Shown here: piece after piece, positions 1 through 64,000 of the stretch | How the letters are laid out: every line of letters begins with the position of its first letter | How positions within the stretch are numbered: the stretch's first letter is position 1 | Source: Pseudodesulfovibrio sediminis | GTDB lineage: Bacteria; Desulfobacterota; Desulfovibrionia; Desulfovibrionales; Desulfovibrionaceae | Assembly (NCBI RefSeq): GCF_020886695.1 | Contig: NZ_AP024485.1 | Location: 1-64,000, forward strand | DNA: 64,000 nt | Direction: 5' to 3' | Position numbers and translations under genes: made by a program | The notes under the pieces: model-generated | Databases searched by the model: none | Seen by the model: the letters and a program-made list of their open reading frames with translations, nothing else | Told to the model about the DNA's origin: nothing

Positions 1-85
1 TATGGGTTTCATGGATTCTGCAACTATATCAATGGTTTGTTTGTTATAATCATTGTCAAAAACCTCGGCCTTTCTTTTGGCTCAT

Positions 86-94
86 TTTGGATAA
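86..94 (-). promoter_or_regulatory. DnaA-box-like 9-mer upstream of the dnaA paralogue
   Basis: Read on the minus strand the site is TTATCCAAA, one base from the DnaA-box core TTATCCACA. It lies about 45 bases before the likely ATG of the dnaA-like gene. A TATAAT hexamer sits at 45-50, without a convincing -35 element. Autoregulation by DnaA is an inference; one imperfect 9-mer can occur by chance. Confidence 0.25.
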
Positions 95-136
95 CACGAA
101 TTGTCTCAGATACGACTATACACTATTCCAACCGAC

Positions 137-1495
137 ATGATCGATACTGCCTGGAAGCAAATACTTCACTCACTTGAAAAGAGCCTGAACCCCAATCTGT
201 ATACAGTTTGGATTAAGCCTCTGCAGGGACGCGTGGACGGAAATAAACTGATGCTCATAGCGCCCAATGAATTTGTAGCAAACTGGGTCCGTGACCGTTT
301 GCTGCAGGTTATTCGTGAAGCTGCCGCTTCTGTTCTGGGAGGCGAACCACGTATCTCCATAAACGTGAGCAACGTGAAACCTGCCAAGCGAAAACCCCGT
401 TCGGTGCAGCCGAAAAAGGTTGTACAGGAAGCAGCGCCAAGACATATCGGGTTGCCCCTGGATCAGCCTCGACCTCTTGTCGCACCCAACTGGCGTTTCT
501 CCTTTGATGATTTTATTGTTGGGCCATCCAATGAACTGGCCTGTGCGGCGAGTAAATCCATCAGCAATACATTTTTTAATTCCGACCACCTTTTTTTGAG
601 TTCCGGTCCCGGGTTGGGCAAGACGCATCTCCTTCAGTCTGTCGGACAAAGTCTCTGCAAATCCTCCCATCGTAAGAATCTGCGTGTGGCCTGTCTCTCC
701 TCCGAAGAGTTCGCGACCCGTTGGGTGTTGTCCTTCAAGTCAAGACAGGTTGATCAGTTCAAGGCGCAGTTCAGGGATGGTATTGATGTCCTGTTGCTGG
801 AAGATGTCCACTTCTTCCAGGGCAAGGAAAAAATGCAGGAAGAGCTGTTGTGTACGCTCACGGCTCTTCGTGAGCGCGGGTGCAAAGTGGTCCTGACCAG
901 TTCCTTTATGCCCAAGGAATTTTCCGGTGTTGATGACCGGCTGGTTTCCCGGTTCTGTTCCGGGTTCCTGGCACACATCAACCGCCCGGACATGGAGACC
1001 CGCCGTCGGATCGTCATGGAGAAGGCGCGCAGTCTTCAGGTGGATGTCCCTGTTGAGGTTACGGAACTCTTGGCCGAACGGATCACGACAGATATTCGTC
1101 AACTGGAAAGCTGTCTGAACAACATGGTGCTCAAGGCGCGTCTGCTGAATCGGGCCGTGACCTTGAACCTGGCCTGGGAAGTACTCGAAAACTATGCCGT
1201 GCAGCATTCGGCCCCGGATTTTGCCCATATCATTGATTTCGTCTGTACAAGCTACAGCCTGTCCGAAGAGGAGTTGAAGTCCAAAAGCCGCAAACGACAG
1301 GTCGTTCTGGCACGAAACACGGCTTTCTTCCTCGCGCGCAAACACACGGAGCTTTCTCTCAAGGCTATCGGTGAGCGGCTGGGCCGCAGGCATTCCACCG
1401 TGCTCAAAGGCATCACTAAACTGGAACGGGAAATTTCAATGCAGACCCCGCTGGGTCGTCAGATCGAGAACACGGCACAGAGGCTCACCCCCTAG
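137..1495 (+). CDS. dnaA: DnaA-like replication initiator, diverged paralogue
   Basis: All four DnaA regions are recognisable: an N-terminal domain I (W..IL..L....Y..W..PL, then APNEFVANWV), a linker, an AAA+ core with Walker A GPGLGKTH and Walker B DVLLLEDVHF, and a C-terminal helix-turn-helix. The signature usually written GRDHTTV reads GRRHSTV here, and ARPRQ reads LARN, so base-contacting residues differ from E. coli DnaA. Sensor and arginine-finger regions (RLVSRF, DIRQLESCL) are kept. Neither dnaN nor gyrB is adjacent, so this is probably a second DnaA-type protein and not the oriC-linked copy. I chose the ATG at 137 because domain I begins there; an in-frame TTG at 101 is possible. Neither start has a clear ribosome-binding site. 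Confidence 0.8.
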   Translation: MIDTAWKQILHSLEKSLNPNLYTVWIKPLQGRVDGNKLMLIAPNEFVANWVRDRLLQVIREAAASVLGGEPRISINVSNVKPAKRKPRSVQPKKVVQEAAPRHIGLPLDQPRPLVAPNWRFSFDDFIVGPSNELACAASKSISNTFFNSDHLFLSSGPGLGKTHLLQSVGQSLCKSSHRKNLRVACLSSEEFATRWVLSFKSRQVDQFKAQFRDGIDVLLLEDVHFFQGKEKMQEELLCTLTALRERGCKVVLTSSFMPKEFSGVDDRLVSRFCSGFLAHINRPDMETRRRIVMEKARSLQVDVPVEVTELLAERITTDIRQLESCLNNMVLKARLLNRAVTLNLAWEVLENYAVQHSAPDFAHIIDFVCTSYSLSEEELKSKSRKRQVVLARNTAFFLARKHTELSLKAIGERLGRRHSTVLKGITKLEREISMQTPLGRQIENTAQRLTP

Positions 1496-1527
1496 CACAG
1501 CCGTCGGCACAACGCCCCCCATAAATT

Positions 1528-1587
1528 CCCCTGGAAGCGCAATGGCATCAGTCTCATGAATTCAAGCGGTTTCAGGGGGATTTTTTT
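1528..1587 (+). terminator. Intrinsic terminator after the dnaA paralogue
   Basis: A stem with arms 1528-1540 and 1566-1578 pairs 12 of 13 positions (one GU, one mismatch) and is followed by seven T at 1581-1587. It stands between the convergent dnaA-like and hyuB genes. Confidence 0.75.
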
Positions 1588-1658
1588 GTTCTATGGTCAG
1601 GTGAGTGTCGACGCGGAATCAGGAGGCTGGCGGTGTGCAGGAGAAAATCTGGAAGGCG

Positions 1659-3242
1659 CTATTCCGTGCCGTTTGGTTTACCGAACCCGCCACCACCTGG
1701 AGTTTCCAGTCGGATGTGATCGCCTTGTTGCGCGGTTCGATGAAATTTCCCCGGCAGTATTTCCTCGACCCCGTTATGGGTGAGGACGTTTCGGCCAGGC
1801 TGACCAGATTCGCCTCCGGCAATGCCGAACGGACCGCGCTTTCGTCTTTCCGAGAGGACGGTTATTTCGCAGTCAGTCAGCAGTTCGATATCTCTGATCA
1901 TGCCGTCACCTCCGGCATGGAAGCCGTCTCCGCCAGTGCCTCGTCTGACAGCATAGGTGTGCACCCGGAAAGGGTAGGCGTATTCCAGTGCTTCAACAGG
2001 GGTGTTGAGGGTGTTGGTCATGTGTGAGTGTACGGCTGATTCGCCGTCAGCGTCCCGAGAACCGCCCATACCACCAGCCAGAGTCTCGTAGTAGGCAAAG
2101 GGCGCTCCCCGCCATTCTCCGCCGATTGTCAGGTTGTTCATGGTCCCCTGGCTGGCCGCGGGCATGGCATCCGGCATGGCCTGGGCCAAAGCGCCGAGAA
2201 TCACGTCCACCAGCCGCTGTGAGGTCTCCACGTTGCCCCCTGCCACGGCAGCAGGGAACCGGGCGTCCACGATGGAGCCGGGTCTTGTCACAACTTCGAT
2301 GGGGCGCATGCATCCGGCGTTGGCCGGAATATCCCGCTCTGCCAGCGAACGGAAGACGTATAGCACGGCGGACAGCGTAATGGCACGAACTCCGTTGACG
2401 CTGCCCTGAACCTGATCGTCGCTGTCGCTGAAATCCAGTTGGGCGGTGTCGCCGTTGATGGTCATGGAAAGATGGATGGCGATGTCTGTGGTGCCCATGC
2501 CGTCACCGTCGAGAAAGTCCCTGAATGTATAGGTGCCGTCTGGCACGGCAGCGATACCAAGACGGGTGATGCGTTCCGAGTAGTCCATGAGCGCACCGGC
2601 ATAGGCCTGGCAGGTTTCAAGACCATATTTTTCAATACATTCGGTCATGCGACGCACACCTGTGACATTGGCCATGAACTGGGCGGAAAAATCCCCTTCA
2701 CGCTCGGATGGAGTGCGGACGTTGTTGAGGACCAGACGCATGAGTCCGGCGTCTGTGGTGCCCTGCTTGATGATCTTGACGGGCGGGATGATCAGTCCTT
2801 CCTGAAAAAGCGAGGAAGAGAGGGGCATGGAGCCGGAGGCCATACCGCCAACGTCCGCATGGTGGGCGCGGTTGGCCACGTAGAAAGCAGGCGTGTCCAT
2901 GCCTTTGGCAAAGACCGGCGCCACTATGGTGATGTCCGGGAGGTGAGTGCCTCCCTTGAACGGGTCGTTGAGCATGACCATGTCACCCGGAGCAAAGCCT
3001 TCCGTTTTGCCCACGGTCTCCATGGCGGATTTGACGGACAGCGGCATGGAGCCGAGATGCACCGGGATATGCGCGGCCTGGGCAATCATGTCGCCGTGCT
3101 CATCAAAAACGGCACAGCTCAGATCCTGACGTTCCTTGATATTGGGAGAAAAAGCGGTCTGGGTCAGGGTCACCCCCATCTCTTCGGCAATGGACGAAAA
3201 TCGGTTCTTGAAGACTTCGAGGAGGATGGGGCTGATCTGCAT
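1659..3242 (-). CDS. hyuB: Hydantoinase B / 5-oxoprolinase beta-family protein
   Basis: At 527 residues the protein matches full-length HyuB. It starts with the family-typical MQISPILLEVFKNRFSSIAE and ends in a glycine-rich segment (GGGGFG). HyuB subunits normally act with a HyuA subunit in ATP-dependent ring opening of hydantoins or oxoproline, or in related acetone/acetophenone carboxylases. No hyuA is next to it. The gene lies 18 bases downstream of tsaB and is the last of the minus-strand cluster. Substrate cannot be told from sequence; the partner may be encoded elsewhere. Confidence 0.8.
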   Translation of the reverse strand: MQISPILLEVFKNRFSSIAEEMGVTLTQTAFSPNIKERQDLSCAVFDEHGDMIAQAAHIPVHLGSMPLSVKSAMETVGKTEGFAPGDMVMLNDPFKGGTHLPDITIVAPVFAKGMDTPAFYVANRAHHADVGGMASGSMPLSSSLFQEGLIIPPVKIIKQGTTDAGLMRLVLNNVRTPSEREGDFSAQFMANVTGVRRMTECIEKYGLETCQAYAGALMDYSERITRLGIAAVPDGTYTFRDFLDGDGMGTTDIAIHLSMTINGDTAQLDFSDSDDQVQGSVNGVRAITLSAVLYVFRSLAERDIPANAGCMRPIEVVTRPGSIVDARFPAAVAGGNVETSQRLVDVILGALAQAMPDAMPAASQGTMNNLTIGGEWRGAPFAYYETLAGGMGGSRDADGESAVHSHMTNTLNTPVEALEYAYPFRVHTYAVRRGTGGDGFHAGGDGMIRDIELLTDCEITVLSERRKRGPFGIAGGESGQPGRNVLTHNGVEEILPGKFHRTAQQGDHIRLETPGGGGFGKPNGTE

Positions 3243-3260
3243 GGCGACTGGTTCCGGTGG

Positions 3261-4049
3261 TTATTGGTTCCTCAGTTTATCCAGCCGTTTTTTAGCTGCC
3301 TCCGGGTCCAGGCCGCGTTTTTTCGCTATCTGGGGGAGGTTGTCTTCGGCATCCGTGGGACGGACGTAGACAGGGTCCATTGAGTCGGCGGAAGCAACTG
3401 CCTGAATACCTGCTGCGAGCAGGGTGTCTGGTGAGGGGGTGTCCCACTGGGCATCCAGCAAGGTGTATCCGGTGTTGGCGGCGGCCAGTTCCGCGAAGAA
3501 ATCAGGGTTCTTGCGCAGGCCCGATCCCATAAGGGTGGCGGTATTGCCAAGCTCGGCCATGCGAGCGGCAGCGTCCTTCAATGTGAATGACATAAGAGGG
3601 GCGGTTTCGACCAAGGTGGGCGCCTCAAAGGATTGGGAATAGACCAGGCCGCGCCGTGCATAGGTCAGAACATGCAGGGGGCCAGTCACGAGCGACGCCG
3701 GTCCGCTGGCAAGTAGAGGGAGGTAGTCCACCCCCGCCAGAGGCAGGTCGTGGCCCGCGGCAATGCCCTGCGCGGCGGCCAGAACCACTCGGAGGCCGGT
3801 AAAGCTGCCGGGGCCGCGGACACAGGCTATTTTTGCCAGCGCATCAGTGGTCACACCGAATCCGTCCAGCGCGGCCTTGATGCCGGGAACGAGAACCTTG
3901 AGCGACTGGCGTGGCGCGTGCCATTGACGGGCCGCGAGCACGCTGTAGCCGTTCGGTCCGGGTTCACCCAGAACTATCTGCAACCGCTCCTCGGACCCGC
4001 ACAGGGCCAGGACGAGGCGGTCCGGTTTATGGCAGGAGACGGCGGACAT
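3261..4049 (-). CDS. tsaB: TsaB, tRNA t6A biosynthesis subunit
   Basis: The RGPGSFTGLRV motif near residue 75 is diagnostic of TsaB (YeaZ), the ASKHA-fold partner of TsaD in making N6-threonylcarbamoyladenosine at tRNA position 37. A longer reading frame continues upstream, but its extra N-terminal residues are a shadow of rseP coding sequence. The ATG at 4049 gives a normal-length protein of 262 residues. The start overlaps the end of rseP (4027), suggesting translational coupling. The C-terminal tail is lysine-rich (KKRLDKLRNQ). Confidence 0.9.
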   Translation of the reverse strand: MSAVSCHKPDRLVLALCGSEERLQIVLGEPGPNGYSVLAARQWHAPRQSLKVLVPGIKAALDGFGVTTDALAKIACVRGPGSFTGLRVVLAAAQGIAAGHDLPLAGVDYLPLLASGPASLVTGPLHVLTYARRGLVYSQSFEAPTLVETAPLMSFTLKDAAARMAELGNTATLMGSGLRKNPDFFAELAAANTGYTLLDAQWDTPSPDTLLAAGIQAVASADSMDPVYVRPTDAEDNLPQIAKKRGLDPEAAKKRLDKLRNQ

Positions 4050-5085
4050 CGTTGAACACTGCCAGAGACATGAGCAGAAGGAGCATGAGCAGACCAAGAC
4101 GCATGGCTCGTCCCTTCCACTTTTCATTGAGGGGGCGTCTGAACACCATTTCAAGGACGAAAAAGAGAATGTGCCCACCATCAAGTACCGGAATAGGCAA
4201 CAGGTTGATGATGGCCAGGTTGACGGAAATGAGCGCCATCATGGAGAGCAGATCGTAGATGCCTTTCTCGGCTGACTCACTAACCATCTGGGCGAGCATG
4301 ATTGGTCCACCGACCTTCTCCACCGGAATGAGTCGTTCGATGATGGACAGAAAGCCTTTGACCACGACCATGGACATGCCCCAGGTGTGCATGAGAGCGG
4401 CTTCGGCGCCTGATCCGTCTACGGTTTCATAGCGGATCTTGCCTCCCTGATTGATGCCGACCATGGGCACGGTGACGGTCTCACCGAAGAGATTCTTGAA
4501 GGTGTTGATCTTGGGTGTCACCGTCAACGTGAGCTGTTCGCCTGCACGGTCAACGACCACTGCAAGGGATTTCCCCTCGGCCACCCGGATGGTTTCCACC
4601 ATCTGGTTCCAGGAGACAATGGCGTTGCCTTCAATGGTGGTGATGAGGTCGTCCTTCTGAAAACCGGCAGCCGCCGCCGGACTGTCAGGCAGTACACCGC
4701 CGACAGTGGGCAGGATGACTGCCTGTCCCTGCGCCAGTACCAGGAACCAATAGATGATGAAGGCAAGCAGAAAATTGAACAGTGGACCGGCGGCCACCAC
4801 GCACAGACGCTGCCATGCAGGGCGGTTGCTGAAAAGTTGGTCGTCCGGGAAGTCTGCTTCCTCTTCGCCTTGCTCTCCGGCCAGGGCGACATACCCCCCA
4901 AGGGGCACAGCGGACAGTTTGTATTCGGTTTTTCCCGAAGTGAAACCGGCCAGCTTGGGGCCGAAGCCGAGAGAAAAGGTCTTCACTCCCATGCCAAGCA
5001 GGCGGGCAATAGTGAAATGTCCCAACTCATGGAAGAAGATAAGACCGCCGAGGACGGCTATTATGGCGACAACGCTTGTTATCAT
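4027..5085 (-). CDS. rseP: RseP-type site-2 intramembrane metalloprotease
   Basis: The zinc motif HELGH is at residues 19-23 inside the first membrane helix, and the second metal-site motif (N-L-L-P-I-P-V-L-D-G-G) lies near the C terminus. One PDZ domain sits in the middle (around residues 115-200), whereas E. coli RseP has two. Members cleave anti-sigma factors or signal-peptide remnants in the inner membrane. It sits between dxr and tsaB, as in many bacterial frr-uppS-cdsA-dxr-rseP clusters. The 352-residue length is normal for one-PDZ members. Confidence 0.92.
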   Translation of the reverse strand: MITSVVAIIAVLGGLIFFHELGHFTIARLLGMGVKTFSLGFGPKLAGFTSGKTEYKLSAVPLGGYVALAGEQGEEEADFPDDQLFSNRPAWQRLCVVAAGPLFNFLLAFIIYWFLVLAQGQAVILPTVGGVLPDSPAAAAGFQKDDLITTIEGNAIVSWNQMVETIRVAEGKSLAVVVDRAGEQLTLTVTPKINTFKNLFGETVTVPMVGINQGGKIRYETVDGSGAEAALMHTWGMSMVVVKGFLSIIERLIPVEKVGGPIMLAQMVSESAEKGIYDLLSMMALISVNLAIINLLPIPVLDGGHILFFVLEMVFRRPLNEKWKGRAMRLGLLMLLLLMSLAVFNDVRRLLP

Positions 5086-5157
5086 GGTTTCCTCATAGGC
5101 CGCGGGGGTTGTTTTGGCATGCGGCTCGGATCAATATAAGCATTTTTGCGGTTTTGG

Positions 5158-6360
5158 CTAGAGGGCGGCGCGCGTCTGTTCCCGTACTTCCCGGTCCAGC
5201 GCCAGCACGGCCTCAGGCGTGGATACGTCCACACTGGTATGTCGGTCAAGTCCGGCCTCAATCATGTCCGGGATATCCAGGAATCGAATGGTTTCATTGA
5301 GGAACGCGGCCACAGCGACTTCATTGATGGCATTGAGCACGATGGGATGGCTTGGTCCGGCAGCATAGGCTTCCTGAGCCAGACGAAGGCACGGGAAGGC
5401 CTGCAGGTCCGCTTCCTCAAAAGTCAGATTGCCCACCTGAGCGAGGTTGAGCTGCGGTACGTCTACCTGCACGCGATCAGGAAAGCACAGGCAGTGCGCG
5501 ATGGGCACCTGCATGTCGGGGTGGCCGAGATGGGCCAGTTGCGAACCGTCAACATACTCAACCAGCGAATGGATGATGGATTGGGGGTGGACCACCACGT
5601 CCACCTGCTCCGGCGGCAGTCCGTAGAGATGACAGGCCTCGATGAGTTCGAGGCCCTTGTTCATGAGCGTGGCGGAATCGATGGAAATTTTTGCGCCCAT
5701 ATCCCAGTTGGGGTGAGCCAGCGCCTGGTCGCGGGTGACGTTTGCGAGGAACCGTTTGTCCTTGCCTCTGAAAGGGCCGCCTGATGCTGTCAGGATGAGG
5801 CGTTTGAGGTCTTCGTCCTTGCCGTGTCCGGCAAGGCCCTGGAACAAAGCGTTGTGCTCGGAGTCCACCGGCAGGATGATCGCGCCTGAGGCGGAGCAGG
5901 CCTCCCGAATGATGTGGCCGCCCAGAACCAGCGATTCCTTGTTGGCCAGACCGATCATCTTGCCCGCTTTTGCGGCGGCCAGTGTGGGGCCGAATCCCGC
6001 TGCGCCGACAATGGAGGAGAGGACGCAATCCACTTCTGTCAGGGTTGCGAGTTCTTCATATCCTGCGGGGCCGATGAGAATTGTGGGTGAATAGCCTGTG
6101 GCGAGGTTGTCGACAAAAATCTGTCTGGTCTGTTCGTCAAGGACGCAGGCATGTGTCGGGCGAAACTCATTGCACAACTCGGCCAGTTTGGCGCCGTTGC
6201 GTCCTCCGGCCAGTGCCGTGACAATAAACAGGTCAGGGTGTTTTCGGATGACCTTGAGGGCGCTGTCACCGATGGACCCTGTGGCACCGAGGATGCTGAT
6301 GGAGCGCGGAAAGTCCGGTAGGTCGGAAGTTCCGGGCCAGGAAGAAATATATGTTTTCAC
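5158..6360 (-). CDS. dxr: 1-deoxy-D-xylulose 5-phosphate reductoisomerase
   Basis: Second enzyme of the MEP isoprenoid pathway. The NADPH-binding GATGSIGDS motif is close to the N terminus, the metal-binding region reads PVDSEHNALFQ, and the flexible loop TASGGPFRG is present. The reading frame stays open far upstream through cdsA, but the family N terminus fits the GTG at 6360, giving 400 residues. cdsA ends at 6381, 20 bases earlier. Together with uppS and cdsA it places precursor supply for undecaprenyl and phospholipid synthesis in one operon. Confidence 0.93.
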   Translation of the reverse strand: MKTYISSWPGTSDLPDFPRSISILGATGSIGDSALKVIRKHPDLFIVTALAGGRNGAKLAELCNEFRPTHACVLDEQTRQIFVDNLATGYSPTILIGPAGYEELATLTEVDCVLSSIVGAAGFGPTLAAAKAGKMIGLANKESLVLGGHIIREACSASGAIILPVDSEHNALFQGLAGHGKDEDLKRLILTASGGPFRGKDKRFLANVTRDQALAHPNWDMGAKISIDSATLMNKGLELIEACHLYGLPPEQVDVVVHPQSIIHSLVEYVDGSQLAHLGHPDMQVPIAHCLCFPDRVQVDVPQLNLAQVGNLTFEEADLQAFPCLRLAQEAYAAGPSHPIVLNAINEVAVAAFLNETIRFLDIPDMIEAGLDRHTSVDVSTPEAVLALDREVREQTRAAL

Positions 6361-6380
6361 AACGAGTGTCCGCCGACAGG

Positions 6381-7190
6381 CTATTTGAAGAACGGGTGGA
6401 ACAGAGAGATGATACCGAAGGTCGGGGCTGCCAGGAGCAGGCTGTCCACGCGATCGAGCAGGCCGCCATGGCCGGGCAGGATGACGCCGGAATCCTTGAT
6501 ATCCAGAGTGCGCTTCAGTGCGGATTCGAAGAAATCGCCGAATTGGGCGGCGATATTCAGGAGTGCGCCGAGCAGGAGCCACTTCCACCAGGCGACTTCG
6601 GCAAGACCAAAGGTCATGCCGTAGGCGGTAACGGCGCCCATGCACACAGTCAGGCCGCCGATGGAGCCGGCCCACGATTTCTTGGGGCTGACCCGGGGCC
6701 AGATCTTCTTTTTCCCCCAGAGCGAGCCGGAGTAGAAAGCCGCTGTGTCCGAGGCGGCAGCGGCCAATATGACCAGAATGATGCCCCACGGACTCATGGT
6801 AAGAAAAAAGTGAAAATTCAGCGGGATATAAATGAGGCCGGCCAGAAAGATCGCTGCGTGCCGGTAGGATGCGGTGACGTCCTTGTTGTATCTGACGAGA
6901 AAGACGAACCCTGCGGCCCAGAAAGCGATGAGCAGGACCACGGCGGGATATTGGACCTTCCCGGTGGTGAAGGCACCAAGCAGGAGGAAAGTGAAGGCCG
7001 CTCCCAGTGACTTGAAAGCCGTCATGGACTGCACCGGGCGGAACATGGAGTAGAATTCCCAGAGTGTCAGTACGGAGAAGAGGGAGAGAACCGTGAACAG
7101 AACCCATCCCTGGAAGAACAGGGCCAGGGCTGGCAGAATCGCCAGGCCTATACTCGTGGCGATTCTTTTTTTGTGTGGGGAAATATCCAT
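6381..7190 (-). CDS. cdsA: Phosphatidate cytidylyltransferase
   Basis: A polytopic membrane protein of 269 residues with several hydrophobic helices from residue 12 onward. The CdsA signature region appears as SDTAAFYSGSLWGKKK and the C-terminal part as DIKDSGVILPGHGGLLDRVDS. It makes CDP-diacylglycerol from phosphatidate and CTP. It lies between uppS and dxr on the same strand. The 115-base gap to uppS is larger than the other gaps in this run, but I see no terminator in it. Confidence 0.92.
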   Translation of the reverse strand: MDISPHKKRIATSIGLAILPALALFFQGWVLFTVLSLFSVLTLWEFYSMFRPVQSMTAFKSLGAAFTFLLLGAFTTGKVQYPAVVLLIAFWAAGFVFLVRYNKDVTASYRHAAIFLAGLIYIPLNFHFFLTMSPWGIILVILAAAASDTAAFYSGSLWGKKKIWPRVSPKKSWAGSIGGLTVCMGAVTAYGMTFGLAEVAWWKWLLLGALLNIAAQFGDFFESALKRTLDIKDSGVILPGHGGLLDRVDSLLLAAPTFGIISLFHPFFK

Positions 7191-7305
7191 AAGTTATTCA
7201 GTGGTTGCCTGTGTTGTTGTAGGGTAAGCGATTTTATTTCGTGTACGCTATTTGACGGATGGGGGCAATATAACACGTGACTGATGCCCGAATCGTCTGC
7301 AGGCG

Positions 7306-8022
7306 TTACTGATCATCGATCTGTTCAGCGGTTTTGCCGAAACGGCGTTCTCTGTCGTTCAGTTCGTCAATGGCCTTTTCCAACTCGGTGGGCGAGAAGT
7401 CCGGCCACATGATGTCCGTGAAATAAAACTCGGAGTAAGCGCATTGAAAGAGCAGGTAGTTGGACAGCCGCAGTTCACCGCTGGTGCGGATGATCAGGTC
7501 CGGGTCCGGCTGACCTGCGCTCCAGAGTTCTTCGGCAAAGGCTTCTTCTGTGACTTGGTCCGGGGCGATTCCCTTGGCGATCAAGGATCTGGTCGCGCGC
7601 AGGATCTCATCCCGTCCCGAGTAGTTGAGTGCCAGATTGAGCACCATGTCCGTACAGTCTCTGGTCTGGCGCATGACATGTTTGATGACTTGGCGAACCG
7701 CCGTGGGCAGCCCCTCAAGATCGCCCAGAATATTCAGGCGGACACCTTCCTGCTTGAGGCTTTTTTCTTCTCTTGTGAGGAACTGGGTTAGCAGTTCGAA
7801 GAGGGTCTTGACCTCACTCTTCGGACGTGACCAGTTTTCCTTGGAAAAGGTATAGAGCGTGAGGTGCTTAACCCCCAACTCACGGCACCGTGTGACCACG
7901 GCGCGGGCTGTTTCGGTTCCGGCCCTGTGACCTTCTGTCCGTTTCAGCCCGCGCTGTTTGGCCCACCTGCCATTGCCATCCATGATGATGGCTATATGGT
8001 CGGGAATATTTTTTTTAATCAA
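7306..8022 (-). CDS. uppS: Isoprenyl transferase (undecaprenyl diphosphate synthase)
   Basis: cis-Prenyltransferase hallmarks are present: IIMDGNGRWAKQRGL near the N terminus, GHRAG for substrate binding, and LIIRTSGELRLSNYLL with FYFTDIMWPDF near the C terminus. It condenses isopentenyl diphosphate onto farnesyl diphosphate to make the lipid carrier for peptidoglycan and surface polymers. The 238-residue length is normal. It starts 12 bases after the end of frr and continues the pyrH-frr transcription unit. Confidence 0.94.
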   Translation of the reverse strand: MIKKNIPDHIAIIMDGNGRWAKQRGLKRTEGHRAGTETARAVVTRCRELGVKHLTLYTFSKENWSRPKSEVKTLFELLTQFLTREEKSLKQEGVRLNILGDLEGLPTAVRQVIKHVMRQTRDCTDMVLNLALNYSGRDEILRATRSLIAKGIAPDQVTEEAFAEELWSAGQPDPDLIIRTSGELRLSNYLLFQCAYSEFYFTDIMWPDFSPTELEKAIDELNDRERRFGKTAEQIDDQ

Positions 8023-8034
8023 TGGATGGTCCTG

Positions 8035-8589
8035 CTAGATTGCGAGGATTTCCTTTTCTTTTTCAGCCAGGGAGGTATCAGATGCCTTGACGTAGTCATC
8101 GGTCAGTTTCTGGACCTCGGTCTCTCCGTGCTTTCTGTCATCTTCGGAGATGTCCTTGTCCTTTTCCATCTTCTTGAGGGCGTCGTTCATATCGCGGCGC
8201 ACGTTCCGGATGGCGATCTTGGCATCTTCCGTGTACTTCTTGGCAATCTTGACCAGATCCTTGCGTCGCTCCTCGGTCAAAGGAGGAATGGCGATGCGGA
8301 TGATCTTGCCGTCGTTGACTGGATTCAGTCCGAGATCGGAAGCCATGATAGCTTTTTCAACCCCACCGAATGCGCCCTTGTCCCAAGGTTGTATGGTGAT
8401 GGTCTTGGAGTCGGGAACAGACACAGAGGCGAGCTGATTGATAGGCGTGGGAGTGCCGTAGTAGTCTACGATGATCCCATCGACCAGGCTGGTTGTGGCG
8501 CGGCCCGTGCGCAGTTTGGAAAATTCTTTTTCAAGAGAGGTGATGGCACCTGCCATCCGTTTTTTTCCATCATCAAGTACGGTTTCCAT
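8035..8589 (-). CDS. frr: Ribosome recycling factor
   Basis: The 184-residue protein shows the RRF pattern: [15 protein letters not shown] near the start, the middle P.T...R.......[11 protein letters not shown] region, and a helical acidic/lysine-rich body. With EF-G it splits post-termination ribosomes, so the separate EF-G-like gene at 13.6 kb is of interest. Its ATG lies directly after the pyrH stop (8591) with an AAGGAGAAT Shine-Dalgarno. Confidence 0.95.
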
Positions 8590-8590
8590 A

Positions 8591-9310
8591 TTATTCTCCT
8601 TGGACAGTCGTTCCTATGTTTTCGCCGTTGGCAGCCCTGCGGATATTGCCATCCTTGTACAGGTTGAAGACGATGATCGGCAGGTTGTTGTCCCGAGCCA
8701 TGGAAATGGCTGTGGAGTCCATGACGCCGAGTCTTTTTTCCAGGGTTTCCATGTATGACACGGTTTCGTATTTGACTGCATCATCATGGATGTTGGGGTC
8801 TTTGTCATACACGCCGTCGACTTTTGTGGCTTTGAAAATGGCGTCGCACTTGAGTTCCAGTGCACGCAAAGCCGCTGCGGAATCGGTGGTGAAGTAGGGG
8901 TTGCCTGTACCGGCGGCACAGATGACCACGCGCCCTTTGTCCATATGACGCAGCGCACGGCGACGGATATACGGTTCGGCCACATCAGCCATTTGCAGTG
9001 CGGTCATGACACGGGTGTCACAGCCGTTTTTTTCCAGTGCGTCCTGAACGGCGAGGGCGTTCATGACAGTGGCCAGCATTCCCATGTAGTCGCCCTGTGC
9101 GCGATCCATGCCTTTGGCGCTGGCAGCCATGCCGCGGAAGATGTTGCCTCCGCCGATGACGAGAGCCAATTGGAGGCCTGTTGCGGCAACTTCAGCGATT
9201 TCCTTGGCAAATTGGCCGATAGCTGTCGGGTTGATGCCAAACTGTTGTTCTCCGGCGAGGGCTTCGCCGCTGAGTTTGAGTAGAATTCGCGAGTACTGCG
9301 CGTTATCCAT
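8591..9310 (-). CDS. pyrH: UMP kinase
   Basis: Amino-acid-kinase fold with KLSGEALAG at the N terminus, the [10 protein letters not shown] loop, and [16 protein letters not shown] for nucleotide binding; 239 residues, the usual hexameric bacterial PyrH. It phosphorylates UMP to UDP. It follows rpsB-tsf, but the hairpin at 9384-9407 separates the two units, so pyrH probably has its own promoter in the roughly 118-base spacer. Confidence 0.95.
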
Positions 9311-9380
9311 TATTACCCCTGCGTGTATGTTATTGGTGGAAACAAATCTCGCCCAAAGGCGATAGCATGTTTTTCGGATA

Positions 9381-9407
9381 AAAAAAACGGGCCGTGAGGC
9401 CCGTTTT
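9381..9407 (-). terminator. Intrinsic terminator of rpsB-tsf
   Basis: A 10-bp perfect stem (9384-9393 with 9398-9407, loop GTGA) is followed on the minus strand by a run of T from 9387 to 9381. It stands between tsf and pyrH. Confidence 0.88.
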
Positions 9408-9428
9408 CATTTTTTATAAGCTCGTCAA

Positions 9429-10238
9429 CTATTCGGCTTTTTCACCGAGAGCGAGACGCTGGAAGCTGGCCACTTCGGCTCCGCCCAGGATCTGCTTGAT
9501 GGTCTGCTTGTCGTCCTTGATGAAGGCCTGCTCAACGAGACAGACTTCTTTGTAGAACTTGTTCAGGCGACCGGTAACGATCTTTTCAGCGATATTTTCG
9601 GGCTTGCCTTCGTCCATGGCCTGCTTGAGGTACAGGGCCTTTTCCTTCTCCAGAGTCTCGGCAGGGAGCTCGTCGGAAGTTTTGCAGGCGGGGTTCATGG
9701 CTGCGACATGCATGGCAACGTCCTTGGCAATGTTGTCGTCATCAGTACCGGTCAGCTCGACGATGGCGGCGAGCTTGTTGTTGGAGTGCACGTAAATGCC
9801 GAGCACGCCATCGGTAGTGATTTTGGCAAAACGGCCAACACCCATGTTCTCGCCCAGCTTGGCGATGAGGTCGGTGACGTCGGCAACTTCGGCAGGCAGG
9901 TCGTCTGCGTTACCGGTGGTGACGTCCAGGCCGGCGATCTTCTCGGACAGTGTTGCGGCAAAACCGGTGAAGTCGTCGCCTTTGGCAACAAAGTCGGTTT
10001 CACAGAGCAGCTCGGAAATGACAGCGGTCTTGCCATCTTCGGAGATGTAAGGAGTGACCAGGCCCTCGGAGGTGGCGCGGCCAGCTTTCTTGGCAGCCTT
10101 GGACAGGCCCTTCTCACGAAGGTACATGACGGCTTTTTCTTCGTCTCCGCCGGATTCAACCAGGGCTTTCTTGCAATCCATCATGCCTGCGCCGGTCTTT
10201 TCGCGCAGCGTCTTAACTTGTGCAGCAGTGATAGCCAT
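9429..10238 (-). CDS. tsf: Elongation factor Ts
   Basis: The N-terminal UBA-like segment (ITAAQVKTLREKTGAGMMDC) and the TDFVA motif that contacts EF-Tu (LCETDFVAKGDDF) are clear. EF-Ts is the nucleotide-exchange factor for EF-Tu. It starts 2 bases after the rpsB stop, the universal order. The 269-residue length is normal. Confidence 0.96.
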   Translation of the reverse strand: MAITAAQVKTLREKTGAGMMDCKKALVESGGDEEKAVMYLREKGLSKAAKKAGRATSEGLVTPYISEDGKTAVISELLCETDFVAKGDDFTGFAATLSEKIAGLDVTTGNADDLPAEVADVTDLIAKLGENMGVGRFAKITTDGVLGIYVHSNNKLAAIVELTGTDDDNIAKDVAMHVAAMNPACKTSDELPAETLEKEKALYLKQAMDEGKPENIAEKIVTGRLNKFYKEVCLVEQAFIKDDKQTIKQILGGAEVASFQRLALGEKAE

Positions 10239-10240
10239 TA

Positions 10241-11095
10241 TTATTTCTCCTCAGCAGGGGCCTCAGCTTTTGCTTCAGCCTTCTCTTCGGTTTTGGGCTC
10301 AGCTTTGGCCTTTCTTTCTACCTTGGGAGCATCAGCCTTGGGCTCGGCCTTGGGAGCGGCGGCTTCCTTGGCGGCTTTGGCTTCAGCTTCGGCTTTGGCA
10401 GCGTAGTCTTTCTGCATGGCAGCGCCTTCGAGGCAGGCATCGGCCATGTGAGTGGCGAACAGCTTGATGGCGCGGATGGCGTCATCGTTGCCCGGAATGA
10501 TGTAGTCAACCATGTCGGGATCGCAGTTGGAGTCAACGACAGCGACAACCGGGATACCGAGTTTGCGGCATTCCTGGATGGCGATCTGCTCACGCTTGGG
10601 ATCGACGACGAACGCTGCGCGGGGCGCTTCGTTCAGGTCCTTGATGCCGCCCAGAGCCAGATTCAACTTCTTGACCTCGCGGTTCATGCCCACTGCTTCC
10701 TTCTTGGTGTAGCGGGAAATGGAACCGTCTTCGAACATCTGCTCAAGGTGCTTGAGGCGGTCGATGGATTTCTTGATGGTCTGGAAGTTGGTCAGGGTGC
10801 CGCCCATCCAGCGATGGGTGACGAAGAACATACCGGCGCGCTCGGCTTCCGATTTCATGGATTCCTGAGCCTGACGCTTGGTGCCGATGAACAGCACTTT
10901 GCCGCCCTTGGCAACAGTGTTGACGATGAAATCGTGAGCGGTAGCAAACATTTTGACAGTCTGCTGAAGGTCCATGATGTGGATGCCGTTACGAGCGCCG
11001 AAGATGTAGGGGCGCATTTTGGGGTTCCAACGGCGGGTCTGGTGGCCGAAGTGGACGCCGGTCTCCAGCATCTGCTTCATAGTAACATAAGCCAT
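10241..11095 (-). CDS. rpsB: 30S ribosomal protein S2 with extended charged tail
   Basis: The core (MKQMLEAGVHFGH-like start, then [19 protein letters not shown]) is canonical S2. Residues from about 235 to 284 form an extra tail of alternating Ala, Lys, Glu and Pro, which looks disordered and makes the protein longer than the roughly 240 residues of E. coli S2. It is first in rpsB-tsf, and the upstream leader can fold (see 11119-11180). Confidence 0.95.
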
Positions 11096-11118
11096 ACTAA
11101 TCTCCTGGGTTTTTCGTC

Positions 11119-11180
11119 CATCCTGCGTTCCAATAAGGAGCCCGTACCGATACGGACCACCCGGAGTTATGGGCAGGATG
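11119..11180 (-). promoter_or_regulatory. Structured rpsB leader
   Basis: Arms 11119-11126 and 11173-11180 form a perfect 8-bp stem enclosing a second hairpin (11142-11146 with 11151-11155, loop of four). It ends about 24 bases before the rpsB start. S2 represses its own mRNA through a leader structure in other bacteria; a similar role here is inferred from position and fold only. Confidence 0.4.
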
Positions 11181-11277
11181 TGTGAATTTGAAGTCGGGGG
11201 TACTTAGCGCATTCCTTGTGGGTTGGCAAGTGCTCTGCACGTTTTTTTCAGGTTTCTCCATGGGGAAAAGCCGAGGG

Positions 11278-12390
11278 CTACTCGCCGAATGCCTGCGCCA
11301 TGAGTCGTTTTCCCAGTCCGCCGAAATCCATGGGGGCATAGCCGAAGACCTCGTTCCAGACTTCGGTGGATTCCATGCAGAAGTAGAGCTGTTTGTCCAT
11401 GCCGTGTTTGCGCAGACGATCGACCATGAAGGTGAATTGTTCCACGCGCAGAGGGCGCAAGAGACGGGCCTTGCCATCCAGGCCGGGTACAAATTCATTA
11501 TATATGTACGTAGTGTCAGGGAAGTTGTCCGCGATGATGGGGTTCAACTGCGGCATACAGCGGAAGGAACCGATGGACATGTACGCGATGTTTTCGGGCT
11601 TCACATAGTCGAAGATCATGTCGATGATCGCACCATAGCCTTCCTTCCAGCCAGGGTAATGGATGACGGGATCGAAGTGCAGGCAGACTTTGAAGCCGGC
11701 TTCGGCACAGGTCCTGGCGGCTTCGAGGCGTTCTTTCAAGGAGGAAACGTCGAATTCTTCATGCTCATTGATAAAGGGGGCATTGAGCGACCATGCGGGC
11801 AGGATGCGGTCCGTGCGTGACGTGGCATCCATCCAGGTCAAGTCCACGACCTTGGATTTCAATTCAAGGACGACATTGTCGTATTGTTCAAGAAATTCAA
11901 TAAGATTATGGCTGTATCCTGTGAGATGTTCCAGTGCCAGTGAATCCGTGAACTCGCCTGTTCCCACGCGATACCGCGTCTTTCTGTCCGCACCAAATGA
12001 GTTGCCCAGCTCGGTGAACAGGTCGTTTTGATTGGCCCATATTTTCAAAACCCGATCCTGAAAATACGCCTGCAAGATGCAATAGGAGCACGCCATGGGG
12101 CAGTTCTCGCCAATATGAATAATGCGGTAACCGCAACAGTGATAGGCGCGAGTGCCCGGGCAGAAACGGAGGAACTTCCCTTTGTATTCCTTGAGGTACA
12201 AGGCCTGTGTATCGCCTTCGTCAAACTCCACGCGGTCCTGTTCCGAAGGGACGACTGTCCATGGAATGTCAGCCTGTGTGGTGCCGGAGAGTTTCTCACG
12301 GACCCGGTTGGCCATGGGGGAATCCTGCATGGTTTCATCCACGAATACGTGGCCGATCTTGCGAAGGTGGCGGGGGAGCCGTTTAGTCAT
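11278..12390 (-). CDS. Spore-photoproduct-lyase-family radical SAM protein
   Basis: The radical SAM cysteines are 97, 101 and 104 (CPMACSYCILQ), preceded by the SPL-family region FCPGTRAYHCCGY. The protein has 370 residues from the ATG at 12390; a GTG two codons upstream is also possible. Desulfovibrio-like bacteria do not sporulate. Where Bacillus SPL has its hydrogen-donor Cys141 (CTSD context, as I recall it), the aligned stretch here reads GEFTDS with no cysteine, so it may not repair spore photoproduct. The gene overlaps the end of the ParB-like gene by 8 bases, so the two are very likely co-translated. Confidence 0.75.
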   Translation of the reverse strand: MTKRLPRHLRKIGHVFVDETMQDSPMANRVREKLSGTTQADIPWTVVPSEQDRVEFDEGDTQALYLKEYKGKFLRFCPGTRAYHCCGYRIIHIGENCPMACSYCILQAYFQDRVLKIWANQNDLFTELGNSFGADRKTRYRVGTGEFTDSLALEHLTGYSHNLIEFLEQYDNVVLELKSKVVDLTWMDATSRTDRILPAWSLNAPFINEHEEFDVSSLKERLEAARTCAEAGFKVCLHFDPVIHYPGWKEGYGAIIDMIFDYVKPENIAYMSIGSFRCMPQLNPIIADNFPDTTYIYNEFVPGLDGKARLLRPLRVEQFTFMVDRLRKHGMDKQLYFCMESTEVWNEVFGYAPMDFGGLGKRLMAQAFGE

Positions 12391-13345
12391 TGCCACCGCC
12401 CAAATTCCATATTTTTTTCCAGGCAGGGGCCTCGGCCATGGATGTGAGCTCTTCCACGGCCTGTTTGAGTTGGGCCGTGTTTTTTACCTGTACGATCAAC
12501 TCACTGCCGCCGGTTTCGAAACTGTTGGGCTGATGCATGCGCCAGCGGGTGCCGGTGGTGATTTCGCCCGCTGCCGTGGCGAATGTGGTCTGTAGAGCGG
12601 AAAGTTCAGGGTAGCGGGCCAGTCTGGCTGCTGTGGAGATTCTGGCAATGGCATCCTTGGGCGACAGGCCCAACTGCAGTATTTCAGTGATCCCCGCCTG
12701 TTTCATGACGACTTGCACTGGCGCGTCAATCATTCTGGAGGTCTCAAACAGCCAGTTCAGGACATTGATCGCATTGGAGCGTGACCAGGAAAAACCGGTG
12801 AACAACGGTTCGACATGGCGGAGATCCTCCTGGCTCATTCTTTTGAGCGGTGTGGCGGAGGCCAGAGGGATATTGCCGGATTCCAGCAGGGCCTGCCATT
12901 GCTCAGGCATGTCGAGCCAGGTCAGCAGGAGTTTGGCATCCTTTGATTTGGGCTTGATTCCGAGACGGGGCAGGATGTCCGCTTTCACCGTGCGGCAGTC
13001 CATGAACGGTGCAAAGTATTTGAGTGCCTTGAGGCGCATGCCGTCATCCAGCACTCGGTGACCGTTGTCGGCCAGATAGAGCAGCCCCATTTCGACAGGA
13101 GAAACGTCCTCGACCATACGGGCAAGCACGGGGTTACCGAGGGCTGTCTGGACGGTCAGCCGGGCCATCCCCGCGATGAGCGTCAGCCCCTTTTCGGATT
13201 CGCAGGTCAGTACCGGTGCGGACTGGCCAAATTCCATAATGGATTTTTGTAATGATTCCTGAATGCTGTCGGTCCAAAACAGGTGTGATCCCGTGCACTC
13301 GATGCTTGTGGTTGAAGCTGTAAATATTTCGTTGGAAAGATGCAA
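12383..13345 (-). CDS. ParB N-terminal-domain protein of unknown role
   Basis: The N-terminal part resembles a ParB/sulfiredoxin-like domain: LQKSIMEFGQSAPVLTC followed by LIAGMARLTVQTALG, where ParB has a GERR-type loop. The rest (about residues 110-320) is helical and not recognised. No parA is adjacent, and it overlaps the SPL-like radical SAM gene, so chromosome partition is unlikely. Regulation of, or partnership with, the radical SAM protein is an inference from the overlap alone. Confidence 0.55.
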   Translation of the reverse strand: MHLSNEIFTASTTSIECTGSHLFWTDSIQESLQKSIMEFGQSAPVLTCESEKGLTLIAGMARLTVQTALGNPVLARMVEDVSPVEMGLLYLADNGHRVLDDGMRLKALKYFAPFMDCRTVKADILPRLGIKPKSKDAKLLLTWLDMPEQWQALLESGNIPLASATPLKRMSQEDLRHVEPLFTGFSWSRSNAINVLNWLFETSRMIDAPVQVVMKQAGITEILQLGLSPKDAIARISTAARLARYPELSALQTTFATAAGEITTGTRWRMHQPNSFETGGSELIVQVKNTAQLKQAVEELTSMAEAPAWKKIWNLGGGND

Positions 13346-13485
13346 ATTCCGCTCCCGGCTGATCCTGTTCTGTTTGATCTAACTGTTTGTAATTATAGTT
13401 GATTGTAGAAAAAAAGACACAAATGTGTCAAAAAAACTTAATAATGTGAATAAGATATGCTACGGTCAAACCACCATTGGATAGC

Positions 13486-13515
13486 TTGACTTTCTCGCGT
13501 TGCTCTCCCTATAGG
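13486..13515 (+). promoter_or_regulatory. Sigma-70-type promoter for the EF-G paralogue
   Basis: TTGACT at 13486-13491 is followed after 17 bases by CTATAG (13509-13514), or after 18 by TATAGG. About 100 bases of leader then precede the EF-G-like start. The divergent spacer also holds the short hairpin GACAC-AAAT-GTGTC at 13416-13429. Confidence 0.5.
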
Positions 13516-13611
13516 ACTAAACGTGTTAAAAACCAAGTAGTGTACTTTCTCGGGGGCAGAATTGACCCCGAAAACATAGGGGAAACCTTAAAAAAATATG
13601 TGGAGTGAAGT

Positions 13612-15669
13612 ATGCCTGATCTGAAAACCCAAAGAACGTATGCACTCGTAGGCCACGGCGGTTCCGGTAAAACCACCGTTGCCGAGATGGTGCTTTTCAA
13701 CGCTGGAGTTGTAAACCGCCTCGGGAAGGTTGAAGACGGCAACACCGTCCTCGACTATGAGCCCGAGGAGATTAAGCGTCGCGGTTCCATTCAGCCCGGT
13801 TTTGCCAGCTACAAATGGAAAAAGAATGATCACTTCCTCATAGACACTCCCGGCGATTCCAATTTTGCTGGCGATCTCTCCTATAGCCTGACCGCTGCCG
13901 ATGGCGTTGTCATGGTTATTGATGCCGTGGACGGCGTGAAGCCGTTGACTCGCAAGATTTGGGCGCAGGTTCAGGGGTACGGATTGCCCGCCATGATAGT
14001 CATCAACAAGATGGACCGTGACAGGGCCGAATTCGATGTCGCATTCAATGGTATCAGTGATGCCTTGGGCGCACGTCCGGTATTGTTGTATTACCCCATC
14101 GGCTCCAAGGAAAATTTCAAGGGTGTTGTGGACATGATGTCCGGCAAAGCCCTGCTGTTCGGCGAAGACAACGCAGTGAGCGAAGGGGAGATCCCCGGAG
14201 AAATCGCTGATGAAGTCGAACTGCTGCGTGAAACCATGGTTGAAAATATCGCTGAATCCGATGAAGATCTCATGGAAAAATATTTTGAGGACGGCGAACT
14301 TTCCACTGAAGATATCACCAAAGGCCTTCAGGCCGGTGTCGCTGCCGGAGAGCTGGTTCCTGTGGTCGTCTCTTCTGCCCTGAATAACCAGGGTGGTCAG
14401 ATGATTCTTGATACTATTCAGAGTCTGTTGCCCAATCCTTTGGCACACACTCCGTGGGAAGGCGAGGACGGCGAACGCACCAGTTCTCCTGACGAGCCGC
14501 TGGCCTGCTTTGTCTTCAAGACACAGGCCGACCCCTTTGCCGGTCAGCTTACGGTTGTGCGGGTGCTTTCCGGTACGCTGAATCCGGACTCTCACCTGCT
14601 CAACGCCAACAACGGTGAAAAAGAGCGTGTGGGCCAGCTTCTGACAATGAACGGCAAGGATCAGGTTCAGGTCAAGAGCGGCATGGGCCCCGGTTCTATC
14701 GTGACTCTGGCCAAGCTCAAGAACACCGCCACTGGTGATACGCTGGTGGAGAAAGACGAGTTCAAGCTGATCAAGCCCGAATTGGCTCCGCAGTTGATCA
14801 CCTTTGCCCTGGCTCCGGCCGAAAAGGGGGAAGAGGACAAGGTTTATGCCGCCGTTGCCAAGCTGCTTGATGAAGACATCACGCTTACCCTGGCTCGTGA
14901 TGAAGAGTCCGGCGATATCCTGCTGTCCGGCATGGGACAGAATCATATTGAAATATCCGTAGAAAAGGCCAAGCGTCGCTACAAGACCCAGATCGTTCTC
15001 AAGACCCCCAAGGTTCCGTACCGTGAGACGTTCAAGACCGGCGCCAAGGAAGTGCAGGGTCGTCACAAGAAACAGTCCGGTGGTCGCGGTCAGTTCGGCG
15101 ATTGCTGGATCAATGTGAGCCCGAGGCCTTCCGGCGCAGGGTATGAATTCGAGGACAAGATTGTCGGTGGTTCCATCCCCCGTCAGTTCATCCCCGCAGT
15201 TGACAAAGGCGTTCAGGAAGTTGCTGCCCGTGGTGTGCTTGCTGGCTACCCGGTAATTGATTTCCAGGTCACACTGTATGACGGCAGCTATCACAACGTT
15301 GATTCCTCGGAAATGGCGTTCAAGGTCGCTGGCTCCCTGGCCCTCAAGAAAGCCTGTGAAAAGGCCAAGATGGCATTGCTTGAGCCTATCATGCTCGTCA
15401 CCGTGGCTGTTCCCGATTCCTTTATGGGCGATGTTATCGGCGACCTTTCTTCGCGTCGCGGCAAGGTGTTGGGGTCTGATTCCCAGGCTGGCCTGACCGA
15501 AGTCAAGGCGCATGTTCCCATGGCCGAGATGCTCAAGTACGCACCGGATCTGAACTCCATGACCGGCGGACAGGGAACGTTCTTCATGGAATTCGCTTCC
15601 TATGAGGAATGCCCGCCTCAGGAAACAGAGAAAGTCATCGCCGCCAACAAGAAGGTAGACGACGAATAG
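13612..15669 (+). CDS. fusA: Elongation factor G-like GTPase (EF-G paralogue)
   Basis: The 685-residue protein has the five-domain EF-G layout. G1 reads GHGGSGKTT, G3 DTPGDSNFAG, and G4 NKMD. The switch I segment is KRRGSIQPGFASY where canonical EF-G has ERGITI, marking the EF-G-like paralogue branch often annotated as elongation factor G-like. It is not next to rpsL-rpsG-tuf. It has its own promoter and terminator, so it is monocistronic. It could act in ribosome recycling with the Frr encoded nearby, as EF-G2 does in some bacteria, but that is inference. Confidence 0.85.
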   Translation: MPDLKTQRTYALVGHGGSGKTTVAEMVLFNAGVVNRLGKVEDGNTVLDYEPEEIKRRGSIQPGFASYKWKKNDHFLIDTPGDSNFAGDLSYSLTAADGVVMVIDAVDGVKPLTRKIWAQVQGYGLPAMIVINKMDRDRAEFDVAFNGISDALGARPVLLYYPIGSKENFKGVVDMMSGKALLFGEDNAVSEGEIPGEIADEVELLRETMVENIAESDEDLMEKYFEDGELSTEDITKGLQAGVAAGELVPVVVSSALNNQGGQMILDTIQSLLPNPLAHTPWEGEDGERTSSPDEPLACFVFKTQADPFAGQLTVVRVLSGTLNPDSHLLNANNGEKERVGQLLTMNGKDQVQVKSGMGPGSIVTLAKLKNTATGDTLVEKDEFKLIKPELAPQLITFALAPAEKGEEDKVYAAVAKLLDEDITLTLARDEESGDILLSGMGQNHIEISVEKAKRRYKTQIVLKTPKVPYRETFKTGAKEVQGRHKKQSGGRGQFGDCWINVSPRPSGAGYEFEDKIVGGSIPRQFIPAVDKGVQEVAARGVLAGYPVIDFQVTLYDGSYHNVDSSEMAFKVAGSLALKKACEKAKMALLEPIMLVTVAVPDSFMGDVIGDLSSRRGKVLGSDSQAGLTEVKAHVPMAEMLKYAPDLNSMTGGQGTFFMEFASYEECPPQETEKVIAANKKVDDE

Positions 15670-15691
15670 GCTTCATTTCTCGAAAACGATT

Positions 15692-15728
15692 AAGGGCGGC
15701 AGGTTTTCCTGTCGCCCTTTTTGTTTTC
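15692..15728 (+). terminator. Intrinsic terminator after the EF-G paralogue
   Basis: A 12-bp stem with one GU pair (15692-15703 with 15708-15719, loop TTTT) runs into a T-rich tract. Confidence 0.85.
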
Positions 15729-15787
15729 CTTGTTTCATCCCCTGTTTTGGTTTACTCAATTCTGAGCCTAAACAATAAGGAAAGCCG

Positions 15788-16510
15788 ATGTTTCGACGTA
15801 TATTTTTTGTCTTACTGCTCTGGATTGTGACCGTATACTACAGCTACAAAATGATGCAGGTCGATCAGGAGAACTCCACCCCGGAAGAGTTTGATAAATG
15901 GGGACTCAAATGGGGTGAGGCCGCTGTTAATCTGTCCGGTATGAAGATTGAGGCGGATATGGGGGATATTGATCCCAACGGACACTACGTGTTTATCTGC
16001 AACCACCAGTCCAATCTGGATATCCCGGTCCTGTTTGATAAACTCAAGGGGAATCGTATTCGTTTTGTGGCCAAAAAGAGCCTGTTCGATATTCCCATTT
16101 ATGGCAACGCCTTGCGGCATGCAGGACATATCTGCATTGATCGTGAAAACAGACGCTCCGCCATGAAGAGTCTGAATGAGGCCGTGGAAAAGGCCAAATC
16201 CGGTTTTTCGCCGGTCATCTTTCCTGAAGGGACGCGCAATCAGCATCTGGAAGAACTCATGGAGTTCAAAGTCGGCGGCATGATTATCGCGCTGAAGTCC
16301 GGGCTGCCCGTAGTTCCTATCGTCATGACCAATACCGGTCTTGTCATGGGCAAGGGACAATACATTGTCGATAACAAGCCCATTGTCCGGGTCAAGGTGC
16401 TGCCTGTCATTGATCCGTCCCAGTATACGCTCAAAGATCGTGAGAAGTTGAAAGACGATCTCTATGAGATGATGAACACTGCGTACAAAGAACTTTTGGC
16501 AGAAGGCTAG
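15788..16510 (+). CDS. plsC: 1-acyl-sn-glycerol-3-phosphate acyltransferase
   Basis: The acyltransferase box NHQSNLDIPVL (NHx4D type) is near residue 75 and the substrate motif FPEGTRN near 145. One hydrophobic helix at the N terminus anchors it to the inner membrane. It adds the second acyl chain to make phosphatidate, the substrate of CdsA encoded in this window. The RNase J gene begins two bases after its stop, so the two form an operon. Confidence 0.9.
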   Translation: MFRRIFFVLLLWIVTVYYSYKMMQVDQENSTPEEFDKWGLKWGEAAVNLSGMKIEADMGDIDPNGHYVFICNHQSNLDIPVLFDKLKGNRIRFVAKKSLFDIPIYGNALRHAGHICIDRENRRSAMKSLNEAVEKAKSGFSPVIFPEGTRNQHLEELMEFKVGGMIIALKSGLPVVPIVMTNTGLVMGKGQYIVDNKPIVRVKVLPVIDPSQYTLKDREKLKDDLYEMMNTAYKELLAEG

Positions 16511-16512
16511 TC

Positions 16513-18168
16513 ATGGCTGGAAAACCTGTCAGCCTGTATCCCCTCGGCGGTCTCGGCGAGATCGGGATGAACTGCATGCTCTACAAGACCGACAAGTCCA
16601 TGGTCATGGTGGACTGCGGGCTCATGTTTCCTGAAGATTATCACTTCGGCGTGGACGTTGTTATTCCCTGTTTTGATTTTGTCCTTTCCAACAAGCAGAT
16701 GCTGCACGGTATCGTCCTGACCCATGGTCATGAAGATCATATTGGTGCGTTGCCCTGGTTGCTCCAGAATGTGGACGTACCTGTTTACGGTTCGGAGTTC
16801 ACCCTTGGGCTGGTGGAAAACAAGTTGCGGGAACATGATCTCGACCAGTGGGCGGATCTGCGTCCGGTCAGACCGTATGATCGTGTGCTGCTTGGCGATT
16901 TCCATTTTAATTTTTTCCCGGTGTGTCACTCCATCATCCAGGGGTTTGGTCTGGGCATCGAGACCCCTGTGGGCCGGATGGTCCATACGGGCGATTTCAA
17001 GATCGACCGTAATCCGCTTGGTGGACACGCAACGGATCTCGCAGCCTTTCGCTCGTTCTCCGATGAGGGCATAAAGCTCATGCTTTCGGATTCCACCAAT
17101 GTGGGGAGCGAAGGGTTCGCGCTGACGGAGCGGGAGATCAAGGTCAGTCTGCGTGAGATTTTTTCCACGGCAAAAGGCCGTATCCTTGTCTCATTGTTCT
17201 CCAGCCATATCCAGAGAATGCAGGAAGTTTTCGATTTGGCGGATGCCGAAGGGCGCAAGGTCGCGATCTCCGGCAAAAGCCTGTACCGGAATATCGAACT
17301 TGCGCGAGAGTTGGGACATCTCAAGGTCCCCAAGAGAACGCTCATTGATGTCGACATGATGGATGCATACGGCGACAGCGAGCTGGTTCTGCTGGTCACT
17401 GGGTCTCAGGGGGAGCCGCTGGCGGCACTGCCCCGCATGGCCGTGGGTGAACATCGCCATTTGAAGATCAAGGAAGGCGATCTGGTGTTGCTTTCCTCCC
17501 GTTTCATTCCGGGCAATGTGCGGGCCATCAACCGGGTCATCAACAATCTCTATCGCCTCGGTGCCGAGGTCCTGTATGAAAAAATGCACGGCATCCACGC
17601 TTCGGGGCACGCGCACGCCGGCGAGCTGACGCTCATGCTTCAGACCGTGCGCCCTGAATATTTCATCCCCGTGCACGGAGAGTACCGCCATCTGGTCAAG
17701 CACCAAAGGCTGGCTGTGGAGTGCGGGGTTGAGGAAGAGAAATCTCTGGTTGTTGACAATGGGCAGCCCGTGACGTTTTTTGAAGACGGCACCATGGTGT
17801 TCGAACCCAGAATTTCCGCAGAGAAGATTCTGGTGGACGGCAAGGGCGTCGGTGATGTCGGGCAGAGCGTGCTCAAGGAACGGCATCTTCTGGCAGGCGA
17901 GGGTATGGTCATAGTCGTGGTCGTGGTCGATGAAGCCACGGGTGAGATTACCATGGGGCCGGATATCATGAGCAAGGGGTTTGTTTTTGAGCAGGAGTAT
18001 AGACATCTGCTTGATGACGCCAAATGCATCGTTTTGGACGTGCATGAAAATATCGCTCCTGGTGAGACCGAAAAACTCAAGGAACGCATTCGTTCGGCCC
18101 TGAGGCGGTTTTTCCGCAAGGTGCTTGGGCGTGATCCTGTGGTGGTGCCTCTGGTTATTACGACATAG
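16513..18168 (+). CDS. rnj: Ribonuclease J
   Basis: A 551-residue metallo-beta-lactamase/beta-CASP nuclease. The zinc motif is LTHGHEDHIGAL near residue 72, followed by HTGDFKID and SDSTN, and a late GHAHAGELTLML. RNase J combines 5'-3' exonuclease and endonuclease activity in mRNA decay. PNPase is encoded at 38.8 kb, so both exonucleolytic directions are represented in this window. The start follows plsC by two bases with an AGAAGG ribosome-binding site. Confidence 0.93.
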   Translation: MAGKPVSLYPLGGLGEIGMNCMLYKTDKSMVMVDCGLMFPEDYHFGVDVVIPCFDFVLSNKQMLHGIVLTHGHEDHIGALPWLLQNVDVPVYGSEFTLGLVENKLREHDLDQWADLRPVRPYDRVLLGDFHFNFFPVCHSIIQGFGLGIETPVGRMVHTGDFKIDRNPLGGHATDLAAFRSFSDEGIKLMLSDSTNVGSEGFALTEREIKVSLREIFSTAKGRILVSLFSSHIQRMQEVFDLADAEGRKVAISGKSLYRNIELARELGHLKVPKRTLIDVDMMDAYGDSELVLLVTGSQGEPLAALPRMAVGEHRHLKIKEGDLVLLSSRFIPGNVRAINRVINNLYRLGAEVLYEKMHGIHASGHAHAGELTLMLQTVRPEYFIPVHGEYRHLVKHQRLAVECGVEEEKSLVVDNGQPVTFFEDGTMVFEPRISAEKILVDGKGVGDVGQSVLKERHLLAGEGMVIVVVVVDEATGEITMGPDIMSKGFVFEQEYRHLLDDAKCIVLDVHENIAPGETEKLKERIRSALRRFFRKVLGRDPVVVPLVITT

Positions 18169-18247
18169 GCATCTGGACTTCATCTTCGTGTTGGGCTAAA
18201 TATTATTTTAAGAGTATAAAATTTCATTTTTTGTGAGGATAGATCGT

Positions 18248-18718
18248 ATGAAAAAATTTGTGTTTGCCGTGCTCATTGTCTCCATGATCGTCAGTCTTGC
18301 CGCTTGCGGTGCCCAGAAGACAGACCTGACCGAAGGGGTTGAGCTGTACAAGGAAGGGAACTGCAAGGGCGCCATACCCTATCTGGATGCGACCATTGCC
18401 AACCCCGAAACGTCCATGGATATGGCGTATGCCTATTTCCTCAAAGGACAATGCGCCGAGAAAGCGGGTGAATTGGCCAAGGCATACGAACACTACTATG
18501 CGGCCAAACGGGTCACCTGCTATGAGGTCGGCAATGAACGGCGTACCAGTAATAATACAATCGCCCGAAGCGAATACTGCCAGCAGATATTGCCCAAGAA
18601 GCTGACAAAGTTGGCTCCTTCAGTCGGCGAAGAGCAGATTCAGGCCATCACAGCCAAGGTGGATGAAGAACTCAGCTCCATTTATATGCAGCGGTTTCAA
18701 AAACGGTTGAGTGACTAA
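18248..18718 (+). CDS. TPR-like lipoprotein, function unknown
   Basis: The N terminus is a lipoprotein signal peptide ending in the lipobox SLAAC, with Cys at about residue 19. The mature part (about 137 residues) looks like two or three helical TPR units (ELYKEGNCKGAIPYLDATI, YFLKGQCAEKAGELAKAYEHY). I chose the ATG at 18248 over an in-frame ATA/GTG-type extension from 18233 because the signal peptide starts there. Predicted to be anchored in the envelope; no function can be assigned. Confidence 0.7.
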   Translation: MKKFVFAVLIVSMIVSLAACGAQKTDLTEGVELYKEGNCKGAIPYLDATIANPETSMDMAYAYFLKGQCAEKAGELAKAYEHYYAAKRVTCYEVGNERRTSNNTIARSEYCQQILPKKLTKLAPSVGEEQIQAITAKVDEELSSIYMQRFQKRLSD

Positions 18719-18724
18719 ATGACA

Positions 18725-18750
18725 ACGCCTCGGTTTGCCGGGGCGTCTTT
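18725..18750 (+). terminator. Probable terminator after the lipoprotein gene
   Basis: A 9-bp stem (18725-18733 with 18738-18746, loop TTTG) is followed by TCTTT-CGTT. The T tract is imperfect, so read-through into the next gene, 20 bases on, is plausible. Confidence 0.55.
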
Positions 18751-18765
18751 CGTTGGAGGGAGTAC

Positions 18766-19230
18766 ATGCTCAAGAATTACACCGAGGTCGTGGAACGATT
18801 GCAGCAGACTCTAGGCAAAGGTTTTGCCGAGGAGCCGTGGACTCTCAACCTGCCGGGCAAATCCATTGCCTGCAAGATTGATCAATATTATTATCTGGCA
18901 GTCATGCCCGCCTTTATCGAGCGCCTGGGACGGATGGGGGGCATGTTTCCCGATCAGGTACAGGAAGCACTGGTCAAGACCGGCAACCTGATCACTCGCG
19001 CTCCTGAGCGGGATCCGCTTCTTTCCCTTTCCGTAGGCTGGGGAGGCAAGGGGGTGACCATCAAGGGAGCATTCGTGGACGCCGATTTCATTGATCGCGC
19101 CGTGAAAACATATGGCGGCCTGCCATCTGTCCTGAACGTCTCAGACCTCAAGATCAGCGAACACGAAAGGGAAAAGGTCGAGGCCTTTTTCGAGGGCAAG
19201 ACTCCGCCTCAATCGCTCGCCTATTACTAA
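18766..19230 (+). CDS. Unrecognised soluble protein
   Basis: The 154-residue protein has no signal peptide and no membrane helix. A strong ribosome-binding site (TTGGAGGGAG) precedes the ATG. No motif is recognised; it begins MLKNYTEVVERLQQTLGKGF and ends QSLAYY. It lies between two hairpins, so it may be its own unit or read-through from the lipoprotein gene. Probably real given its start signals and the absence of a competing frame. Confidence 0.6.
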   Translation: MLKNYTEVVERLQQTLGKGFAEEPWTLNLPGKSIACKIDQYYYLAVMPAFIERLGRMGGMFPDQVQEALVKTGNLITRAPERDPLLSLSVGWGGKGVTIKGAFVDADFIDRAVKTYGGLPSVLNVSDLKISEHEREKVEAFFEGKTPPQSLAYY

Positions 19231-19281
19231 GATGCTTTTCGACCTCATGGGGCATGGACTCCTTTTAGGTCAGCAATGAAA

Positions 19282-19327
19282 AACTCCCCATTGGACATGT
19301 TGCTTGTGTCCAATGGGGAGTTCTTTT
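19282..19327 (+). terminator. Bidirectional intrinsic terminator
   Basis: A 16-bp perfect stem (19282-19297 with 19307-19322, nine-base loop) has T-rich sequence on both sides. It serves the convergent genes ending at 19230 and 19410. Confidence 0.9.
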
Positions 19328-19409
19328 CTGATGGTGACAAGTTGCCACAGGGACAACGAGTGTATCGGTCCGAGACAGCGTCCCGGGACCGTGCGGAACA
19401 GGTCGTGTC

Positions 19410-19934
19410 TTATGCGTGTCTGACAGTGCTTTTGGGGCAGGTCTCGCTCATGTAGCAGACTTCGCAGCCGCCGGTGTACGGATACGGTGTCAGGACGGCG
19501 TATTTGCGGTTGATGGTGCCTTCACTGTTCCATGTCAGGTCCAGGTCTTTGAATACGCCCAGGATGCCTTCGCCCGGACGGGGCAGGGGGGCACATTTAC
19601 CGTCCTGCAGCTCGGGGACGAAACCCTGGGCCGAGCTCATGACCATGGTGATGGCCAGGGCGTGGAAGAGCAGCCCGTGGGTGGGAGAGTCCTGCCAGAT
19701 GCCTTCAATGGCGTTGTCCACTTCTTCGTCGAGGTAGATGAGCAGGAATTTGCCTTCACCTTCGGTGTTGGTCAGTTCATAGGCACGCAGGTTGTTGTTG
19801 GCCCATTTGTCCCAGAACTCTTCAAACTCTTCGAGGATGTCGCCTTCAATACGAGTTTCGCCAGCAATTTCCATGAAATACATCATGTCGAACTCAGGCT
19901 GTGGGGTCATGGGATTGATGTCATATTTGGGCAT
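19410..19934 (-). CDS. Unrecognised acidic protein with C-terminal cysteine cluster
   Basis: The 174-residue acidic protein starts MPKYDINPMTPQPEFDMMYF and ends with three cysteines in CEVCYMSETCPKS (C-x2-C-x5-C), a possible metal or iron-sulfur site. The central part (EEFEEFWDKWANNNLRAYEL) looks helical. It has a good Shine-Dalgarno (AGGAGACT), is monocistronic and ends at a strong terminator. I do not recognise the family. Confidence 0.65.
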   Translation of the reverse strand: MPKYDINPMTPQPEFDMMYFMEIAGETRIEGDILEEFEEFWDKWANNNLRAYELTNTEGEGKFLLIYLDEEVDNAIEGIWQDSPTHGLLFHALAITMVMSSAQGFVPELQDGKCAPLPRPGEGILGVFKDLDLTWNSEGTINRKYAVLTPYPYTGGCEVCYMSETCPKSTVRHA

Positions 19935-20121
19935 GTATAGTCTCCTGAAATAGGTGTTGTTCGGTTTGGGAGGTTTTGGTTACCTTTTTTCTCGACGACC
20001 CTCAAGTTTTACACGCGTATCGTTGCGTTTGATGGTCGAATCGGGCTATATTCATCCCGTAGAAGTATATCGGGATCACATAAAGTCAACCGCTTTCGCT
20101 ACCGGGAACACTGGAGATTCA

Positions 20122-21876
20122 ATGACAACAGATCGGGGTAAACCGCTCATTCAAAAACTCAAGCGTCCCAGTGTCAGATATCTCTTCCTTGCTATTCTCA
20201 TCGGTGTCCTTGCCGGATACGGTGCAGTCCTTTTCAAATATATCCTCAAATACATGCAATGGGTGTTTTACCAACACGCCGATGATTTTCTCACGTTTGC
20301 GGACTCTGTCCCGTTGTGGATGAAAATTGTCATGCCTACCGTGGGAGGCGTTGTGGTGGGGCTGGTGGTCAGCAACTTCGCTTCGGAGGCCAAAGGGCAT
20401 GGTGTCCCTGAAGTTATGCAGGCAATTGCCTTGCGCGGTGGACGCATTCGGAAAAGGGTGGCCGCAGCCAAAATCTTTGCTTCGGCCGTGACCATCGGCT
20501 CTGGTGGTTCGGTGGGGCGTGAGGGCCCCATGGTGCAGATCGGTGCCTCAATCGGGTCGTCAGTCGGACAGATGTTCCACACGCCCAGTGTGCACATGAA
20601 GACCATGGTCGGCTGTGGTGCGGCAGCGGGCATTGCCGCCACGTTCAATGCACCCATTGCCGGAGTGCTCTTTGCCCTTGAGATCATCATTGGTGATTTC
20701 GGGGTCATGCAGTTTTCGCCAGTCGTCCTGTCCTCGGTTACGGCAACGGCTATTTCCCGCTATTATTTCGGTGATTTTCCTCATTTCACGCTTCCTGAGT
20801 ATTCCATTGTATCTCTCTGGGAATATTTGTTTTATCCGGTGCTCGGCGTGGTCACCGGTTTTGTGGCCTTGTCGTTCACTTCGATCCTGTATTGGTTTGA
20901 AGATGGCTTTGACGCCCTGCCTATTCCCGAATGGATCAAGCCTGCCATCGGCGGCGCGCTGCTCGGTGTGGTGTTCGCCGTTTTTCCGCAGGTCTTTGGT
21001 GTCGGATACGGTGCCATGAACCTCGCTCTGGTCAATAATATGGAATTTCAGCTGTTGCTGGTCCTTATATTCGTGAAGATTCTGGCCTCCAGCCTCACTC
21101 TCGGTTCTGGTGGCTCTGGCGGCATATTTGCGCCGTCCCTGTTTCTCGGCTGCATGTCCGGCGGGGCATTCGGGTTCGCGCTGCACACACTTTTGCCTGA
21201 GTATACAGCCTTGCCCGGGGCCTATGCGCTGGTCGCCATGGGTGGCGTGGTGGCCGGTACGACGTATGCCCCCATCACGGCGATCTTGATCATTTTCGAG
21301 ATGACCTCCGACTACTCCATCATTCTGCCTCTCATGCTGACCTGCATTACGGCAGCGGTCATGAACTCCACCATAAAGCGGGCGTCCATCTATACCACCA
21401 AGCTGCTCCGCCGTGGGATCGACATCGAGGCCGGGCGTGATCGGCATCTGCTCAGTCATCTTGTGGTCAAGGAAATCATGGATTCCAATATCGTCACCAT
21501 TCCACAGTCCATGTCCCTGTCCCGGATCATCTGGACGTTCAAGACCGAGAATGCCCCCTATCTGCATGTGGTCGATGATGAAGGGCATCTCTCCGGCATG
21601 ATCTCATTCAGGGATATCAGGGCGGTACTGCACGAGGAAAGTCTGAATGACTTGCTCATTGCGCATGATCTTGCCACCCGCGATCTGGTGACGGTCACTG
21701 CGGACGATACGCTTCAGGAGGCTCTGGACAAGATAACGGATCGTGGCGTATCTCAGGTCCCTGTGCTGGCATCGGGACAGGAGCGGAAGCTCGTAGGCAC
21801 CCTGACGGAGTCGGCCATCAATGCAGCCTATAATTCGGCCATAGTGAAGGCTGAGATACGTGAGGAACATGAATGA
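20122..21876 (+). CDS. ClC-family chloride channel/transporter with CBS domains
   Basis: The 584-residue protein has ClC signatures GSGGSVGREGPMVQIG (with the gating-type Glu) and GSGGSGGIFAPSLFLG, in a membrane region of about 10 helices (residues 15-430). Two CBS motifs follow (about 455-580; MDSNIVTIPQ and TRDLVTVTAD), which bind adenosine nucleotides in relatives. The frame stays open upstream to 19954, but the ATG at 20122 has a CTGGAG ribosome-binding site and opens the family N terminus. Its stop overlaps the next gene's start (ATGA). Channel versus proton exchanger is not decided here. Confidence 0.88.
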   Translation: MTTDRGKPLIQKLKRPSVRYLFLAILIGVLAGYGAVLFKYILKYMQWVFYQHADDFLTFADSVPLWMKIVMPTVGGVVVGLVVSNFASEAKGHGVPEVMQAIALRGGRIRKRVAAAKIFASAVTIGSGGSVGREGPMVQIGASIGSSVGQMFHTPSVHMKTMVGCGAAAGIAATFNAPIAGVLFALEIIIGDFGVMQFSPVVLSSVTATAISRYYFGDFPHFTLPEYSIVSLWEYLFYPVLGVVTGFVALSFTSILYWFEDGFDALPIPEWIKPAIGGALLGVVFAVFPQVFGVGYGAMNLALVNNMEFQLLLVLIFVKILASSLTLGSGGSGGIFAPSLFLGCMSGGAFGFALHTLLPEYTALPGAYALVAMGGVVAGTTYAPITAILIIFEMTSDYSIILPLMLTCITAAVMNSTIKRASIYTTKLLRRGIDIEAGRDRHLLSHLVVKEIMDSNIVTIPQSMSLSRIIWTFKTENAPYLHVVDDEGHLSGMISFRDIRAVLHEESLNDLLIAHDLATRDLVTVTADDTLQEALDKITDRGVSQVPVLASGQERKLVGTLTESAINAAYNSAIVKAEIREEHE

Positions 21877-22394
21877 GTGAAATTCGAATTTCCGTGACAC
21901 TTTCTCTGGATGAGAAGCATCCCGAGGATGGATTCATTGACTTCAACCTGTCTGTTGACGGTCAATACCTGCATGATGTCGGGGTCTATATTGATCCCGT
22001 CAATCTGGTCAACTCCACCTCCATGTCAGGGGAATTCTTCATTTATACCTGCGATTGCGGTAACCCCGCATGTCAGGGCATCGAAGAGGGCGTTATGGTT
22101 TCCCATACCCCGGATGAGGTCACCTGGCGACTCAGGAATCCTATTTCCTGGCCTCCGAACGAACCGCGGCCGGACTGGGCGCATGATGGAGAGTTCGTCT
22201 TTTCCAAGGGCAACTATCTGCAACAGGTGACCATGGCGCTTGATCACGCCAAGCGACTGACGCGCGGTTTCGGTCTGAGCGGTACGCTCTGGGTTGGCCC
22301 CGGTCTTTCTCAGGAGGCGCTCCTCGCTCTCGAAGTGCCGGATCAGGGAGACGGTTTTCTTCTCGCCGCACCCATGGGGCGGGCACTGCACTAA
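21873..22394 (+). CDS. Unrecognised protein coupled to the ClC gene
   Basis: The 173-residue protein starts in a 4-base overlap with the ClC stop, so co-translation is likely. A cysteine-rich motif IYTCDCGNPACQGI near residue 55-68 suggests a metal site. No signal peptide or membrane segment is seen. I do not recognise the family; the coupling to the channel is seen, the functional link is inferred. Confidence 0.65.
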   Translation: MSEIRISVTLSLDEKHPEDGFIDFNLSVDGQYLHDVGVYIDPVNLVNSTSMSGEFFIYTCDCGNPACQGIEEGVMVSHTPDEVTWRLRNPISWPPNEPRPDWAHDGEFVFSKGNYLQQVTMALDHAKRLTRGFGLSGTLWVGPGLSQEALLALEVPDQGDGFLLAAPMGRALH

Positions 22395-22397
22395 CCG

Positions 22398-22426
22398 TTG
22401 CGTCTTCCTGTAATCTGAACTATAGT
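22398..22426 (+). promoter_or_regulatory. Candidate sigma-70 promoter for the 22.7 kb gene
   Basis: TTGCGT (22398-22403), 17-base spacer, TATAGT (22421-22426). It would produce a leader of about 255 bases before the membrane-protein start at 22689. Confidence 0.45.
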
Positions 22427-22481
22427 CTTTTTCTGCTCGGCTGCTTTTTCGGTGGATATCAATCCAACTGGAGGAGCAGAT

Positions 22482-22559
22482 ATGTCTGTTTGTTTCCCAT
22501 CATTGAATTCTGTTGTTCGTGTCCACCTGTTGCGTGGGCCTCCTCTCGTCGTGGAGTGA
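22482..22559 (+). CDS. Possible 25-residue leader peptide
   Basis: A short frame (MSVCFPSLNSVVRVHLLRGP, then PLVVE) begins five bases after a strong GGAGGAG Shine-Dalgarno at 22470-22476. Its stop overlaps an even shorter frame (TGATG; eight codons from 22559). It lies in the leader of the membrane-protein gene at 22689, upstream of two perfect inverted repeats. Too short for a homology judgement; the ribosome-binding site and placement are the only support. Confidence 0.35.
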   Translation: MSVCFPSLNSVVRVHLLRGPPLVVE

Positions 22560-22602
22560 TGCGTATCATTCCATTGGGGGAGAGTTGACTGTGTTCAGGG
22601 CT

Positions 22603-22659
22603 CGGGTGTCACACCCGCGGGAGGAGTGCCTGCTTTCGGAGACAGATCACTGATCTGTC
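22603..22659 (+). repeat. Two perfect inverted repeats in a leader
   Basis: First: 22603-22609 with 22611-22617 (7 bp around one base). Second: 22641-22648 with 22652-22659 (8 bp, 3-base loop). Neither has a T tract. They could be operators or RNA hairpins controlling the gene at 22689, whose start is 30 bases after the second. Confidence 0.6.
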
Positions 22660-22688
22660 GTAATCATGACCGAAAACAAGGTGCACCT

Positions 22689-23237
22689 ATGTTATATGTA
22701 CCAATTAAAATCTATTCCGATCGGCGGAGTCTGAAGGGGTGTCTCGCTCGTGCGGCCGTCTGTCTGGTCCTGGCTGTGGTCGGGTTCCATTTCATTAACG
22801 ATAAAAACATCAGGCTCGCTGTCTACTCCGTTTCCATGGTGGGATTTGGGGTAACCATGCTCAATGGTATTGCCGTGACAACCAAGCAGCCGATGATCAA
22901 GGTCTTGGACGATCGTTTCTCGATATACACGCCGTTTGGCTATGCTGTGATCCGTTTCGGCGAGGTGCTGGCCTTCAGGACGGGGCGGGTGCCGTTCTTC
23001 AGGACGTTGCGCGTGCAGGTCAACAGATCAGCCAAGCCACGTTTTCCGTCGACGTTCGGCAGGCTGTTATATACCGTCACCAGTCTGCATTTTGCCAGCA
23101 CGGTGTCCATTCAGGGCTTCATGTTGGGAGCTGATGTAAAGTCAGTCGTCAACATGTTGGAAAAGAGGCGGTTGACGGCGGTCCGTCTGGAAGCCGTCGG
23201 GGGGTATGATTCCACTGCCTTGACACCCGCATCGTAA
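22689..23237 (+). CDS. Small membrane protein, function unknown
   Basis: The 182-residue protein has two hydrophobic segments near residues 17-35 and 40-60, then a soluble beta-rich part (IKVLDDRFSIYTPFGYAVIRFGEV in two stretches) reminiscent of PH-like or STM3941-type proteins. That resemblance is weak. The frame is open from 22626, but the ATG at 22689 starts the hydrophobic protein. It has its own candidate promoter, leader ORF and terminator, so it looks monocistronic and regulated. Confidence 0.6.
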   Translation: MLYVPIKIYSDRRSLKGCLARAAVCLVLAVVGFHFINDKNIRLAVYSVSMVGFGVTMLNGIAVTTKQPMIKVLDDRFSIYTPFGYAVIRFGEVLAFRTGRVPFFRTLRVQVNRSAKPRFPSTFGRLLYTVTSLHFASTVSIQGFMLGADVKSVVNMLEKRRLTAVRLEAVGGYDSTALTPAS

Positions 23238-23247
23238 TTGAAAAAGA

Positions 23248-23278
23248 AACCCCGGAGCCTTAGCGGGGCTCCGGGGTT
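23248..23278 (+). terminator. Bidirectional intrinsic terminator
   Basis: A 12-bp perfect stem (23248-23259 with 23267-23278) lies between the convergent 22.7 kb gene and the glycine cleavage operon; T-rich stretches flank it, best on the minus strand. Confidence 0.85.
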
Positions 23279-23301
23279 GATTCTTCTGAGTGAGGGGGTG
23301 C

Positions 23302-23751
23302 CTAGCGCACGGCCACCTTCATGATAACCTTGTGCAGTTCGCCGTCCGATATCATGGGCAAGTGCCCGTCTTCCGGGAAGTAGATGGCGAACATGCCGGG
23401 TGTGACTGCAGTCCAGATCGTGGGGGCATCTTCGTAAAAGGCCACATCCGCACGCGGGTCGGATGCGTCTGTCGGTGCGCCAAGGCTCTTTCGGGCTTTC
23501 CAGCCCATTGAGTCCGTCCCGCTGATCACATACTGGATGTCGATATAGTGATCATGGGTCTCGATACGTGCGTCCTCGGGGGCGCGGCCAGGTCCCTTGG
23601 CGACCACGGCGTATACGGCATCGCCATCCACCTCGTGTTGTCCTTCGGGTAGTTTTGCCAGATCCTGTCTTTTCAGGAAGGCAAAGGCTGTGGTGAAATG
23701 CGGATTGAGGGCCGCATATCTATCGCAATTGTCGAGGACATCCAGGATCAT
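23302..23751 (-). CDS. YhcH/YjgK/YiaL-family cupin
   Basis: The 149-residue protein is a DUF386 cupin: HDHYIDIQYVISG with further family residues FPEDGHLPMI and HKVIMKV near the end. Family members are linked to sugar or sialic-acid anomer metabolism, but the substrate here is unknown. Its ATG overlaps the lpdA stop by four bases, so it is the last gene of the glycine cleavage operon, an unexpected setting for this family. Confidence 0.85.
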   Translation of the reverse strand: MILDVLDNCDRYAALNPHFTTAFAFLKRQDLAKLPEGQHEVDGDAVYAVVAKGPGRAPEDARIETHDHYIDIQYVISGTDSMGWKARKSLGAPTDASDPRADVAFYEDAPTIWTAVTPGMFAIYFPEDGHLPMISDGELHKVIMKVAVR

Positions 23752-25112
23752 TGGATTTTCGTCCTTTCCGTTTTCAGCGCCATGAGCAGGGATTCATCCA
23801 GAGATGGGTGCGAGAAGATGATCGAATGGATATCATCCGCAGTCCACCCCTGGTTCACGATCATTGTTGCTGCGGTCACCAGACGGGAGACATCGTGACC
23901 GACGGCTGTGATGCCGACCACTTTTCCGCCGGACCAGACGACCTTGACGAATCCCTGGGTGAAGGCATGGGCCTGTGCCATGGGATTGGCCGCGAGCTGT
24001 GCCCTGGACACTTCGCAGGTTTCGAAGTCCATCAGGTATGCTTCGTTTTCAAGTGCGCCAACGCGCATGACTTCGGGAGCTCCGTAGAGCACGCTGGGCA
24101 CCGGCCCGGAGACATAGGGGGTCGATATCTTGCCAGCGGCATGGGCTGCCACATACTGGGCCTGATGCGACGCGGCATGGGCCAGTTGAATCTGGCCGTT
24201 GGCGTCGCCGATGGCATAGATGTTCGGTGCGGCTTCCATGTATTCATTGACCTGAATCTGATGGAACAGCAGTTCGATGCCTTTTTCCTCAAGGCCGATG
24301 CCTTGGGTGACCGGGCCACGTCCAATGGCTACAAGCGCCTTGTCCGCAATGATTTTTTCTCCATCAAAGAGCGTCAACTGCGCCTTGCCGTCCACGGTCT
24401 TGACGCCGGAGACACGGCTGTCCAGCCGCATATCCCATTTCCACCGCTTGAAGATGGATTGCAATCCCTTGGAGATTTCCGGGTCCTCCAGCGGAGCCAC
24501 GCGATCCATGGCGTCGATGACGGTGATCTTCGCACCGAAGCGGTGGGCGACCTGTGCCATCTCAAGACCGATGAATCCCGCGCCCACGATAATGAGCGAC
24601 TCGGGCATGGCTTCCTGATTGAGAAACATGTCTGAATCAAGCACACAGTCGCCGTCAGGTTCGATGCCGGGGAAGAAGGTCGGCTTGGAGCCGGTTGCGA
24701 TGACCAGCTTCTTGTATGCAAGCTGCTGTTCGCCATCGGATGTTTCCACGGAGACAACACCTGTTTCACCCAGTGAACCCAGCCCTTCGACAAGGTCAAT
24801 GCCGAGTTTCTTGAGCTGCATGGCCATGGCCTTGCGGGTGCCGGTCAGGTGCTTTTGCACGCGAGCCTGCAGGGCGGTGAAGTCGACGACGACCTCGCCG
24901 GACGCCACTTTGACCTTGGCTTGGTTGTGCAACTCCTCGATGGCGGAAGTGGCGCCAAGCCAGAGTTTGGTGGGAATGCATCCGCGATTGAGGCAGGTGC
25001 CGCCCAGTACGTCTTTTTCCACCAACGCGACCTTGAGGCCGTAATGAGCAGCTTCAACCGCGCAGTCAAACCCGCCGGGGCCTGCTCCAATTACAACGAG
25101 ATCATAAGTCAT
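23748..25112 (-). CDS. lpdA: Dihydrolipoyl dehydrogenase (glycine cleavage L-protein)
   Basis: FAD-binding GAGPGGFDCA at the N terminus, the redox-active disulfide in GGTCLNRGCIPTK, the NAD-binding VGAGFIGLEMA, and the catalytic SHPSLDES at the C terminus are all present; 454 residues. It reoxidises the lipoyl arm of GcvH. It overlaps gcvPB by 11 bases, so it most likely serves glycine cleavage and not a 2-oxoacid dehydrogenase complex. Confidence 0.93.
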   Translation of the reverse strand: MTYDLVVIGAGPGGFDCAVEAAHYGLKVALVEKDVLGGTCLNRGCIPTKLWLGATSAIEELHNQAKVKVASGEVVVDFTALQARVQKHLTGTRKAMAMQLKKLGIDLVEGLGSLGETGVVSVETSDGEQQLAYKKLVIATGSKPTFFPGIEPDGDCVLDSDMFLNQEAMPESLIIVGAGFIGLEMAQVAHRFGAKITVIDAMDRVAPLEDPEISKGLQSIFKRWKWDMRLDSRVSGVKTVDGKAQLTLFDGEKIIADKALVAIGRGPVTQGIGLEEKGIELLFHQIQVNEYMEAAPNIYAIGDANGQIQLAHAASHQAQYVAAHAAGKISTPYVSGPVPSVLYGAPEVMRVGALENEAYLMDFETCEVSRAQLAANPMAQAHAFTQGFVKVVWSGGKVVGITAVGHDVSRLVTAATMIVNQGWTADDIHSIIFSHPSLDESLLMALKTERTKIQ

Positions 25113-26544
25113 CTGTGAGCTCCATGGCGCGAGCGGCCTTGGTTTCGTCCAGTCGGGTCACAGGCAGGGTGACCGGAGCGGCCTGGATGAGTGCAGGATT
25201 GGACTCGGCCAGTTCCGCGATCTCGATGAGATCATCAATGAATTGGTCCAGCGTCTCCTTGTTCTCGGTCTCGGTCGGTTCGACCATGATCGATTCCGGC
25301 ACGATAAGCGGGAAGTAGACCGTGGGAGCGTGGTGCCCCTTGTCGAGGAGCGCCTTGCCGATGTCCAGGGCGCGAACGCCATTCTTGGCCTGTTTGGAAG
25401 CGCTGGCAACGAACTCGTGCATGCAGATGCGGTTGTAGGGAATTTCGAAGTGGTCGGCCAGACGCTTGCGCATGTAGTTGGCGGACAGGACCGCGTTCTC
25501 GGTGGCGCGGGTCAGGCCCACACCGCCCAGGCGGAGCATGTAGGCGTATGCCTTGAGGTAGACGCCGAAGTTGCCATAGAACGGGGCTACATAGCCGATG
25601 GATTTCGGGTAGTTGTAATCAAGGAAGAACTGGCCGTCCTCCTGTTTCGCCACGCGGGAGATGGGCAGGTAGTCCACCAGACGCTCGGAAACGCCGACCG
25701 GGCCGGAGCCGGGACCGCCGCCACCGTGCGGGGTGGCAAAGGTCTTGTGCAGGTTCAGGTGTACGACGTCGAAGCCTACATCCCCCACGCGCATCTTGCC
25801 CATGATGGCGTTCAGGTTCGCGCCATCGTAGTACAGGAGTGCGTCGACCTTGCGGAGCATCTTGACGATCTCGGGCAGGTTCTTTTCAAACAGGCCGAGG
25901 GTGTTGGGGCAGGTCATCATCATGCCGGCGACCTCGTCGTCCAGCACTTCGGCCAGAGCCGACGGGCTGATGATGCCGTCCACGGATTCGATGGAGACAA
26001 CGTCATACCCTGCAATGGCAGCGGAGGCCGGGTTGGTTCCGTGCGCGGAGTCGGGTACGATGATCTTGGTCTTCTTGTTGCCCTTGTCCTTGTGGTAGGC
26101 GGCCATGAGCATGACACCGGTCAGTTCGCCGTGGGCGCCTGCCATGGGGTGCATGGTGTAGGCGGCCATGCCGGTGATTTCGGTCAGCAGGTTCTCGGTC
26201 TCGTACATGACCTCAAGCGCACCCTGGCACAGACCTCCGGCGCCCTGAAGCTGCGGCAGCACAGGGTGGAGACGGGTGAAGCCGGGCATGGCGGCCACGG
26301 TTTCGGTGAACTTGGGGTTGTACTTCATGGTACAAGACCCCAGAGGATAGAAATTGCCGTCCACGCCGAAATTGCGCTGGGAGAGCTTGGTGAAGTGGCG
26401 AACCACGTCCAGCTCACTGGCGGAAGGGAGTCCTATGTCGCCGTCGCGCAGCAGTTCGGAGGGGATGTATGCTTCCTCGGCCATGCCTTCGCAGGGCCAG
26501 CAACCCTCGCGTCCGGCTACGGATGTTTCGAATATGGTTTTCAT
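25102..26544 (-). CDS. gcvPB: Glycine dehydrogenase (decarboxylating) subunit 2
   Basis: The C-terminal half of the P-protein as a separate chain (480 residues). The PLP-lysine region reads LHKTFATPHGGGGPGSGP and the upstream segment DSAHGTNPASAAIAGY is typical. With GcvPA it decarboxylates glycine and passes aminomethyl to GcvH. It overlaps gcvPA by four bases and lpdA by 11. Confidence 0.95.
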   Translation of the reverse strand: MKTIFETSVAGREGCWPCEGMAEEAYIPSELLRDGDIGLPSASELDVVRHFTKLSQRNFGVDGNFYPLGSCTMKYNPKFTETVAAMPGFTRLHPVLPQLQGAGGLCQGALEVMYETENLLTEITGMAAYTMHPMAGAHGELTGVMLMAAYHKDKGNKKTKIIVPDSAHGTNPASAAIAGYDVVSIESVDGIISPSALAEVLDDEVAGMMMTCPNTLGLFEKNLPEIVKMLRKVDALLYYDGANLNAIMGKMRVGDVGFDVVHLNLHKTFATPHGGGGPGSGPVGVSERLVDYLPISRVAKQEDGQFFLDYNYPKSIGYVAPFYGNFGVYLKAYAYMLRLGGVGLTRATENAVLSANYMRKRLADHFEIPYNRICMHEFVASASKQAKNGVRALDIGKALLDKGHHAPTVYFPLIVPESIMVEPTETENKETLDQFIDDLIEIAELAESNPALIQAAPVTLPVTRLDETKAARAMELTDDL

Positions 26545-27875
26545 TTGAGGGCACCTCTCAGCATTTCGGCAAAGATGCCGATCTGTTCTTCACTGGTCTT
26601 TTCCGTACACGCCACGAGCAGTCCGTCTTCCAGATCGTCGTAGTATTTGCCCAGCGGGAAGCCGGGAACATAGCCGCGGGCTGTCAGCTTGGCGATGACA
26701 TCGAATGTGTTCACAGGCAGCTTGATGGCGAACTCGTTGCCAAAGGGGCCAGAGGTCAACATTTCCACGCCTTCTATTGCGGTAAGGCGTTCGGCGCAGA
26801 TGTGGGCGCGTTCGATGGAGACTCGCGCGGCGCGTTTCATGCCGAGCTCACCCAGAGCGCACATGTGCACCAATGCGCGCAGGGCGCACAGGGACTGATT
26901 CGAGCAGATGTTGGACGTGGCCTTCTGGCGGCGAATATGCTGCTCGCGGGCCTGGAGCGTGAGGACGTAGCCGGTGCGGCCTTTGGAATCCTCGGTGCGT
27001 CCGACAATGCGACCGGGCATCTGGCGGACCATCTTCTTGGTGCAGGTCATGATGCCGAGATACGGGCCACCAAAGGAGAGCGGCAGGCCCAGTGACTGGC
27101 CTTCAGCAACAGCGATATCCGCGCCCATGGCGCCCGGTGTCTTGAGCAGGGTCTGCAAGACCGGATAGCTGGAGATGATGGACACGGCCTTTTTCTCTTT
27201 GGCCGCGGCAAACAGTGCGGTGAAATCATTGATGGAGCCAAAGAAGTTCGGGTTCTGCACCAGCAGCGCGGCGGTGGAGTCGTCAATGGCGGCCATCAAC
27301 CCATCGATGTCGGTCATGCCGTTTTTGTGCGGTATGGTAACGAATTCGATATCGAGGTTGGACGTGTAGGATTCCAGCATGGTCCGGTAGATCGGATTCA
27401 ACGCCTCGGAAACAATGACTTTACGGCGCTTGGTCTTGCGCACGGCCATCATCAGGGCTTCATACAGGGCGGTGCCGCCATCGTATACGGACGCGTTGGA
27501 GCATTCCATGCCGAGCAGGCGGGTTACAGCGGTTTGGTATTCGAAGATCGCCTGGAGGGTGCCCTGGGATGCTTCGGGCTGGTATGGAGTATAGGCAGTG
27601 TAAAACTCGCCGCGCATGGTCAGCGCGTCAACCGCCGCCGGGATATAGTGGTCATAGAATCCGGCACCCAGAAAGCTGACGCGATCCGTTGCGTTCTTGT
27701 TGGCCATGGCTTCGAGTTTGGTGAGCACTTCCATCTCGGAGAGTCCCTCGGGGAGTTCGAAGCTCTGGGGGCGCATGTCTTCAGTGATTTCTGCAAAGAG
27801 GGCTTCCACGGAATCCACGCCGATGGTGGCGAGCATCTCGCGGACTTCATCCTCAGTATGTGGTACATACGGCAT
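26541..27875 (-). CDS. gcvPA: Glycine dehydrogenase (decarboxylating) subunit 1
   Basis: The N-terminal half of P-protein (444 residues), beginning MPYVPHTEDEVREML and including the YTPYQPEASQGTLQ segment typical of GcvPA. The split form is common in Firmicutes, archaea and Desulfovibrio-type bacteria. A terminator-like hairpin separates it from gcvH upstream (27902-27934), which should make its expression lower than that of gcvH. Confidence 0.95.
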   Translation of the reverse strand: MPYVPHTEDEVREMLATIGVDSVEALFAEITEDMRPQSFELPEGLSEMEVLTKLEAMANKNATDRVSFLGAGFYDHYIPAAVDALTMRGEFYTAYTPYQPEASQGTLQAIFEYQTAVTRLLGMECSNASVYDGGTALYEALMMAVRKTKRRKVIVSEALNPIYRTMLESYTSNLDIEFVTIPHKNGMTDIDGLMAAIDDSTAALLVQNPNFFGSINDFTALFAAAKEKKAVSIISSYPVLQTLLKTPGAMGADIAVAEGQSLGLPLSFGGPYLGIMTCTKKMVRQMPGRIVGRTEDSKGRTGYVLTLQAREQHIRRQKATSNICSNQSLCALRALVHMCALGELGMKRAARVSIERAHICAERLTAIEGVEMLTSGPFGNEFAIKLPVNTFDVIAKLTARGYVPGFPLGKYYDDLEDGLLVACTEKTSEEQIGIFAEMLRGALK

Positions 27876-27901
27876 GATAAAACCTGCTGGTTATATTGTA
27901 T

Positions 27902-27934
27902 AAAGAAAAAGGCCGAGACATGTGTGCCCCGGCC
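27902..27934 (-). terminator. Terminator-like hairpin between gcvH and gcvPA
   Basis: On the minus strand a 10-bp stem with two GU pairs (positions 27934-27925 with 27920-27911, loop CACA) runs directly into TTTTTCTTT (27910-27902). It stands within the operon after gcvH, so it likely acts as an attenuator or partial terminator. Confidence 0.75.
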
Positions 27935-27947
27935 CTTGCGATCGTGC

Positions 27948-28328
27948 TTAGTGGGCTTCGGATTCTACGACAGCAGTATATGCTTCGGCGTCCAGTAGCC
28001 CTTCAGGCTCGCCCTTGATCTTGAACTTGAGCATCCAACCGTCGCCGTATGGCTCTTCGTTGACCATCTCGGGAGCGTCTTCCAGCGCCTCATTGACCTC
28101 GACTATTTCGCCGGTCACCGGGGCATAGATTTCACTGGCGGCCTTGACGGATTCAACAGAACCCATTTCGGAACCGGCTTCAAAGGTGTCGCCTACTTCG
28201 GGCAGTTCGATGAATGTCATGTCGCCCAGCTGTTCCTGAGCAAAATGGGTGATGCCGACAGTGGCAATGTCGCCTTCAACCATGACCCATTCATGAGACT
28301 TCGAGTAGAGCAGATCTTCGGGAATCAT
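27948..28328 (-). CDS. gcvH: Glycine cleavage system H protein
   Basis: The 126-residue lipoyl carrier has its lipoylated lysine at residue 62 in [11 protein letters not shown] chose the ATG at 28328 because AAGGAGATA precedes it by the right distance; the frame continues 20 codons upstream without family similarity. It carries aminomethyl between GcvP, GcvT and Lpd. No gcvT is in the operon. Confidence 0.95.
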
Positions 28329-28640
28329 ATTTATCTCCTTTTGGAAAAATTGGCTTCTGTGCACGGGTTGATCAGGATTCTTTAGCATGTGATTTATACC
28401 TTGAAAATAGTAAAAAAAATGACGCTTTCTCCATTATTATTTTTGTTGGAAGGTTGGTGTGCTTAAAACGCCAAAAATATGACGACAGAAATAGTGTGTT
28501 TATTTAAAATTAATTAATATCAAATGGTTATCAAGTTGCACAAATTGAGGGCGGTTTCACGATGAAGGAGATGATTATGTAATGTGTATTACGAATGTGG
28601 TTGACGATAACACTGCCGGGTTGTAGTCTGGTGTCCGCTT
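28329..28640. other. AT-rich divergent spacer
   Basis: This 312-base region between gcvH (minus) and the methyltransferase gene (plus) holds no ORF I can support. It is much richer in A and T than its surroundings and must hold both promoters, but I could not pick convincing -35/-10 pairs. I looked for a glycine riboswitch in front of gcvH and saw none. Confidence 0.5.
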
Positions 28641-29336
28641 ATGAGTACAGTATCGAAAGAAATGGATATGGTGGATACATGCACCGCTCTCGACCCCGGC
28701 TCCAGAGTGGAGGTTGAGGTTGAAGGGCATGTCTGGCTGCTTGATCGAGCCGCCGACATGGAGGCTTTGTGGGACGCCATGGACGGTGACGACCTCGGTG
28801 ATGACGAGCGGTTGCCGTACTGGGCCGAGGTCTGGCCTGCCAGCGTGCTGCTTGGCCGGCATATACTGCGTCAGGCGAAAGCGCTAAAGGGGCGGCCCTG
28901 TCTTGATCTCGGCTGCGGCCTCGGGTTGACCGGCATGATCGCCAGTTCCATCGGTGCCCGTGTGGTGGCCTTTGATTATGAGTGGCCCGCCGTTCGTTTC
29001 GCCCGCCACAATGCTGAACTCAATGCTGTCCCGCAACCGCTGTGGATGCTCATGGACTGGCGCCAGCCAGCCGTGAAGCAGGGGAGCTTCGACTTTATCT
29101 GGGGCGGGGACGTTTTGTATGAAAAACGATTTTTCGATCCGTTGATCCGGCTCTTTCGCCATGCCCTTGCGCCTGGCGGGAAGATCTGGATCGGCGAGCC
29201 GGTGCGCACCGTGTCCCGGCCTGTCTGGGACGAACTGCGGGAGCAGGGCTTTGAGGCAGAGAAACTGACGGTGGAAAAGGTCGCTCTGTGCGGCCAGAAT
29301 GCAACAGTGAATCTCTGGGAAATCCGGATATCCTGA
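28641..29336 (+). CDS. Class I SAM-dependent methyltransferase
   Basis: Motif I is LDLGCGLGLTG near residue 93, followed by VVAFDYEWPAVRFAR and the post-motif WGGDVLYEKRFF, a pattern seen in protein-lysine and nicotinamide N-methyltransferase-like proteins (METTL/Nnt1 type); 231 residues. It ends directly at the nikR ribosome-binding site, so methyltransferase, nikR and folE2 form one operon. The substrate is unknown. Confidence 0.75.
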   Translation: MSTVSKEMDMVDTCTALDPGSRVEVEVEGHVWLLDRAADMEALWDAMDGDDLGDDERLPYWAEVWPASVLLGRHILRQAKALKGRPCLDLGCGLGLTGMIASSIGARVVAFDYEWPAVRFARHNAELNAVPQPLWMLMDWRQPAVKQGSFDFIWGGDVLYEKRFFDPLIRLFRHALAPGGKIWIGEPVRTVSRPVWDELREQGFEAEKLTVEKVALCGQNATVNLWEIRIS

Positions 29337-29348
29337 TTGGAGGAAAAG

Positions 29349-29768
29349 ATGGGCAAGACTATTCGTTTCGGTGTGTCGCTTGATTCCGACTTGTTGATCA
29401 AGTTTGATCAGTTGTGTGAAGAGCGTAGCTATCAGACGCGTTCCGAGGCCATTCGTGACCTTATTCGAAACACCTTGGTTCAGCGTGAGTGGGAACAGGC
29501 GGAAGGCGATCTGGCCGGAACCCTGACCCTGGTATATGATCATCATAAATCCGGTCTTTCTCAGCGTCTGACCGAAATTCAGCACGATGCGCATCATGTC
29601 ATTCAATCAACGCTGCATGTCCATCTGGATCATCACAACTGCCTGGAAGTGATCGTCCTCAAAGGGGATGCTGATGTGATCAAGGAGCTGGGGCAGAAAC
29701 TCATTTCAACCAAGGGCGTCAAGCACGGCAACCTGGCTTTGACAACAACAGGCAAGGACTTGATTTAG
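29349..29768 (+). CDS. nikR: Nickel-responsive regulator NikR
   Basis: Ribbon-helix-helix N terminus ([19 protein letters not shown], then [10 protein letters not shown]) and ACT-like nickel domain with [13 protein letters not shown] carrying the His/Cys nickel ligands; 139 residues from the ATG at 29349, preceded by TTGGAGGAAAAG. NikR represses nickel uptake when nickel is plentiful, relevant to NiFe hydrogenases. No nickel transporter is adjacent, so its targets lie elsewhere. Confidence 0.93.
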
Positions 29769-30542
29769 ATGGAAGATGTTCAGAAAGGGCAGGCAAACAT
29801 CGCCATGCCCATTGATCGTGTGGGGGTGAAAGGGCTTCGTGTGCCCATGATCGTCCGTGACCGTGAGTCAGGGACGCAGCACACTGTGGCCGAGGTTTCT
29901 CTTTCCGTGGACTTGCCTGCCGAGTTCAAGGGAACGCATATGAGTCGGTTCGTGGAAGCGCTGGAGGATTGGTCGGGTGATCTCGATTACAATTCGTTTC
30001 GTACACTGCTCGACGACATCGTGGTTCGACTTCAGGCATGCAGTGCGCATGTCCGGTTCGTGTTTCCATATTTTCTGCGTCGCAAATCCCCCATGTCCGG
30101 TGCCAGTGGCCTCATGGATTACACCTGTCGTGTGGATGGCGAATTGAAGGATGGCAAGCTGACCTTCACTTTGGGTGCTGATGTGCCAGTGATGACGGTG
30201 TGTCCCTGCTCCAAGGCGATTTCCGACGAAGGTGCGCACTCGCAACGGGCCGAGGTCCGTATCCGTACCCGATTTGACGGGTTTGTCTGGTTGGAAGATC
30301 TGATCGAGATAGGTGAGCGTGCCGGATCGTGCTCAGTTTTTTCCCTGCTCAAGAGGGAGGACGAAAAATTCGTCACTGAGGCCGCGTTTGCCAATCCCAT
30401 GTTCGTTGAAGATGTTGTGCGGGAGGCGGCCAAGGGACTCGAGGATCATCCCCAGATTCACTGGTTCAAGGTTGAAGTGGAGAGTTTCGAGTCCATCCAC
30501 AATCATTCCGCCTTTGCGGCCATTGAAAGCACGGATGGCTAA
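29769..30542 (+). CDS. folE2: GTP cyclohydrolase FolE2 (type IB)
   Basis: FolE2 hallmarks: [16 protein letters not shown] with the metal-binding cysteine, and HNHSAFA near the C terminus; 257 residues. It makes 7,8-dihydroneopterin triphosphate, the entry to folate. FolE2 does not require zinc specifically, unlike FolE. Its ATG directly follows the nikR stop, so a metal regulator and a metal-flexible enzyme share one transcript. Confidence 0.93.
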
Positions 30543-30570
30543 CCGCACGTCCAATACCAAGGAGATACAC

Positions 30571-30942
30571 ATGAAACGTCTGATTCCTTTCATGGTCCTG
30601 TTTGTTTTTTCTTTGTTCGCAACCGGAGCTTTCTCGGCTGAACCGGTGCCTTCGTATATCCATTTCGTTGTGGTGGATTCCGTGTTGCCGGACGGTTCAG
30701 ACTCCAGGGACGCGGTGCTGGCTTTTGAAAAGGAAGTGATCAAACTGGCGGGTGGTTTTACCGAGATAGGCGCCACCCGCGGCGGCGCACTTGAAGGTGA
30801 TGCAGTCGTGCCACAGAAGAACATCTCGTTCATGATCAGTGCGGACCGGGATATCTCCAGGGAATTGAAAACACTGACAACACAGTTGTTCGGTGGCCGA
30901 GGCGGGTTTATCCTGGCCTGGCAGGGGACCATGCTATACTAG
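30571..30942 (+). CDS. Small secreted protein, unknown
   Basis: The 123-residue protein has a clear Sec signal peptide (MKRLIPFMVLFVFSLFATGAFSA) split as basic start, hydrophobic core and AxA cleavage site. CAAGGAGATACAC precedes the ATG. The mature part (about 100 residues) has no recognised motif. It sits 28 bases after folE2 and may be the last gene of that operon. Confidence 0.65.
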   Translation: MKRLIPFMVLFVFSLFATGAFSAEPVPSYIHFVVVDSVLPDGSDSRDAVLAFEKEVIKLAGGFTEIGATRGGALEGDAVVPQKNISFMISADRDISRELKTLTTQLFGGRGGFILAWQGTMLY

Positions 30943-30977
30943 GGCTGATTGCGTTCGTCGTTCAAAAAGCGTATATT

Positions 30978-30994
30978 AGGCATTCAGGCTGCTT
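30978..30994 (+). promoter_or_regulatory. Candidate sigma-54 promoter for the orphan rod protein
   Basis: GG at 30979-30980 and GC at 30991-30992 have the strict 10-base interval of a -24/-12 promoter (AGGCATTCAGGCTGCTT). The gene starts about 31 bases downstream. Agreement with its flagellar product supports it. Confidence 0.6.
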
Positions 30995-31022
30995 CCCTGT
31001 TGCTCGAAGGGAGTCATTTTTC

Positions 31023-31349
31023 ATGTCCGATACCAACCTTTCCGCTTTATCCGCTCTGGGGACCACTCAACAGGTCTCGGCCAATAATATTGCCAATGTG
31101 AATACCGAAGAATTTCGGTCCAGTTCAGTCGTGCTCGAATCCGGGCCCGGCGATCAGGGGGTGCGGGTGGCTGCCATTCGGGAATCCACCAATCCCGGGC
31201 CGATGATCAATGGCGTGGAGATGTCCAACACCGACATCGGGCGGGAGATGGTGGACATGATACAGACCGGCCGCGCTTTTTCCGCCAACACCACTTTCAT
31301 TCGTGCTTCCGAGGAAATGACAGGGCATCTGCTCAATATGATCGCCTGA
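31023..31349 (+). CDS. Orphan mini flagellar rod/hook-type protein
   Basis: At 108 residues it keeps only the two ends shared by axial flagellar proteins: SANNIANVNTEEFRSS near the start and REMVDMIQTGRAFSANTTFIRASEEM...LLNMIA at the end. The usual middle domains are absent. It resembles FlgC/FlgF-type proteins but is far shorter. It stands alone, 18 kb from the flgF cluster, with its own sigma-54-type promoter. It may be a rod or export-associated accessory subunit, or a reduced relic that remains expressed. Confidence 0.75.
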   Translation: MSDTNLSALSALGTTQQVSANNIANVNTEEFRSSSVVLESGPGDQGVRVAAIRESTNPGPMINGVEMSNTDIGREMVDMIQTGRAFSANTTFIRASEEMTGHLLNMIA

Positions 31350-31471
31350 TCCTCTCGCTTGACAGGCTGATCTTTCCTGTCTTACGGTCTATCATGGCCC
31401 GTCTACGCGCGTTCTCTTTTTCTGGGAATGCCATTGTGCGGGCCATACTTGTGATTAATTGAGAGGAATCT

Positions 31472-32869
31472 ATGAACGCGAAGACTGTGAAGACTGACTA
31501 CGATGTCATTATTGTTGGTGGTGGTCCTGCCGGACTGTTTGCCGCATATTATCTGGGGGAACACTCCGATCTGGATGTGTTGCTCATCGACAAGGGCAAA
31601 CGGCCCCTGAAACGGGATTGTCCGTTGTCCGGTGATCAGGAATGCATCAAGTGCCGTCCGTGCAATATCCTGTGCGGCGTAGGTGGTGCAGGGCTGTTCT
31701 CTGACGGCAAGCTCAACTTTATCCACAAACTCGGCAAGACTGACCTGACGCAGTTTCTCGGAGTGAACGAGTCCCTCGCACTGATTGATGAAACTGAGGA
31801 AATATTCAATCGATTCGGCATGGACGGCAAGGTCTTTCCCACTGACATGGACAAGGCCAAGGATATCCGCAAGGCCGCCCGCAAGCACGGCATCGACCTG
31901 CTGGTCATCAAGCAGAAGCATTTGGGCAGCGATAACCTGCCGGGACATATTGCCGCCATGGCTGAGTACATCCAGGAGCAGGGAGTCACCTTCCGCACCA
32001 GTGAAACTGTCAAGGATGTGGTGGTGGACAAGGGCAAGGTGACGGGCGTGATCACCTCCCGTCATGAATACAAGGCCAAAAACGTCATCCTGGCTCCGGG
32101 CCGTGTCGGTGCGGAGTGGGTCAGCAGTGTGGTCAAGAAGCACGGCATCGATGTCTCTCAACGAGGTATCGAGGTTGGTGTGCGTGTGGAAGTGCACAAC
32201 GAGATCATGCAGGATCTGTGTTCAGTGATCTACGATCCGACATTCTTTGTGCGGACCAATAAATATGATGATCAGACCCGCACGTTCTGCACCAATTACG
32301 GTGGATTTGTGGCGCTGGAAAACTATCAGGATTTCGTCTGCGTCAACGGCCATGCGCTCATGCACACGAAGTCTGAAAATACCAACTTTGCTTTCCTGTC
32401 CAAGGTTGTGCTGACCGATCCGGTAGAAGACAATCAGGCATATGGCGAATCCATAGGGCGGCTGGCCACGCTGATCGGCGGCGGCAAGCCCATCCTGCAG
32501 CGATTTGGCGACCTCCGGCGCGGACGGCGGTCAACCTGGGATCGTATCGGCAATGGATATATCGAGCCGACCATGAAAAATGTGGTCCCCGGAGACATCG
32601 CCATGGCCTTGCCCGAGCGCATCCTGACCAACCTCATGGATGGTTTGGAGCAACTCAACAACGTGGTCCCCGGCGTGTCCAATGATGAAACGTTGCTCTA
32701 CGCCCCGGAGATCAAGTTTTTCGCCACACAGGTGGATACCCGTGAACATCTGGAAACCAGGGTTGAAGGGTTGTTCGTAGCCGGAGATGGACCCGGTGTG
32801 GCAGGGAATATAGTCGGTGCAGCGGCAACGGCCATCATCCCTGCAAAGGAAATCATCAAACGCAGTTGA
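31472..32869 (+). CDS. FAD-dependent dehydrogenase, COG2509 type
   Basis: The 465-residue flavoprotein begins with the Rossmann motif VIIVGGGPAGLFAAYYL. A cysteine cluster CIKCRPCNILCGVGGAG follows near residue 55-70, and the second FAD motif (LFVAGDGPGVAGNI) is near the C terminus. This matches the uncharacterised NAD(P)/FAD-dependent oxidoreductases of COG2509. The substrate is unknown. It appears monocistronic and ends at a terminator. Confidence 0.8.
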   Translation: MNAKTVKTDYDVIIVGGGPAGLFAAYYLGEHSDLDVLLIDKGKRPLKRDCPLSGDQECIKCRPCNILCGVGGAGLFSDGKLNFIHKLGKTDLTQFLGVNESLALIDETEEIFNRFGMDGKVFPTDMDKAKDIRKAARKHGIDLLVIKQKHLGSDNLPGHIAAMAEYIQEQGVTFRTSETVKDVVVDKGKVTGVITSRHEYKAKNVILAPGRVGAEWVSSVVKKHGIDVSQRGIEVGVRVEVHNEIMQDLCSVIYDPTFFVRTNKYDDQTRTFCTNYGGFVALENYQDFVCVNGHALMHTKSENTNFAFLSKVVLTDPVEDNQAYGESIGRLATLIGGGKPILQRFGDLRRGRRSTWDRIGNGYIEPTMKNVVPGDIAMALPERILTNLMDGLEQLNNVVPGVSNDETLLYAPEIKFFATQVDTREHLETRVEGLFVAGDGPGVAGNIVGAAATAIIPAKEIIKRS

Positions 32870-32893
32870 TTGCCTATCACAGCATCAAACGAG

Positions 32894-32920
32894 GCCCGGC
32901 AGCGATGTCGGGCTTTTCTT
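32894..32920 (+). terminator. Intrinsic terminator after the flavoprotein gene
   Basis: An 8-bp stem (32894-32901 with 32906-32913, loop GCGA) is followed by TTTTCTT. Confidence 0.75.
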
Positions 32921-33091
32921 ATTGTGTGTTCAATGGATTCTGATTCTTTTATTTTCTAGAGTATTTATATAAAAAGGTGAATTCTGTCGTTGACACGCCG
33001 TCATAATATTGACAGAGAATATATATGTTAAAGAAATAGTCGCGGGATGGGGTTCCCGCTCACTGCATATCCATGTGATAGTGGAGGACAA

Positions 33092-34108
33092 ATGACGCTC
33101 AACCTGGACGGCATAATTGGTGACAGTCCTGTTCTTGCCGAGGTGTTCAAGGTTCTAAAAAAAGTCGCTCCCACTGACAGTACCGTGTTGGTCACTGGTG
33201 AATCCGGTACCGGCAAGGAGTTGTTGGTGAGGGCGCTGCATCGAAACAGCATCCGTCGAAACCAGCCTTTCATTCCTATCAACTGCGGGGCTATCCCCAG
33301 AGAACTGCTTGAGTCCGAACTTTTCGGCCATGAGAAGGGGGCCTTCACTCATGCCATTCGCTCCCGGCCGGGGCGGTTTGAACTGGCGGATGGGGGCACG
33401 CTCTTTCTGGATGAAATCGGCGAAATGGATCTGTCGTTGCAGGTCAAGATTCTCCGGGCACTTCAGGAAAAGGAAATCGAAAGGGTGGGCGGCACTTCCA
33501 TCAAAAAAGTGGATGTGCGCGTGGTGGCGGCGACCAACCGTGATCTTGAAGACGAAGTGGTTGCGGGGCGTTTTCGCGAAGACCTGTTCTATCGCCTCAA
33601 TGTCATCCCTTTGCAGCTTCCGCCCCTGCGCAAAAGAGGGAACGACATCCTCCTGCTGGCTGAATATTTTCTGTGCGGACATTGTGCCAGCAAGGAAAGG
33701 AAACACCTCAAACTAAGCGATAAGGCCAAGGAGATGCTGCTGACCTATTCCTGGCCCGGCAATGTCCGTGAGCTTGAGAATTTCATGGAGCGGCTCTCCA
33801 TTCTGTGTGACGGCAACGAAGTGCTGCCCGAAGATCTGCCACAAAAGATTTTCGATGATATAGGCGAGACACCGCTCAAGAAGGTTGAAGAGGTTCAGCC
33901 CATGCGTCCTGCCGGGTTTGTCTGGCCTACGCTCAGGGATATGAAGGACAAGGATATGAAACTCAAAGAGTTTCTGGAGGATATCGAAGGGCGTCTACTG
34001 GGTGAGGCTCTGGAAATGGCAGACGGTGTCAAGAATAAGGCCGCGGAGTTGGTCGGCATCAAGCGGACCACACTCATAGAGAAATTGAAAAAAAGAAATT
34101 TGTTGTAA
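33092..34108 (+). CDS. Sigma-54-dependent activator without receiver domain
   Basis: The 338-residue protein is an AAA+ enhancer-binding protein: Walker A GESGTGKE (residues 36-43), Walker [12 protein letters not shown], and a Fis-type C-terminal helix-turn-helix ([19 protein letters not shown]). No N-terminal receiver or other sensory domain is present, as in FlrA/FleQ-type or PspF-like regulators. The sigma-54 contact loop at 83-88 is GAFTHA, not GAFTGA. The ATG at 33092 has GTGGAGGAC upstream. Given the flagellar sigma-54 promoters in this window it could be a flagellar activator, but direct evidence is lacking. Confidence 0.85.
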
Positions 34109-34162
34109 TACCAGAGAGTCAGAGCAGGAAAACACGTACTGGATTGCATGACATTTGCATAA

Positions 34163-37100
34163 GTGACTGGCGTGACAGTGAAAAGCGTAAAAAAGATACC
34201 TTGGCCCCTGATAACGGCCCTCCTTGTTGGATTGATATTCGTCAGTCCTGCCAAGGCTCTGCGCGTGAATTTCAAGTCGCAAGGGGACTCTGATAAGCTG
34301 ACATTCGCTTTTGATTCCGGTAAGTTGGTTGATGCATCCGTGGCTCGCCGTGGTGCCGAGGAGCTCGTGGTTACACTTCCCGACGGGGTCTGGGATTCTG
34401 AGCCGAAGCCCACTGTCAAAGATTTTCCGGGCAAGCTGGTCAAATCCATCTCGGTAGAGGGAAATACCATCCGTCTTACCACTCGAACCAATGCTTTCGG
34501 GTATATGCGTCTGCCGGTCCCGGGAAAATCTGAATTTTTATTGCAACTGTTCCGTGACCCTGTGGGTGCTCGTTGGAAACCCGCGTCAGCTGCGCCCAAA
34601 CCCAAGCCCGCGCCCAAGCCGAAAGCAGCGACTAAACCTGTTGGCAAAACATCTCCAAAACCCAAAGCCAAGGCGCAAACACCTGTTGCCCCGGCCCCTG
34701 AACCTGACTCCGCCATCCCAAAAGCTGCCGAGGTCGCCCAGGCTTTGAATGCGGTCACGCCGGAGACCTCATCGGCTGCTCCTCAGCAGGGAGCGGCCCC
34801 TCAAGGCGAAGATGATTTGCCTCCTGAGCCGCAGAAAACTGACCATAAACCATTTTTTGCCGTCCCCTATTCTGTTCGTGAAGAAGTGGAGCCTCCCGCA
34901 GAAGCCGAGGCTTCACCGCAGGCGCCTGTTGTTCCCCATGAAGTGGAAACGGGCGATTATCCTCCGGCGAGCGAGCTGCGCTTCAAGGCTGTGGATAAAA
35001 CGGCTGAGCAGGTAAAGTTTGCCGAGTTGGCTGGTGACGGCGGAGGGAGTGCTTCGGTTGTCCCGTCTGGACAGCAACAGGACGAAACGCGTCCGAATCA
35101 GGTGGGAGGCGCTGTTGCTCCGCCCCCGAATGAAGTTTCCGGCCAAGGACAGGCTGGAGGGGCGGTCGCTCCTCCGGAATCGGTTTCTGGTGCCGGTAGT
35201 GTGAGTAGTTCTGTGTCGCCGCCTCCGGCTGAAATGTCCGGTCAGGGGCAGGTCGGCGGTGTTGTTGCGCCGCCGCCTTCGGAAGAGCTCCCCACGGGCC
35301 AGGGGCAGGTCAGTGGAGCCGTTGCTCCTCCGCCCAATGAGACGGAGGTGGCCGAAGAGGGTGCGTCTGCCCCCGCTCCCGTAGCTGCCCCGGTCGTGGA
35401 TCAAGAAGTGGCTGACGAGGCTGCACAGATTGCTGCTGCCCAGAAAGCAGCCAGAGAGGCGGCTGAAGAGCCGCAAACCACAGAAGGGGATGAAGCCGCT
35501 GCACCTTATGAAGAAGGTGCGCAGGTTGAAAAGCAAAAGACCCCGGTTGAGCTTGCGGCAGAGCGGGAAGAGGAACTCAGGAACAAGTTGTATGAGGCGC
35601 AATCGCTCATGTTCAATGGTTCTTTGGAAGAAGCCTTGCCGTTATATGAAGATGTTTTGAAGCAGCCCACCGTACCTGATGATGTGCGCGAAGAGGCTTT
35701 GTTCGCGATAGCTGACATCAAGAAGCAGATTTTCAGTACAGACCTTGACGGAAATTTCGACGATATCGCGCAGGCATACATCGAGGCAATGAATGCGGAC
35801 CTGCAATCGACCAGAGTGCCGAGGGCATTGCTGAATCTTGGTCTGCTGAATCTGCAGGTGGGCAACTTTCCCGAGGCGCGCGCCTATTTCAAGATTCTTC
35901 AGGAAAAGTACCCGGACGACGAAAATATCCCGTCCATCAGCTATTACTGGGGTGAATATTTCTATAAGAAAGGTGACTTTAAAAAAGCAGCGGATCAGTT
36001 CCAGTATCTTATTCAGACCTACCCTGAACATCAGCTCGTCAAACAGGCGTCATTCTATCTCGCCGATTCTCTGAACAGGACGGGTTTCCTGGATCAGGCC
36101 TTCCAGATTGTGGACTACATCGACAAGCGGTGGCCGGATTATTACATGGAGAACATGAAGTTTCTGGAGCTTGCAGGCAGTATTGAGATGAAGCTCAAGA
36201 AGTGGGATGCAGCCAAGGATCACTATTTCACCTACTACAACCTCAATCCTGAAAATGACGATGCGGATATTGTGCTGGCGCGGATCGGTGATATTTACAT
36301 CCGGAAAGGGCAGAAACAGCCTGCCAAACAGATCTACGAAAAGGTTGTCAGCAATTATCCTGATCAGGAAGGGGCGCTCATTGCCAAGATGCGTCTGGCT
36401 GAAGAGGGGATCTACGATGAACCGGCCATGCATGAAATGGTGGACATCTTTGACCGTCCCTACAATCTCAATCCGCAAAAAGTGTATTCGGAGATCGTTT
36501 CCAAGCATCCTGACAGTCCGCTTGCCCCGATCGCCCAGTTGAAACTGGCCATGTGGTATGCCTTCAACAAGAAGTACCCCGAGGCCCTGACAGCGGCGCA
36601 GGACTTCATTGAAAACTATCCGGATAGTCCCTTGCTCGACAAGGCCAAGGCCTTGGGTGATTCCGTCTTTGCCCAGGCGGTTCCCGGCATGATCGGTGAA
36701 GAGCGATATGGGCGCGTTGTCCGGTATTGGGAAACATACGATTTCATCGGCAAGGAAGGGTCCAAGGTTGACGACAAGACCAAGCTCGCCATTGCAACGA
36801 GTTACTGGAAGGTTGGTCAACCGGAGAAAGCGCTTGCGCTTCTCAAGCCATATCTGACGGAAAAGCAACTGCCAGGCGTGTCTGACAAGGCTCTCGGGCT
36901 GGCTGTGAACATCTATCTTGATCAGCTTGCCTGGAAGGATATTGCCGACCTTGTGGCCATGACCAAGAAACATTGGAAGCTCGCCCCCGCACAGCAGCGG
37001 CAGCTTGATTATGCCCGCGCCATGTCCCTGCAGAACCTCGGCGACTCCCTTCAGGCCGTGCCCATGTGGGCAGAGCTGGCCAAGGACCAAAGTGTTGACC

Positions 37101-37534
37101 CGGCCTTCCGTGCCTATGCCATGTATTATATGGCCAAGGATGCCATGGAACGGCAGGATCTACGCCGGGTGTTCGTCTATTCGCAGGAGGCGTTGGCCCT
37201 TCTGCTCCAGACCAAGGGTGACCCGGAAAAAATCAAGGATACTGTCTTGATGTCCATCTACGCCACCGAGCGTTCCGGGCGCTACGATGAGGCGCTGAAA
37301 TGGGCCAAGGAGTATGATAAGTATATTGAGGTGGATAATCCGGAGTGGGCTTCCACCCGTTTCAAGCTCGCACGTATCTATCGCAAGGCCGGTGCCATGG
37401 AAGAGTGGAAACAACTGCTCTCCGATATCATCGAGAAGAAGCCGGAATCCCTTCAGGCTCAGCTCGCCAAGTCGGCTCTGGAAACCTACGAACTTGAGCA
37501 ACAGGCATCAGAGTACGCACCGAATCCAGGTTAA
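34163..37534 (+). CDS. Large secreted TPR protein with proline-rich repeats
   Basis: The 1,123-residue protein has an N-terminal hydrophobic segment (about residues 12-31) acting as signal peptide or anchor. An AMIN-like beta segment (33-135) follows, then an Ala/Pro/Lys-rich linker (140-430) holding about five imperfect copies of GQGQVGGAVAPPP, and a long TPR region (about 450-1110). The architecture recalls cell-wall-binding TPR scaffolds. Three in-frame GTG codons (34163, 34172, 34178) could be the start; no clear ribosome-binding site decides. It follows the sigma-54 activator by 54 bases and precedes amrB by 23. Confidence 0.75.
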   Translation: MTGVTVKSVKKIPWPLITALLVGLIFVSPAKALRVNFKSQGDSDKLTFAFDSGKLVDASVARRGAEELVVTLPDGVWDSEPKPTVKDFPGKLVKSISVEGNTIRLTTRTNAFGYMRLPVPGKSEFLLQLFRDPVGARWKPASAAPKPKPAPKPKAATKPVGKTSPKPKAKAQTPVAPAPEPDSAIPKAAEVAQALNAVTPETSSAAPQQGAAPQGEDDLPPEPQKTDHKPFFAVPYSVREEVEPPAEAEASPQAPVVPHEVETGDYPPASELRFKAVDKTAEQVKFAELAGDGGGSASVVPSGQQQDETRPNQVGGAVAPPPNEVSGQGQAGGAVAPPESVSGAGSVSSSVSPPPAEMSGQGQVGGVVAPPPSEELPTGQGQVSGAVAPPPNETEVAEEGASAPAPVAAPVVDQEVADEAAQIAAAQKAAREAAEEPQTTEGDEAAAPYEEGAQVEKQKTPVELAAEREEELRNKLYEAQSLMFNGSLEEALPLYEDVLKQPTVPDDVREEALFAIADIKKQIFSTDLDGNFDDIAQAYIEAMNADLQSTRVPRALLNLGLLNLQVGNFPEARAYFKILQEKYPDDENIPSISYYWGEYFYKKGDFKKAADQFQYLIQTYPEHQLVKQASFYLADSLNRTGFLDQAFQIVDYIDKRWPDYYMENMKFLELAGSIEMKLKKWDAAKDHYFTYYNLNPENDDADIVLARIGDIYIRKGQKQPAKQIYEKVVSNYPDQEGALIAKMRLAEEGIYDEPAMHEMVDIFDRPYNLNPQKVYSEIVSKHPDSPLAPIAQLKLAMWYAFNKKYPEALTAAQDFIENYPDSPLLDKAKALGDSVFAQAVPGMIGEERYGRVVRYWETYDFIGKEGSKVDDKTKLAIATSYWKVGQPEKALALLKPYLTEKQLPGVSDKALGLAVNIYLDQLAWKDIADLVAMTKKHWKLAPAQQRQLDYARAMSLQNLGDSLQAVPMWAELAKDQSVDPAFRAYAMYYMAKDAMERQDLRRVFVYSQEALALLLQTKGDPEKIKDTVLMSIYATERSGRYDEALKWAKEYDKYIEVDNPEWASTRFKLARIYRKAGAMEEWKQLLSDIIEKKPESLQAQLAKSALETYELEQQASEYAPNPG

Positions 37535-37557
37535 ACTCCGAACTCTCAGGGGGAGTC

Positions 37558-38367
37558 ATGGATAGACAACCCATTGTAGCCGGTCGATTTTACGACGCAG
37601 ATCCAGACAAACTCAACGCCATGGTCGATGGCTATCTCGCCCTTGGCGGGGAACAATCGCAGGAGATAACGCTCCTCGCCATGGTGCCGCACGCAGGCTA
37701 TGTCTTTTCGGGAGCGGTCTGCGGCAAGACGTTTGGTATGGCCAATCTTGCCGATACTGTCGTACTTATCGGTCCCAATCATACCGGACGCGGCGAGCGG
37801 TTTTCGCTGTGGGAAGAGGGGCGCTGGCATATCCCCGGCGGATTTCTGCCCATAGATACGCAACTGGCAAAGCTCCTTTTGGAATCCGACCCCAATATCG
37901 TGGCCGATACGGCGGCGCATGTTGGCGAACATTCTCTTGAAGTCATTCTGCCGTTTTTGCGTCAACTGGCTCCGGCTTCCACCATTGTGCCTCTTTCCGT
38001 GTCCATGCCTTCATTACCTGTTCTCAAACAGGTTGGTCAGGCTCTCGGACAGACTCTCGCGTCATTGGATCGTCCGGTTTCATTGGTGATTAGTTCCGAC
38101 ATGAGTCACTATATCAGCCACGATGATGCCAAAAAGATGGATTCCCTGGCGTTGGACGCAGCGGTCAATCTTGACCCTGAGCGATTGTACAATACGGTTC
38201 GAGGGCACGATATTTCCATGTGCGGTGTGTTGCCCATGACTGTCGGGCTGTATGCGGCCCTGGAGATGGGAGCGGAAAAAGGTGAACTCGTGGCCTACGC
38301 CACATCTGGTGAAGTTTCCGGCGATTTTGATCAGGTGGTCGGGTATGCTGGCGTGCTGGTGAGTTGA
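37558..38367 (+). CDS. amrB: AmmeMemoRadiSam system protein B (Memo family)
   Basis: The 269-residue protein has the Memo-family pattern: PIVAGRFYDAD at the start, VPHAGYVFSG and IGPNHTGRG with putative metal-binding His, and HVGEHSLEVILPFL later. AmrB usually occurs with AmrA (AMMECR1) and a radical SAM AmrS. Neither partner is adjacent here. Its start follows the TPR gene by 23 bases with AGGGGGAGT, so it is probably cotranscribed. Confidence 0.88.
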   Translation: MDRQPIVAGRFYDADPDKLNAMVDGYLALGGEQSQEITLLAMVPHAGYVFSGAVCGKTFGMANLADTVVLIGPNHTGRGERFSLWEEGRWHIPGGFLPIDTQLAKLLLESDPNIVADTAAHVGEHSLEVILPFLRQLAPASTIVPLSVSMPSLPVLKQVGQALGQTLASLDRPVSLVISSDMSHYISHDDAKKMDSLALDAAVNLDPERLYNTVRGHDISMCGVLPMTVGLYAALEMGAEKGELVAYATSGEVSGDFDQVVGYAGVLVS

Positions 38368-38391
38368 TTATTATTGAAATGTAGTAAAAGG

Positions 38392-38417
38392 TCACCCTGA
38401 TCAGGGTGATTTTTTTT
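38392..38417 (+). terminator. Intrinsic terminator after amrB
   Basis: A perfect palindrome (38392-38400 with 38401-38409) is followed by eight T. Confidence 0.85.
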
Positions 38418-38421
38418 GTCA

Positions 38422-38438
38422 TGCGACAGCCTGTCGCA
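38422..38438 (-). promoter_or_regulatory. SECIS-like hairpin after an in-frame UGA
   Basis: On the minus strand a 7-bp perfect stem (38438-38432 with 38428-38422) has the loop GGC. The loop begins 18 bases after the TGA at 38452-38450. Distance, stem length and a G at the first loop position fit general bacterial SECIS rules as I know them. It could otherwise be a plain hairpin near the gene end. Confidence 0.4.
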
Positions 38439-38440
38439 AA

Positions 38441-38652
38441 TCAGATTCCTCAACAGCCCCTCTTGAATCCGACGGTCGCCTTGCCGTTTTCTACAATGAC
38501 CGGGATTGTCTTTACCCCGTCAGAATGTTTCAGCATGGCATCCATGTTGGCTTGTGAAGCGAGTATATCCACAAAGACCGCTTCGGGGTGGGCTTCAAGA
38601 GCTCGTTTTGTGTGCGGGCAGGTCGGCTTCCATAAATGATCATCTCAGCCAT
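38441..38652 (-). pseudogene. Glutaredoxin-like UXX-stop (seleno)protein gene, frameshifted
   Basis: From the ATG at 38652 (GAGGAA ribosome-binding site) the frame reads MAEMIIYGS and then loses its sense. One base removed from a short C run at about 38625 would explain it: in the neighbouring frame the sequence continues PTCPHTKRALEAHPEAVF, then VDILASQANMDAMLKHSDGV, KTIPVIVENGKATVGFKRGC, then TGA (38452-38450). That is a glutaredoxin/thioredoxin-like small protein with a CPxT site and the TIPV cis-proline. After the TGA come two sense codons (Gly, Ile) and another TGA (38443-38441), matching U-x-x-stop selenoproteins, and a SECIS-like hairpin follows. Either a true pseudogene or a sequencing error within an intact gene. 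Confidence 0.65.
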
Positions 38653-38744
38653 GGTTATTTCCTCACTATAGGGAATACTACCAAGTGATCGTAGTGGCTG
38701 TCCATGCGTCAGAGCGTTCTCTTTATGGAGATGAAACAAAAGAA

Positions 38745-38780
38745 AACCGCCCGGTTCAGCTGATGCCGAACCGGGCGGTT
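38745..38780 (-). terminator. Intrinsic terminator of pnp
   Basis: A 13-bp perfect stem (38745-38757 with 38768-38780) is followed on the minus strand by a T-rich tract at 38744-38735. Confidence 0.85.
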
Positions 38781-38800
38781 GTTAGTGTGTCTATGTGGGA

Positions 38801-41023
38801 CTAGCGGCGTCCGCGAGGACCACCACGGTTGTCACGACGTCCGCCACCACGGTTGTCGCGTCCTCCACTGCGGGGGGCAGGGCGCTTGAAGTCTTCCAGG
38901 TTTACTTCCTGTCCGGCTTCTTCCATCAGCCATGCCTTGCGGGACAGACGGATACGTCCGCCGGGTTCCAGGGAGATGCACTTGACCCAGACTTCCTGAC
39001 CGAGCTGGACCACGTCTTCGACACGTTCCACACGCTCGAAGTCGAGCTGGGAGATGTGCAGCATGCCTTCCATGCCAGGCAGGATTTCGACAAGTGCGCC
39101 GACTTCCAGAATCTTGCGAACAACGCCGAGGTAGTTCTTGCCGGGCTCGGCTTTCTGGTCGTAGTAGAGGACCATTTCCTTGGCCTTTTCCATGGATTCG
39201 AGGGTCGGAGCGAAGATGGAAATCTTGCCGGAATCCTCGATGTCGATGTTGGCTTCGGTTTCGGCTGTGATGGCCTTGATATTCTTGCCGCCGGGTCCGA
39301 TGACCGAGCGAATCTTTTCGGGATCGATATGAACGATATCCATCTGCGGAGCCAGCTTGGACAGTTCCGGGCGGGGAGCCGCGAGGACATCGTTCATGTG
39401 GCCGAGGATGTGCAGACGCGCTTCCTTGGCCTGGTGGAGAGCCTTTTTGAGGACTTCCTGGGGGATACCGGCGATCTTGATGTCCATTTGGATAGCGGTG
39501 ATGCCGTCCTTGGTACCGGCGACCTTGAAGTCCATATCGCCCAGAGCGTCTTCGTCACCGAGGATGTCGGTGAGTACGAAGAACTGATCGTCTTCCTTGC
39601 ACAAGCCCATGGCGATACCGGCGACCGGCTCGGAAATGGGAACACCTGCGTCCATCAGGGACAGGGTGGCGCCGCAGACGGATGCCATGGAAGAGGAGCC
39701 GTTGGACTCCATGATCTCGGAGACAACGCGGATGGTGAACGGGAAGTCATCCTGGTTCGGCAGAACCGGGGTGAGAGCGCGTTCAGCCAGTGCGCCATGG
39801 CCGACTTCGCGGCGGGAGGTACCACGCAGCATACGGGCTTCACCGACGCAGTACGGCGGGAAGTTGTAATGCAGCATGAAACGCTTTGTAGCGTCGCCGA
39901 GCAGGGAGTCGTAACGCTGTTCGTCACGGGTGGAACCCAGCGTGGCGACAGCCAGGGCAGAGGTCTCGCCGCGGCGGAAGAGGACGGAGCCGTGTGTCTG
40001 AGCCAGCAGGCCAGTCTCGATGGACAGCGGACGAACGGTGGTGGTGTCACGACCGTCGATGCGCAGACCTTCGTTCACGATGCGCTCACGAACGAGCTTT
40101 TTGGTGATGTCGCCAACGATATTGCCGACAGCCTTGAGCTTTGCCTCGTCCTCGGGGAACTTTTCGGCAACAGCGGCTTTGGCTTTTTCCTTGGCAGCAT
40201 CCTTGGCAGCGTAGCGGACCAGCTTCTCAGGGGTGATAACGGCAGCCTTGATATCTTCGGTGATGAAGTCGCCGAGGAAGGCAACGAGTTCTTCGTCCTT
40301 CTCGGGAGCTTCAACTTCCAGTTTGGCAACGCCGACCTTTTCGCGGAGTTCGTCCTGCAGATCGAACAGCGGTGCGACCTGCTCATGGCCCCAGGCCAGT
40401 GCGTCAGCAACCAGATCTTCTGAGACGAAGTCGCCGCCGCCTTCAACCATAACCATGGCTTCGCGGGTTGCTGCGAAAACGAGGTTCAGGGAAGACTCTT
40501 CTTCCATGCCCTTGTAGGTCGGGTACAGAACGAATTCGTTGTTCACGTAACCGACGCGAGCACCCACGATGGGGCCGAGGAACGGCATCTTGGAGATGTG
40601 GCAGGCAGCGGATGCGCCGGTCAGTGCCAGAACGTCCGGGTTGACGTGTTTGTCAGCGGACAGGACCGTGGCAATGATCTGTACTTCGTCGGCAAAGCCG
40701 TCGGCGAACAGGGGGCGGATGGGGCGGTCGATGAGACGGGAGATCAGAGTCTCGCGCTCGGACGGGCGGCCTTCACGACGGAAGTAGTTGCCCGGTACGC
40801 GACCGGCTGCATAGGCCATTTCCTGGTAGTTGCAGGTCAGCGGGAAGAAGCCGCGGTCAATGGCCAGGGGCTGGGTCACGGCTGTGACCAGAACAGTGGT
40901 GTTGCCGGACGAAATGGTAACCGCGCCAGAGGCCTGGCGGGCGTATTTGCCGGTTTCGATGGTGATGTCGATGCCGCCGACCGTAGCGGACAGGCTTGTG
41001 GCATCAAAAGGAATCATCGTCAT
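38801..41023 (-). CDS. pnp: Polynucleotide phosphorylase
   Basis: The 740-residue protein has two RNase PH cores (first with FFPLTCNYQE and GRVPGNYFRREGRP; second with GRDTTTVRPLSIETGLL and SNGSSSMASVCG), a KH domain (KIRSVIGPGGKNIKAI), and an S1 domain. It ends in an Arg/Gly-rich tail (RDNRGGGRRDNRGG). It degrades RNA 3' to 5' using phosphate. It follows rpsO, and the 232-base spacer between them is strongly folded, which suggests leader-based autoregulation as in E. coli. Confidence 0.96.
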   Translation of the reverse strand: MTMIPFDATSLSATVGGIDITIETGKYARQASGAVTISSGNTTVLVTAVTQPLAIDRGFFPLTCNYQEMAYAAGRVPGNYFRREGRPSERETLISRLIDRPIRPLFADGFADEVQIIATVLSADKHVNPDVLALTGASAACHISKMPFLGPIVGARVGYVNNEFVLYPTYKGMEEESSLNLVFAATREAMVMVEGGGDFVSEDLVADALAWGHEQVAPLFDLQDELREKVGVAKLEVEAPEKDEELVAFLGDFITEDIKAAVITPEKLVRYAAKDAAKEKAKAAVAEKFPEDEAKLKAVGNIVGDITKKLVRERIVNEGLRIDGRDTTTVRPLSIETGLLAQTHGSVLFRRGETSALAVATLGSTRDEQRYDSLLGDATKRFMLHYNFPPYCVGEARMLRGTSRREVGHGALAERALTPVLPNQDDFPFTIRVVSEIMESNGSSSMASVCGATLSLMDAGVPISEPVAGIAMGLCKEDDQFFVLTDILGDEDALGDMDFKVAGTKDGITAIQMDIKIAGIPQEVLKKALHQAKEARLHILGHMNDVLAAPRPELSKLAPQMDIVHIDPEKIRSVIGPGGKNIKAITAETEANIDIEDSGKISIFAPTLESMEKAKEMVLYYDQKAEPGKNYLGVVRKILEVGALVEILPGMEGMLHISQLDFERVERVEDVVQLGQEVWVKCISLEPGGRIRLSRKAWLMEEAGQEVNLEDFKRPAPRSGGRDNRGGGRRDNRGGPRGRR

Positions 41024-41058
41024 AAGTGATTTCCTACCTTATAAGGTAATAGATGGAC

Positions 41059-41202
41059 CACTTCCTGCGTATTCCCTCTGAATAGGGTTAGCCGGCTTGG
41101 GGAGGGACTCTTGAGACATGCCTCAAGAACACCTTCCGCAGCCAACTAAGCTAAAACCGCGAGGGGCGAGGAGTCGAGAAGACGGCTCCGTCGCAGGAAG
41201 TG
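41059..41202 (-). promoter_or_regulatory. Structured pnp leader
   Basis: Outer arms 41059-41069 and 41192-41202 pair perfectly over 11 bp and enclose further stems: 41107-41128 (arms TCTTGAG/CTCAAGA), GACGG/CCGTC at 41183-41192, and an imperfect pairing of 41086-41100 with 41140-41158. In E. coli a long stem in this spacer is cut by RNase III so that PNPase can repress its own message. The same logic here is inferred from location and fold. Confidence 0.55.
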
Positions 41203-41211
41203 TAAAACAGG

Positions 41212-41237
41212 CGGGGGAGGTTTGACCCTCCCCCGAA
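41212..41237 (-). terminator. Hairpin after rpsO, possible partial terminator
   Basis: The arms CGGGGGAGG / CCTCCCCCG pair around a short loop about 20 bases downstream of rpsO. The minus-strand T tract is short, so read-through to pnp is expected. Confidence 0.5.
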
Positions 41238-41255
41238 CACTAATTCTTCAAAGAA

Positions 41256-41525
41256 CTACTTGCGCAGACCAAGGCGGCCGATAAGGTCGCGATAGCGCTG
41301 GATGTCCTTGTTGGCAAGGTACTTGAGGAGCTTTCTGCGCTGGCCAACCATTTTCAGCAGGCCGGTGCGGGAGTGGTGGTCCTTTTTATGGGACTTGAAG
41401 TGGTCAGCCAGGTACTTGATGCGTGCGGTCAGCAGCGCAACCTGAACCTCGGGAGACCCGGTGTCACCTTCGCAGGTTTTGTACTCGTCAATAATCTGTT
41501 GCTTTTGTTCAGCAGTCATAACCAC
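41256..41525 (-). CDS. rpsO: 30S ribosomal protein S15
   Basis: The 89-residue S15 shows [17 protein letters not shown] and [16 protein letters not shown], with the C-terminal [12 protein letters not shown] segment. It nucleates the 30S platform on 16S rRNA. rpsO before pnp is the conserved order. An AGGAGGATAT ribosome-binding site precedes the ATG. Confidence 0.97.
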
Positions 41526-41588
41526 AGCGATATCCTCCTAGTTGGATGTTGCTAGTATATTTTTGCTTTTCATGCAGCCTAAAGCGTA

Positions 41589-42530
41589 TCAGTCCTGATT
41601 CCAGAGACCGCGAAGGATAGCCCATTTAGGCGTTCCATTCTGGAGTTTCGCTTCCACCAGAGCCAGAGGGGTGCCTTCGGGATCAAGCAGCATGGCCTGA
41701 TCGCCGAGTTCGCCCGCCAAAAGCTCGCCAGGTTGGTCGACAACCGGTAGCCAGGCCCCGTTTTTCACGAGTCCTGACAGCGGTTCGGTCAACGTGAACC
41801 TGGGCCAGTGGGGCAGGGTATCCGCTAGTGGGATGACCCTTTCCGGAAATGATTCCGGATTCTCCAGAACGTCCATGAGGTCAAGAGCCTGATCAAGCCC
41901 GAAAGGCTCGCTCGACTCCCGGACCAGGCTGGTCAGCGTCGCGCCGCACCCTATTCGTGTCCCCAAGCTGTGGACCAGGGAACGTATATAGGTACCGGCG
42001 GAGCAACTGACCCTGAATGCCGCTTCCGGCATTTGCACGTCCAGCACTTCCACATGAGAAATAACAATGGGCTTTATTTTGACCGGAGTTTCCTTGCCCT
42101 CGCGGGCCAGGGCGTACAACGGCTTACCCTCGTGTTTGGCAGCGGAATAGGCAGGAACTTCCTGCTCTGTCAACTCTTTCCAATATAAAATTGCACGTTT
42201 GACATCTTCCGCAGAGGCCGAAACATCACTTTCTTTAACAACTTCTCCTTGAATATCAAGGGTATCTGTTGTGATTCCAAGGCGAAATGTGCCTCGGTAG
42301 GTTTTGGTCCCGCCGGAGAGATACGGAGCCAGTTTGGTCCCGTGTCCGAGCAGGACAAGAAGCACGCCTTCGGCCATGGGATCAAGAGTTCCTCCGTGGC
42401 CGATCTTGAACTGTTTGAGTTGATGCTTGATGTCGTTGAGACAGGCTGCTGAGGTGGGGCCGGAAGGCTTGTTGAGTATAAGTAATCCGTCTCGTTGTTC
42501 CGGGCTTCTTTTCTTTTTTCTACGTCCCAT
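41589..42530 (-). CDS. truB: tRNA pseudouridine(55) synthase
   Basis: The catalytic motif GHGGTLDPMAEGVL carries the active-site Asp; further TruB regions YRGTFRLG and GTYIRSLVHSLG are present; 313 residues. The basic start MGRRKKKRSPEQRDG precedes the LLILNKPSGPTS core. Its ATG shares a base with the nrnA stop (TGATG). Confidence 0.95.
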   Translation of the reverse strand: MGRRKKKRSPEQRDGLLILNKPSGPTSAACLNDIKHQLKQFKIGHGGTLDPMAEGVLLVLLGHGTKLAPYLSGGTKTYRGTFRLGITTDTLDIQGEVVKESDVSASAEDVKRAILYWKELTEQEVPAYSAAKHEGKPLYALAREGKETPVKIKPIVISHVEVLDVQMPEAAFRVSCSAGTYIRSLVHSLGTRIGCGATLTSLVRESSEPFGLDQALDLMDVLENPESFPERVIPLADTLPHWPRFTLTEPLSGLVKNGAWLPVVDQPGELLAGELGDQAMLLDPEGTPLALVEAKLQNGTPKWAILRGLWNQD

Positions 42531-43498
42531 CAGGATATTCCCAGTGCGTCGGCTATTGCAGAAATAAGCATCGCTTTTGCTTCGTCAAGAGGTGCGGCAA
42601 TAGTGCCGCCGGCAGCGTTGTGGTGACCGCCGCCACCAAAAGTGGCGGCAATGGTCTGAACATTGTCTTCACCATAGGAGCGCAGAGAGAATTTGTAGAG
42701 ATCCGTATCTTCTTCACGGAGTATGGCGGCCACTCGGACAGGTTTCAATCGGCGCAGGAAATTGATCAGATTTTCAGTGTCTGCCGGGGTCGTCCCCGTG
42801 TCGCTGAACATCTGCTGGGTTATGGCAATGGATGCAACCTGCTTGTCATGGTGCAGTTCGATATTGCCCATGGCCTCGGTCCACAAGCGCATGCGGTTTT
42901 CGGACCACTGCTTGGTGATGACCATGTTCATGTGCGCGATATCCAGTCCATTGCGCAGCATGTCGGCAGCCAATTCCAGAGATTCCGGAGTGGTGTTGCC
43001 GTAGGTAAAAAAACCGGTGTCAGTAGAGACCGCCAAGTATACGCATTCTGCCAGATCTCCGGTCAGGGGGATATGCAGTTTTCTGGCAAGTTCGGCAACC
43101 ATGCTACCCACGGCCGGTTGACTTGGATCAACCCAGTTCTCAGTGCCGAAGTTGTCATTGCCCAGGTGATGATCAATGTTAATGACTGTGGTTTCACCTG
43201 TGCGAGCCTGCAGTGCTTCTCCCATGCGGTTTCCAGCTCCGCAGTCCATGATGATGGTCCATTTGGGCATGCTCTCGGGCAGCTGCTTTTCAATGGGGCC
43301 GGGGAGATTCACAAAGGCGTAGCGGGAAGGCAGCCCTGACTGATTGTAGAGTGAAAATCGTTTGCCCATGGCCGCGAGCAAATGTCCCATGGCGCAAATG
43401 GACCCAATGGCGTCTCCATCGGGATTGAAATGCGAAACAATCAGGAAGTCATCCTGATCGCGGAGAATCTCGCTAATTCTTGTCACTGGATTTTGCAT
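42530..43498 (-). CDS. nrnA: DHH-family nanoRNase / pAp phosphatase
   Basis: DHH/DHHA1 protein of 322 residues. Metal motifs are SHFNPDGDAIGS, IMDCGAG, and NIDHHLGND; the DHHA1 motif GGGGHHNAAGG lies near the C terminus. It degrades 2-5-mer RNAs and dephosphorylates pAp, which is produced during sulfate assimilation. The frame runs upstream into rbfA, but the ATG at 43498 opens the family domain and overlaps the rbfA end by 26 bases. Confidence 0.92.
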   Translation of the reverse strand: MQNPVTRISEILRDQDDFLIVSHFNPDGDAIGSICAMGHLLAAMGKRFSLYNQSGLPSRYAFVNLPGPIEKQLPESMPKWTIIMDCGAGNRMGEALQARTGETTVINIDHHLGNDNFGTENWVDPSQPAVGSMVAELARKLHIPLTGDLAECVYLAVSTDTGFFTYGNTTPESLELAADMLRNGLDIAHMNMVITKQWSENRMRLWTEAMGNIELHHDKQVASIAITQQMFSDTGTTPADTENLINFLRRLKPVRVAAILREEDTDLYKFSLRSYGEDNVQTIAATFGGGGHHNAAGGTIAAPLDEAKAMLISAIADALGIS

Positions 43499-43814
43499 AG
43501 ACCACATCCTCAAGGAAATCGTCGAAAATGAACCTGAGTTCAGGAGTGAATTGCAGCTTGAGGGTGCGGCCCAGGCGGGAACGGAGAAAGCCGGAGGCTT
43601 TTTCCAGACCGGTTTGTACTTCCTTGCGGTGTTCTGCGTCACCGGACACTGTATAAAAAATTTCGGCAATACGCAGGTTGGCGTTCATGCGAACACCGCT
43701 GAGCGTGACGAGCTGGAGGCGCGGGTCAGCGGCTTCTTCCACTAACAATGTGCCTACTTCGCGCATGATCTGGTCGCCCATACGGACGGCTCTGCGGGAA
43801 CTTGATGCTTTCAT
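43473..43814 (-). CDS. rbfA: Ribosome-binding factor A
   Basis: The 113-residue KH-fold protein shows RMGDQIMREVGTLLVEE at the start and FTPELRFIFDD near the end, both typical of RbfA, which matures the 30S subunit. It sits between ylxP and nrnA in the canonical order. Confidence 0.93.
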   Translation of the reverse strand: MKASSSRRAVRMGDQIMREVGTLLVEEAADPRLQLVTLSGVRMNANLRIAEIFYTVSGDAEHRKEVQTGLEKASGFLRSRLGRTLKLQFTPELRFIFDDFLEDVVYAKSSDKN

Positions 43815-43825
43815 GGTCTGTATCC

Positions 43826-44119
43826 TTAATCCGTGTCAGAGAAAATTTCTGTAGAACACTTGGTCAGTTCTGCGGGCGATATGGCCTCAACCATGGCAAG
43901 TGTTTTGGCCAGCCTGCTTTCCACCCGTGTGGTTTCGTTGGCTGTGGTAACTATGCCCAGAACCAATGTGTCGTGTACGTCCATGGCCTCGGTTTCGGCA
44001 ACAGACACATTGAATTTGTTGCGGATTTTTTGTTTCAGACTTTGAGCAACCTTACGCTTGTCCTTAAGTGAGCGGTTGCCGTGCAGTCTGAATTCGAGGT
44101 GTAAAACGCCTATTATCAT
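43826..44119 (-). CDS. ylxP: YlxP / DUF503 family protein
   Basis: The 97-residue protein beginning MIIGVLHLEFRLHGNRSLKD, with KRKVAQSLKQKIRNKFNVSV, matches DUF503. The ATG at 44119 was chosen because upstream codons fall in the terminator stem. YlxP lies between infB and rbfA in many bacteria and is linked to ribosome maturation, with no settled activity. Confidence 0.9.
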   Translation of the reverse strand: MIIGVLHLEFRLHGNRSLKDKRKVAQSLKQKIRNKFNVSVAETEAMDVHDTLVLGIVTTANETTRVESRLAKTLAMVEAISPAELTKCSTEIFSDTD

Positions 44120-44141
44120 AAATGATCCAATGAATAAAATA

Positions 44142-44190
44142 AATACGGGCGGCCCATTGCGCAATGGGTCGCCCGTATTTTTGTACTTTT
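44142..44190 (-). terminator. Long hairpin between infB and ylxP
   Basis: The arms 44142-44160 and 44161-44179 pair along about 19 bp with one GU. T-rich stretches lie on both sides, weaker on the minus strand, where transcription continues to ylxP. It is probably an attenuator or processing site within the cluster. Confidence 0.6.
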
Positions 44191-44194
44191 TATC

Positions 44195-47137
44195 TTAATC
44201 GATGGTGCGGGCGATTTCCTTGGTTTCAAAGGCTTCGATAATATCACCGATCTTGATGTCGTTGAATTTCTCGAGGCCGATACCGCATTCGTAGCCCTTG
44301 GCAACCTCACGGGCATCGTCCTTCTCGCGCTTGAGCGAGGAGACAAGGCCTGTGTAGATGACAACGCCACCGCGAAGCAGGCGAACCATTGCGCCACGCT
44401 TGATCTTTCCATCCGGGATGAAGCAACCGGCGATAACACCGATCTTGGGTACGGAGAAGGTCTGACGAACTTCTGCCTGACCCAGATACACTTCTTCGAT
44501 ATCCGGTGTGAGCATGCCGCTCATGGCGTCCTTCACTTCCTGCACCAGCTTGTAGATGATGTCGTAGAAGCGGACTTCGACACCTTCCTGCTCGGCGATT
44601 TCCTTGACCTTCAGGTTCGGACGCACGTTGAAGCCGAGAATGATGGCTTCGGATGCGCCGGCCAGAAGGATGTCGGACTCGGTGATGGCACCGGCACCGC
44701 CGTGGACGACATCGATTTTGATTTCGTCGGTGGACAGCTTGTTGAGTGCTTCGGTGACCGCTTCCAGAGAACCCTGTACATCGGCCTTGAGGACCAGGTT
44801 CAGGGTCTGGGCCTCGTCGTTCGGCTTGGATGCGAGGAAGGACTCCAGGGTGACCTTGGACTTGGAAGACAGAATCTTCTCGCGCTTTTTCATGGCGCGG
44901 GATTGAGCGATGCGGCGGGCCATCTTTTCTTCTTCCACCACGAACAGTTCGTCACCGGCTTCGGGCAGACCATCAAAGCCCTGGATTTCCACGGGCATGG
45001 CCGGACCGGCTGTTTTGAGTTTCTTGCCCTGGTCGTTGAACATGGCGCGGACTTTACCGAAGTGGACACCGGATACAAAGCTGTCGCCCTGATTGATGGT
45101 ACCTTCGGAAATGAGGATGGTGCCCACGGGGCCACGTCCCTTGTCCAGACGCGCTTCAACGATATGACCGCGAGCAGGTTTGTCCGGGTTGGCTTTGAGC
45201 TCCAGTACTTCTGCCTGGAGCAGAACCATTTCGAGCAGTTCGTCAAGGCCGGTTTTTGCCTTGGCTGAAACATGCGCGAAGATGGTGTCGCCGCCCCAGT
45301 CTTCAGGGGAGAGCCCCAACTCGGCCAGTTCGCGTTTGACGTTATCGGGATTGGCTCCCTCTTTATCCATTTTGTTGACTGCAACCACGATGGGGACGCC
45401 AGCCGCTTTGGAGTGGCTGATTGCCTCACGGGTCTGATCCATGACGCCATCGTCGGCAGCGACCACGAGGATGACGATATCCGTCACCTGGGCACCGCGC
45501 ATACGCATGGTGGTAAATGCTTCGTGACCAGGGGTATCCAGGAACACGATCTCGCCGCGTTGTGTCTGGACGTGGTAGGCACCTATATGCTGGGTGATAC
45601 CGCCAGCTTCTCCATCGGTCACATTGGACAGACGGATGGCATCCAGCAGGGAGGTCTTACCATGGTCAACGTGACCCATGATGGTGACCACGGGAGGACG
45701 GGGCTTGAGATCTTCATCTTTGTCTGCCTCGGTGGGAATCAGGAAATCCTGTTCGTCGAAGGAGACGTTCTCGACCTCGTAACCGAACTCGCTGGCGAGC
45801 AGGGTGGCCGTATCCAGATCCAGGGACTGGTTGATGGTCGCCATGACACCCATGCCGAACAACGCCTTGATCAAATCCTGGGCCTTGATGCCCATCTGGT
45901 GGGCCATGTCGGCCAGACGAATGGTTTCGTCAAATTTGATCTTGCGCTTTGCAGCCTTCATCGGCTGGGCTTGCACCTGTTCAACCGGCTGTTGCTGCTG
46001 ATTGTTCCGCCCCTTCTTCTTGTGTCCTTTACGGCCACCAGGAAGGCTGTCATTGAAGCGATTGCTACCGGAATCTTTACGACCGCTTGTGGCAAATTCT
46101 ACGACACGACGGTCTTTCTTGCCCTTTTTCTTCTTGCTACGTCCGTCAGGTATGCCTGGTGCCGGAGCAGGGGCCATACCAGGGCCTCCACCGGGACGAC
46201 CACCAGGACGGCCTCCAGGACCTCCGGGACGGCCACCAGGACCGCCGGGACGACCGCCAGGACCACCGGGACGACCGCCAGGACCGCCGGGACGACCGCC
46301 GCCAGGACGACCGGGACGACGTTCAGGCTGCTGCATTTTTGCTGCAGCACGTGCCTGTACCTCTGCCTCGGTAGGCATGGAAATGATTTTGACTTTAGGA
46401 GCTTCAGGCTCTTTTTTCTTTTTCTTTTTCTTTTTGGGTTCGTCCTTGGCAGCGGCTTTCTTTTCAGCAGCCGGTGCAGGGGTTTCTTCCTTGGGAGCAG
46501 CCTTGGCCTCTTTTTCAGCCTTCACAGCCTTCTCCTTAACAGGAGCGGCTTCTTCCTTGAGTTCTTCGGAAGCAGCTTTGGTCTCTTCAGGCACGGGTTC
46601 GGGGGCGGCCTCTTCAACCACGGCTTCTTCCACCGGGGCCTCGACGACCTCGGCTTTCACCTCAACAGGCTCTTCCACGGGAGGTTCCTCCACAGCAGGT
46701 TTGATAATCCTGACTTGTGGTTCAGCCTTTTTGGGAGCCTTTTTCTTGCTGGGCTTCTTTTTGGGCTTTTCTTCCACCACTTCTTCAGCAGGAGTGGCTT
46801 CTTCCACTACGGAAGGCTCTTCTTTTTCTTCCACAGCAGCTTCCACCGTTTCCTCAGTCTCTTCTTCGACTGCGGGAGCGGCTTCTTCTTTTCTGGAAGA
46901 TTTTGATTTGGTGCGTCTGCGCCTGATGATTACGCCGGAATCGCCGACGCGACGGACTTCACTCTGTTGAGCTCCGCCTTTCTTTAACTCCGCCTTGAGG
47001 CGTTCCACATCTTCGTCTTCCACGACGGTTTTCTGGCTTTTAGCCTGAACGCCGATCTCGCGAAGCTGCTGAATGATCTCCTTGTTGCTGAGCTTGAGCT
47101 CTGCAGCCAAGTCTTCTACCCGAACCTTTGCCGTCAT
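44195..47137 (-). CDS. infB: Translation initiation factor IF-2
   Basis: The 980-residue protein carries the IF2_N start, then a long acidic/Lys-rich low-complexity stretch (about 70-255) and a Gly/Pro/Arg repeat of about five GGPGGRP units (about 270-315). The G domain follows ([32 protein letters not shown]), then C1/C2 domains binding initiator tRNA. The repeats make it longer than E. coli IF-2 (890). It sits in nusA-ylxR-infB order. Confidence 0.96.
46189..46320 (-). repeat. 21-bp tandem repeats inside infB
   Basis: About five 21-bp units encode GGPGGRP. They are in frame and translated, so this is coding low complexity and not a CRISPR or intergenic repeat. Copy number may vary among strains. 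Confidence 0.8.
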
Positions 47138-47148
47138 CTAATCACCTC

Positions 47149-47379
47149 TCAACGTTTCTTCATCAGGCCCGAGACCACTTTCGGGAATCTCTCCCGGCAC
47201 TGGGTCTGGCCGCATAGGTAAAAACCGCGCCCCGAACATATTTGTTTCGGGTCGTGAATCGGACCTTCCTGATCCGTTTCACTGGCGCCATCCGGTCGCA
47301 CATACCGCGTCAGTTCCGTTTTGGGGAACTTCTTGCGGCAGACAATGCACATCCGCTCTGCAATATGCTTGCGGCTCAT
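47149..47379 (-). CDS. ylxR: YlxR (RnpM) RNA-binding protein
   Basis: The 76-residue DUF448 protein shows RMCIVCRKKFPKTELTRYV and the GRGFYLCG motif. YlxR proteins bind RNA, and in B. subtilis one modulates RNase P. It lies between nusA and infB as usual. Confidence 0.92.
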   Translation of the reverse strand: MSRKHIAERMCIVCRKKFPKTELTRYVRPDGASETDQEGPIHDPKQICSGRGFYLCGQTQCRERFPKVVSGLMKKR

Positions 47380-47399
47380 GTCTTGTTGTACTCCGGTTT

Positions 47400-48782
47400 C
47401 TATTTCGACTCCTCGCCATCGGCGGGAGTGTCGGATTCTTCAGTCTCTTCTTCGACAGTTTCTGCTGTTTCTTCAACAACTTCATCTGCAGTTTCGGTTT
47501 CATCAACAGGGGCTTCCTGCGGCTCTTCACTGTCGTCCTTGTCGGCCTCAAAGAGGTCGGGGGCGAGCATGTTGATAGCCACACGGATATCACCGACTTT
47601 ACTCTCGGTCATGTCCTTGATGGAGAGCAGTTCTTCATCAGAAGCCTGGATGATGGAATCAATGGATTCGTATCCGGCAGCAAAGAAATTCTCCATGGAG
47701 ATCTCGGCCACAGCCGCAACCTGATCCATGCCTTTGCGCTCTGCGTTGAGTTCTCCGTAACGAGAGTTGGTGAAGATGTCTATCTTCCAGCCAAGAAGTT
47801 TGGCAGCCAGTTTGACGTTCTGGCCCTTGCGGCCAATGGCCAGACTGAGCTGATCGTCGGGGCAAACCACTTCCAAAGTCTCCTCTTCCTCGTCCACGGT
47901 AATGCGTGAGATGAGTGCGGGGGAGAGGGCGTGCTGCGCGTACATGGCGATGTCCGGGGACCAGACAACGATGTCGATACGTTCGCCCTTGAGTTCCTGC
48001 ACAACGTTTTGAATACGAGAGCCGCGGATACCGACACAGGCGCCCACGGGATCGACGTCGCGTTCGCGGGACATGACAGCCACTTTGGCACGCAGACCGG
48101 GATCGCGGGATACGCCCATGATCTTGACGGTGCCGTCTGCCACCTCGGGAACCTCGCGCTTGAACAGTTCGATCATGTAGTCCGGGTGGGACCTGGACAC
48201 GACGACCTGCGGGCCACGGGATTCTTTCAATACATCTATGATATAGGCCTGGACGCGATCACCACGCTTGTAGCGTTCTCTGGGAATCTGTTCGTCCTTG
48301 GGCAGCAGGGCTTCCGTGCGGCCGAGGTTGATGATCCAACCGGTCCGGTCGCGACGCTGAATGATGCCGCTGGCGATTTCGGACACGCGGTCCTTGTATT
48401 CTTCGTAAATGATTTCCTGCTCGGCATCGCGCATGCGCTGGATGATGACCTGCTTGGCGCTCTGCGCTGCAATACGTCCCAGGTCCTCCACCTTGAGCGG
48501 GAAGCCCATCTCGTCATCCAACTGGGCGTTGGGGTCATGAGCGGTTGCCGCTTCCAGGGAAATTTCACTGATAGGGTCATGGACATCTTCGACGACGATC
48601 TTGAATTCGAATACTTCGATTTCGCCGAGTTCCTCGTTGAAGGACACTTCGATATCCATGGTCTCGCCATATTTGCGAGCTACGGCAGATCGTACTGCTT
48701 CTTCAAGGGTATCAATGAGCAGGTCACGGTCAATGCCCCTGTCTTTGCTTATCTGGTCGATTGCTTTTTTCAGCTCCGACAT
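47400..48782 (-). CDS. nusA: Transcription termination/antitermination factor NusA
   Basis: The 460-residue protein has the NusA N-terminal domain (MSELKKAIDQISKDRGIDRD), an S1 domain, two KH domains (GSRIQNVVQELKGERID and AIGRKGQNVKLAAKL), and an acidic C-terminal tail from about residue 415. The ATG at 48782 is preferred to an upstream in-frame start because the family begins there. It modulates pausing and antitermination and heads the infB cluster after rimP. Confidence 0.95.
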   Translation of the reverse strand: MSELKKAIDQISKDRGIDRDLLIDTLEEAVRSAVARKYGETMDIEVSFNEELGEIEVFEFKIVVEDVHDPISEISLEAATAHDPNAQLDDEMGFPLKVEDLGRIAAQSAKQVIIQRMRDAEQEIIYEEYKDRVSEIASGIIQRRDRTGWIINLGRTEALLPKDEQIPRERYKRGDRVQAYIIDVLKESRGPQVVVSRSHPDYMIELFKREVPEVADGTVKIMGVSRDPGLRAKVAVMSRERDVDPVGACVGIRGSRIQNVVQELKGERIDIVVWSPDIAMYAQHALSPALISRITVDEEEETLEVVCPDDQLSLAIGRKGQNVKLAAKLLGWKIDIFTNSRYGELNAERKGMDQVAAVAEISMENFFAAGYESIDSIIQASDEELLSIKDMTESKVGDIRVAINMLAPDLFEADKDDSEEPQEAPVDETETADEVVEETAETVEEETEESDTPADGEESK

Positions 48783-48842
48783 GATCAAACCTCCGCTTGT
48801 GCCCGGATCTCTGTATGGTCCGGGCAAGTAGTGATCTTCAAA

Positions 48843-49301
48843 CTAAAATTCGTGGATCAACCGGGCTTTCTTGATGGAAAGCCAGTCGATATCCATTGTT
48901 TCTTCATCAACGGTCATGGTGATGGTGTCGCCTTTCACTGCGACCAGTTCACCTTTGAGCTTGCGACGGTCAGCCACGGGGTCGACCAAAGTCACCTTGA
49001 TTGTCCGACCGATGTAACCGACCATTTGCTCAGGTGTGAAAAATCGTCTTTCAAGACCGGGGGAGGAGACCTCCAGCGTGAATGCCCCGGGAATGACGTC
49101 TTCCACTTCAAGCATCAGCCCGACCTGACGACTGACATGCGCGCACTGGTCAATGTGCACACCGTCTTCACCGTCGATATATATGCGAACAACGCGCTTT
49201 TTGCCGGACGGCGGGGAACTCAATCCCCAAAAGATAAGACCGAGATTTTCAATCTCGGGCCGGATTATATCCGTCAGCATTTCTTCGAAAGTCTGGCGCA
49301 T
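48843..49301 (-). CDS. rimP: Ribosome maturation factor RimP
   Basis: The 152-residue protein shows RIYIDGEDGVHIDQCAHVSR and TLEVSSPGLERRFFTPEQ, both RimP signatures. It assists 30S assembly and is first in rimP-nusA-ylxR-infB. A terminator for the upstream tRNA gene (49336-49362) separates it from tRNA-Gly. Confidence 0.95.
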   Translation of the reverse strand: MRQTFEEMLTDIIRPEIENLGLIFWGLSSPPSGKKRVVRIYIDGEDGVHIDQCAHVSRQVGLMLEVEDVIPGAFTLEVSSPGLERRFFTPEQMVGYIGRTIKVTLVDPVADRRKLKGELVAVKGDTITMTVDEETMDIDWLSIKKARLIHEF

Positions 49302-49335
49302 TTATTCTCCTGCCCCCGTGGGGAGCGATTTGCCA

Positions 49336-49362
49336 ATAAAAAAGGTGAGCCCGAGCTCACCT
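49336..49362 (-). terminator. Intrinsic terminator of tRNA-Gly
   Basis: An 8-bp perfect stem (49362-49355 with 49350-49343, loop of four) runs into TTTTTTATT on the minus strand. Confidence 0.85.
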
Positions 49363-49408
49363 ACGCGAACCCCGCAAAGCCTAAACGGTCAAGCCTTGCG
49401 AAAGGCAT

Positions 49409-49484
49409 TGGAGCGGGTGACGGGGGTCGAACCCGCTACTTTCAGCTTGGGAAGCTGACACTCTACCAATTGAGTTACACCCGC
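49409..49484 (-). tRNA. tRNA-Gly, anticodon CCC
   Basis: On the minus strand the acceptor stem GCGGGTG pairs with CACCCGC. The D arm is ACTC-AATTGGTA-GAGT and the anticodon loop TTCCCAA lies in the stem TCAGC/GCTGA. The T arm is GCGGG-TTCGACC-CCCGT, the discriminator is T, and CCA is encoded. The loop places CCC at 34-36, so it reads GGG glycine codons. No other tRNA is next to it. Confidence 0.93.
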
Positions 49485-49497
49485 TTGGAAACGAGCC

Positions 49498-49526
49498 TAT
49501 TTATACATATATGAATCCGATGTCAA
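49498..49526 (-). promoter_or_regulatory. Promoter of tRNA-Gly
   Basis: On the minus strand TTGACA (49526-49521), 17 bases, then TAAATA (49503-49498); the tRNA begins 14 bases further on. A perfect -35 and good -10 fit a strong stable-RNA promoter. Confidence 0.7.
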
Positions 49527-49734
49527 CAAAGAGCATGGGTAAATCGACTTCCGGTGCTATGTCTTTCCCTGTTAATTCCGTGTGTCTGTTCGGCTTCTGC
49601 TTATTTTGCATTCGTCGGTAGCCTGCGTCGTCCGATGATGCGAGTGGGGCACTGTGCGAGTAATCCATATTGACATGTTTCGTGCGTCTTGTCGTGTGTC
49701 CTTTTCACGGCGATTTTTCCATTTGATTTTGCGT

Positions 49735-49751
49735 TGGCATACATAGTGCAA
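49735..49751 (+). promoter_or_regulatory. Sigma-54 promoter of the flgF operon
   Basis: TTGGCATACATAGTGCA has GG at 49736-49737 and GC at 49748-49749, the strict 10-base -24/-12 interval. The flgF start is 29 bases downstream after an AGGAGG site. This predicts activation by a sigma-54 enhancer-binding protein, candidate at 33.1 kb. Confidence 0.78.
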
Positions 49752-49779
49752 TTCTCTCGTCGAACAGGAGGATCGCATT

Positions 49780-50556
49780 ATGCGCGATAGTACTCAAAGC
49801 GCGTTATTCGGCGCTTTATCTAATGAAATGAGGATGTCATCCATCGCCAATAATTTGGCGAACGTGAACACGTCGGCTTTCAAAAAAGATCAGTTGGCCT
49901 TTCACGACACTTTTGTCCGTTTTGCTCACGACTATCTTGTTGACGGCAAAACAAACCTGCGTGGAAAAGATCTTTTCCCCCGTGCAAACGTCATGGCCAA
50001 GGCGCGTCTTTCCGACCAGAGAACGGACTTTTCGCAGGGTAGCCTGGAGAAAACAGGTAACCAACTGGACTTCGCCCTTTCAGGTGAAGGCTTTTTCAGG
50101 GTTCAGGGCGAGGGAGAAGTGCTCCTGACCCGCGCTGGAAATTTCCTGACCGATGGGCAGGGAACCCTTAAAACACAGGACGGCATGACTGTTCTGGTTG
50201 GCGGCGGTCCCTTGACCATTTCCCCGGGGGCGCATGTGGCTGTTGATCCGGGTGGAAACATTTCCATCAATGGAGATCCCGCAGGGTCCTTTGATCTTGT
50301 GTCCTATGAAGATCTGTCCAAGGTGGAGAGGATCGGAGGCAACACGTATCGGCCCAAGGTCGACGCGGTGCAGATTCCTCCGGAAGACATGACCGTGGAA
50401 CAGGGCTTTGTGGAAAAGGGAAACGTGGATGTCGTCACCGAAATGGTGGCCATGATCGAGACCCAGCGTGCGTTTACCATGTATTCGAAGATGATCCAGA
50501 CCACTGATGAGAGCGACAAGAAGCTGATCACGCAGGTCGGACGCCCAACCATCTAA
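49780..50556 (+). CDS. flgF: Flagellar rod protein FlgF
   Basis: The 258-residue axial protein has the N-terminal rod motif SIANNLANVNTSAFKK, the central GNQLDFALSGEGFFRVQG and a C-terminal VVTEMVAMIETQRAFTMYSKM. Pairing with flgG downstream makes it FlgF, the proximal rod. It is the first gene of the cluster, directly behind a sigma-54 promoter; flgB, flgC and fliE are not in this window. Confidence 0.92.
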   Translation: MRDSTQSALFGALSNEMRMSSIANNLANVNTSAFKKDQLAFHDTFVRFAHDYLVDGKTNLRGKDLFPRANVMAKARLSDQRTDFSQGSLEKTGNQLDFALSGEGFFRVQGEGEVLLTRAGNFLTDGQGTLKTQDGMTVLVGGGPLTISPGAHVAVDPGGNISINGDPAGSFDLVSYEDLSKVERIGGNTYRPKVDAVQIPPEDMTVEQGFVEKGNVDVVTEMVAMIETQRAFTMYSKMIQTTDESDKKLITQVGRPTI

Positions 50557-50575
50557 TTAACAGGAGGATACTGCA

Positions 50576-51358
50576 ATGATGCGTTCCCTTTGGACCTCTG
50601 CCACAGGCATGATCGCCATGCAGACCCACATTGATACGTTGTCAAACAACCTTGCCAACGTGAACACCACGGGCTTCAAGAAAAGCCGCGCCGAGTTCGA
50701 AGACCTGATGTACCAGACGCTGAAAATAGCCGGTACACAGAACGAGGCTGGAAATAGAACACCTGTGGGCATGCAGATTGGTATGGGTGTGCGTCCGGTG
50801 ACGGTGCATAAATTTTTCACACAGGGTGATTTCAAGAACACCGGGAACCCGTTGGACATGGCCATTGAAGGCGACGGTTTTTTCCGCGTTTCGCAAAACG
50901 GTGAGGACGTGTACACCCGCGCGGGTTCGTTCAAGCTTGATGACGAAGGGCGCGTGGTTACTGCTGGCGGACATCCCCTCCAGCCTGAATTTACCGTGCC
51001 GGCAGAGACTGTCAGCGTTGTTATTACCGAATCGGGCAACATGGCTGCTCTGGACAAGGATGGCGCCACGCTGTCCGAGACGGATATTGATATCTATCGC
51101 TTCCAGAACCCGGCCGGGCTCATTGCAACTGGTCGTAACTTCTACCGTGAGAGTGAAGCCTCCGGCGCAGCTGTGGCGGGAACTCCGGGTGATGACAACT
51201 TCGGAACAATCGCACAGGGATTCCTTGAAGGGTCCAATGTCGAGATGGTCGATGAAATGGTCGGACTGATTGTCGGGCAGCGTGCCTTCGAGATCAACTC
51301 CAAAGCCATCACCACTTCTGACGCAATGTTGCAGACGGCTGTCAATATCAAGCGATAA
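50576..51358 (+). CDS. flgG: Flagellar distal rod protein FlgG
   Basis: The 260-residue protein matches FlgG in length and in MMRSLWTSATGMIAMQTHID, SNNLANVNTTGFKKSRAEFEDL, GNPLDMAIEGDGFFRV, and the C-terminal VEMVDEMVGLIVGQRAFEIN. It forms the distal rod crossing the peptidoglycan and outer membrane through the P and L rings encoded next to it. Confidence 0.96.
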   Translation: MMRSLWTSATGMIAMQTHIDTLSNNLANVNTTGFKKSRAEFEDLMYQTLKIAGTQNEAGNRTPVGMQIGMGVRPVTVHKFFTQGDFKNTGNPLDMAIEGDGFFRVSQNGEDVYTRAGSFKLDDEGRVVTAGGHPLQPEFTVPAETVSVVITESGNMAALDKDGATLSETDIDIYRFQNPAGLIATGRNFYRESEASGAAVAGTPGDDNFGTIAQGFLEGSNVEMVDEMVGLIVGQRAFEINSKAITTSDAMLQTAVNIKR

Positions 51359-51399
51359 CGGATGATTGAATGCATTCAACTCCGGGGAAGGTGAGCATT

Positions 51400-52404
51400 A
51401 TGTCGAGTAATACTATGAAATGCACTGAGAGTTTCGGTCGAGTCAGGTACATCCTTGCTGTGCTGCTTTTGGCAGCGTTGCTGCTGATTCCTTCCGTAAC
51501 GGGGGCTACCGCCGGTATGGCCTGGCAGGCCATCGTGAAAAGTGCCGCCTGCGTTCAGGGGCCATATGTCCTGCTCGGTGAAATTGCTTATCCTGCCGGG
51601 AGTATGGATGATGCCACATGGGAGTCGCTGGCGAATATCAAACTGTGGAAAGCTTCCACTCGCGCCGGACGTCCCGTGGCCGTGAGCCGTGATAAATTGC
51701 GGAGTATTCTCAAGTATTACCTGGGTGATATGGTGGAGAACCTCATACTGCCCAGCCAGATTACGGTGCAGACCGGTGGGCGGGTCATCTCGGGCGAGGA
51801 ACTCAAGTCGCGGGTTGTCGCATTTTTGACACCTCGCGCAGAGGACTTGGGTGGCGATGTGGAATTCAAGGATTTTCATCTTCCTCGTCAAATCTTTTTT
51901 CCCAATTTATATGATACGCTTTCCCTCAGTGCCAACGACATTGTTCCGGGGCGCAACCAGGTCAAGATTCATGGTGTCACTCCTGATGGCAAGATCGTGA
52001 CCAGCAAGGCCGGAACAGTCTTCATCAATGTCTGGAAGGCTATCCCCGTGGCCGCCAAACCCATGAACCGGTTTGAGCGTGTCTCTCCGGCAAACGTATC
52101 TTTTCAGCGGGTTAACCTCGCTTACCGCCAAAACGTGTGGGATGGCACCGGCGGTCCATGGCGGATGGCGCGGACCCTGGGGAGAGGGCAGCCTTTCACC
52201 CTGTCACACCTTGAACCTATTCCGCTTATTGAGAAAGGGGAGCGCGTGTACCTGACCTTCCAGGGCAAGCGCGTGAAGTTGACCATAAAGGCTGTCGCGT
52301 TGGGTGAAGCCGGTATGGGGCAGCAGGTATCGGTCAAGAATTTGCAAAGCAACAAGACAGTGCTGGCAACCGTGATCAGTGATGACACGGTTGTCGTCAG
52401 ATAG
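51400..52404 (+). CDS. flgA: Flagellar P-ring assembly chaperone FlgA
   Basis: The 334-residue protein has a signal-type hydrophobic segment (about residues 19-40) and a C-terminal SAF-type region (VSPANVSFQRVNLAY, then GMGQQVSVKNLQSNKTVLAT) typical of FlgA. It chaperones FlgI subunits in the periplasm. AAGGTGAG before the ATG at 51400 supports this start over the ATG at 51370. It is longer than E. coli FlgA (219), with an extra N-terminal region. Confidence 0.88.
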   Translation: MSSNTMKCTESFGRVRYILAVLLLAALLLIPSVTGATAGMAWQAIVKSAACVQGPYVLLGEIAYPAGSMDDATWESLANIKLWKASTRAGRPVAVSRDKLRSILKYYLGDMVENLILPSQITVQTGGRVISGEELKSRVVAFLTPRAEDLGGDVEFKDFHLPRQIFFPNLYDTLSLSANDIVPGRNQVKIHGVTPDGKIVTSKAGTVFINVWKAIPVAAKPMNRFERVSPANVSFQRVNLAYRQNVWDGTGGPWRMARTLGRGQPFTLSHLEPIPLIEKGERVYLTFQGKRVKLTIKAVALGEAGMGQQVSVKNLQSNKTVLATVISDDTVVVR

Positions 52405-52418
52405 CCAAGGAGACTGTC

Positions 52419-53129
52419 ATGAAACACTATTTCATCATCGCCATAGTTTCGATCCTGCTGGCTTCCATTGCGCTGATTGCAGGATGTGCTCCCAAATATC
52501 AGGAACAGCCCATGCCCGCGATGACTCCGCCTGTCTATGAGGAAGAGGATCCTGCACTCAATCCGGGGTCGTTGTATGACTCCAACAGGTCGGAATTCCT
52601 GTATGACGACAATCGCGCCAGTCGGGTCGGTGACATCGTTATGGTGCAGGTGCAGGAATCAGCCACGACTTCGATCAAGTCGGAGACGACGGCCAAGAAG
52701 GAAAACACCGTGGATAACTCGGTCTCGGCCATGCCCAGCACCGGCCTTATCGGCGGCATTCCCCTGGCAGGTACGCTTGGAGCGACCGCGGGTATAGGCA
52801 TCGGCGCCAGCCAGTCTTCTGATTTCAAGGGGAATGGTGAGACCTCGCAGGAATCGGAATTTGAAGCCACTGTGGCCACGCGTATTGTTCGCAGACTTCC
52901 GGGCAACCTGCTGCAGGTCGAAGGTGCCAGGCGCATCCGTGTCAATCATGAGACTCAGTTCCTGGTGGTTCGGGGACTTATCCGTCAGCGTGATATCTCC
53001 TCCGACAACACGATCCCGTCCACCAGCCTCGCTGAAGCCCAGATTGAAATTTACGGCCAGGGTGTATTGGCTGACAAGCAGCGCCCCGGTTGGCTGTCAC
53101 GGATTCTTGATAACATTTTCCCGTTCTAG
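52419..53129 (+). CDS. flgH: Flagellar L-ring lipoprotein FlgH
   Basis: The 236-residue protein has a lipoprotein signal with lipobox LIAGC at about residue 23. FlgH body motifs follow: RASRVGDIVMVQVQESATTS and QFLVVRGLIRQRDIS, ending in SRILDNIFPF. It forms the outer-membrane ring. It lies 14 bases after flgA with CAAGGAG upstream. Confidence 0.95.
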   Translation: MKHYFIIAIVSILLASIALIAGCAPKYQEQPMPAMTPPVYEEEDPALNPGSLYDSNRSEFLYDDNRASRVGDIVMVQVQESATTSIKSETTAKKENTVDNSVSAMPSTGLIGGIPLAGTLGATAGIGIGASQSSDFKGNGETSQESEFEATVATRIVRRLPGNLLQVEGARRIRVNHETQFLVVRGLIRQRDISSDNTIPSTSLAEAQIEIYGQGVLADKQRPGWLSRILDNIFPF

Positions 53130-53178
53130 TGATCGGGCTTACATTTAAAGACTCAGCAACGTTAGAGGGATGAACACC

Positions 53179-54336
53179 ATGCTTACGCATCCGCACTCAA
53201 CTCGAATCGATTCCGGCGAAGTGGCCCGGTCCGTCATTTTGACGGTCCTGTTTGCCGCGCTCCTCATATTCCTGGGAACAGTCCTGATGCCCCGTGACGC
53301 GGGTGCAGCTCGCCTGAAGGACATCGCCAGTTTCAGTGGCGTGCGCCACAACGAACTTGTCGGGTACGGTCTTGTGGTCGGTTTGTCCGGTACGGGGGAC
53401 GGCACTTCTTCAACATTTACCATGCGCTCCATGGCCAACATGCTTGAAAAGATGGGCGTCGAAGCCAACCCGGACAAACTCAAACCCAAGAACGTGGCCG
53501 CTGTCATGGTAACTGCCAAGATGCCGGTGTCCGCCACGCCCGGTTCAACCCTGGACGTCACGATATCTTCCCTGGGCGACGCTGAGAGTCTGCTTGGTGG
53601 CGTTTTGCTGCTCACGCCTCTCAAGGGCTTGGACGGCAAGGTCTATGCCGTCAGTCAGGGCGCGTTGACCGTTGGTGGATACTCTGCCGGAGGTCAGGCT
53701 GCTCAAGCGCAAAAGAATATCGCCACAGTGGGGCGCATCACCAGTGGTGCCGTTGTGGAGCGGGCTGTTCCTTTCAGATTCAATAATCAGAATGCCATGA
53801 CACTGAACCTGTCTGTACGGGATTTCGGTACCACGATGCAGGTGGTGAACAAGATCAACGCCAGCATGGGCGGCAGTTTTGCCTCTGCACGGGACATCTC
53901 GACCATTGACCTGAAATTGCCGGATCAATTCCGTGGCAACATGGTGCCTTTAATGGCTTCTCTGGAAAATCTCGATATTTCGCCCGACGGCAAGGCCCGT
54001 GTGGTTGTGGATGAAAAGACCGGTACAGTGGTGCTTGGTCAGGATGTTCGTCTGAGCAAGGTGGCCGTGGCGCACGGCAACCTGCAGATCGTAGTCTCCG
54101 AAGAACAGGAAGTCAGTCAGCCGGGGCCGTTCTCCGATGGCGAGACCGTTGTTTCTCCGAGTACCGACATCGCGGTGTCTGAACAGAATAATCAGCTCAT
54201 GCTCATGGAAGGTGCAACCCTGCAGGAACTCGTGGATGGTCTGAATTCAATCGGCGCAGCTCCGCGAGATCTCATTTCCATTATTCGTGCTCTCAAGGTT
54301 GCCGGTTCATTGCATGCCGAAGTGGAGGTTATCTAA
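53179..54336 (+). CDS. flgI: Flagellar P-ring protein FlgI
   Basis: A Sec-type hydrophobic stretch is followed by [21 protein letters not shown] and [13 protein letters not shown], diagnostic of FlgI. It forms the periplasmic P ring on peptidoglycan. Two starts are possible; the ATG at 53179 sits nine bases after AGAGGG, a better fit than the ATG at 53170, which abuts it. 385 residues. Confidence 0.95.
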
Positions 54337-54337
54337 C

Positions 54338-55066
54338 ATGATCAGTAGCACTGTAGACCCACGGTTGGCAGCCAAGCAGGCCGATACCAAGGATCTGATC
54401 CGTTTCAAGCAGGAGATGGACGGCCTCAAGGAGCGTTTGACGGATAAGGGCGCGAATGGCCAGCTTAAGAAAGCGTGTCAGAACTTTGAAGCCGTGTTTA
54501 TCGGCAAGCTCTGGCAGCAGATGCGTCAGAGTGTGCAGAAGGAAGGGTATCTGCATTCCAAGCAGGAAGACAGTTATATTTCAATGTTTGATCGGGATTT
54601 CTCCGAGAAAATGGCTCAGGCGGGCGGGATCGGTCTGGCAGACATGATTTATGCCCAGCTTAGTGAAAAGTTGAAGGAAACAAGCAAGACAACCCTGGCC
54701 GGCGGCGTTGCCATCAAGCCGCTCAAGGAAGAAAAGCCCATATCCGTAAATCAGCCCGGCGCAGGGATACAGATCAATACCGGCAAGGGCATTACACTGG
54801 AGGAGTGGGGCGGGTCAGTCTCGTCTGAAGCATCTGGTGGAAATGCCGTGGTGCCCGCGCCTGCGGCGCAGGTATCCACTCAGGAGGTCGGCTCCACGCC
54901 CAAGCTACTGACTGACGTAGAGGTCCAGGCAAAGCTTGATACGCTGGTGCGGCGTCTTGAGTCAGAGCATCTTCGTGACAGCCTGACACAAGGGCGCGCT
55001 CAGGGGGAAGAGTATACTGACAAGGCCGTGGAAGCACTTGGCCGGAAAATTGCACAAAGAGGGTAG
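54338..55066 (+). CDS. flgJ: FlgJ-type rod-binding protein without hydrolase domain
   Basis: The N-terminal FlgJ rod-binding domain is clear: KKACQNFEAVFIGKLWQQMR and then FDRDFSEKMAQAGGIGLADM. The C-terminal half (about residues 120-242) is low complexity and shows no muramidase motif. The cell must open peptidoglycan with another enzyme; an MltA-type transglycosylase is encoded at 63.0 kb. The ATG at 54338 immediately follows the flgI stop. Confidence 0.88.
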   Translation: MISSTVDPRLAAKQADTKDLIRFKQEMDGLKERLTDKGANGQLKKACQNFEAVFIGKLWQQMRQSVQKEGYLHSKQEDSYISMFDRDFSEKMAQAGGIGLADMIYAQLSEKLKETSKTTLAGGVAIKPLKEEKPISVNQPGAGIQINTGKGITLEEWGGSVSSEASGGNAVVPAPAAQVSTQEVGSTPKLLTDVEVQAKLDTLVRRLESEHLRDSLTQGRAQGEEYTDKAVEALGRKIAQRG

Positions 55067-55097
55067 GTTTCAATAGGGAAATATTAAGATTTCTAAG

Positions 55098-55123
55098 TAA
55101 ATATTCATGATTTAAGTCGGTTA
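55098..55123 (+). promoter_or_regulatory. Weak sigma-28-like promoter before flgN
   Basis: TAAA at 55098-55101, 14 bases, then GTCGGTTA (55116-55123), compared with TAAA-N15-GCCGATAA. The match is partial. It would give late-class expression to flgN-flgK-flgL-csrA-fliW, which is the usual timing for hook-filament junction genes. Confidence 0.35.
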
Positions 55124-55142
55124 CAACTGTGAGGGGTGAGAA

Positions 55143-55622
55143 ATGATTCGTTTGATAGAGGAAAATTTGGTTCGGCAGAATAAGGCTGTGATGCTGTTGT
55201 CTATCCTGCTTGAGGAAGAATTTTCCCGCCTGATGAATCTCAAGCCCCAGTCGGTCTCGCAGATTGAACTTTCCATTCAGGAGCTTATGCGTCAGATCGC
55301 GGCAGAGCGCGTCTCACTGCGCACGATGGTGGGACAGATGAGCGCCGGTTCCTTGCGTCTGGCCGAAATTTACCCCCTGCTTGAACCCGATGTGGTTGAA
55401 GCGCTCAAGGGCCTTGTGATCATGATGGACGACACCGAACAGAAGTGCGCAATGCAGGCTGCCAAGAATAATGAGATGGCTACAGCCCTGTTTGATCAGT
55501 CCAAGGGATTGCTCAATTACATGCACAATCAGATCAAGCCCAAGAATACCAACGCCTATGGCCGGACCGGCCGGTTTGCCAAGGCTCCCAGCGATGCTCG
55601 TTTGTTGACCGGGAGGTTGTAA
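55143..55622 (+). CDS. flgN: Flagellar export chaperone FlgN
   Basis: The 159-residue all-helical protein begins MIRLIEENLVRQNKAVMLLS and continues LEEEFSRLMNLKPQSVSQIE, typical of FlgN. It escorts FlgK and FlgL, whose genes follow directly. The end is disordered and basic. Its stop is immediately followed by the flgK ATG. Confidence 0.88.
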   Translation: MIRLIEENLVRQNKAVMLLSILLEEEFSRLMNLKPQSVSQIELSIQELMRQIAAERVSLRTMVGQMSAGSLRLAEIYPLLEPDVVEALKGLVIMMDDTEQKCAMQAAKNNEMATALFDQSKGLLNYMHNQIKPKNTNAYGRTGRFAKAPSDARLLTGRL

Positions 55623-57761
55623 ATGTCTTTTGGAGCCAATTCCATACTCGACATGGGGCGGTGGGCCCTGTTCGCTTCGCAGGTTCAGCTGCAGGTCACT
55701 GGCGAGAACATCGCCAATGTGAATACGGAAGGGTATTCCCGGCGTTCCGTTATCCTGGAGGAAGGCCCGTATATTGACTATTCGCCCGGTCAGCTCGGCA
55801 CGGGAGTCAAGGCCAGGGAAGTCGTTCGCAATTTCGACGATATGGTGGAAGAGATGTATTTGGGGCAGGCCGCGCTCAAGGATAAGTGGGGGCAGCTCTG
55901 GGAGCAGCTCAAGTCCGTTGAGAACCTGCTCAATGAATCCAGCGGCACAGGCGTCAGTAATGCCTTGTCTCAATATTTTAATTCGTGGAATGAAGTGGCG
56001 CAGCGACCTGACAACTATGGTGCGCGTCAAACGGTTCTGAATGATACGGCGACCATGATTTCCACGTTGAAGCAGGTGGACACCGATCTCTCTCTCATGC
56101 AGCAAAGGATCAACAAGGACGTCGCCGCTCAGGTGACCGAAGCCAACAAGCTCATGGTGGAGATTTCCGATCTGAACAAGGAAATTCAGATTCATCACGT
56201 TGAGGGTGAGAACAACGCCAACAGCTTGTTTGACGAACGTGCGCGCAAGGTGCGCGAGCTTGCTGAACTCATGGACATCAAGACTATCGATAACGGTGGC
56301 GGAAATTTCACTGTCATGACCACGGCCGGGCAGAACCTCGTGGATGGGGCCAGTCACTATGCGTTGGAATTCAACGCCGCGGTCACGACCACCGATCTTC
56401 GTCCCGACTCCGATTTTGAAGGCTCGATCTATTTCGATGGCAATGACGACTACGAGTACACGGTCGAGTTTCTTGCCTCCAGTTCAGGATCGACGCTGGC
56501 AGGTCAGGCGACTTCCGGAGCCAACGCTGCCCAATTCAGGGTTTCACTGGATGGTGGCGTTACCTGGCTCTCCGACGATCTTGGCAATGAGCGTCATTTC
56601 AGTGCGCGTGATTACAACAGTCGTGTCAATGTGGAAGGGCTGCAGATCTGGTTTGGCAGCAGTACGGATTCTCAGGGAACGCCTACTGGCAACTTCGTTC
56701 CCGGTGACCGGTATGTCATCAGTCCGCATCAGGGACTGTATTGGGTGGAAAACACCTCCCATGCAGAGGAAATCACGCCGCAGTTACATTTCAATGGTGA
56801 AGAGAATTCCCAGCGACTCACAGGCGGTAGCCTGGCGGCCCTGTTGACCTTCCGTGACAACTATGTGGGACGGTACCGTTCCAAGCTCGACGAACTGGCT
56901 GAGACAATCGTTTGGGAGACCAACCGCAGGCACAGTCAGGGTGCCGGACTTCAGGCCTTCACCTCTTTGGATGGGACCTACAGTGTCGATTACACTGACA
57001 AGGCCCTGGCCAGTGATTCAACCGGTCTGACCTTTGGCGACAAGCTCCAGTCAGGCAGTTCCTTTGTCTATGTGTACAACGAATCCACCGGTCTGCTGGC
57101 TTCCAGCGCGGCACTGGATTTCGATGGCAGCGGCGCCACATTCAATCCGGCCATTCATACTCTTGAAGATGTTCGTGACGCCTTTAACCGAACATATGCA
57201 GGGGCCATCAACGCGACCATCGTCAACAACAAGCTCCGCCTCGAAGCAGAGAACGGGTATACGTTTGCCTTTGGTACCGACAGTGCCGGGTTGTATGCCG
57301 GACTGGGAATCAACACGTTGTTGAAGGGGGATGACCCCGGCAACATGATGCTCAATGAAAAGATAACCAGCGACATTGATTATTTGGCCACAGGGCATGT
57401 GAACGGCTCCGGCGAAATGAATGCAGGAGACAACACCACGGCGTTGTCCATGTATGCCTTGCGTGAGGTCAGCGTAACAACCCGTACGGCCGCAGAGGGC
57501 GCGACTTCGCAATCCATCCTCGATTACTACAACGGTATTGTGGGCAATGTGGGTACGGACGTGAACCGGGCCGAGTTCAACCAGAATTTTTATGGCACGT
57601 TGGCGAGCGACCTGAATGAACGACAGCAGCAGGTGGCGGGCGTCAACCTTGATGAGGAAATGAGTGATTTGATTAAATATCAGGCATCCTACACGGCGGC
57701 AGCCAAGCTTATCACCACTGCCGACGCAATGTTGCAAACCATCTTGTCGCTCAAGCCCTAG
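55623..57761 (+). CDS. flgK: Flagellar hook-associated protein 1 FlgK
   Basis: The 712-residue protein has N-terminal QVTGENIANVNTEGYSRRSV and C-terminal NLDEEMSDLIKYQASYTAAA, both FlgK hallmarks. E. coli FlgK has 547 residues. The extra length includes a beta-rich module at about 279-368 (YTVEFLASSSG, RVSLDGGVTW, GDRYVISP) that also occurs twice in FlgL. It forms the hook-filament junction. Confidence 0.95.
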   Translation: MSFGANSILDMGRWALFASQVQLQVTGENIANVNTEGYSRRSVILEEGPYIDYSPGQLGTGVKAREVVRNFDDMVEEMYLGQAALKDKWGQLWEQLKSVENLLNESSGTGVSNALSQYFNSWNEVAQRPDNYGARQTVLNDTATMISTLKQVDTDLSLMQQRINKDVAAQVTEANKLMVEISDLNKEIQIHHVEGENNANSLFDERARKVRELAELMDIKTIDNGGGNFTVMTTAGQNLVDGASHYALEFNAAVTTTDLRPDSDFEGSIYFDGNDDYEYTVEFLASSSGSTLAGQATSGANAAQFRVSLDGGVTWLSDDLGNERHFSARDYNSRVNVEGLQIWFGSSTDSQGTPTGNFVPGDRYVISPHQGLYWVENTSHAEEITPQLHFNGEENSQRLTGGSLAALLTFRDNYVGRYRSKLDELAETIVWETNRRHSQGAGLQAFTSLDGTYSVDYTDKALASDSTGLTFGDKLQSGSSFVYVYNESTGLLASSAALDFDGSGATFNPAIHTLEDVRDAFNRTYAGAINATIVNNKLRLEAENGYTFAFGTDSAGLYAGLGINTLLKGDDPGNMMLNEKITSDIDYLATGHVNGSGEMNAGDNTTALSMYALREVSVTTRTAAEGATSQSILDYYNGIVGNVGTDVNRAEFNQNFYGTLASDLNERQQQVAGVNLDEEMSDLIKYQASYTAAAKLITTADAMLQTILSLKP

Positions 57762-57779
57762 CGTGAGGAGGAAACAGGT

Positions 57780-59447
57780 ATGCGCGTAACGCAGAAAATG
57801 CTCTTCTCCCGATATGTCACCAACTTGAACAAGTCGTTGACATCTCTGATGGACTTGAACATCAAGGCCCAGACACAGAAGCGGATCAATAAGCCCAGCG
57901 ACGACCCTACCGGCATGACCCGTATTCTGGATCATCGTGACACGCTGCGCTCTCTGGATCAGTACTCCGAGAATATTTCCACGGCAAAAGGGTGGCTCAC
58001 CAGTGCCGATGAATCACTCATGCAGGTGTCCACCATTCTGACCCGTGCCAAGGAATTGGCTACGCAGGCGGCTACCGGAACAGTGGACAGCAACAACCGC
58101 GAGCAGATCAGCTATGAACTGCGTTCGCTCTTCGAGCAGCTGGTCGGGCTGGCCAATACCAATTTTGAAGGCAAGCAGATCTATGGCGGCCATAAGGTCA
58201 ATACTCCGGCGTTCAAGGAAATCATGTGGTTGACCACCAATGATGACTCCTTTGGCAATAATGCGGAGTTCACTGTCAATGGGTCATCGAATTCTACCGT
58301 TCTTGTTCAATTCTTCGACAGCTCCGGCACTGTTGCGCCGGGCGGCAACATGAACCTGTCGGACGGCAATCTTGGTGTGCGGTATTCCATTGACGGTGGT
58401 GACACTTGGCAGACGGATGGCTCCGTGACATTTGCCGCAGGCGAAGGCACCCTCAGTCTGCCACAGAGTGGCACCAGCGTTACATTTCACAACGATACGG
58501 CCATCAAGGTCAACGACCCTGCTGATGAATCCGTTGCCGACGGAACATGGCTGTGGATTCGTCCTTCCGCTCAATATATGGGGGATGACGAAGACGCACC
58601 TCCCTCGGTCGATCCGCTCGGCCCTGGATCGAACCTGATTGATGCCACGGCATCAGGGTCATTTCTGGATACCAACGTCACTGTGCGTATCGACAACTCG
58701 TCAGCCGTGGCCATGAATGAGGACATCGAGTACTCCTACAGCATTGATGGCGGTATCAATTGGGTGACCGGTAATATCGCCCAGGCTGACACGTCGTCCA
58801 ACGCGGCCGTGCTTTCCGTTGCCAACGGCGGCATACTGTCCCTGGCCTCCAATGGGTCCAACCTGCTTCAGCCTGGACAGCAGTTTGTCATCCGTCCTCG
58901 TTCGGCGGCCATCAATCTCGATGTTTCCTCCAGTGAGCAGGTTCAGGTCAATGGCGTGGGCAAGGATATTTTTGGCGGTATCTATATGGACCCGGAGATT
59001 GTCCTGGCCTCCAATGGTTCCATTCTGACGCTGAGTAGTCAGAATTCCGGCAGGGTGTTCCACTCCAATGCCGCGCCCGGCATGGCGATTTCTATTCAGG
59101 GCAATGACGAATACTCCAAGAACCTGTTTGAAGTCATGGGCAATCTGGTCGCCATGGCCGAGACTAATAACCAGACAGGTGTGCAGCAGGCGCTGGCGAA
59201 TCTGAGTGAGGCGCAGGAGCATATCATGAATGCTGTCGCCGAAGTCGGCGGTCGGGAGAACCGGTTGCAGATAGGCGAGACCATTGTGGATGGTCTCAAG
59301 CTCAATGAGCAGACATTGGTCAGTTCCATCGAGGATGCCGATGTCTCCGAATTGATGACCGAACTGGCGCAACAGCAGATCGTGTATGAGTCTGTGCTGC
59401 GTTCCACGTCCATGATCATGCAACTAAATCTTGGAAAGTTTATTTAA
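57780..59447 (+). CDS. flgL: Flagellar hook-associated protein 3 FlgL
   Basis: The 555-residue protein has flagellin-like ends (RVTQKMLFSRYVTNLNKSL; C-terminal LAQQQIVYESVLRSTSMIM). E. coli FlgL is only about 317 residues. The surplus is central: two copies of a module with SIDGGxxW and IRP motifs (about 173-262 and 299-373). It joins FlgK to the filament. It follows flgK by 18 bases. Confidence 0.93.
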   Translation: MRVTQKMLFSRYVTNLNKSLTSLMDLNIKAQTQKRINKPSDDPTGMTRILDHRDTLRSLDQYSENISTAKGWLTSADESLMQVSTILTRAKELATQAATGTVDSNNREQISYELRSLFEQLVGLANTNFEGKQIYGGHKVNTPAFKEIMWLTTNDDSFGNNAEFTVNGSSNSTVLVQFFDSSGTVAPGGNMNLSDGNLGVRYSIDGGDTWQTDGSVTFAAGEGTLSLPQSGTSVTFHNDTAIKVNDPADESVADGTWLWIRPSAQYMGDDEDAPPSVDPLGPGSNLIDATASGSFLDTNVTVRIDNSSAVAMNEDIEYSYSIDGGINWVTGNIAQADTSSNAAVLSVANGGILSLASNGSNLLQPGQQFVIRPRSAAINLDVSSSEQVQVNGVGKDIFGGIYMDPEIVLASNGSILTLSSQNSGRVFHSNAAPGMAISIQGNDEYSKNLFEVMGNLVAMAETNNQTGVQQALANLSEAQEHIMNAVAEVGGRENRLQIGETIVDGLKLNEQTLVSSIEDADVSELMTELAQQQIVYESVLRSTSMIMQLNLGKFI

Positions 59448-59537
59448 TACTCCTCTTTACTTAGATGTGAACGTCATGTAATCGGCAATGAACGACTCGC
59501 ATGATGCGGATGAGCCGAAGGACATATTGGAAACCAC

Positions 59538-59780
59538 ATGTTGATACTAACCCGGAGACCGGGAGAAAGCCTCTTCTTAGGCGATAATATCAAGCTTAAG
59601 ATCCTGAGCGTTCAGGGTAAGCAGATAAAGATCGGCCTGGATGTACCCGAAGACATGACTGTCTATCGGGAAGAGGTGTATCTTAAGATCAAGGAACAGA
59701 ACAGGCAGGCGCTGGAAATTAGCCAGCAAGACCTGCTCGCGGCGGCAGCGCTATGGCAAAAGAAAGAAAACAAAAAATAA
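59538..59780 (+). CDS. csrA: Carbon storage regulator CsrA
   Basis: The 80-residue protein has the CsrA core [20 protein letters not shown] and [10 protein letters not shown]; its C-terminal helix is longer than in E. coli (61 residues). It represses translation by binding GGA motifs. Its own leader has three GGA triplets within 25 bases of the start. Overlap with fliW (27 bases) indicates coupled synthesis with its antagonist. Confidence 0.95.
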
Positions 59781-60199
59781 TGACGCGGCTGGGCGAGCGC
59801 GAAGTCAGCTCGGACGGCATCATCTATTTTCCTCGTGGCCTTGTGGGGCTGGAGGACAAGCGCGAGTTTGCCCTTTTGAGCGTTAAGGACGATGACTCTC
59901 CGTTCCTGCTGTTGCAGTGTGTCACAGACCCGGGCTTGGGACTGCTCGTGGCCGACCCCTACGCTTTTATCGAAAGTTATGATGTGAAGATCGAGAATGC
60001 GGACCGGAAAGTCCTCAAGGTGGAGAATATCAGGCAGGTGGCAGTATTGGTCACAGTGACCATACCACGTGACAAACCTGAAGACACCACCCTTAACCTT
60101 CAGGGGCCGATTGTCATCAACACCGAGGCAAGGATAGGTCTTCAGATTCCGCAGACGGAAGCAGGCTACCCCACACACTTCCATCCGATTGCTGTCTAG
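59753..60199 (+). CDS. fliW: Flagellar assembly factor FliW
   Basis: The 148-residue protein shows [30 protein letters not shown] and [14 protein letters not shown], all FliW features. FliW sequesters CsrA and is itself titrated by flagellin, so flagellin export controls flagellin translation. An in-frame ATG at 59780 (sharing a base with the csrA stop) would give 139 residues and fits the family start about equally well. Confidence 0.93.
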
Positions 60200-60226
60200 T
60201 CAGTCAGTCGGGTTACTCCCTTTCGA

Positions 60227-60535
60227 CTAAACGAGAAGATCCAGGTCGTCACGAATGAGATTCGCGGCGGCCTTTTTCAGGTCTGGCTGGTAGGAGCCGT
60301 CCTGCACCTGGCGCTTGAGTTCATCCACCTTTTCACGGCGGACATCCGAGGCGTCCTTGGCTGTCTGCAGGGCTGTCCCCCGCAGGCGTGCTTCTGAAGA
60401 CAGGACAACGCGATCAGCGGATTCTCCCGAGCTCTTGGCGGCTTCCTGGGGCTTTTGCTGATCCTTGACCTCTGGCCTTTCGATCTTCTTGTTTGCGTAA
60501 GGATTTGTTTCCCCTACTATGTTCTTGATGACCAT
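60227..60535 (-). CDS. flgM: Anti-sigma-28 factor FlgM
   Basis: The 102-residue protein starts MVIKNIVGETNPYANKK and carries the FlgM C-terminal pattern DRVVLSSEARLRGTALQTA with VDELKRQVQDGSYQPD. It inhibits FliA until the hook is complete. It is convergent with fliW and follows a DVU0524-type gene under a sigma-28 promoter, giving autogenous feedback. Confidence 0.92.
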   Translation of the reverse strand: MVIKNIVGETNPYANKKIERPEVKDQQKPQEAAKSSGESADRVVLSSEARLRGTALQTAKDASDVRREKVDELKRQVQDGSYQPDLKKAAANLIRDDLDLLV

Positions 60536-60562
60536 GTCATTCCTCCCGTGATTACGGGGTTA

Positions 60563-60973
60563 TCAAAGCATGGTGTCGTCCACCTTTGACAAAGTTATCT
60601 CCCACAGTCTCCGCATGACCTTGTTCCTTTCGGCGTCATGTATTTCAACCGGACCCTGATGGGTATCCTTTAATATCTGAACGTCGCCTCCGTCCAGTGG
60701 ATATTCAAAAACATACCGCTGGTTGAATTCTCCCTCCAACTGGGCAAGGACTGCCTTGACCACGGGAGAGGGGTCGGAGTTGACGATCAGGTTTTCAATG
60801 ACCTCATGCGCAATGCGCTGGACCAATTCCCGACGCTTTGCCTGCTTGGCAACATCGTCCATGGGGACGCTGTCGCCCATTGCCTGCCGAAAGCGTGCAA
60901 GACGCTTTGCGCTCGTAAGCTGCTTTCCATAGGTGCGCAGCATATTTCGAACATTGGCAGACGAAGTATTCAC
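60563..60973 (-). CDS. DVU0524-family FlgM-associated protein
   Basis: The 136-residue soluble protein (start GTG at 60973, ribosome-binding site AAGGAAAGG) ends RLWEITLSKVDDTML. It matches my memory of the Desulfovibrio DVU0524 family always found beside flgM. No activity is known. It is first in a two-gene operon with flgM and is directly driven by a sigma-28 promoter. Confidence 0.7.
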   Translation of the reverse strand: MNTSSANVRNMLRTYGKQLTSAKRLARFRQAMGDSVPMDDVAKQAKRRELVQRIAHEVIENLIVNSDPSPVVKAVLAQLEGEFNQRYVFEYPLDGGDVQILKDTHQGPVEIHDAERNKVMRRLWEITLSKVDDTML

Positions 60974-60999
60974 AGTTTTTTTCCTTTCCTTGATTGTTA

Positions 61000-61026
61000 G
61001 GATCGGCTTCTTGAAAAATAACTTTA
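61000..61026 (-). promoter_or_regulatory. Sigma-28 (FliA) promoter of the flgM operon
   Basis: On the minus strand TAAA (61026-61023), exactly 15 bases, then GCCGATCC (61007-61000). The consensus is TAAA-N15-GCCGATAA, so six of eight -10 bases and the full -35 core match. The start codon lies about 27 bases on. Confidence 0.85.
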
Positions 61027-61108
61027 GGGTTAAAGTTAAAAAAAATATAGAAAAGTGTTTTTTTCAACGGTATTTTTAGAGTTAAAAATGAAAAAGGTTG
61101 AATGTTTC

Positions 61109-61131
61109 TCAAATTTTAACTACAAATTTGA
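61109..61131. repeat. 8-bp inverted repeat in the divergent spacer
   Basis: TCAAATTT (61109-61116), seven bases, AAATTTGA (61124-61131). The site lies between the sigma-28 promoter and the start of the DUF89-like gene at 61213, in AT-rich DNA. It may be an operator; no family is recognised. Confidence 0.45.
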
Positions 61132-61212
61132 AGGATACGTGTACGTATGAGGTATGAAAGGCCATAGCTGGTTCAGTTGACCTTAATATGATTTTTTGAA
61201 TGGGGAAAATTT

Positions 61213-62976
61213 ATGGGATCGCCCAAACTTTCTGACTCGGTATTGGACATCAGATACGGCCAGGACGCATTGCTCGATGCGCTTCTATTGCATTTCATGA
61301 CCGAGAATCATCTGGAATATTCCATTGACCCTACCAAGAACGCTTCCGGTGAGCAGATGCGCTTCATGCTGGCCATGCAGGACGGGGATTTTTATGCTCC
61401 GTGTTCGGACAGGATGTTCAAGATGCTGCTGGATGAAGGGCTGCCTGACGAATTGCTTCAGGAATATCTGGAACAGTGGCGGACATTCATTCGGTTGTCC
61501 CGTGAGTTCTGTTCAGACAGACAACTGTTGAGGCGGTTTATCCAGCTTGCCAGGCACAAGTTCCGCATGGTCCTTGCTTCTCCCATCATCGTGCCGTCGC
61601 GACTGATGAAGCGGTTGATCACCATCTTCATGACCCAGAGTGGTATTGATGATCCCTATCGAGATATTCGCAAAGGTCTGAACAGCAAAGCTGCCGAGAT
61701 TGTCGAGAGCGATGCGTTTGACGCCATGGTCCACGCCGGGTTGTCCAATGTCAGCCCTGAAGAGCGCATTGATGATCTGCGATTCAAGATCGATATGTTG
61801 GAAATCGAGCGACTGTTGCGTATATCCACGATCTCTGACCATTGGTCGCCCGAGACATTCTCCGTTGAAGGGCTGAACGCCTGCGGCATGGCGCGTGAAA
61901 TCAAGGAAGGGTCCGAGGTTTTCAAAGTCCTTTTCGAACGGCTGGGCAAGGACGGCCAGAGTCCCCGACGCATTTTGTATCTGCCCAACAGGGCTGGCGG
62001 CCTGCTCTTTGATCTGCAGGTTGTACGGGCGTTGCTGCGACTCGGACACAGTGTGGTCATGGCCCTTAAGGAAGGGTTTTATTTCGATAACCCCACTTTC
62101 TGGGATCGGGATAATGATCCTGTTCTGGCCAAGGCGTTCAGCGGTGCGCACTTTGTCAGTGAAGACAAGTTGTCCAAGAACGAATTGCTGTCCATTATGG
62201 CAAAGCACCGGTTTGTGGTCATTTCCGATGGTACACGCGAAAAATTCAATCCGTATCGAACCTCGGTCACGTTTGCTCGAGCCTGGAAGGAATGCGACTT
62301 TATTGTTGCCAAAGGTGAAGGGCTCAGAAACAGGCTGGTACTCAACAGCCATGATTTCACCCGCGACATCATCAATATATATCGCGATGAGCAGGGGGCA
62401 TTCCATATGCATTTCAGGCCCAAGTCCGGCTCTGTTCATTCCTTTAGCGAGCAGTATATTTCTGCCAAAGCAGAGGAGATTATCGCCGAGATGCGCCATG
62501 CGCGTGCAGAGGGGAGAACGGTCATGTTCTATTCCGGCATCATCGGAAGCGTTCCCGGTCAGACAAAGGCGGCAATCGAAGTTATCACCACCTATGTGCA
62601 GCACCTGCGTTCCCAACTCGACGACGCGTTCATCATCAATCCGGGCGAGTATTTCGAGGAGGGCATGGACGCGGATGATCTCATGTTCATGTGGGAAAAG
62701 GTGCAGCGGAGCGGGTACATCAATGTCTGGCGTTTCCAGACGTATTTCGATATTGAAAAGAGCTTCGAGTTGATGGACAGAAAGGTGCCGCCGGTCTGGA
62801 CCGGCAAGGACGCCACGTATTCCACCGGATGCACCAAGGAAATGCATATCGCTCTCGATGTGCAGAAGGCGCATCCCGAGTTGCAGATCATCGGTCCCAA
62901 CCCCGAAAAATTCTTCCGTCGTCGGGAGTATGGGGTGGGGAAATTCTGTGATGTTGCCATCGATTCATGTGACTAA
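61213..62976 (+). CDS. DUF89/ARMT1-like protein
   Basis: The 587-residue protein has no signal peptide. Its middle and end resemble DUF89 metal-dependent phosphatases: ILYLPNRAGGLLFDL in place of LGDNAGEIVFD, then a VISDGTREKFNPYRTS segment and FIVAKGEGLRNRL where DUF89 has IAKGQGN. The usual Asp of DNAGE is Pro and its Glu is Gly, so activity is doubtful. The N-terminal 200 residues are helical and unrecognised. An mltA-like gene follows by 32 bases. Confidence 0.55.
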   Translation: MGSPKLSDSVLDIRYGQDALLDALLLHFMTENHLEYSIDPTKNASGEQMRFMLAMQDGDFYAPCSDRMFKMLLDEGLPDELLQEYLEQWRTFIRLSREFCSDRQLLRRFIQLARHKFRMVLASPIIVPSRLMKRLITIFMTQSGIDDPYRDIRKGLNSKAAEIVESDAFDAMVHAGLSNVSPEERIDDLRFKIDMLEIERLLRISTISDHWSPETFSVEGLNACGMAREIKEGSEVFKVLFERLGKDGQSPRRILYLPNRAGGLLFDLQVVRALLRLGHSVVMALKEGFYFDNPTFWDRDNDPVLAKAFSGAHFVSEDKLSKNELLSIMAKHRFVVISDGTREKFNPYRTSVTFARAWKECDFIVAKGEGLRNRLVLNSHDFTRDIINIYRDEQGAFHMHFRPKSGSVHSFSEQYISAKAEEIIAEMRHARAEGRTVMFYSGIIGSVPGQTKAAIEVITTYVQHLRSQLDDAFIINPGEYFEEGMDADDLMFMWEKVQRSGYINVWRFQTYFDIEKSFELMDRKVPPVWTGKDATYSTGCTKEMHIALDVQKAHPELQIIGPNPEKFFRRREYGVGKFCDVAIDSCD

Positions 62977-63008
62977 GGGAATCAGCAATCCTTTAACCCA
63001 AGCATCAA

Positions 63009-64000
63009 ATGAAAGAAGAGAGTCGTACATTGAGTTGGCGGACTGCACGATGGCTGGTTGCCGTGGTGTGTCTGGCCGTTTTGCTCGCCTGTGTGAAGCG
63101 GGGAGGTGACACGATTGTAGAGACGTCCTCTGCATCGGACCCAGCCGCTCCTGTAGAAGTGGTGGAGCAATGCCCGGAGCAGCCTGAGACACTCCCCAAG
63201 CCTCAACCTGAGATGCTCGCTGTTCAGCCCGTTAGCCTTGTTCAGCCTCGGATAACGAGTGCGTTGACCCTGCGTCCTGTGCGGGAGCCGGCCTTTGTTC
63301 CGGCCTGTGACATGTTCTTTCCTCTTTCCAATGTGGAAGGGGTCGCGAGCAATGCCAAAATAGATATCAAAAGTCAGGGCCTTACTTCCTGGAATTCACT
63401 GGTCGACCCGGTGCAGCGCAGCCTTGAGTATGCCCTGAACATGCCTAAGAACACCCCCGCCCTGGTTCGGCCCGGTATGGTCCTGACCTGGGGACAGGTG
63501 GTGCAGTCTCTGGAAGAATTTCTCGATCTGCTGCCGTATCTCGACAATGACCCCGAACTGCTCGCTCGTCGTTTTGTCTGGTATGGAATGCGAAAGAAGC
63601 CTGTCATGACAGGATATTATACGCCTGAGATCGAAGGGAGCCTGACTCGACGCCCCGGATATGATTTTCCCATCTACGGCGTGCCGTCGGACTTGCGTTA
63701 CGGCAAGGTGCGCGGGTTCAAGCAGTTTTATCGGGTCGAGAAGGGCCGGGTGCTGCCGTACTACGAACGGGGTGATATGGATGTCCGCAAGGTGCTCGCC
63801 GGGCAGGGGCTTGAAATTGCCTGGGCCAAAGATCCCGTGGATGTCTTCTATATGCAGGTGGAAGGGTGCGGACGGTTGAGATTGCCGGACGGCACCACGA
63901 GCAACCTGCTTTACGGGGCCAAAAACGGACACGGCTTCCGTAGTCTGGGTCGAATTCTCCATGCCAAGGGACTCCTGCCAAAAGGCAAGCTGTCCAAAGA
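63009..64000 (+). CDS. mltA: MltA-type murein transglycosylase, 3' end beyond window
   Basis: The frame opens at ATG 63009 and stays open to the window edge (330 codons). A lipoprotein signal ends in VLLAC at about residue 28. MltA motifs follow: TGYYTPEIEGSLTRR, then VDVFYMQVEGCGRLRLPDG. It should cleave peptidoglycan glycan strands to 1,6-anhydro ends in the envelope. It lies 32 bases after the DUF89-like gene, probably cotranscribed. Part of the catalytic barrel and any 3D domain are cut off. Confidence 0.88.
   Translation, partial: MKEESRTLSWRTARWLVAVVCLAVLLACVKRGGDTIVETSSASDPAAPVEVVEQCPEQPETLPKPQPEMLAVQPVSLVQPRITSALTLRPVREPAFVPACDMFFPLSNVEGVASNAKIDIKSQGLTSWNSLVDPVQRSLEYALNMPKNTPALVRPGMVLTWGQVVQSLEEFLDLLPYLDNDPELLARRFVWYGMRKKPVMTGYYTPEIEGSLTRRPGYDFPIYGVPSDLRYGKVRGFKQFYRVEKGRVLPYYERGDMDVRKVLAGQGLEIAWAKDPVDVFYMQVEGCGRLRLPDGTTSNLLYGAKNGHGFRSLGRILHAKGLLPKGKLSK

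Follow-up and report, generated by a model that had tools for sequence, protein, structure and literature searches.

A glutaredoxin-like UXX-star selenoprotein gene, one base short as assembled, in Pseudodesulfovibrio sediminis

The locus and its two reading frames

The window analysed here is the first 64,000 nucleotides of contig NZ_AP024485.1 of Pseudodesulfovibrio sediminis. At positions 38652..38441 its minus strand carries a single gene (212 nt including the stop) that is split over two reading frames, A and B. Upstream lies pnp, encoding polyribonucleotide nucleotidyltransferase (38801..41023, minus strand; TIGR03591, 964.6 bits), which served as the synteny anchor, and the convergent neighbor on the other side is an AmmeMemoRadiSam system protein B gene (37558..38367, plus strand; TIGR04336, 287.4 bits). 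A terminator-like hairpin stands between pnp and the gene (38745..38780, minus strand) and another lies 3' of the gene (38392..38409, minus strand). A weak promoter-like pair of hexamers (38675..38704, minus strand) agrees with the consensus at 9 of 12 positions, and a GAGGAAA at 38658..38664 on the minus strand resembles a ribosome-binding site. An Rfam scan returned no match above the gathering score.

Frame A (38530..38652, minus strand) runs for 40 codons from an ATG at 38652-38650 to a TGA at 38532-38530; its first residues, MAEMIIYG, are the only part that fits the family described below, and the whole of frame A matched no NCBIfam model at E <= 1. The body of frame B (38453..38629, minus strand) extends from a Lys codon at 38629-38627 to the Cys that precedes its first TGA. 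It reads KPTCPHTKRALEAHPEAVFVDILASQANMDAMLKHSDGVKTIPVIVENGKATVGFKRGC, then TGA, GGA, ATC and TGA, beginning with Lys-Pro-Thr-Cys-Pro-His-Thr and ending with Gly-Cys-TGA-GGA-ATC-TGA. The glutaredoxin-like C/U-x-x-T site is present as CPHT at 38620-38609. The first TGA (38450..38452, minus strand) is the putative selenocysteine (Sec) codon, and Gly-Ile-TGA (38441..38449, minus strand) supplies two further residues and the true stop at 38443-38441.

The frames meet at 38627..38631 on the minus strand, as placed by the genus consensus IYGK-x-T-CPHT. Because the Gly codon of frame A (38631-38629) and the Lys codon of frame B (38629-38627) have base 38629 in common, the gene lacks a single base at 38631-38627. 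An earlier note on this sequence had proposed that one C was missing near 38625 from a gene of 67 codons. A base is indeed missing, but it belongs to the junction at 38631-38627 and the alignment of relatives does not indicate a C there; the length has to be revised as well, since the intact family has 70 residues (8 + 3 + 56 + 3), which is the length of the NF041114 model.

No continuous reading frame joins A to B, and the family gene is therefore broken as assembled. An internal start in frame B was considered and rejected: no ATG, GTG or TTG was found upstream of CPHT in that frame, so internal initiation offers no bypass. To judge from the sequence, the gene as assembled makes no family protein, as frame A stops without encoding the active site, and frame B, which encodes it, has no start codon ahead of it.

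Membership in a catalogued selenoprotein family

On its own, the 57-residue frame B piece hits the NCBIfam model NF041114 (UXX-star selenoprotein family 1) with an E value of 2.5e-19 over 38626-38456, and NF041212 with 1.5e-9 over 38629-38453. NF041114 is the best of the ten families listed for this piece. Its 69.3 bits fall just below the cut-off of 72, with the N-terminus and the tail outside the matched piece; the model gives 86.7 bits to L008 and 96 bits to L028, both intact relatives. Given the E value, the synteny with pnp and the family spacing of 56 codons from CPHT to TGA, frame B is not a chance match. The joining of the two minus-strand frames into one glutaredoxin-like gene with CPHT and TIPV, as first proposed in the earlier note, is thus borne out, and the Cys-TGA-Gly-Ile-TGA end that it described is present in the sequence.

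The gene is a member of UXX-star family 1, a kind already catalogued, two-Sec forms included. It shares with that family a glutaredoxin-like character, a length of about 70 residues when intact, the C/UPHT site and a Sec that is followed by two residues and the stop; it differs in its one-base frame break. At the catalytic site it has Cys rather than Sec, and its tail would read Cys-Sec-Gly-Ile. Table 1 of a 2026 review lists a ‘Distant Grx-like protein 1 (UXX-star selenoprotein family 1)’ under NF041114, with the motif UxxT and two Sec (PMC13188914), and a passage of a 2022 review likewise gives Distant Grx-like protein 1 with UxxT (PMC9312934). UXX-star families 2 and 3 and the HUGP/GUXX-star fusion (NF041211, NF047338 and NF045501) share the type of tail, going by the names of the models, and frame B reaches only 24.3, 19.5 and 12.9 bits against them. 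When solved structures were searched with a profile of 12 UXX-star relatives, nothing but glutaredoxins matched: nine distinct PDB sequences (2klx, 7c12, 3grx and others), all named glutaredoxin and all weak matches (E 4e-6 to 9e-3). A C-terminal Sec tail is not known from ordinary glutaredoxins. The end of the window gene, Gly-Cys-Sec-Gly-Ile, is reminiscent of the C-terminal Gly-Cys-Sec-Gly of thioredoxin reductase, a different protein.

Distribution and conservation within the genus

Thirty-six genomes of the genus, two of them (G023 and G029) only 82% complete, were searched with NF041212. Some match was obtained in all 36 genomes when ordinary glutaredoxins are counted, and a UXX-star copy was found in 30; the six without one are G001, G002, G012, G023, G026 and G029, and the best match in G029 is, from its translation, another glutaredoxin. 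The copy of G008 was taken from the pnp locus, and the short match in G024 was read by eye as a whole copy. Of the 30 copies, that of the window alone is frameshifted; the other 29 have an intact frame.

As in most genomes of the genus, the window gene lies downstream of pnp. The Pro codon of C/UPHT is found 140 to 459 nt beyond the pnp stop in 23 genomes; by coordinates, the copies of G007 and G011 are less than 200 nt from the pnp match, those of G004, G010, G027 and G028 are 1.0 to 3.1 kb away, and in G003 the UXX-star copy and pnp are on separate contigs. Read by eye, the pnp terminator of G001 and G002 leads directly into the AmmeMemoRadiSam B gene. These two genomes form one clade with G012 and G029 on a pnp codon tree of 30 genomes, and the absence of the gene from all four may reflect one loss. 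With six of 36 genomes lacking a copy, the gene is dispensable.

On the same tree the closest genome to that of the window is G031, 0.178 substitutions per site away, and the C-terminal part of pnp is up to 94% identical to that of G008 and G009. Frame B shares most residues with the copies of G022 and G030 (42 of 56 in each case); its identity is 33 of 56 to the copy of G031 and 35 of 56 to those of G008 and G009. This mismatch between the nearest relatives of frame B and of pnp may be noise, given the 56 residues compared, or gene exchange.

Counted from the first codon of C/UPHT, a TGA comes 56 codons later in all 30 copies, that of the window included, and a stop follows exactly three codons further on in each (TGA in 16, TAG in eight, TAA in six). 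A scan of the contigs by pattern, which required CPHT and was hence blind to UPHT copies, gave 44 matches, among them 12 confirmed relatives, and all 12 end in TGA-x-x-stop; four of these loci (L053, L054, L055 and L058) come from genomes already in the genus set. The residue before Sec is Ser in 25 of the 30 genus copies, Cys in three (the window, G016 and G027) and Ala in two, and Gly after Sec occurs in the window copy alone. At the catalytic site, Cys is encoded in 23 copies and TGA stands in seven, while the C-terminal Sec codon is TGA throughout. The constancy of the C-terminal Sec where the catalytic residue swaps between Cys and Sec suggests that the tail is under tighter constraint than the catalytic site.

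A SECIS-type hairpin beyond the stop codon

A SECIS-type hairpin of seven pairs (38422..38438, minus strand), with a GGC loop that starts 18 nt after the TGA and an energy of -9.0 kcal/mol, follows the gene; it lies past the stop codon since Sec is two codons from the end. The bacterial SECIS model (PMC13188914) calls for a loop of 3-9 nt with G in the first two places, a stem of 4-16 bp, a distance of 16-37 nt after UGA and a minimum free energy of at most -7.5 kcal/mol, and the hairpin of the window agrees with it in loop, stem, distance and energy. A wider stretch of the window folds only modestly better than its shuffles (z -1.99, with 10 of the 200 doing equally well).

All 30 genus copies have, downstream of the TGA, a G-led loop that begins at a distance of 17 to 24 nt from it and is GG-led in 26, with the register found by script in 25 copies and by eye in five (G011, G013, G014, G025 and G032). 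Folded from two bases past the TGA, 27 of the 30 reach -7.5 kcal/mol; those that fall short are G024 (-7.4), G033 (-5.5) and G032 (-2.6). Covariation was assessed in 28 copies, 26 of them distinct, with G003 and G013 omitted for their 4-nt loops. In this set 88.5% of cells are paired and seven of the eight pairs show changes on both sides, a result equaled by one of 500 shuffles. The covariation score is 0.449, compared with 0.209 in shuffles (none of 500 as high) and no more than 0.230 when the alignment is slid, figures that are biased in favor of covariation as the register was picked for pairing. The count of further pair types gives a weaker signal (13 of 500).

Selenocysteine machinery and the identity of the first TGA

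The genome has the full set of selA, selB, selC and selD. Profile searches found selA at 606.4 bits, selB at 390.3 bits and selD at 333.2 bits, and a tRNA-Sec (selC) with anticodon TCA scored 78.7 bits. The genome's own SelD (L050; G000:C1:2591527-2592456) contains one in-frame TGA, in the context KAAG-U-AAK and with a foldable stretch downstream, at what looks like the usual Sec position of SelD. The genome therefore appears to depend on UGA decoding to make its own SelD.

The earlier note had likened this end to the U-x-x-stop glutaredoxin-like selenoprotein type of Desulfo-type bacteria, and had named, among the findings that would speak against its reading, homologues that stop at the first TGA and a genome devoid of Sec machinery. 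The opposite was found in each case, and the family model and the covarying hairpin agree with the assignment. The first TGA is almost surely the selenocysteine codon of a known family. That it is an ordinary stop, with the U-x-x pattern a product of chance, is hardly credible: TGA is normally a stop and Sec is here deduced from sequence, but every one of the 30 genus copies has a TGA at this codon and a stop precisely three codons later, and this, the covarying hairpin and the Sec machinery all stand against it.

Age and origin of the frame break

Frame B shows no sign of decay in its conserved columns or in pN/pS. At columns conserved in at least 90% of copies it has no departures, a property shared by 21 of the other 29 copies, and four of its residues are unique among the genus copies. 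Its mean pN/pS is 0.34, the seventh lowest of 30, in what is a weak test, with pS at 0.60 to 0.99 and a time since the lesion that may be short. No second lesion was found in the window gene. An old pseudogene was rejected on these grounds, conserved columns being kept and pN/pS ordinary. The lack of decay therefore indicates that the lesion is either a recent mutation or a sequence error, the same pair of options that had been posed at the outset.

Of these two, we consider a real and recent loss the better explanation, with a probability of about 0.58; this figure and the ranking of the other readings are a matter of judgement rather than computation. According to this explanation, a UXX-star family 1 gene was broken by the loss of one base and is now a very young pseudogene. 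In intact relatives the product would be a glutaredoxin-like protein of 70 residues that has Cys or Sec at the CPHT site and ends two residues after a Sec, the UGA being read by SelB and Sec-tRNA by way of the hairpin just beyond the stop codon. The protein presumably has a glutaredoxin fold in which the Sec tail acts with the CPHT site, most likely as a thiol/selenol redox pair or a metal-binding pair; the 2026 review suggests that metal, or substrates as yet unknown, may be bound by the Sec of UXX-star proteins (PMC13188914). On the branch leading to P. sediminis a single base would have dropped out where the Gly codon meets the Lys codon, and translation would halt after 40 codons without the active site, in a genus that has one gene-less clade. 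The nearest relative compared, G031, is at 0.178, too far away to date the lesion.

What tells against a real loss is that a single sequence error would leave exactly such an otherwise intact gene. An error in sequencing or assembly that dropped one base, leaving the organism with a working UXX-star selenoprotein that the record hides, is accordingly a serious possibility, although we give it the lesser credence. The start, the ribosome-binding-site-like element, the spacing, the conserved columns, the hairpin and pN/pS are all in order, and the lesion is single. The junction, however, holds only two-base runs. Sixty of 69 non-overlapping ORFs of G009 have a counterpart in the window with at least 50% identity, and none of the 60 (54.6 kb) is split; for G031, 55 of 76 ORFs have such a counterpart, with one split candidate that is partly antisense to gcvH. 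Indel errors would thus seem to be uncommon in the window, which mildly favors a real mutation, the comparison speaking against a poor assembly but having no power over one base. An error-ridden assembly was rejected on the same count.

The comparison of frames ran in four directions, for which the candidates numbered 6, 2, 11 and 2 before filtering and 1, 0, 3 and 4 after it; some of these were inspected. The three and four filtered rows belong to the reverse direction; two ORFs involved are out-of-frame or antisense shadows, and the rows against G009 include window ORFs 48536-49511 and 15608-15827. Split candidates at 15.8-18.2 kb and 28.6-29.8 kb were discarded, the opposite strand being filled by intact genes, and so was ORF 5158-7107, which consists of dxr and an out-of-frame upstream extension across a cdsA-like gene of the same strand. 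In truB (window 41591-42530), a frame change near the 3' end seems to have occurred in G031 and not in the window.

Much less probable than either mutation or error is a translational -1 shift that restores the frame, which would make this a 70-codon gene whose expression involves recoding twice, once by frameshifting and once by reading UGA as Sec. A -1 shift at the junction would yield the family length and frame B is undecayed, but the latter is equally expected under a recent lesion. The X-XXY-YYZ heptamer, the sole frameshift signal searched for, is absent from 38652-38600, and all 29 remaining genus copies can be read without any shift. A programmed frameshift was rejected for want of both the heptamer and a relative that requires it.

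The gene is one that ordinary gene calling would miss twice, through its in-frame TGA and through its frame break. If the lesion is real, the locus captures the loss of a selenoprotein from a genome whose Sec machinery remains complete.

Copies with a second in-frame TGA

Seven of the 30 genus copies (L027, L028, L029, L030, L031, L032 and that of G008, L070) have a second in-frame TGA at the position of the catalytic Cys, giving UPHT. In six of the seven, the best hairpin after this TGA has the loop UGGAU/C, 19 nt on. Copies with Cys at the catalytic codon fold equally well after it (means of -8.5 against -8.3 kcal/mol), so this hairpin is no proof of a second SECIS element. On the pnp tree the UPHT copies fall into two groups, with weak support.
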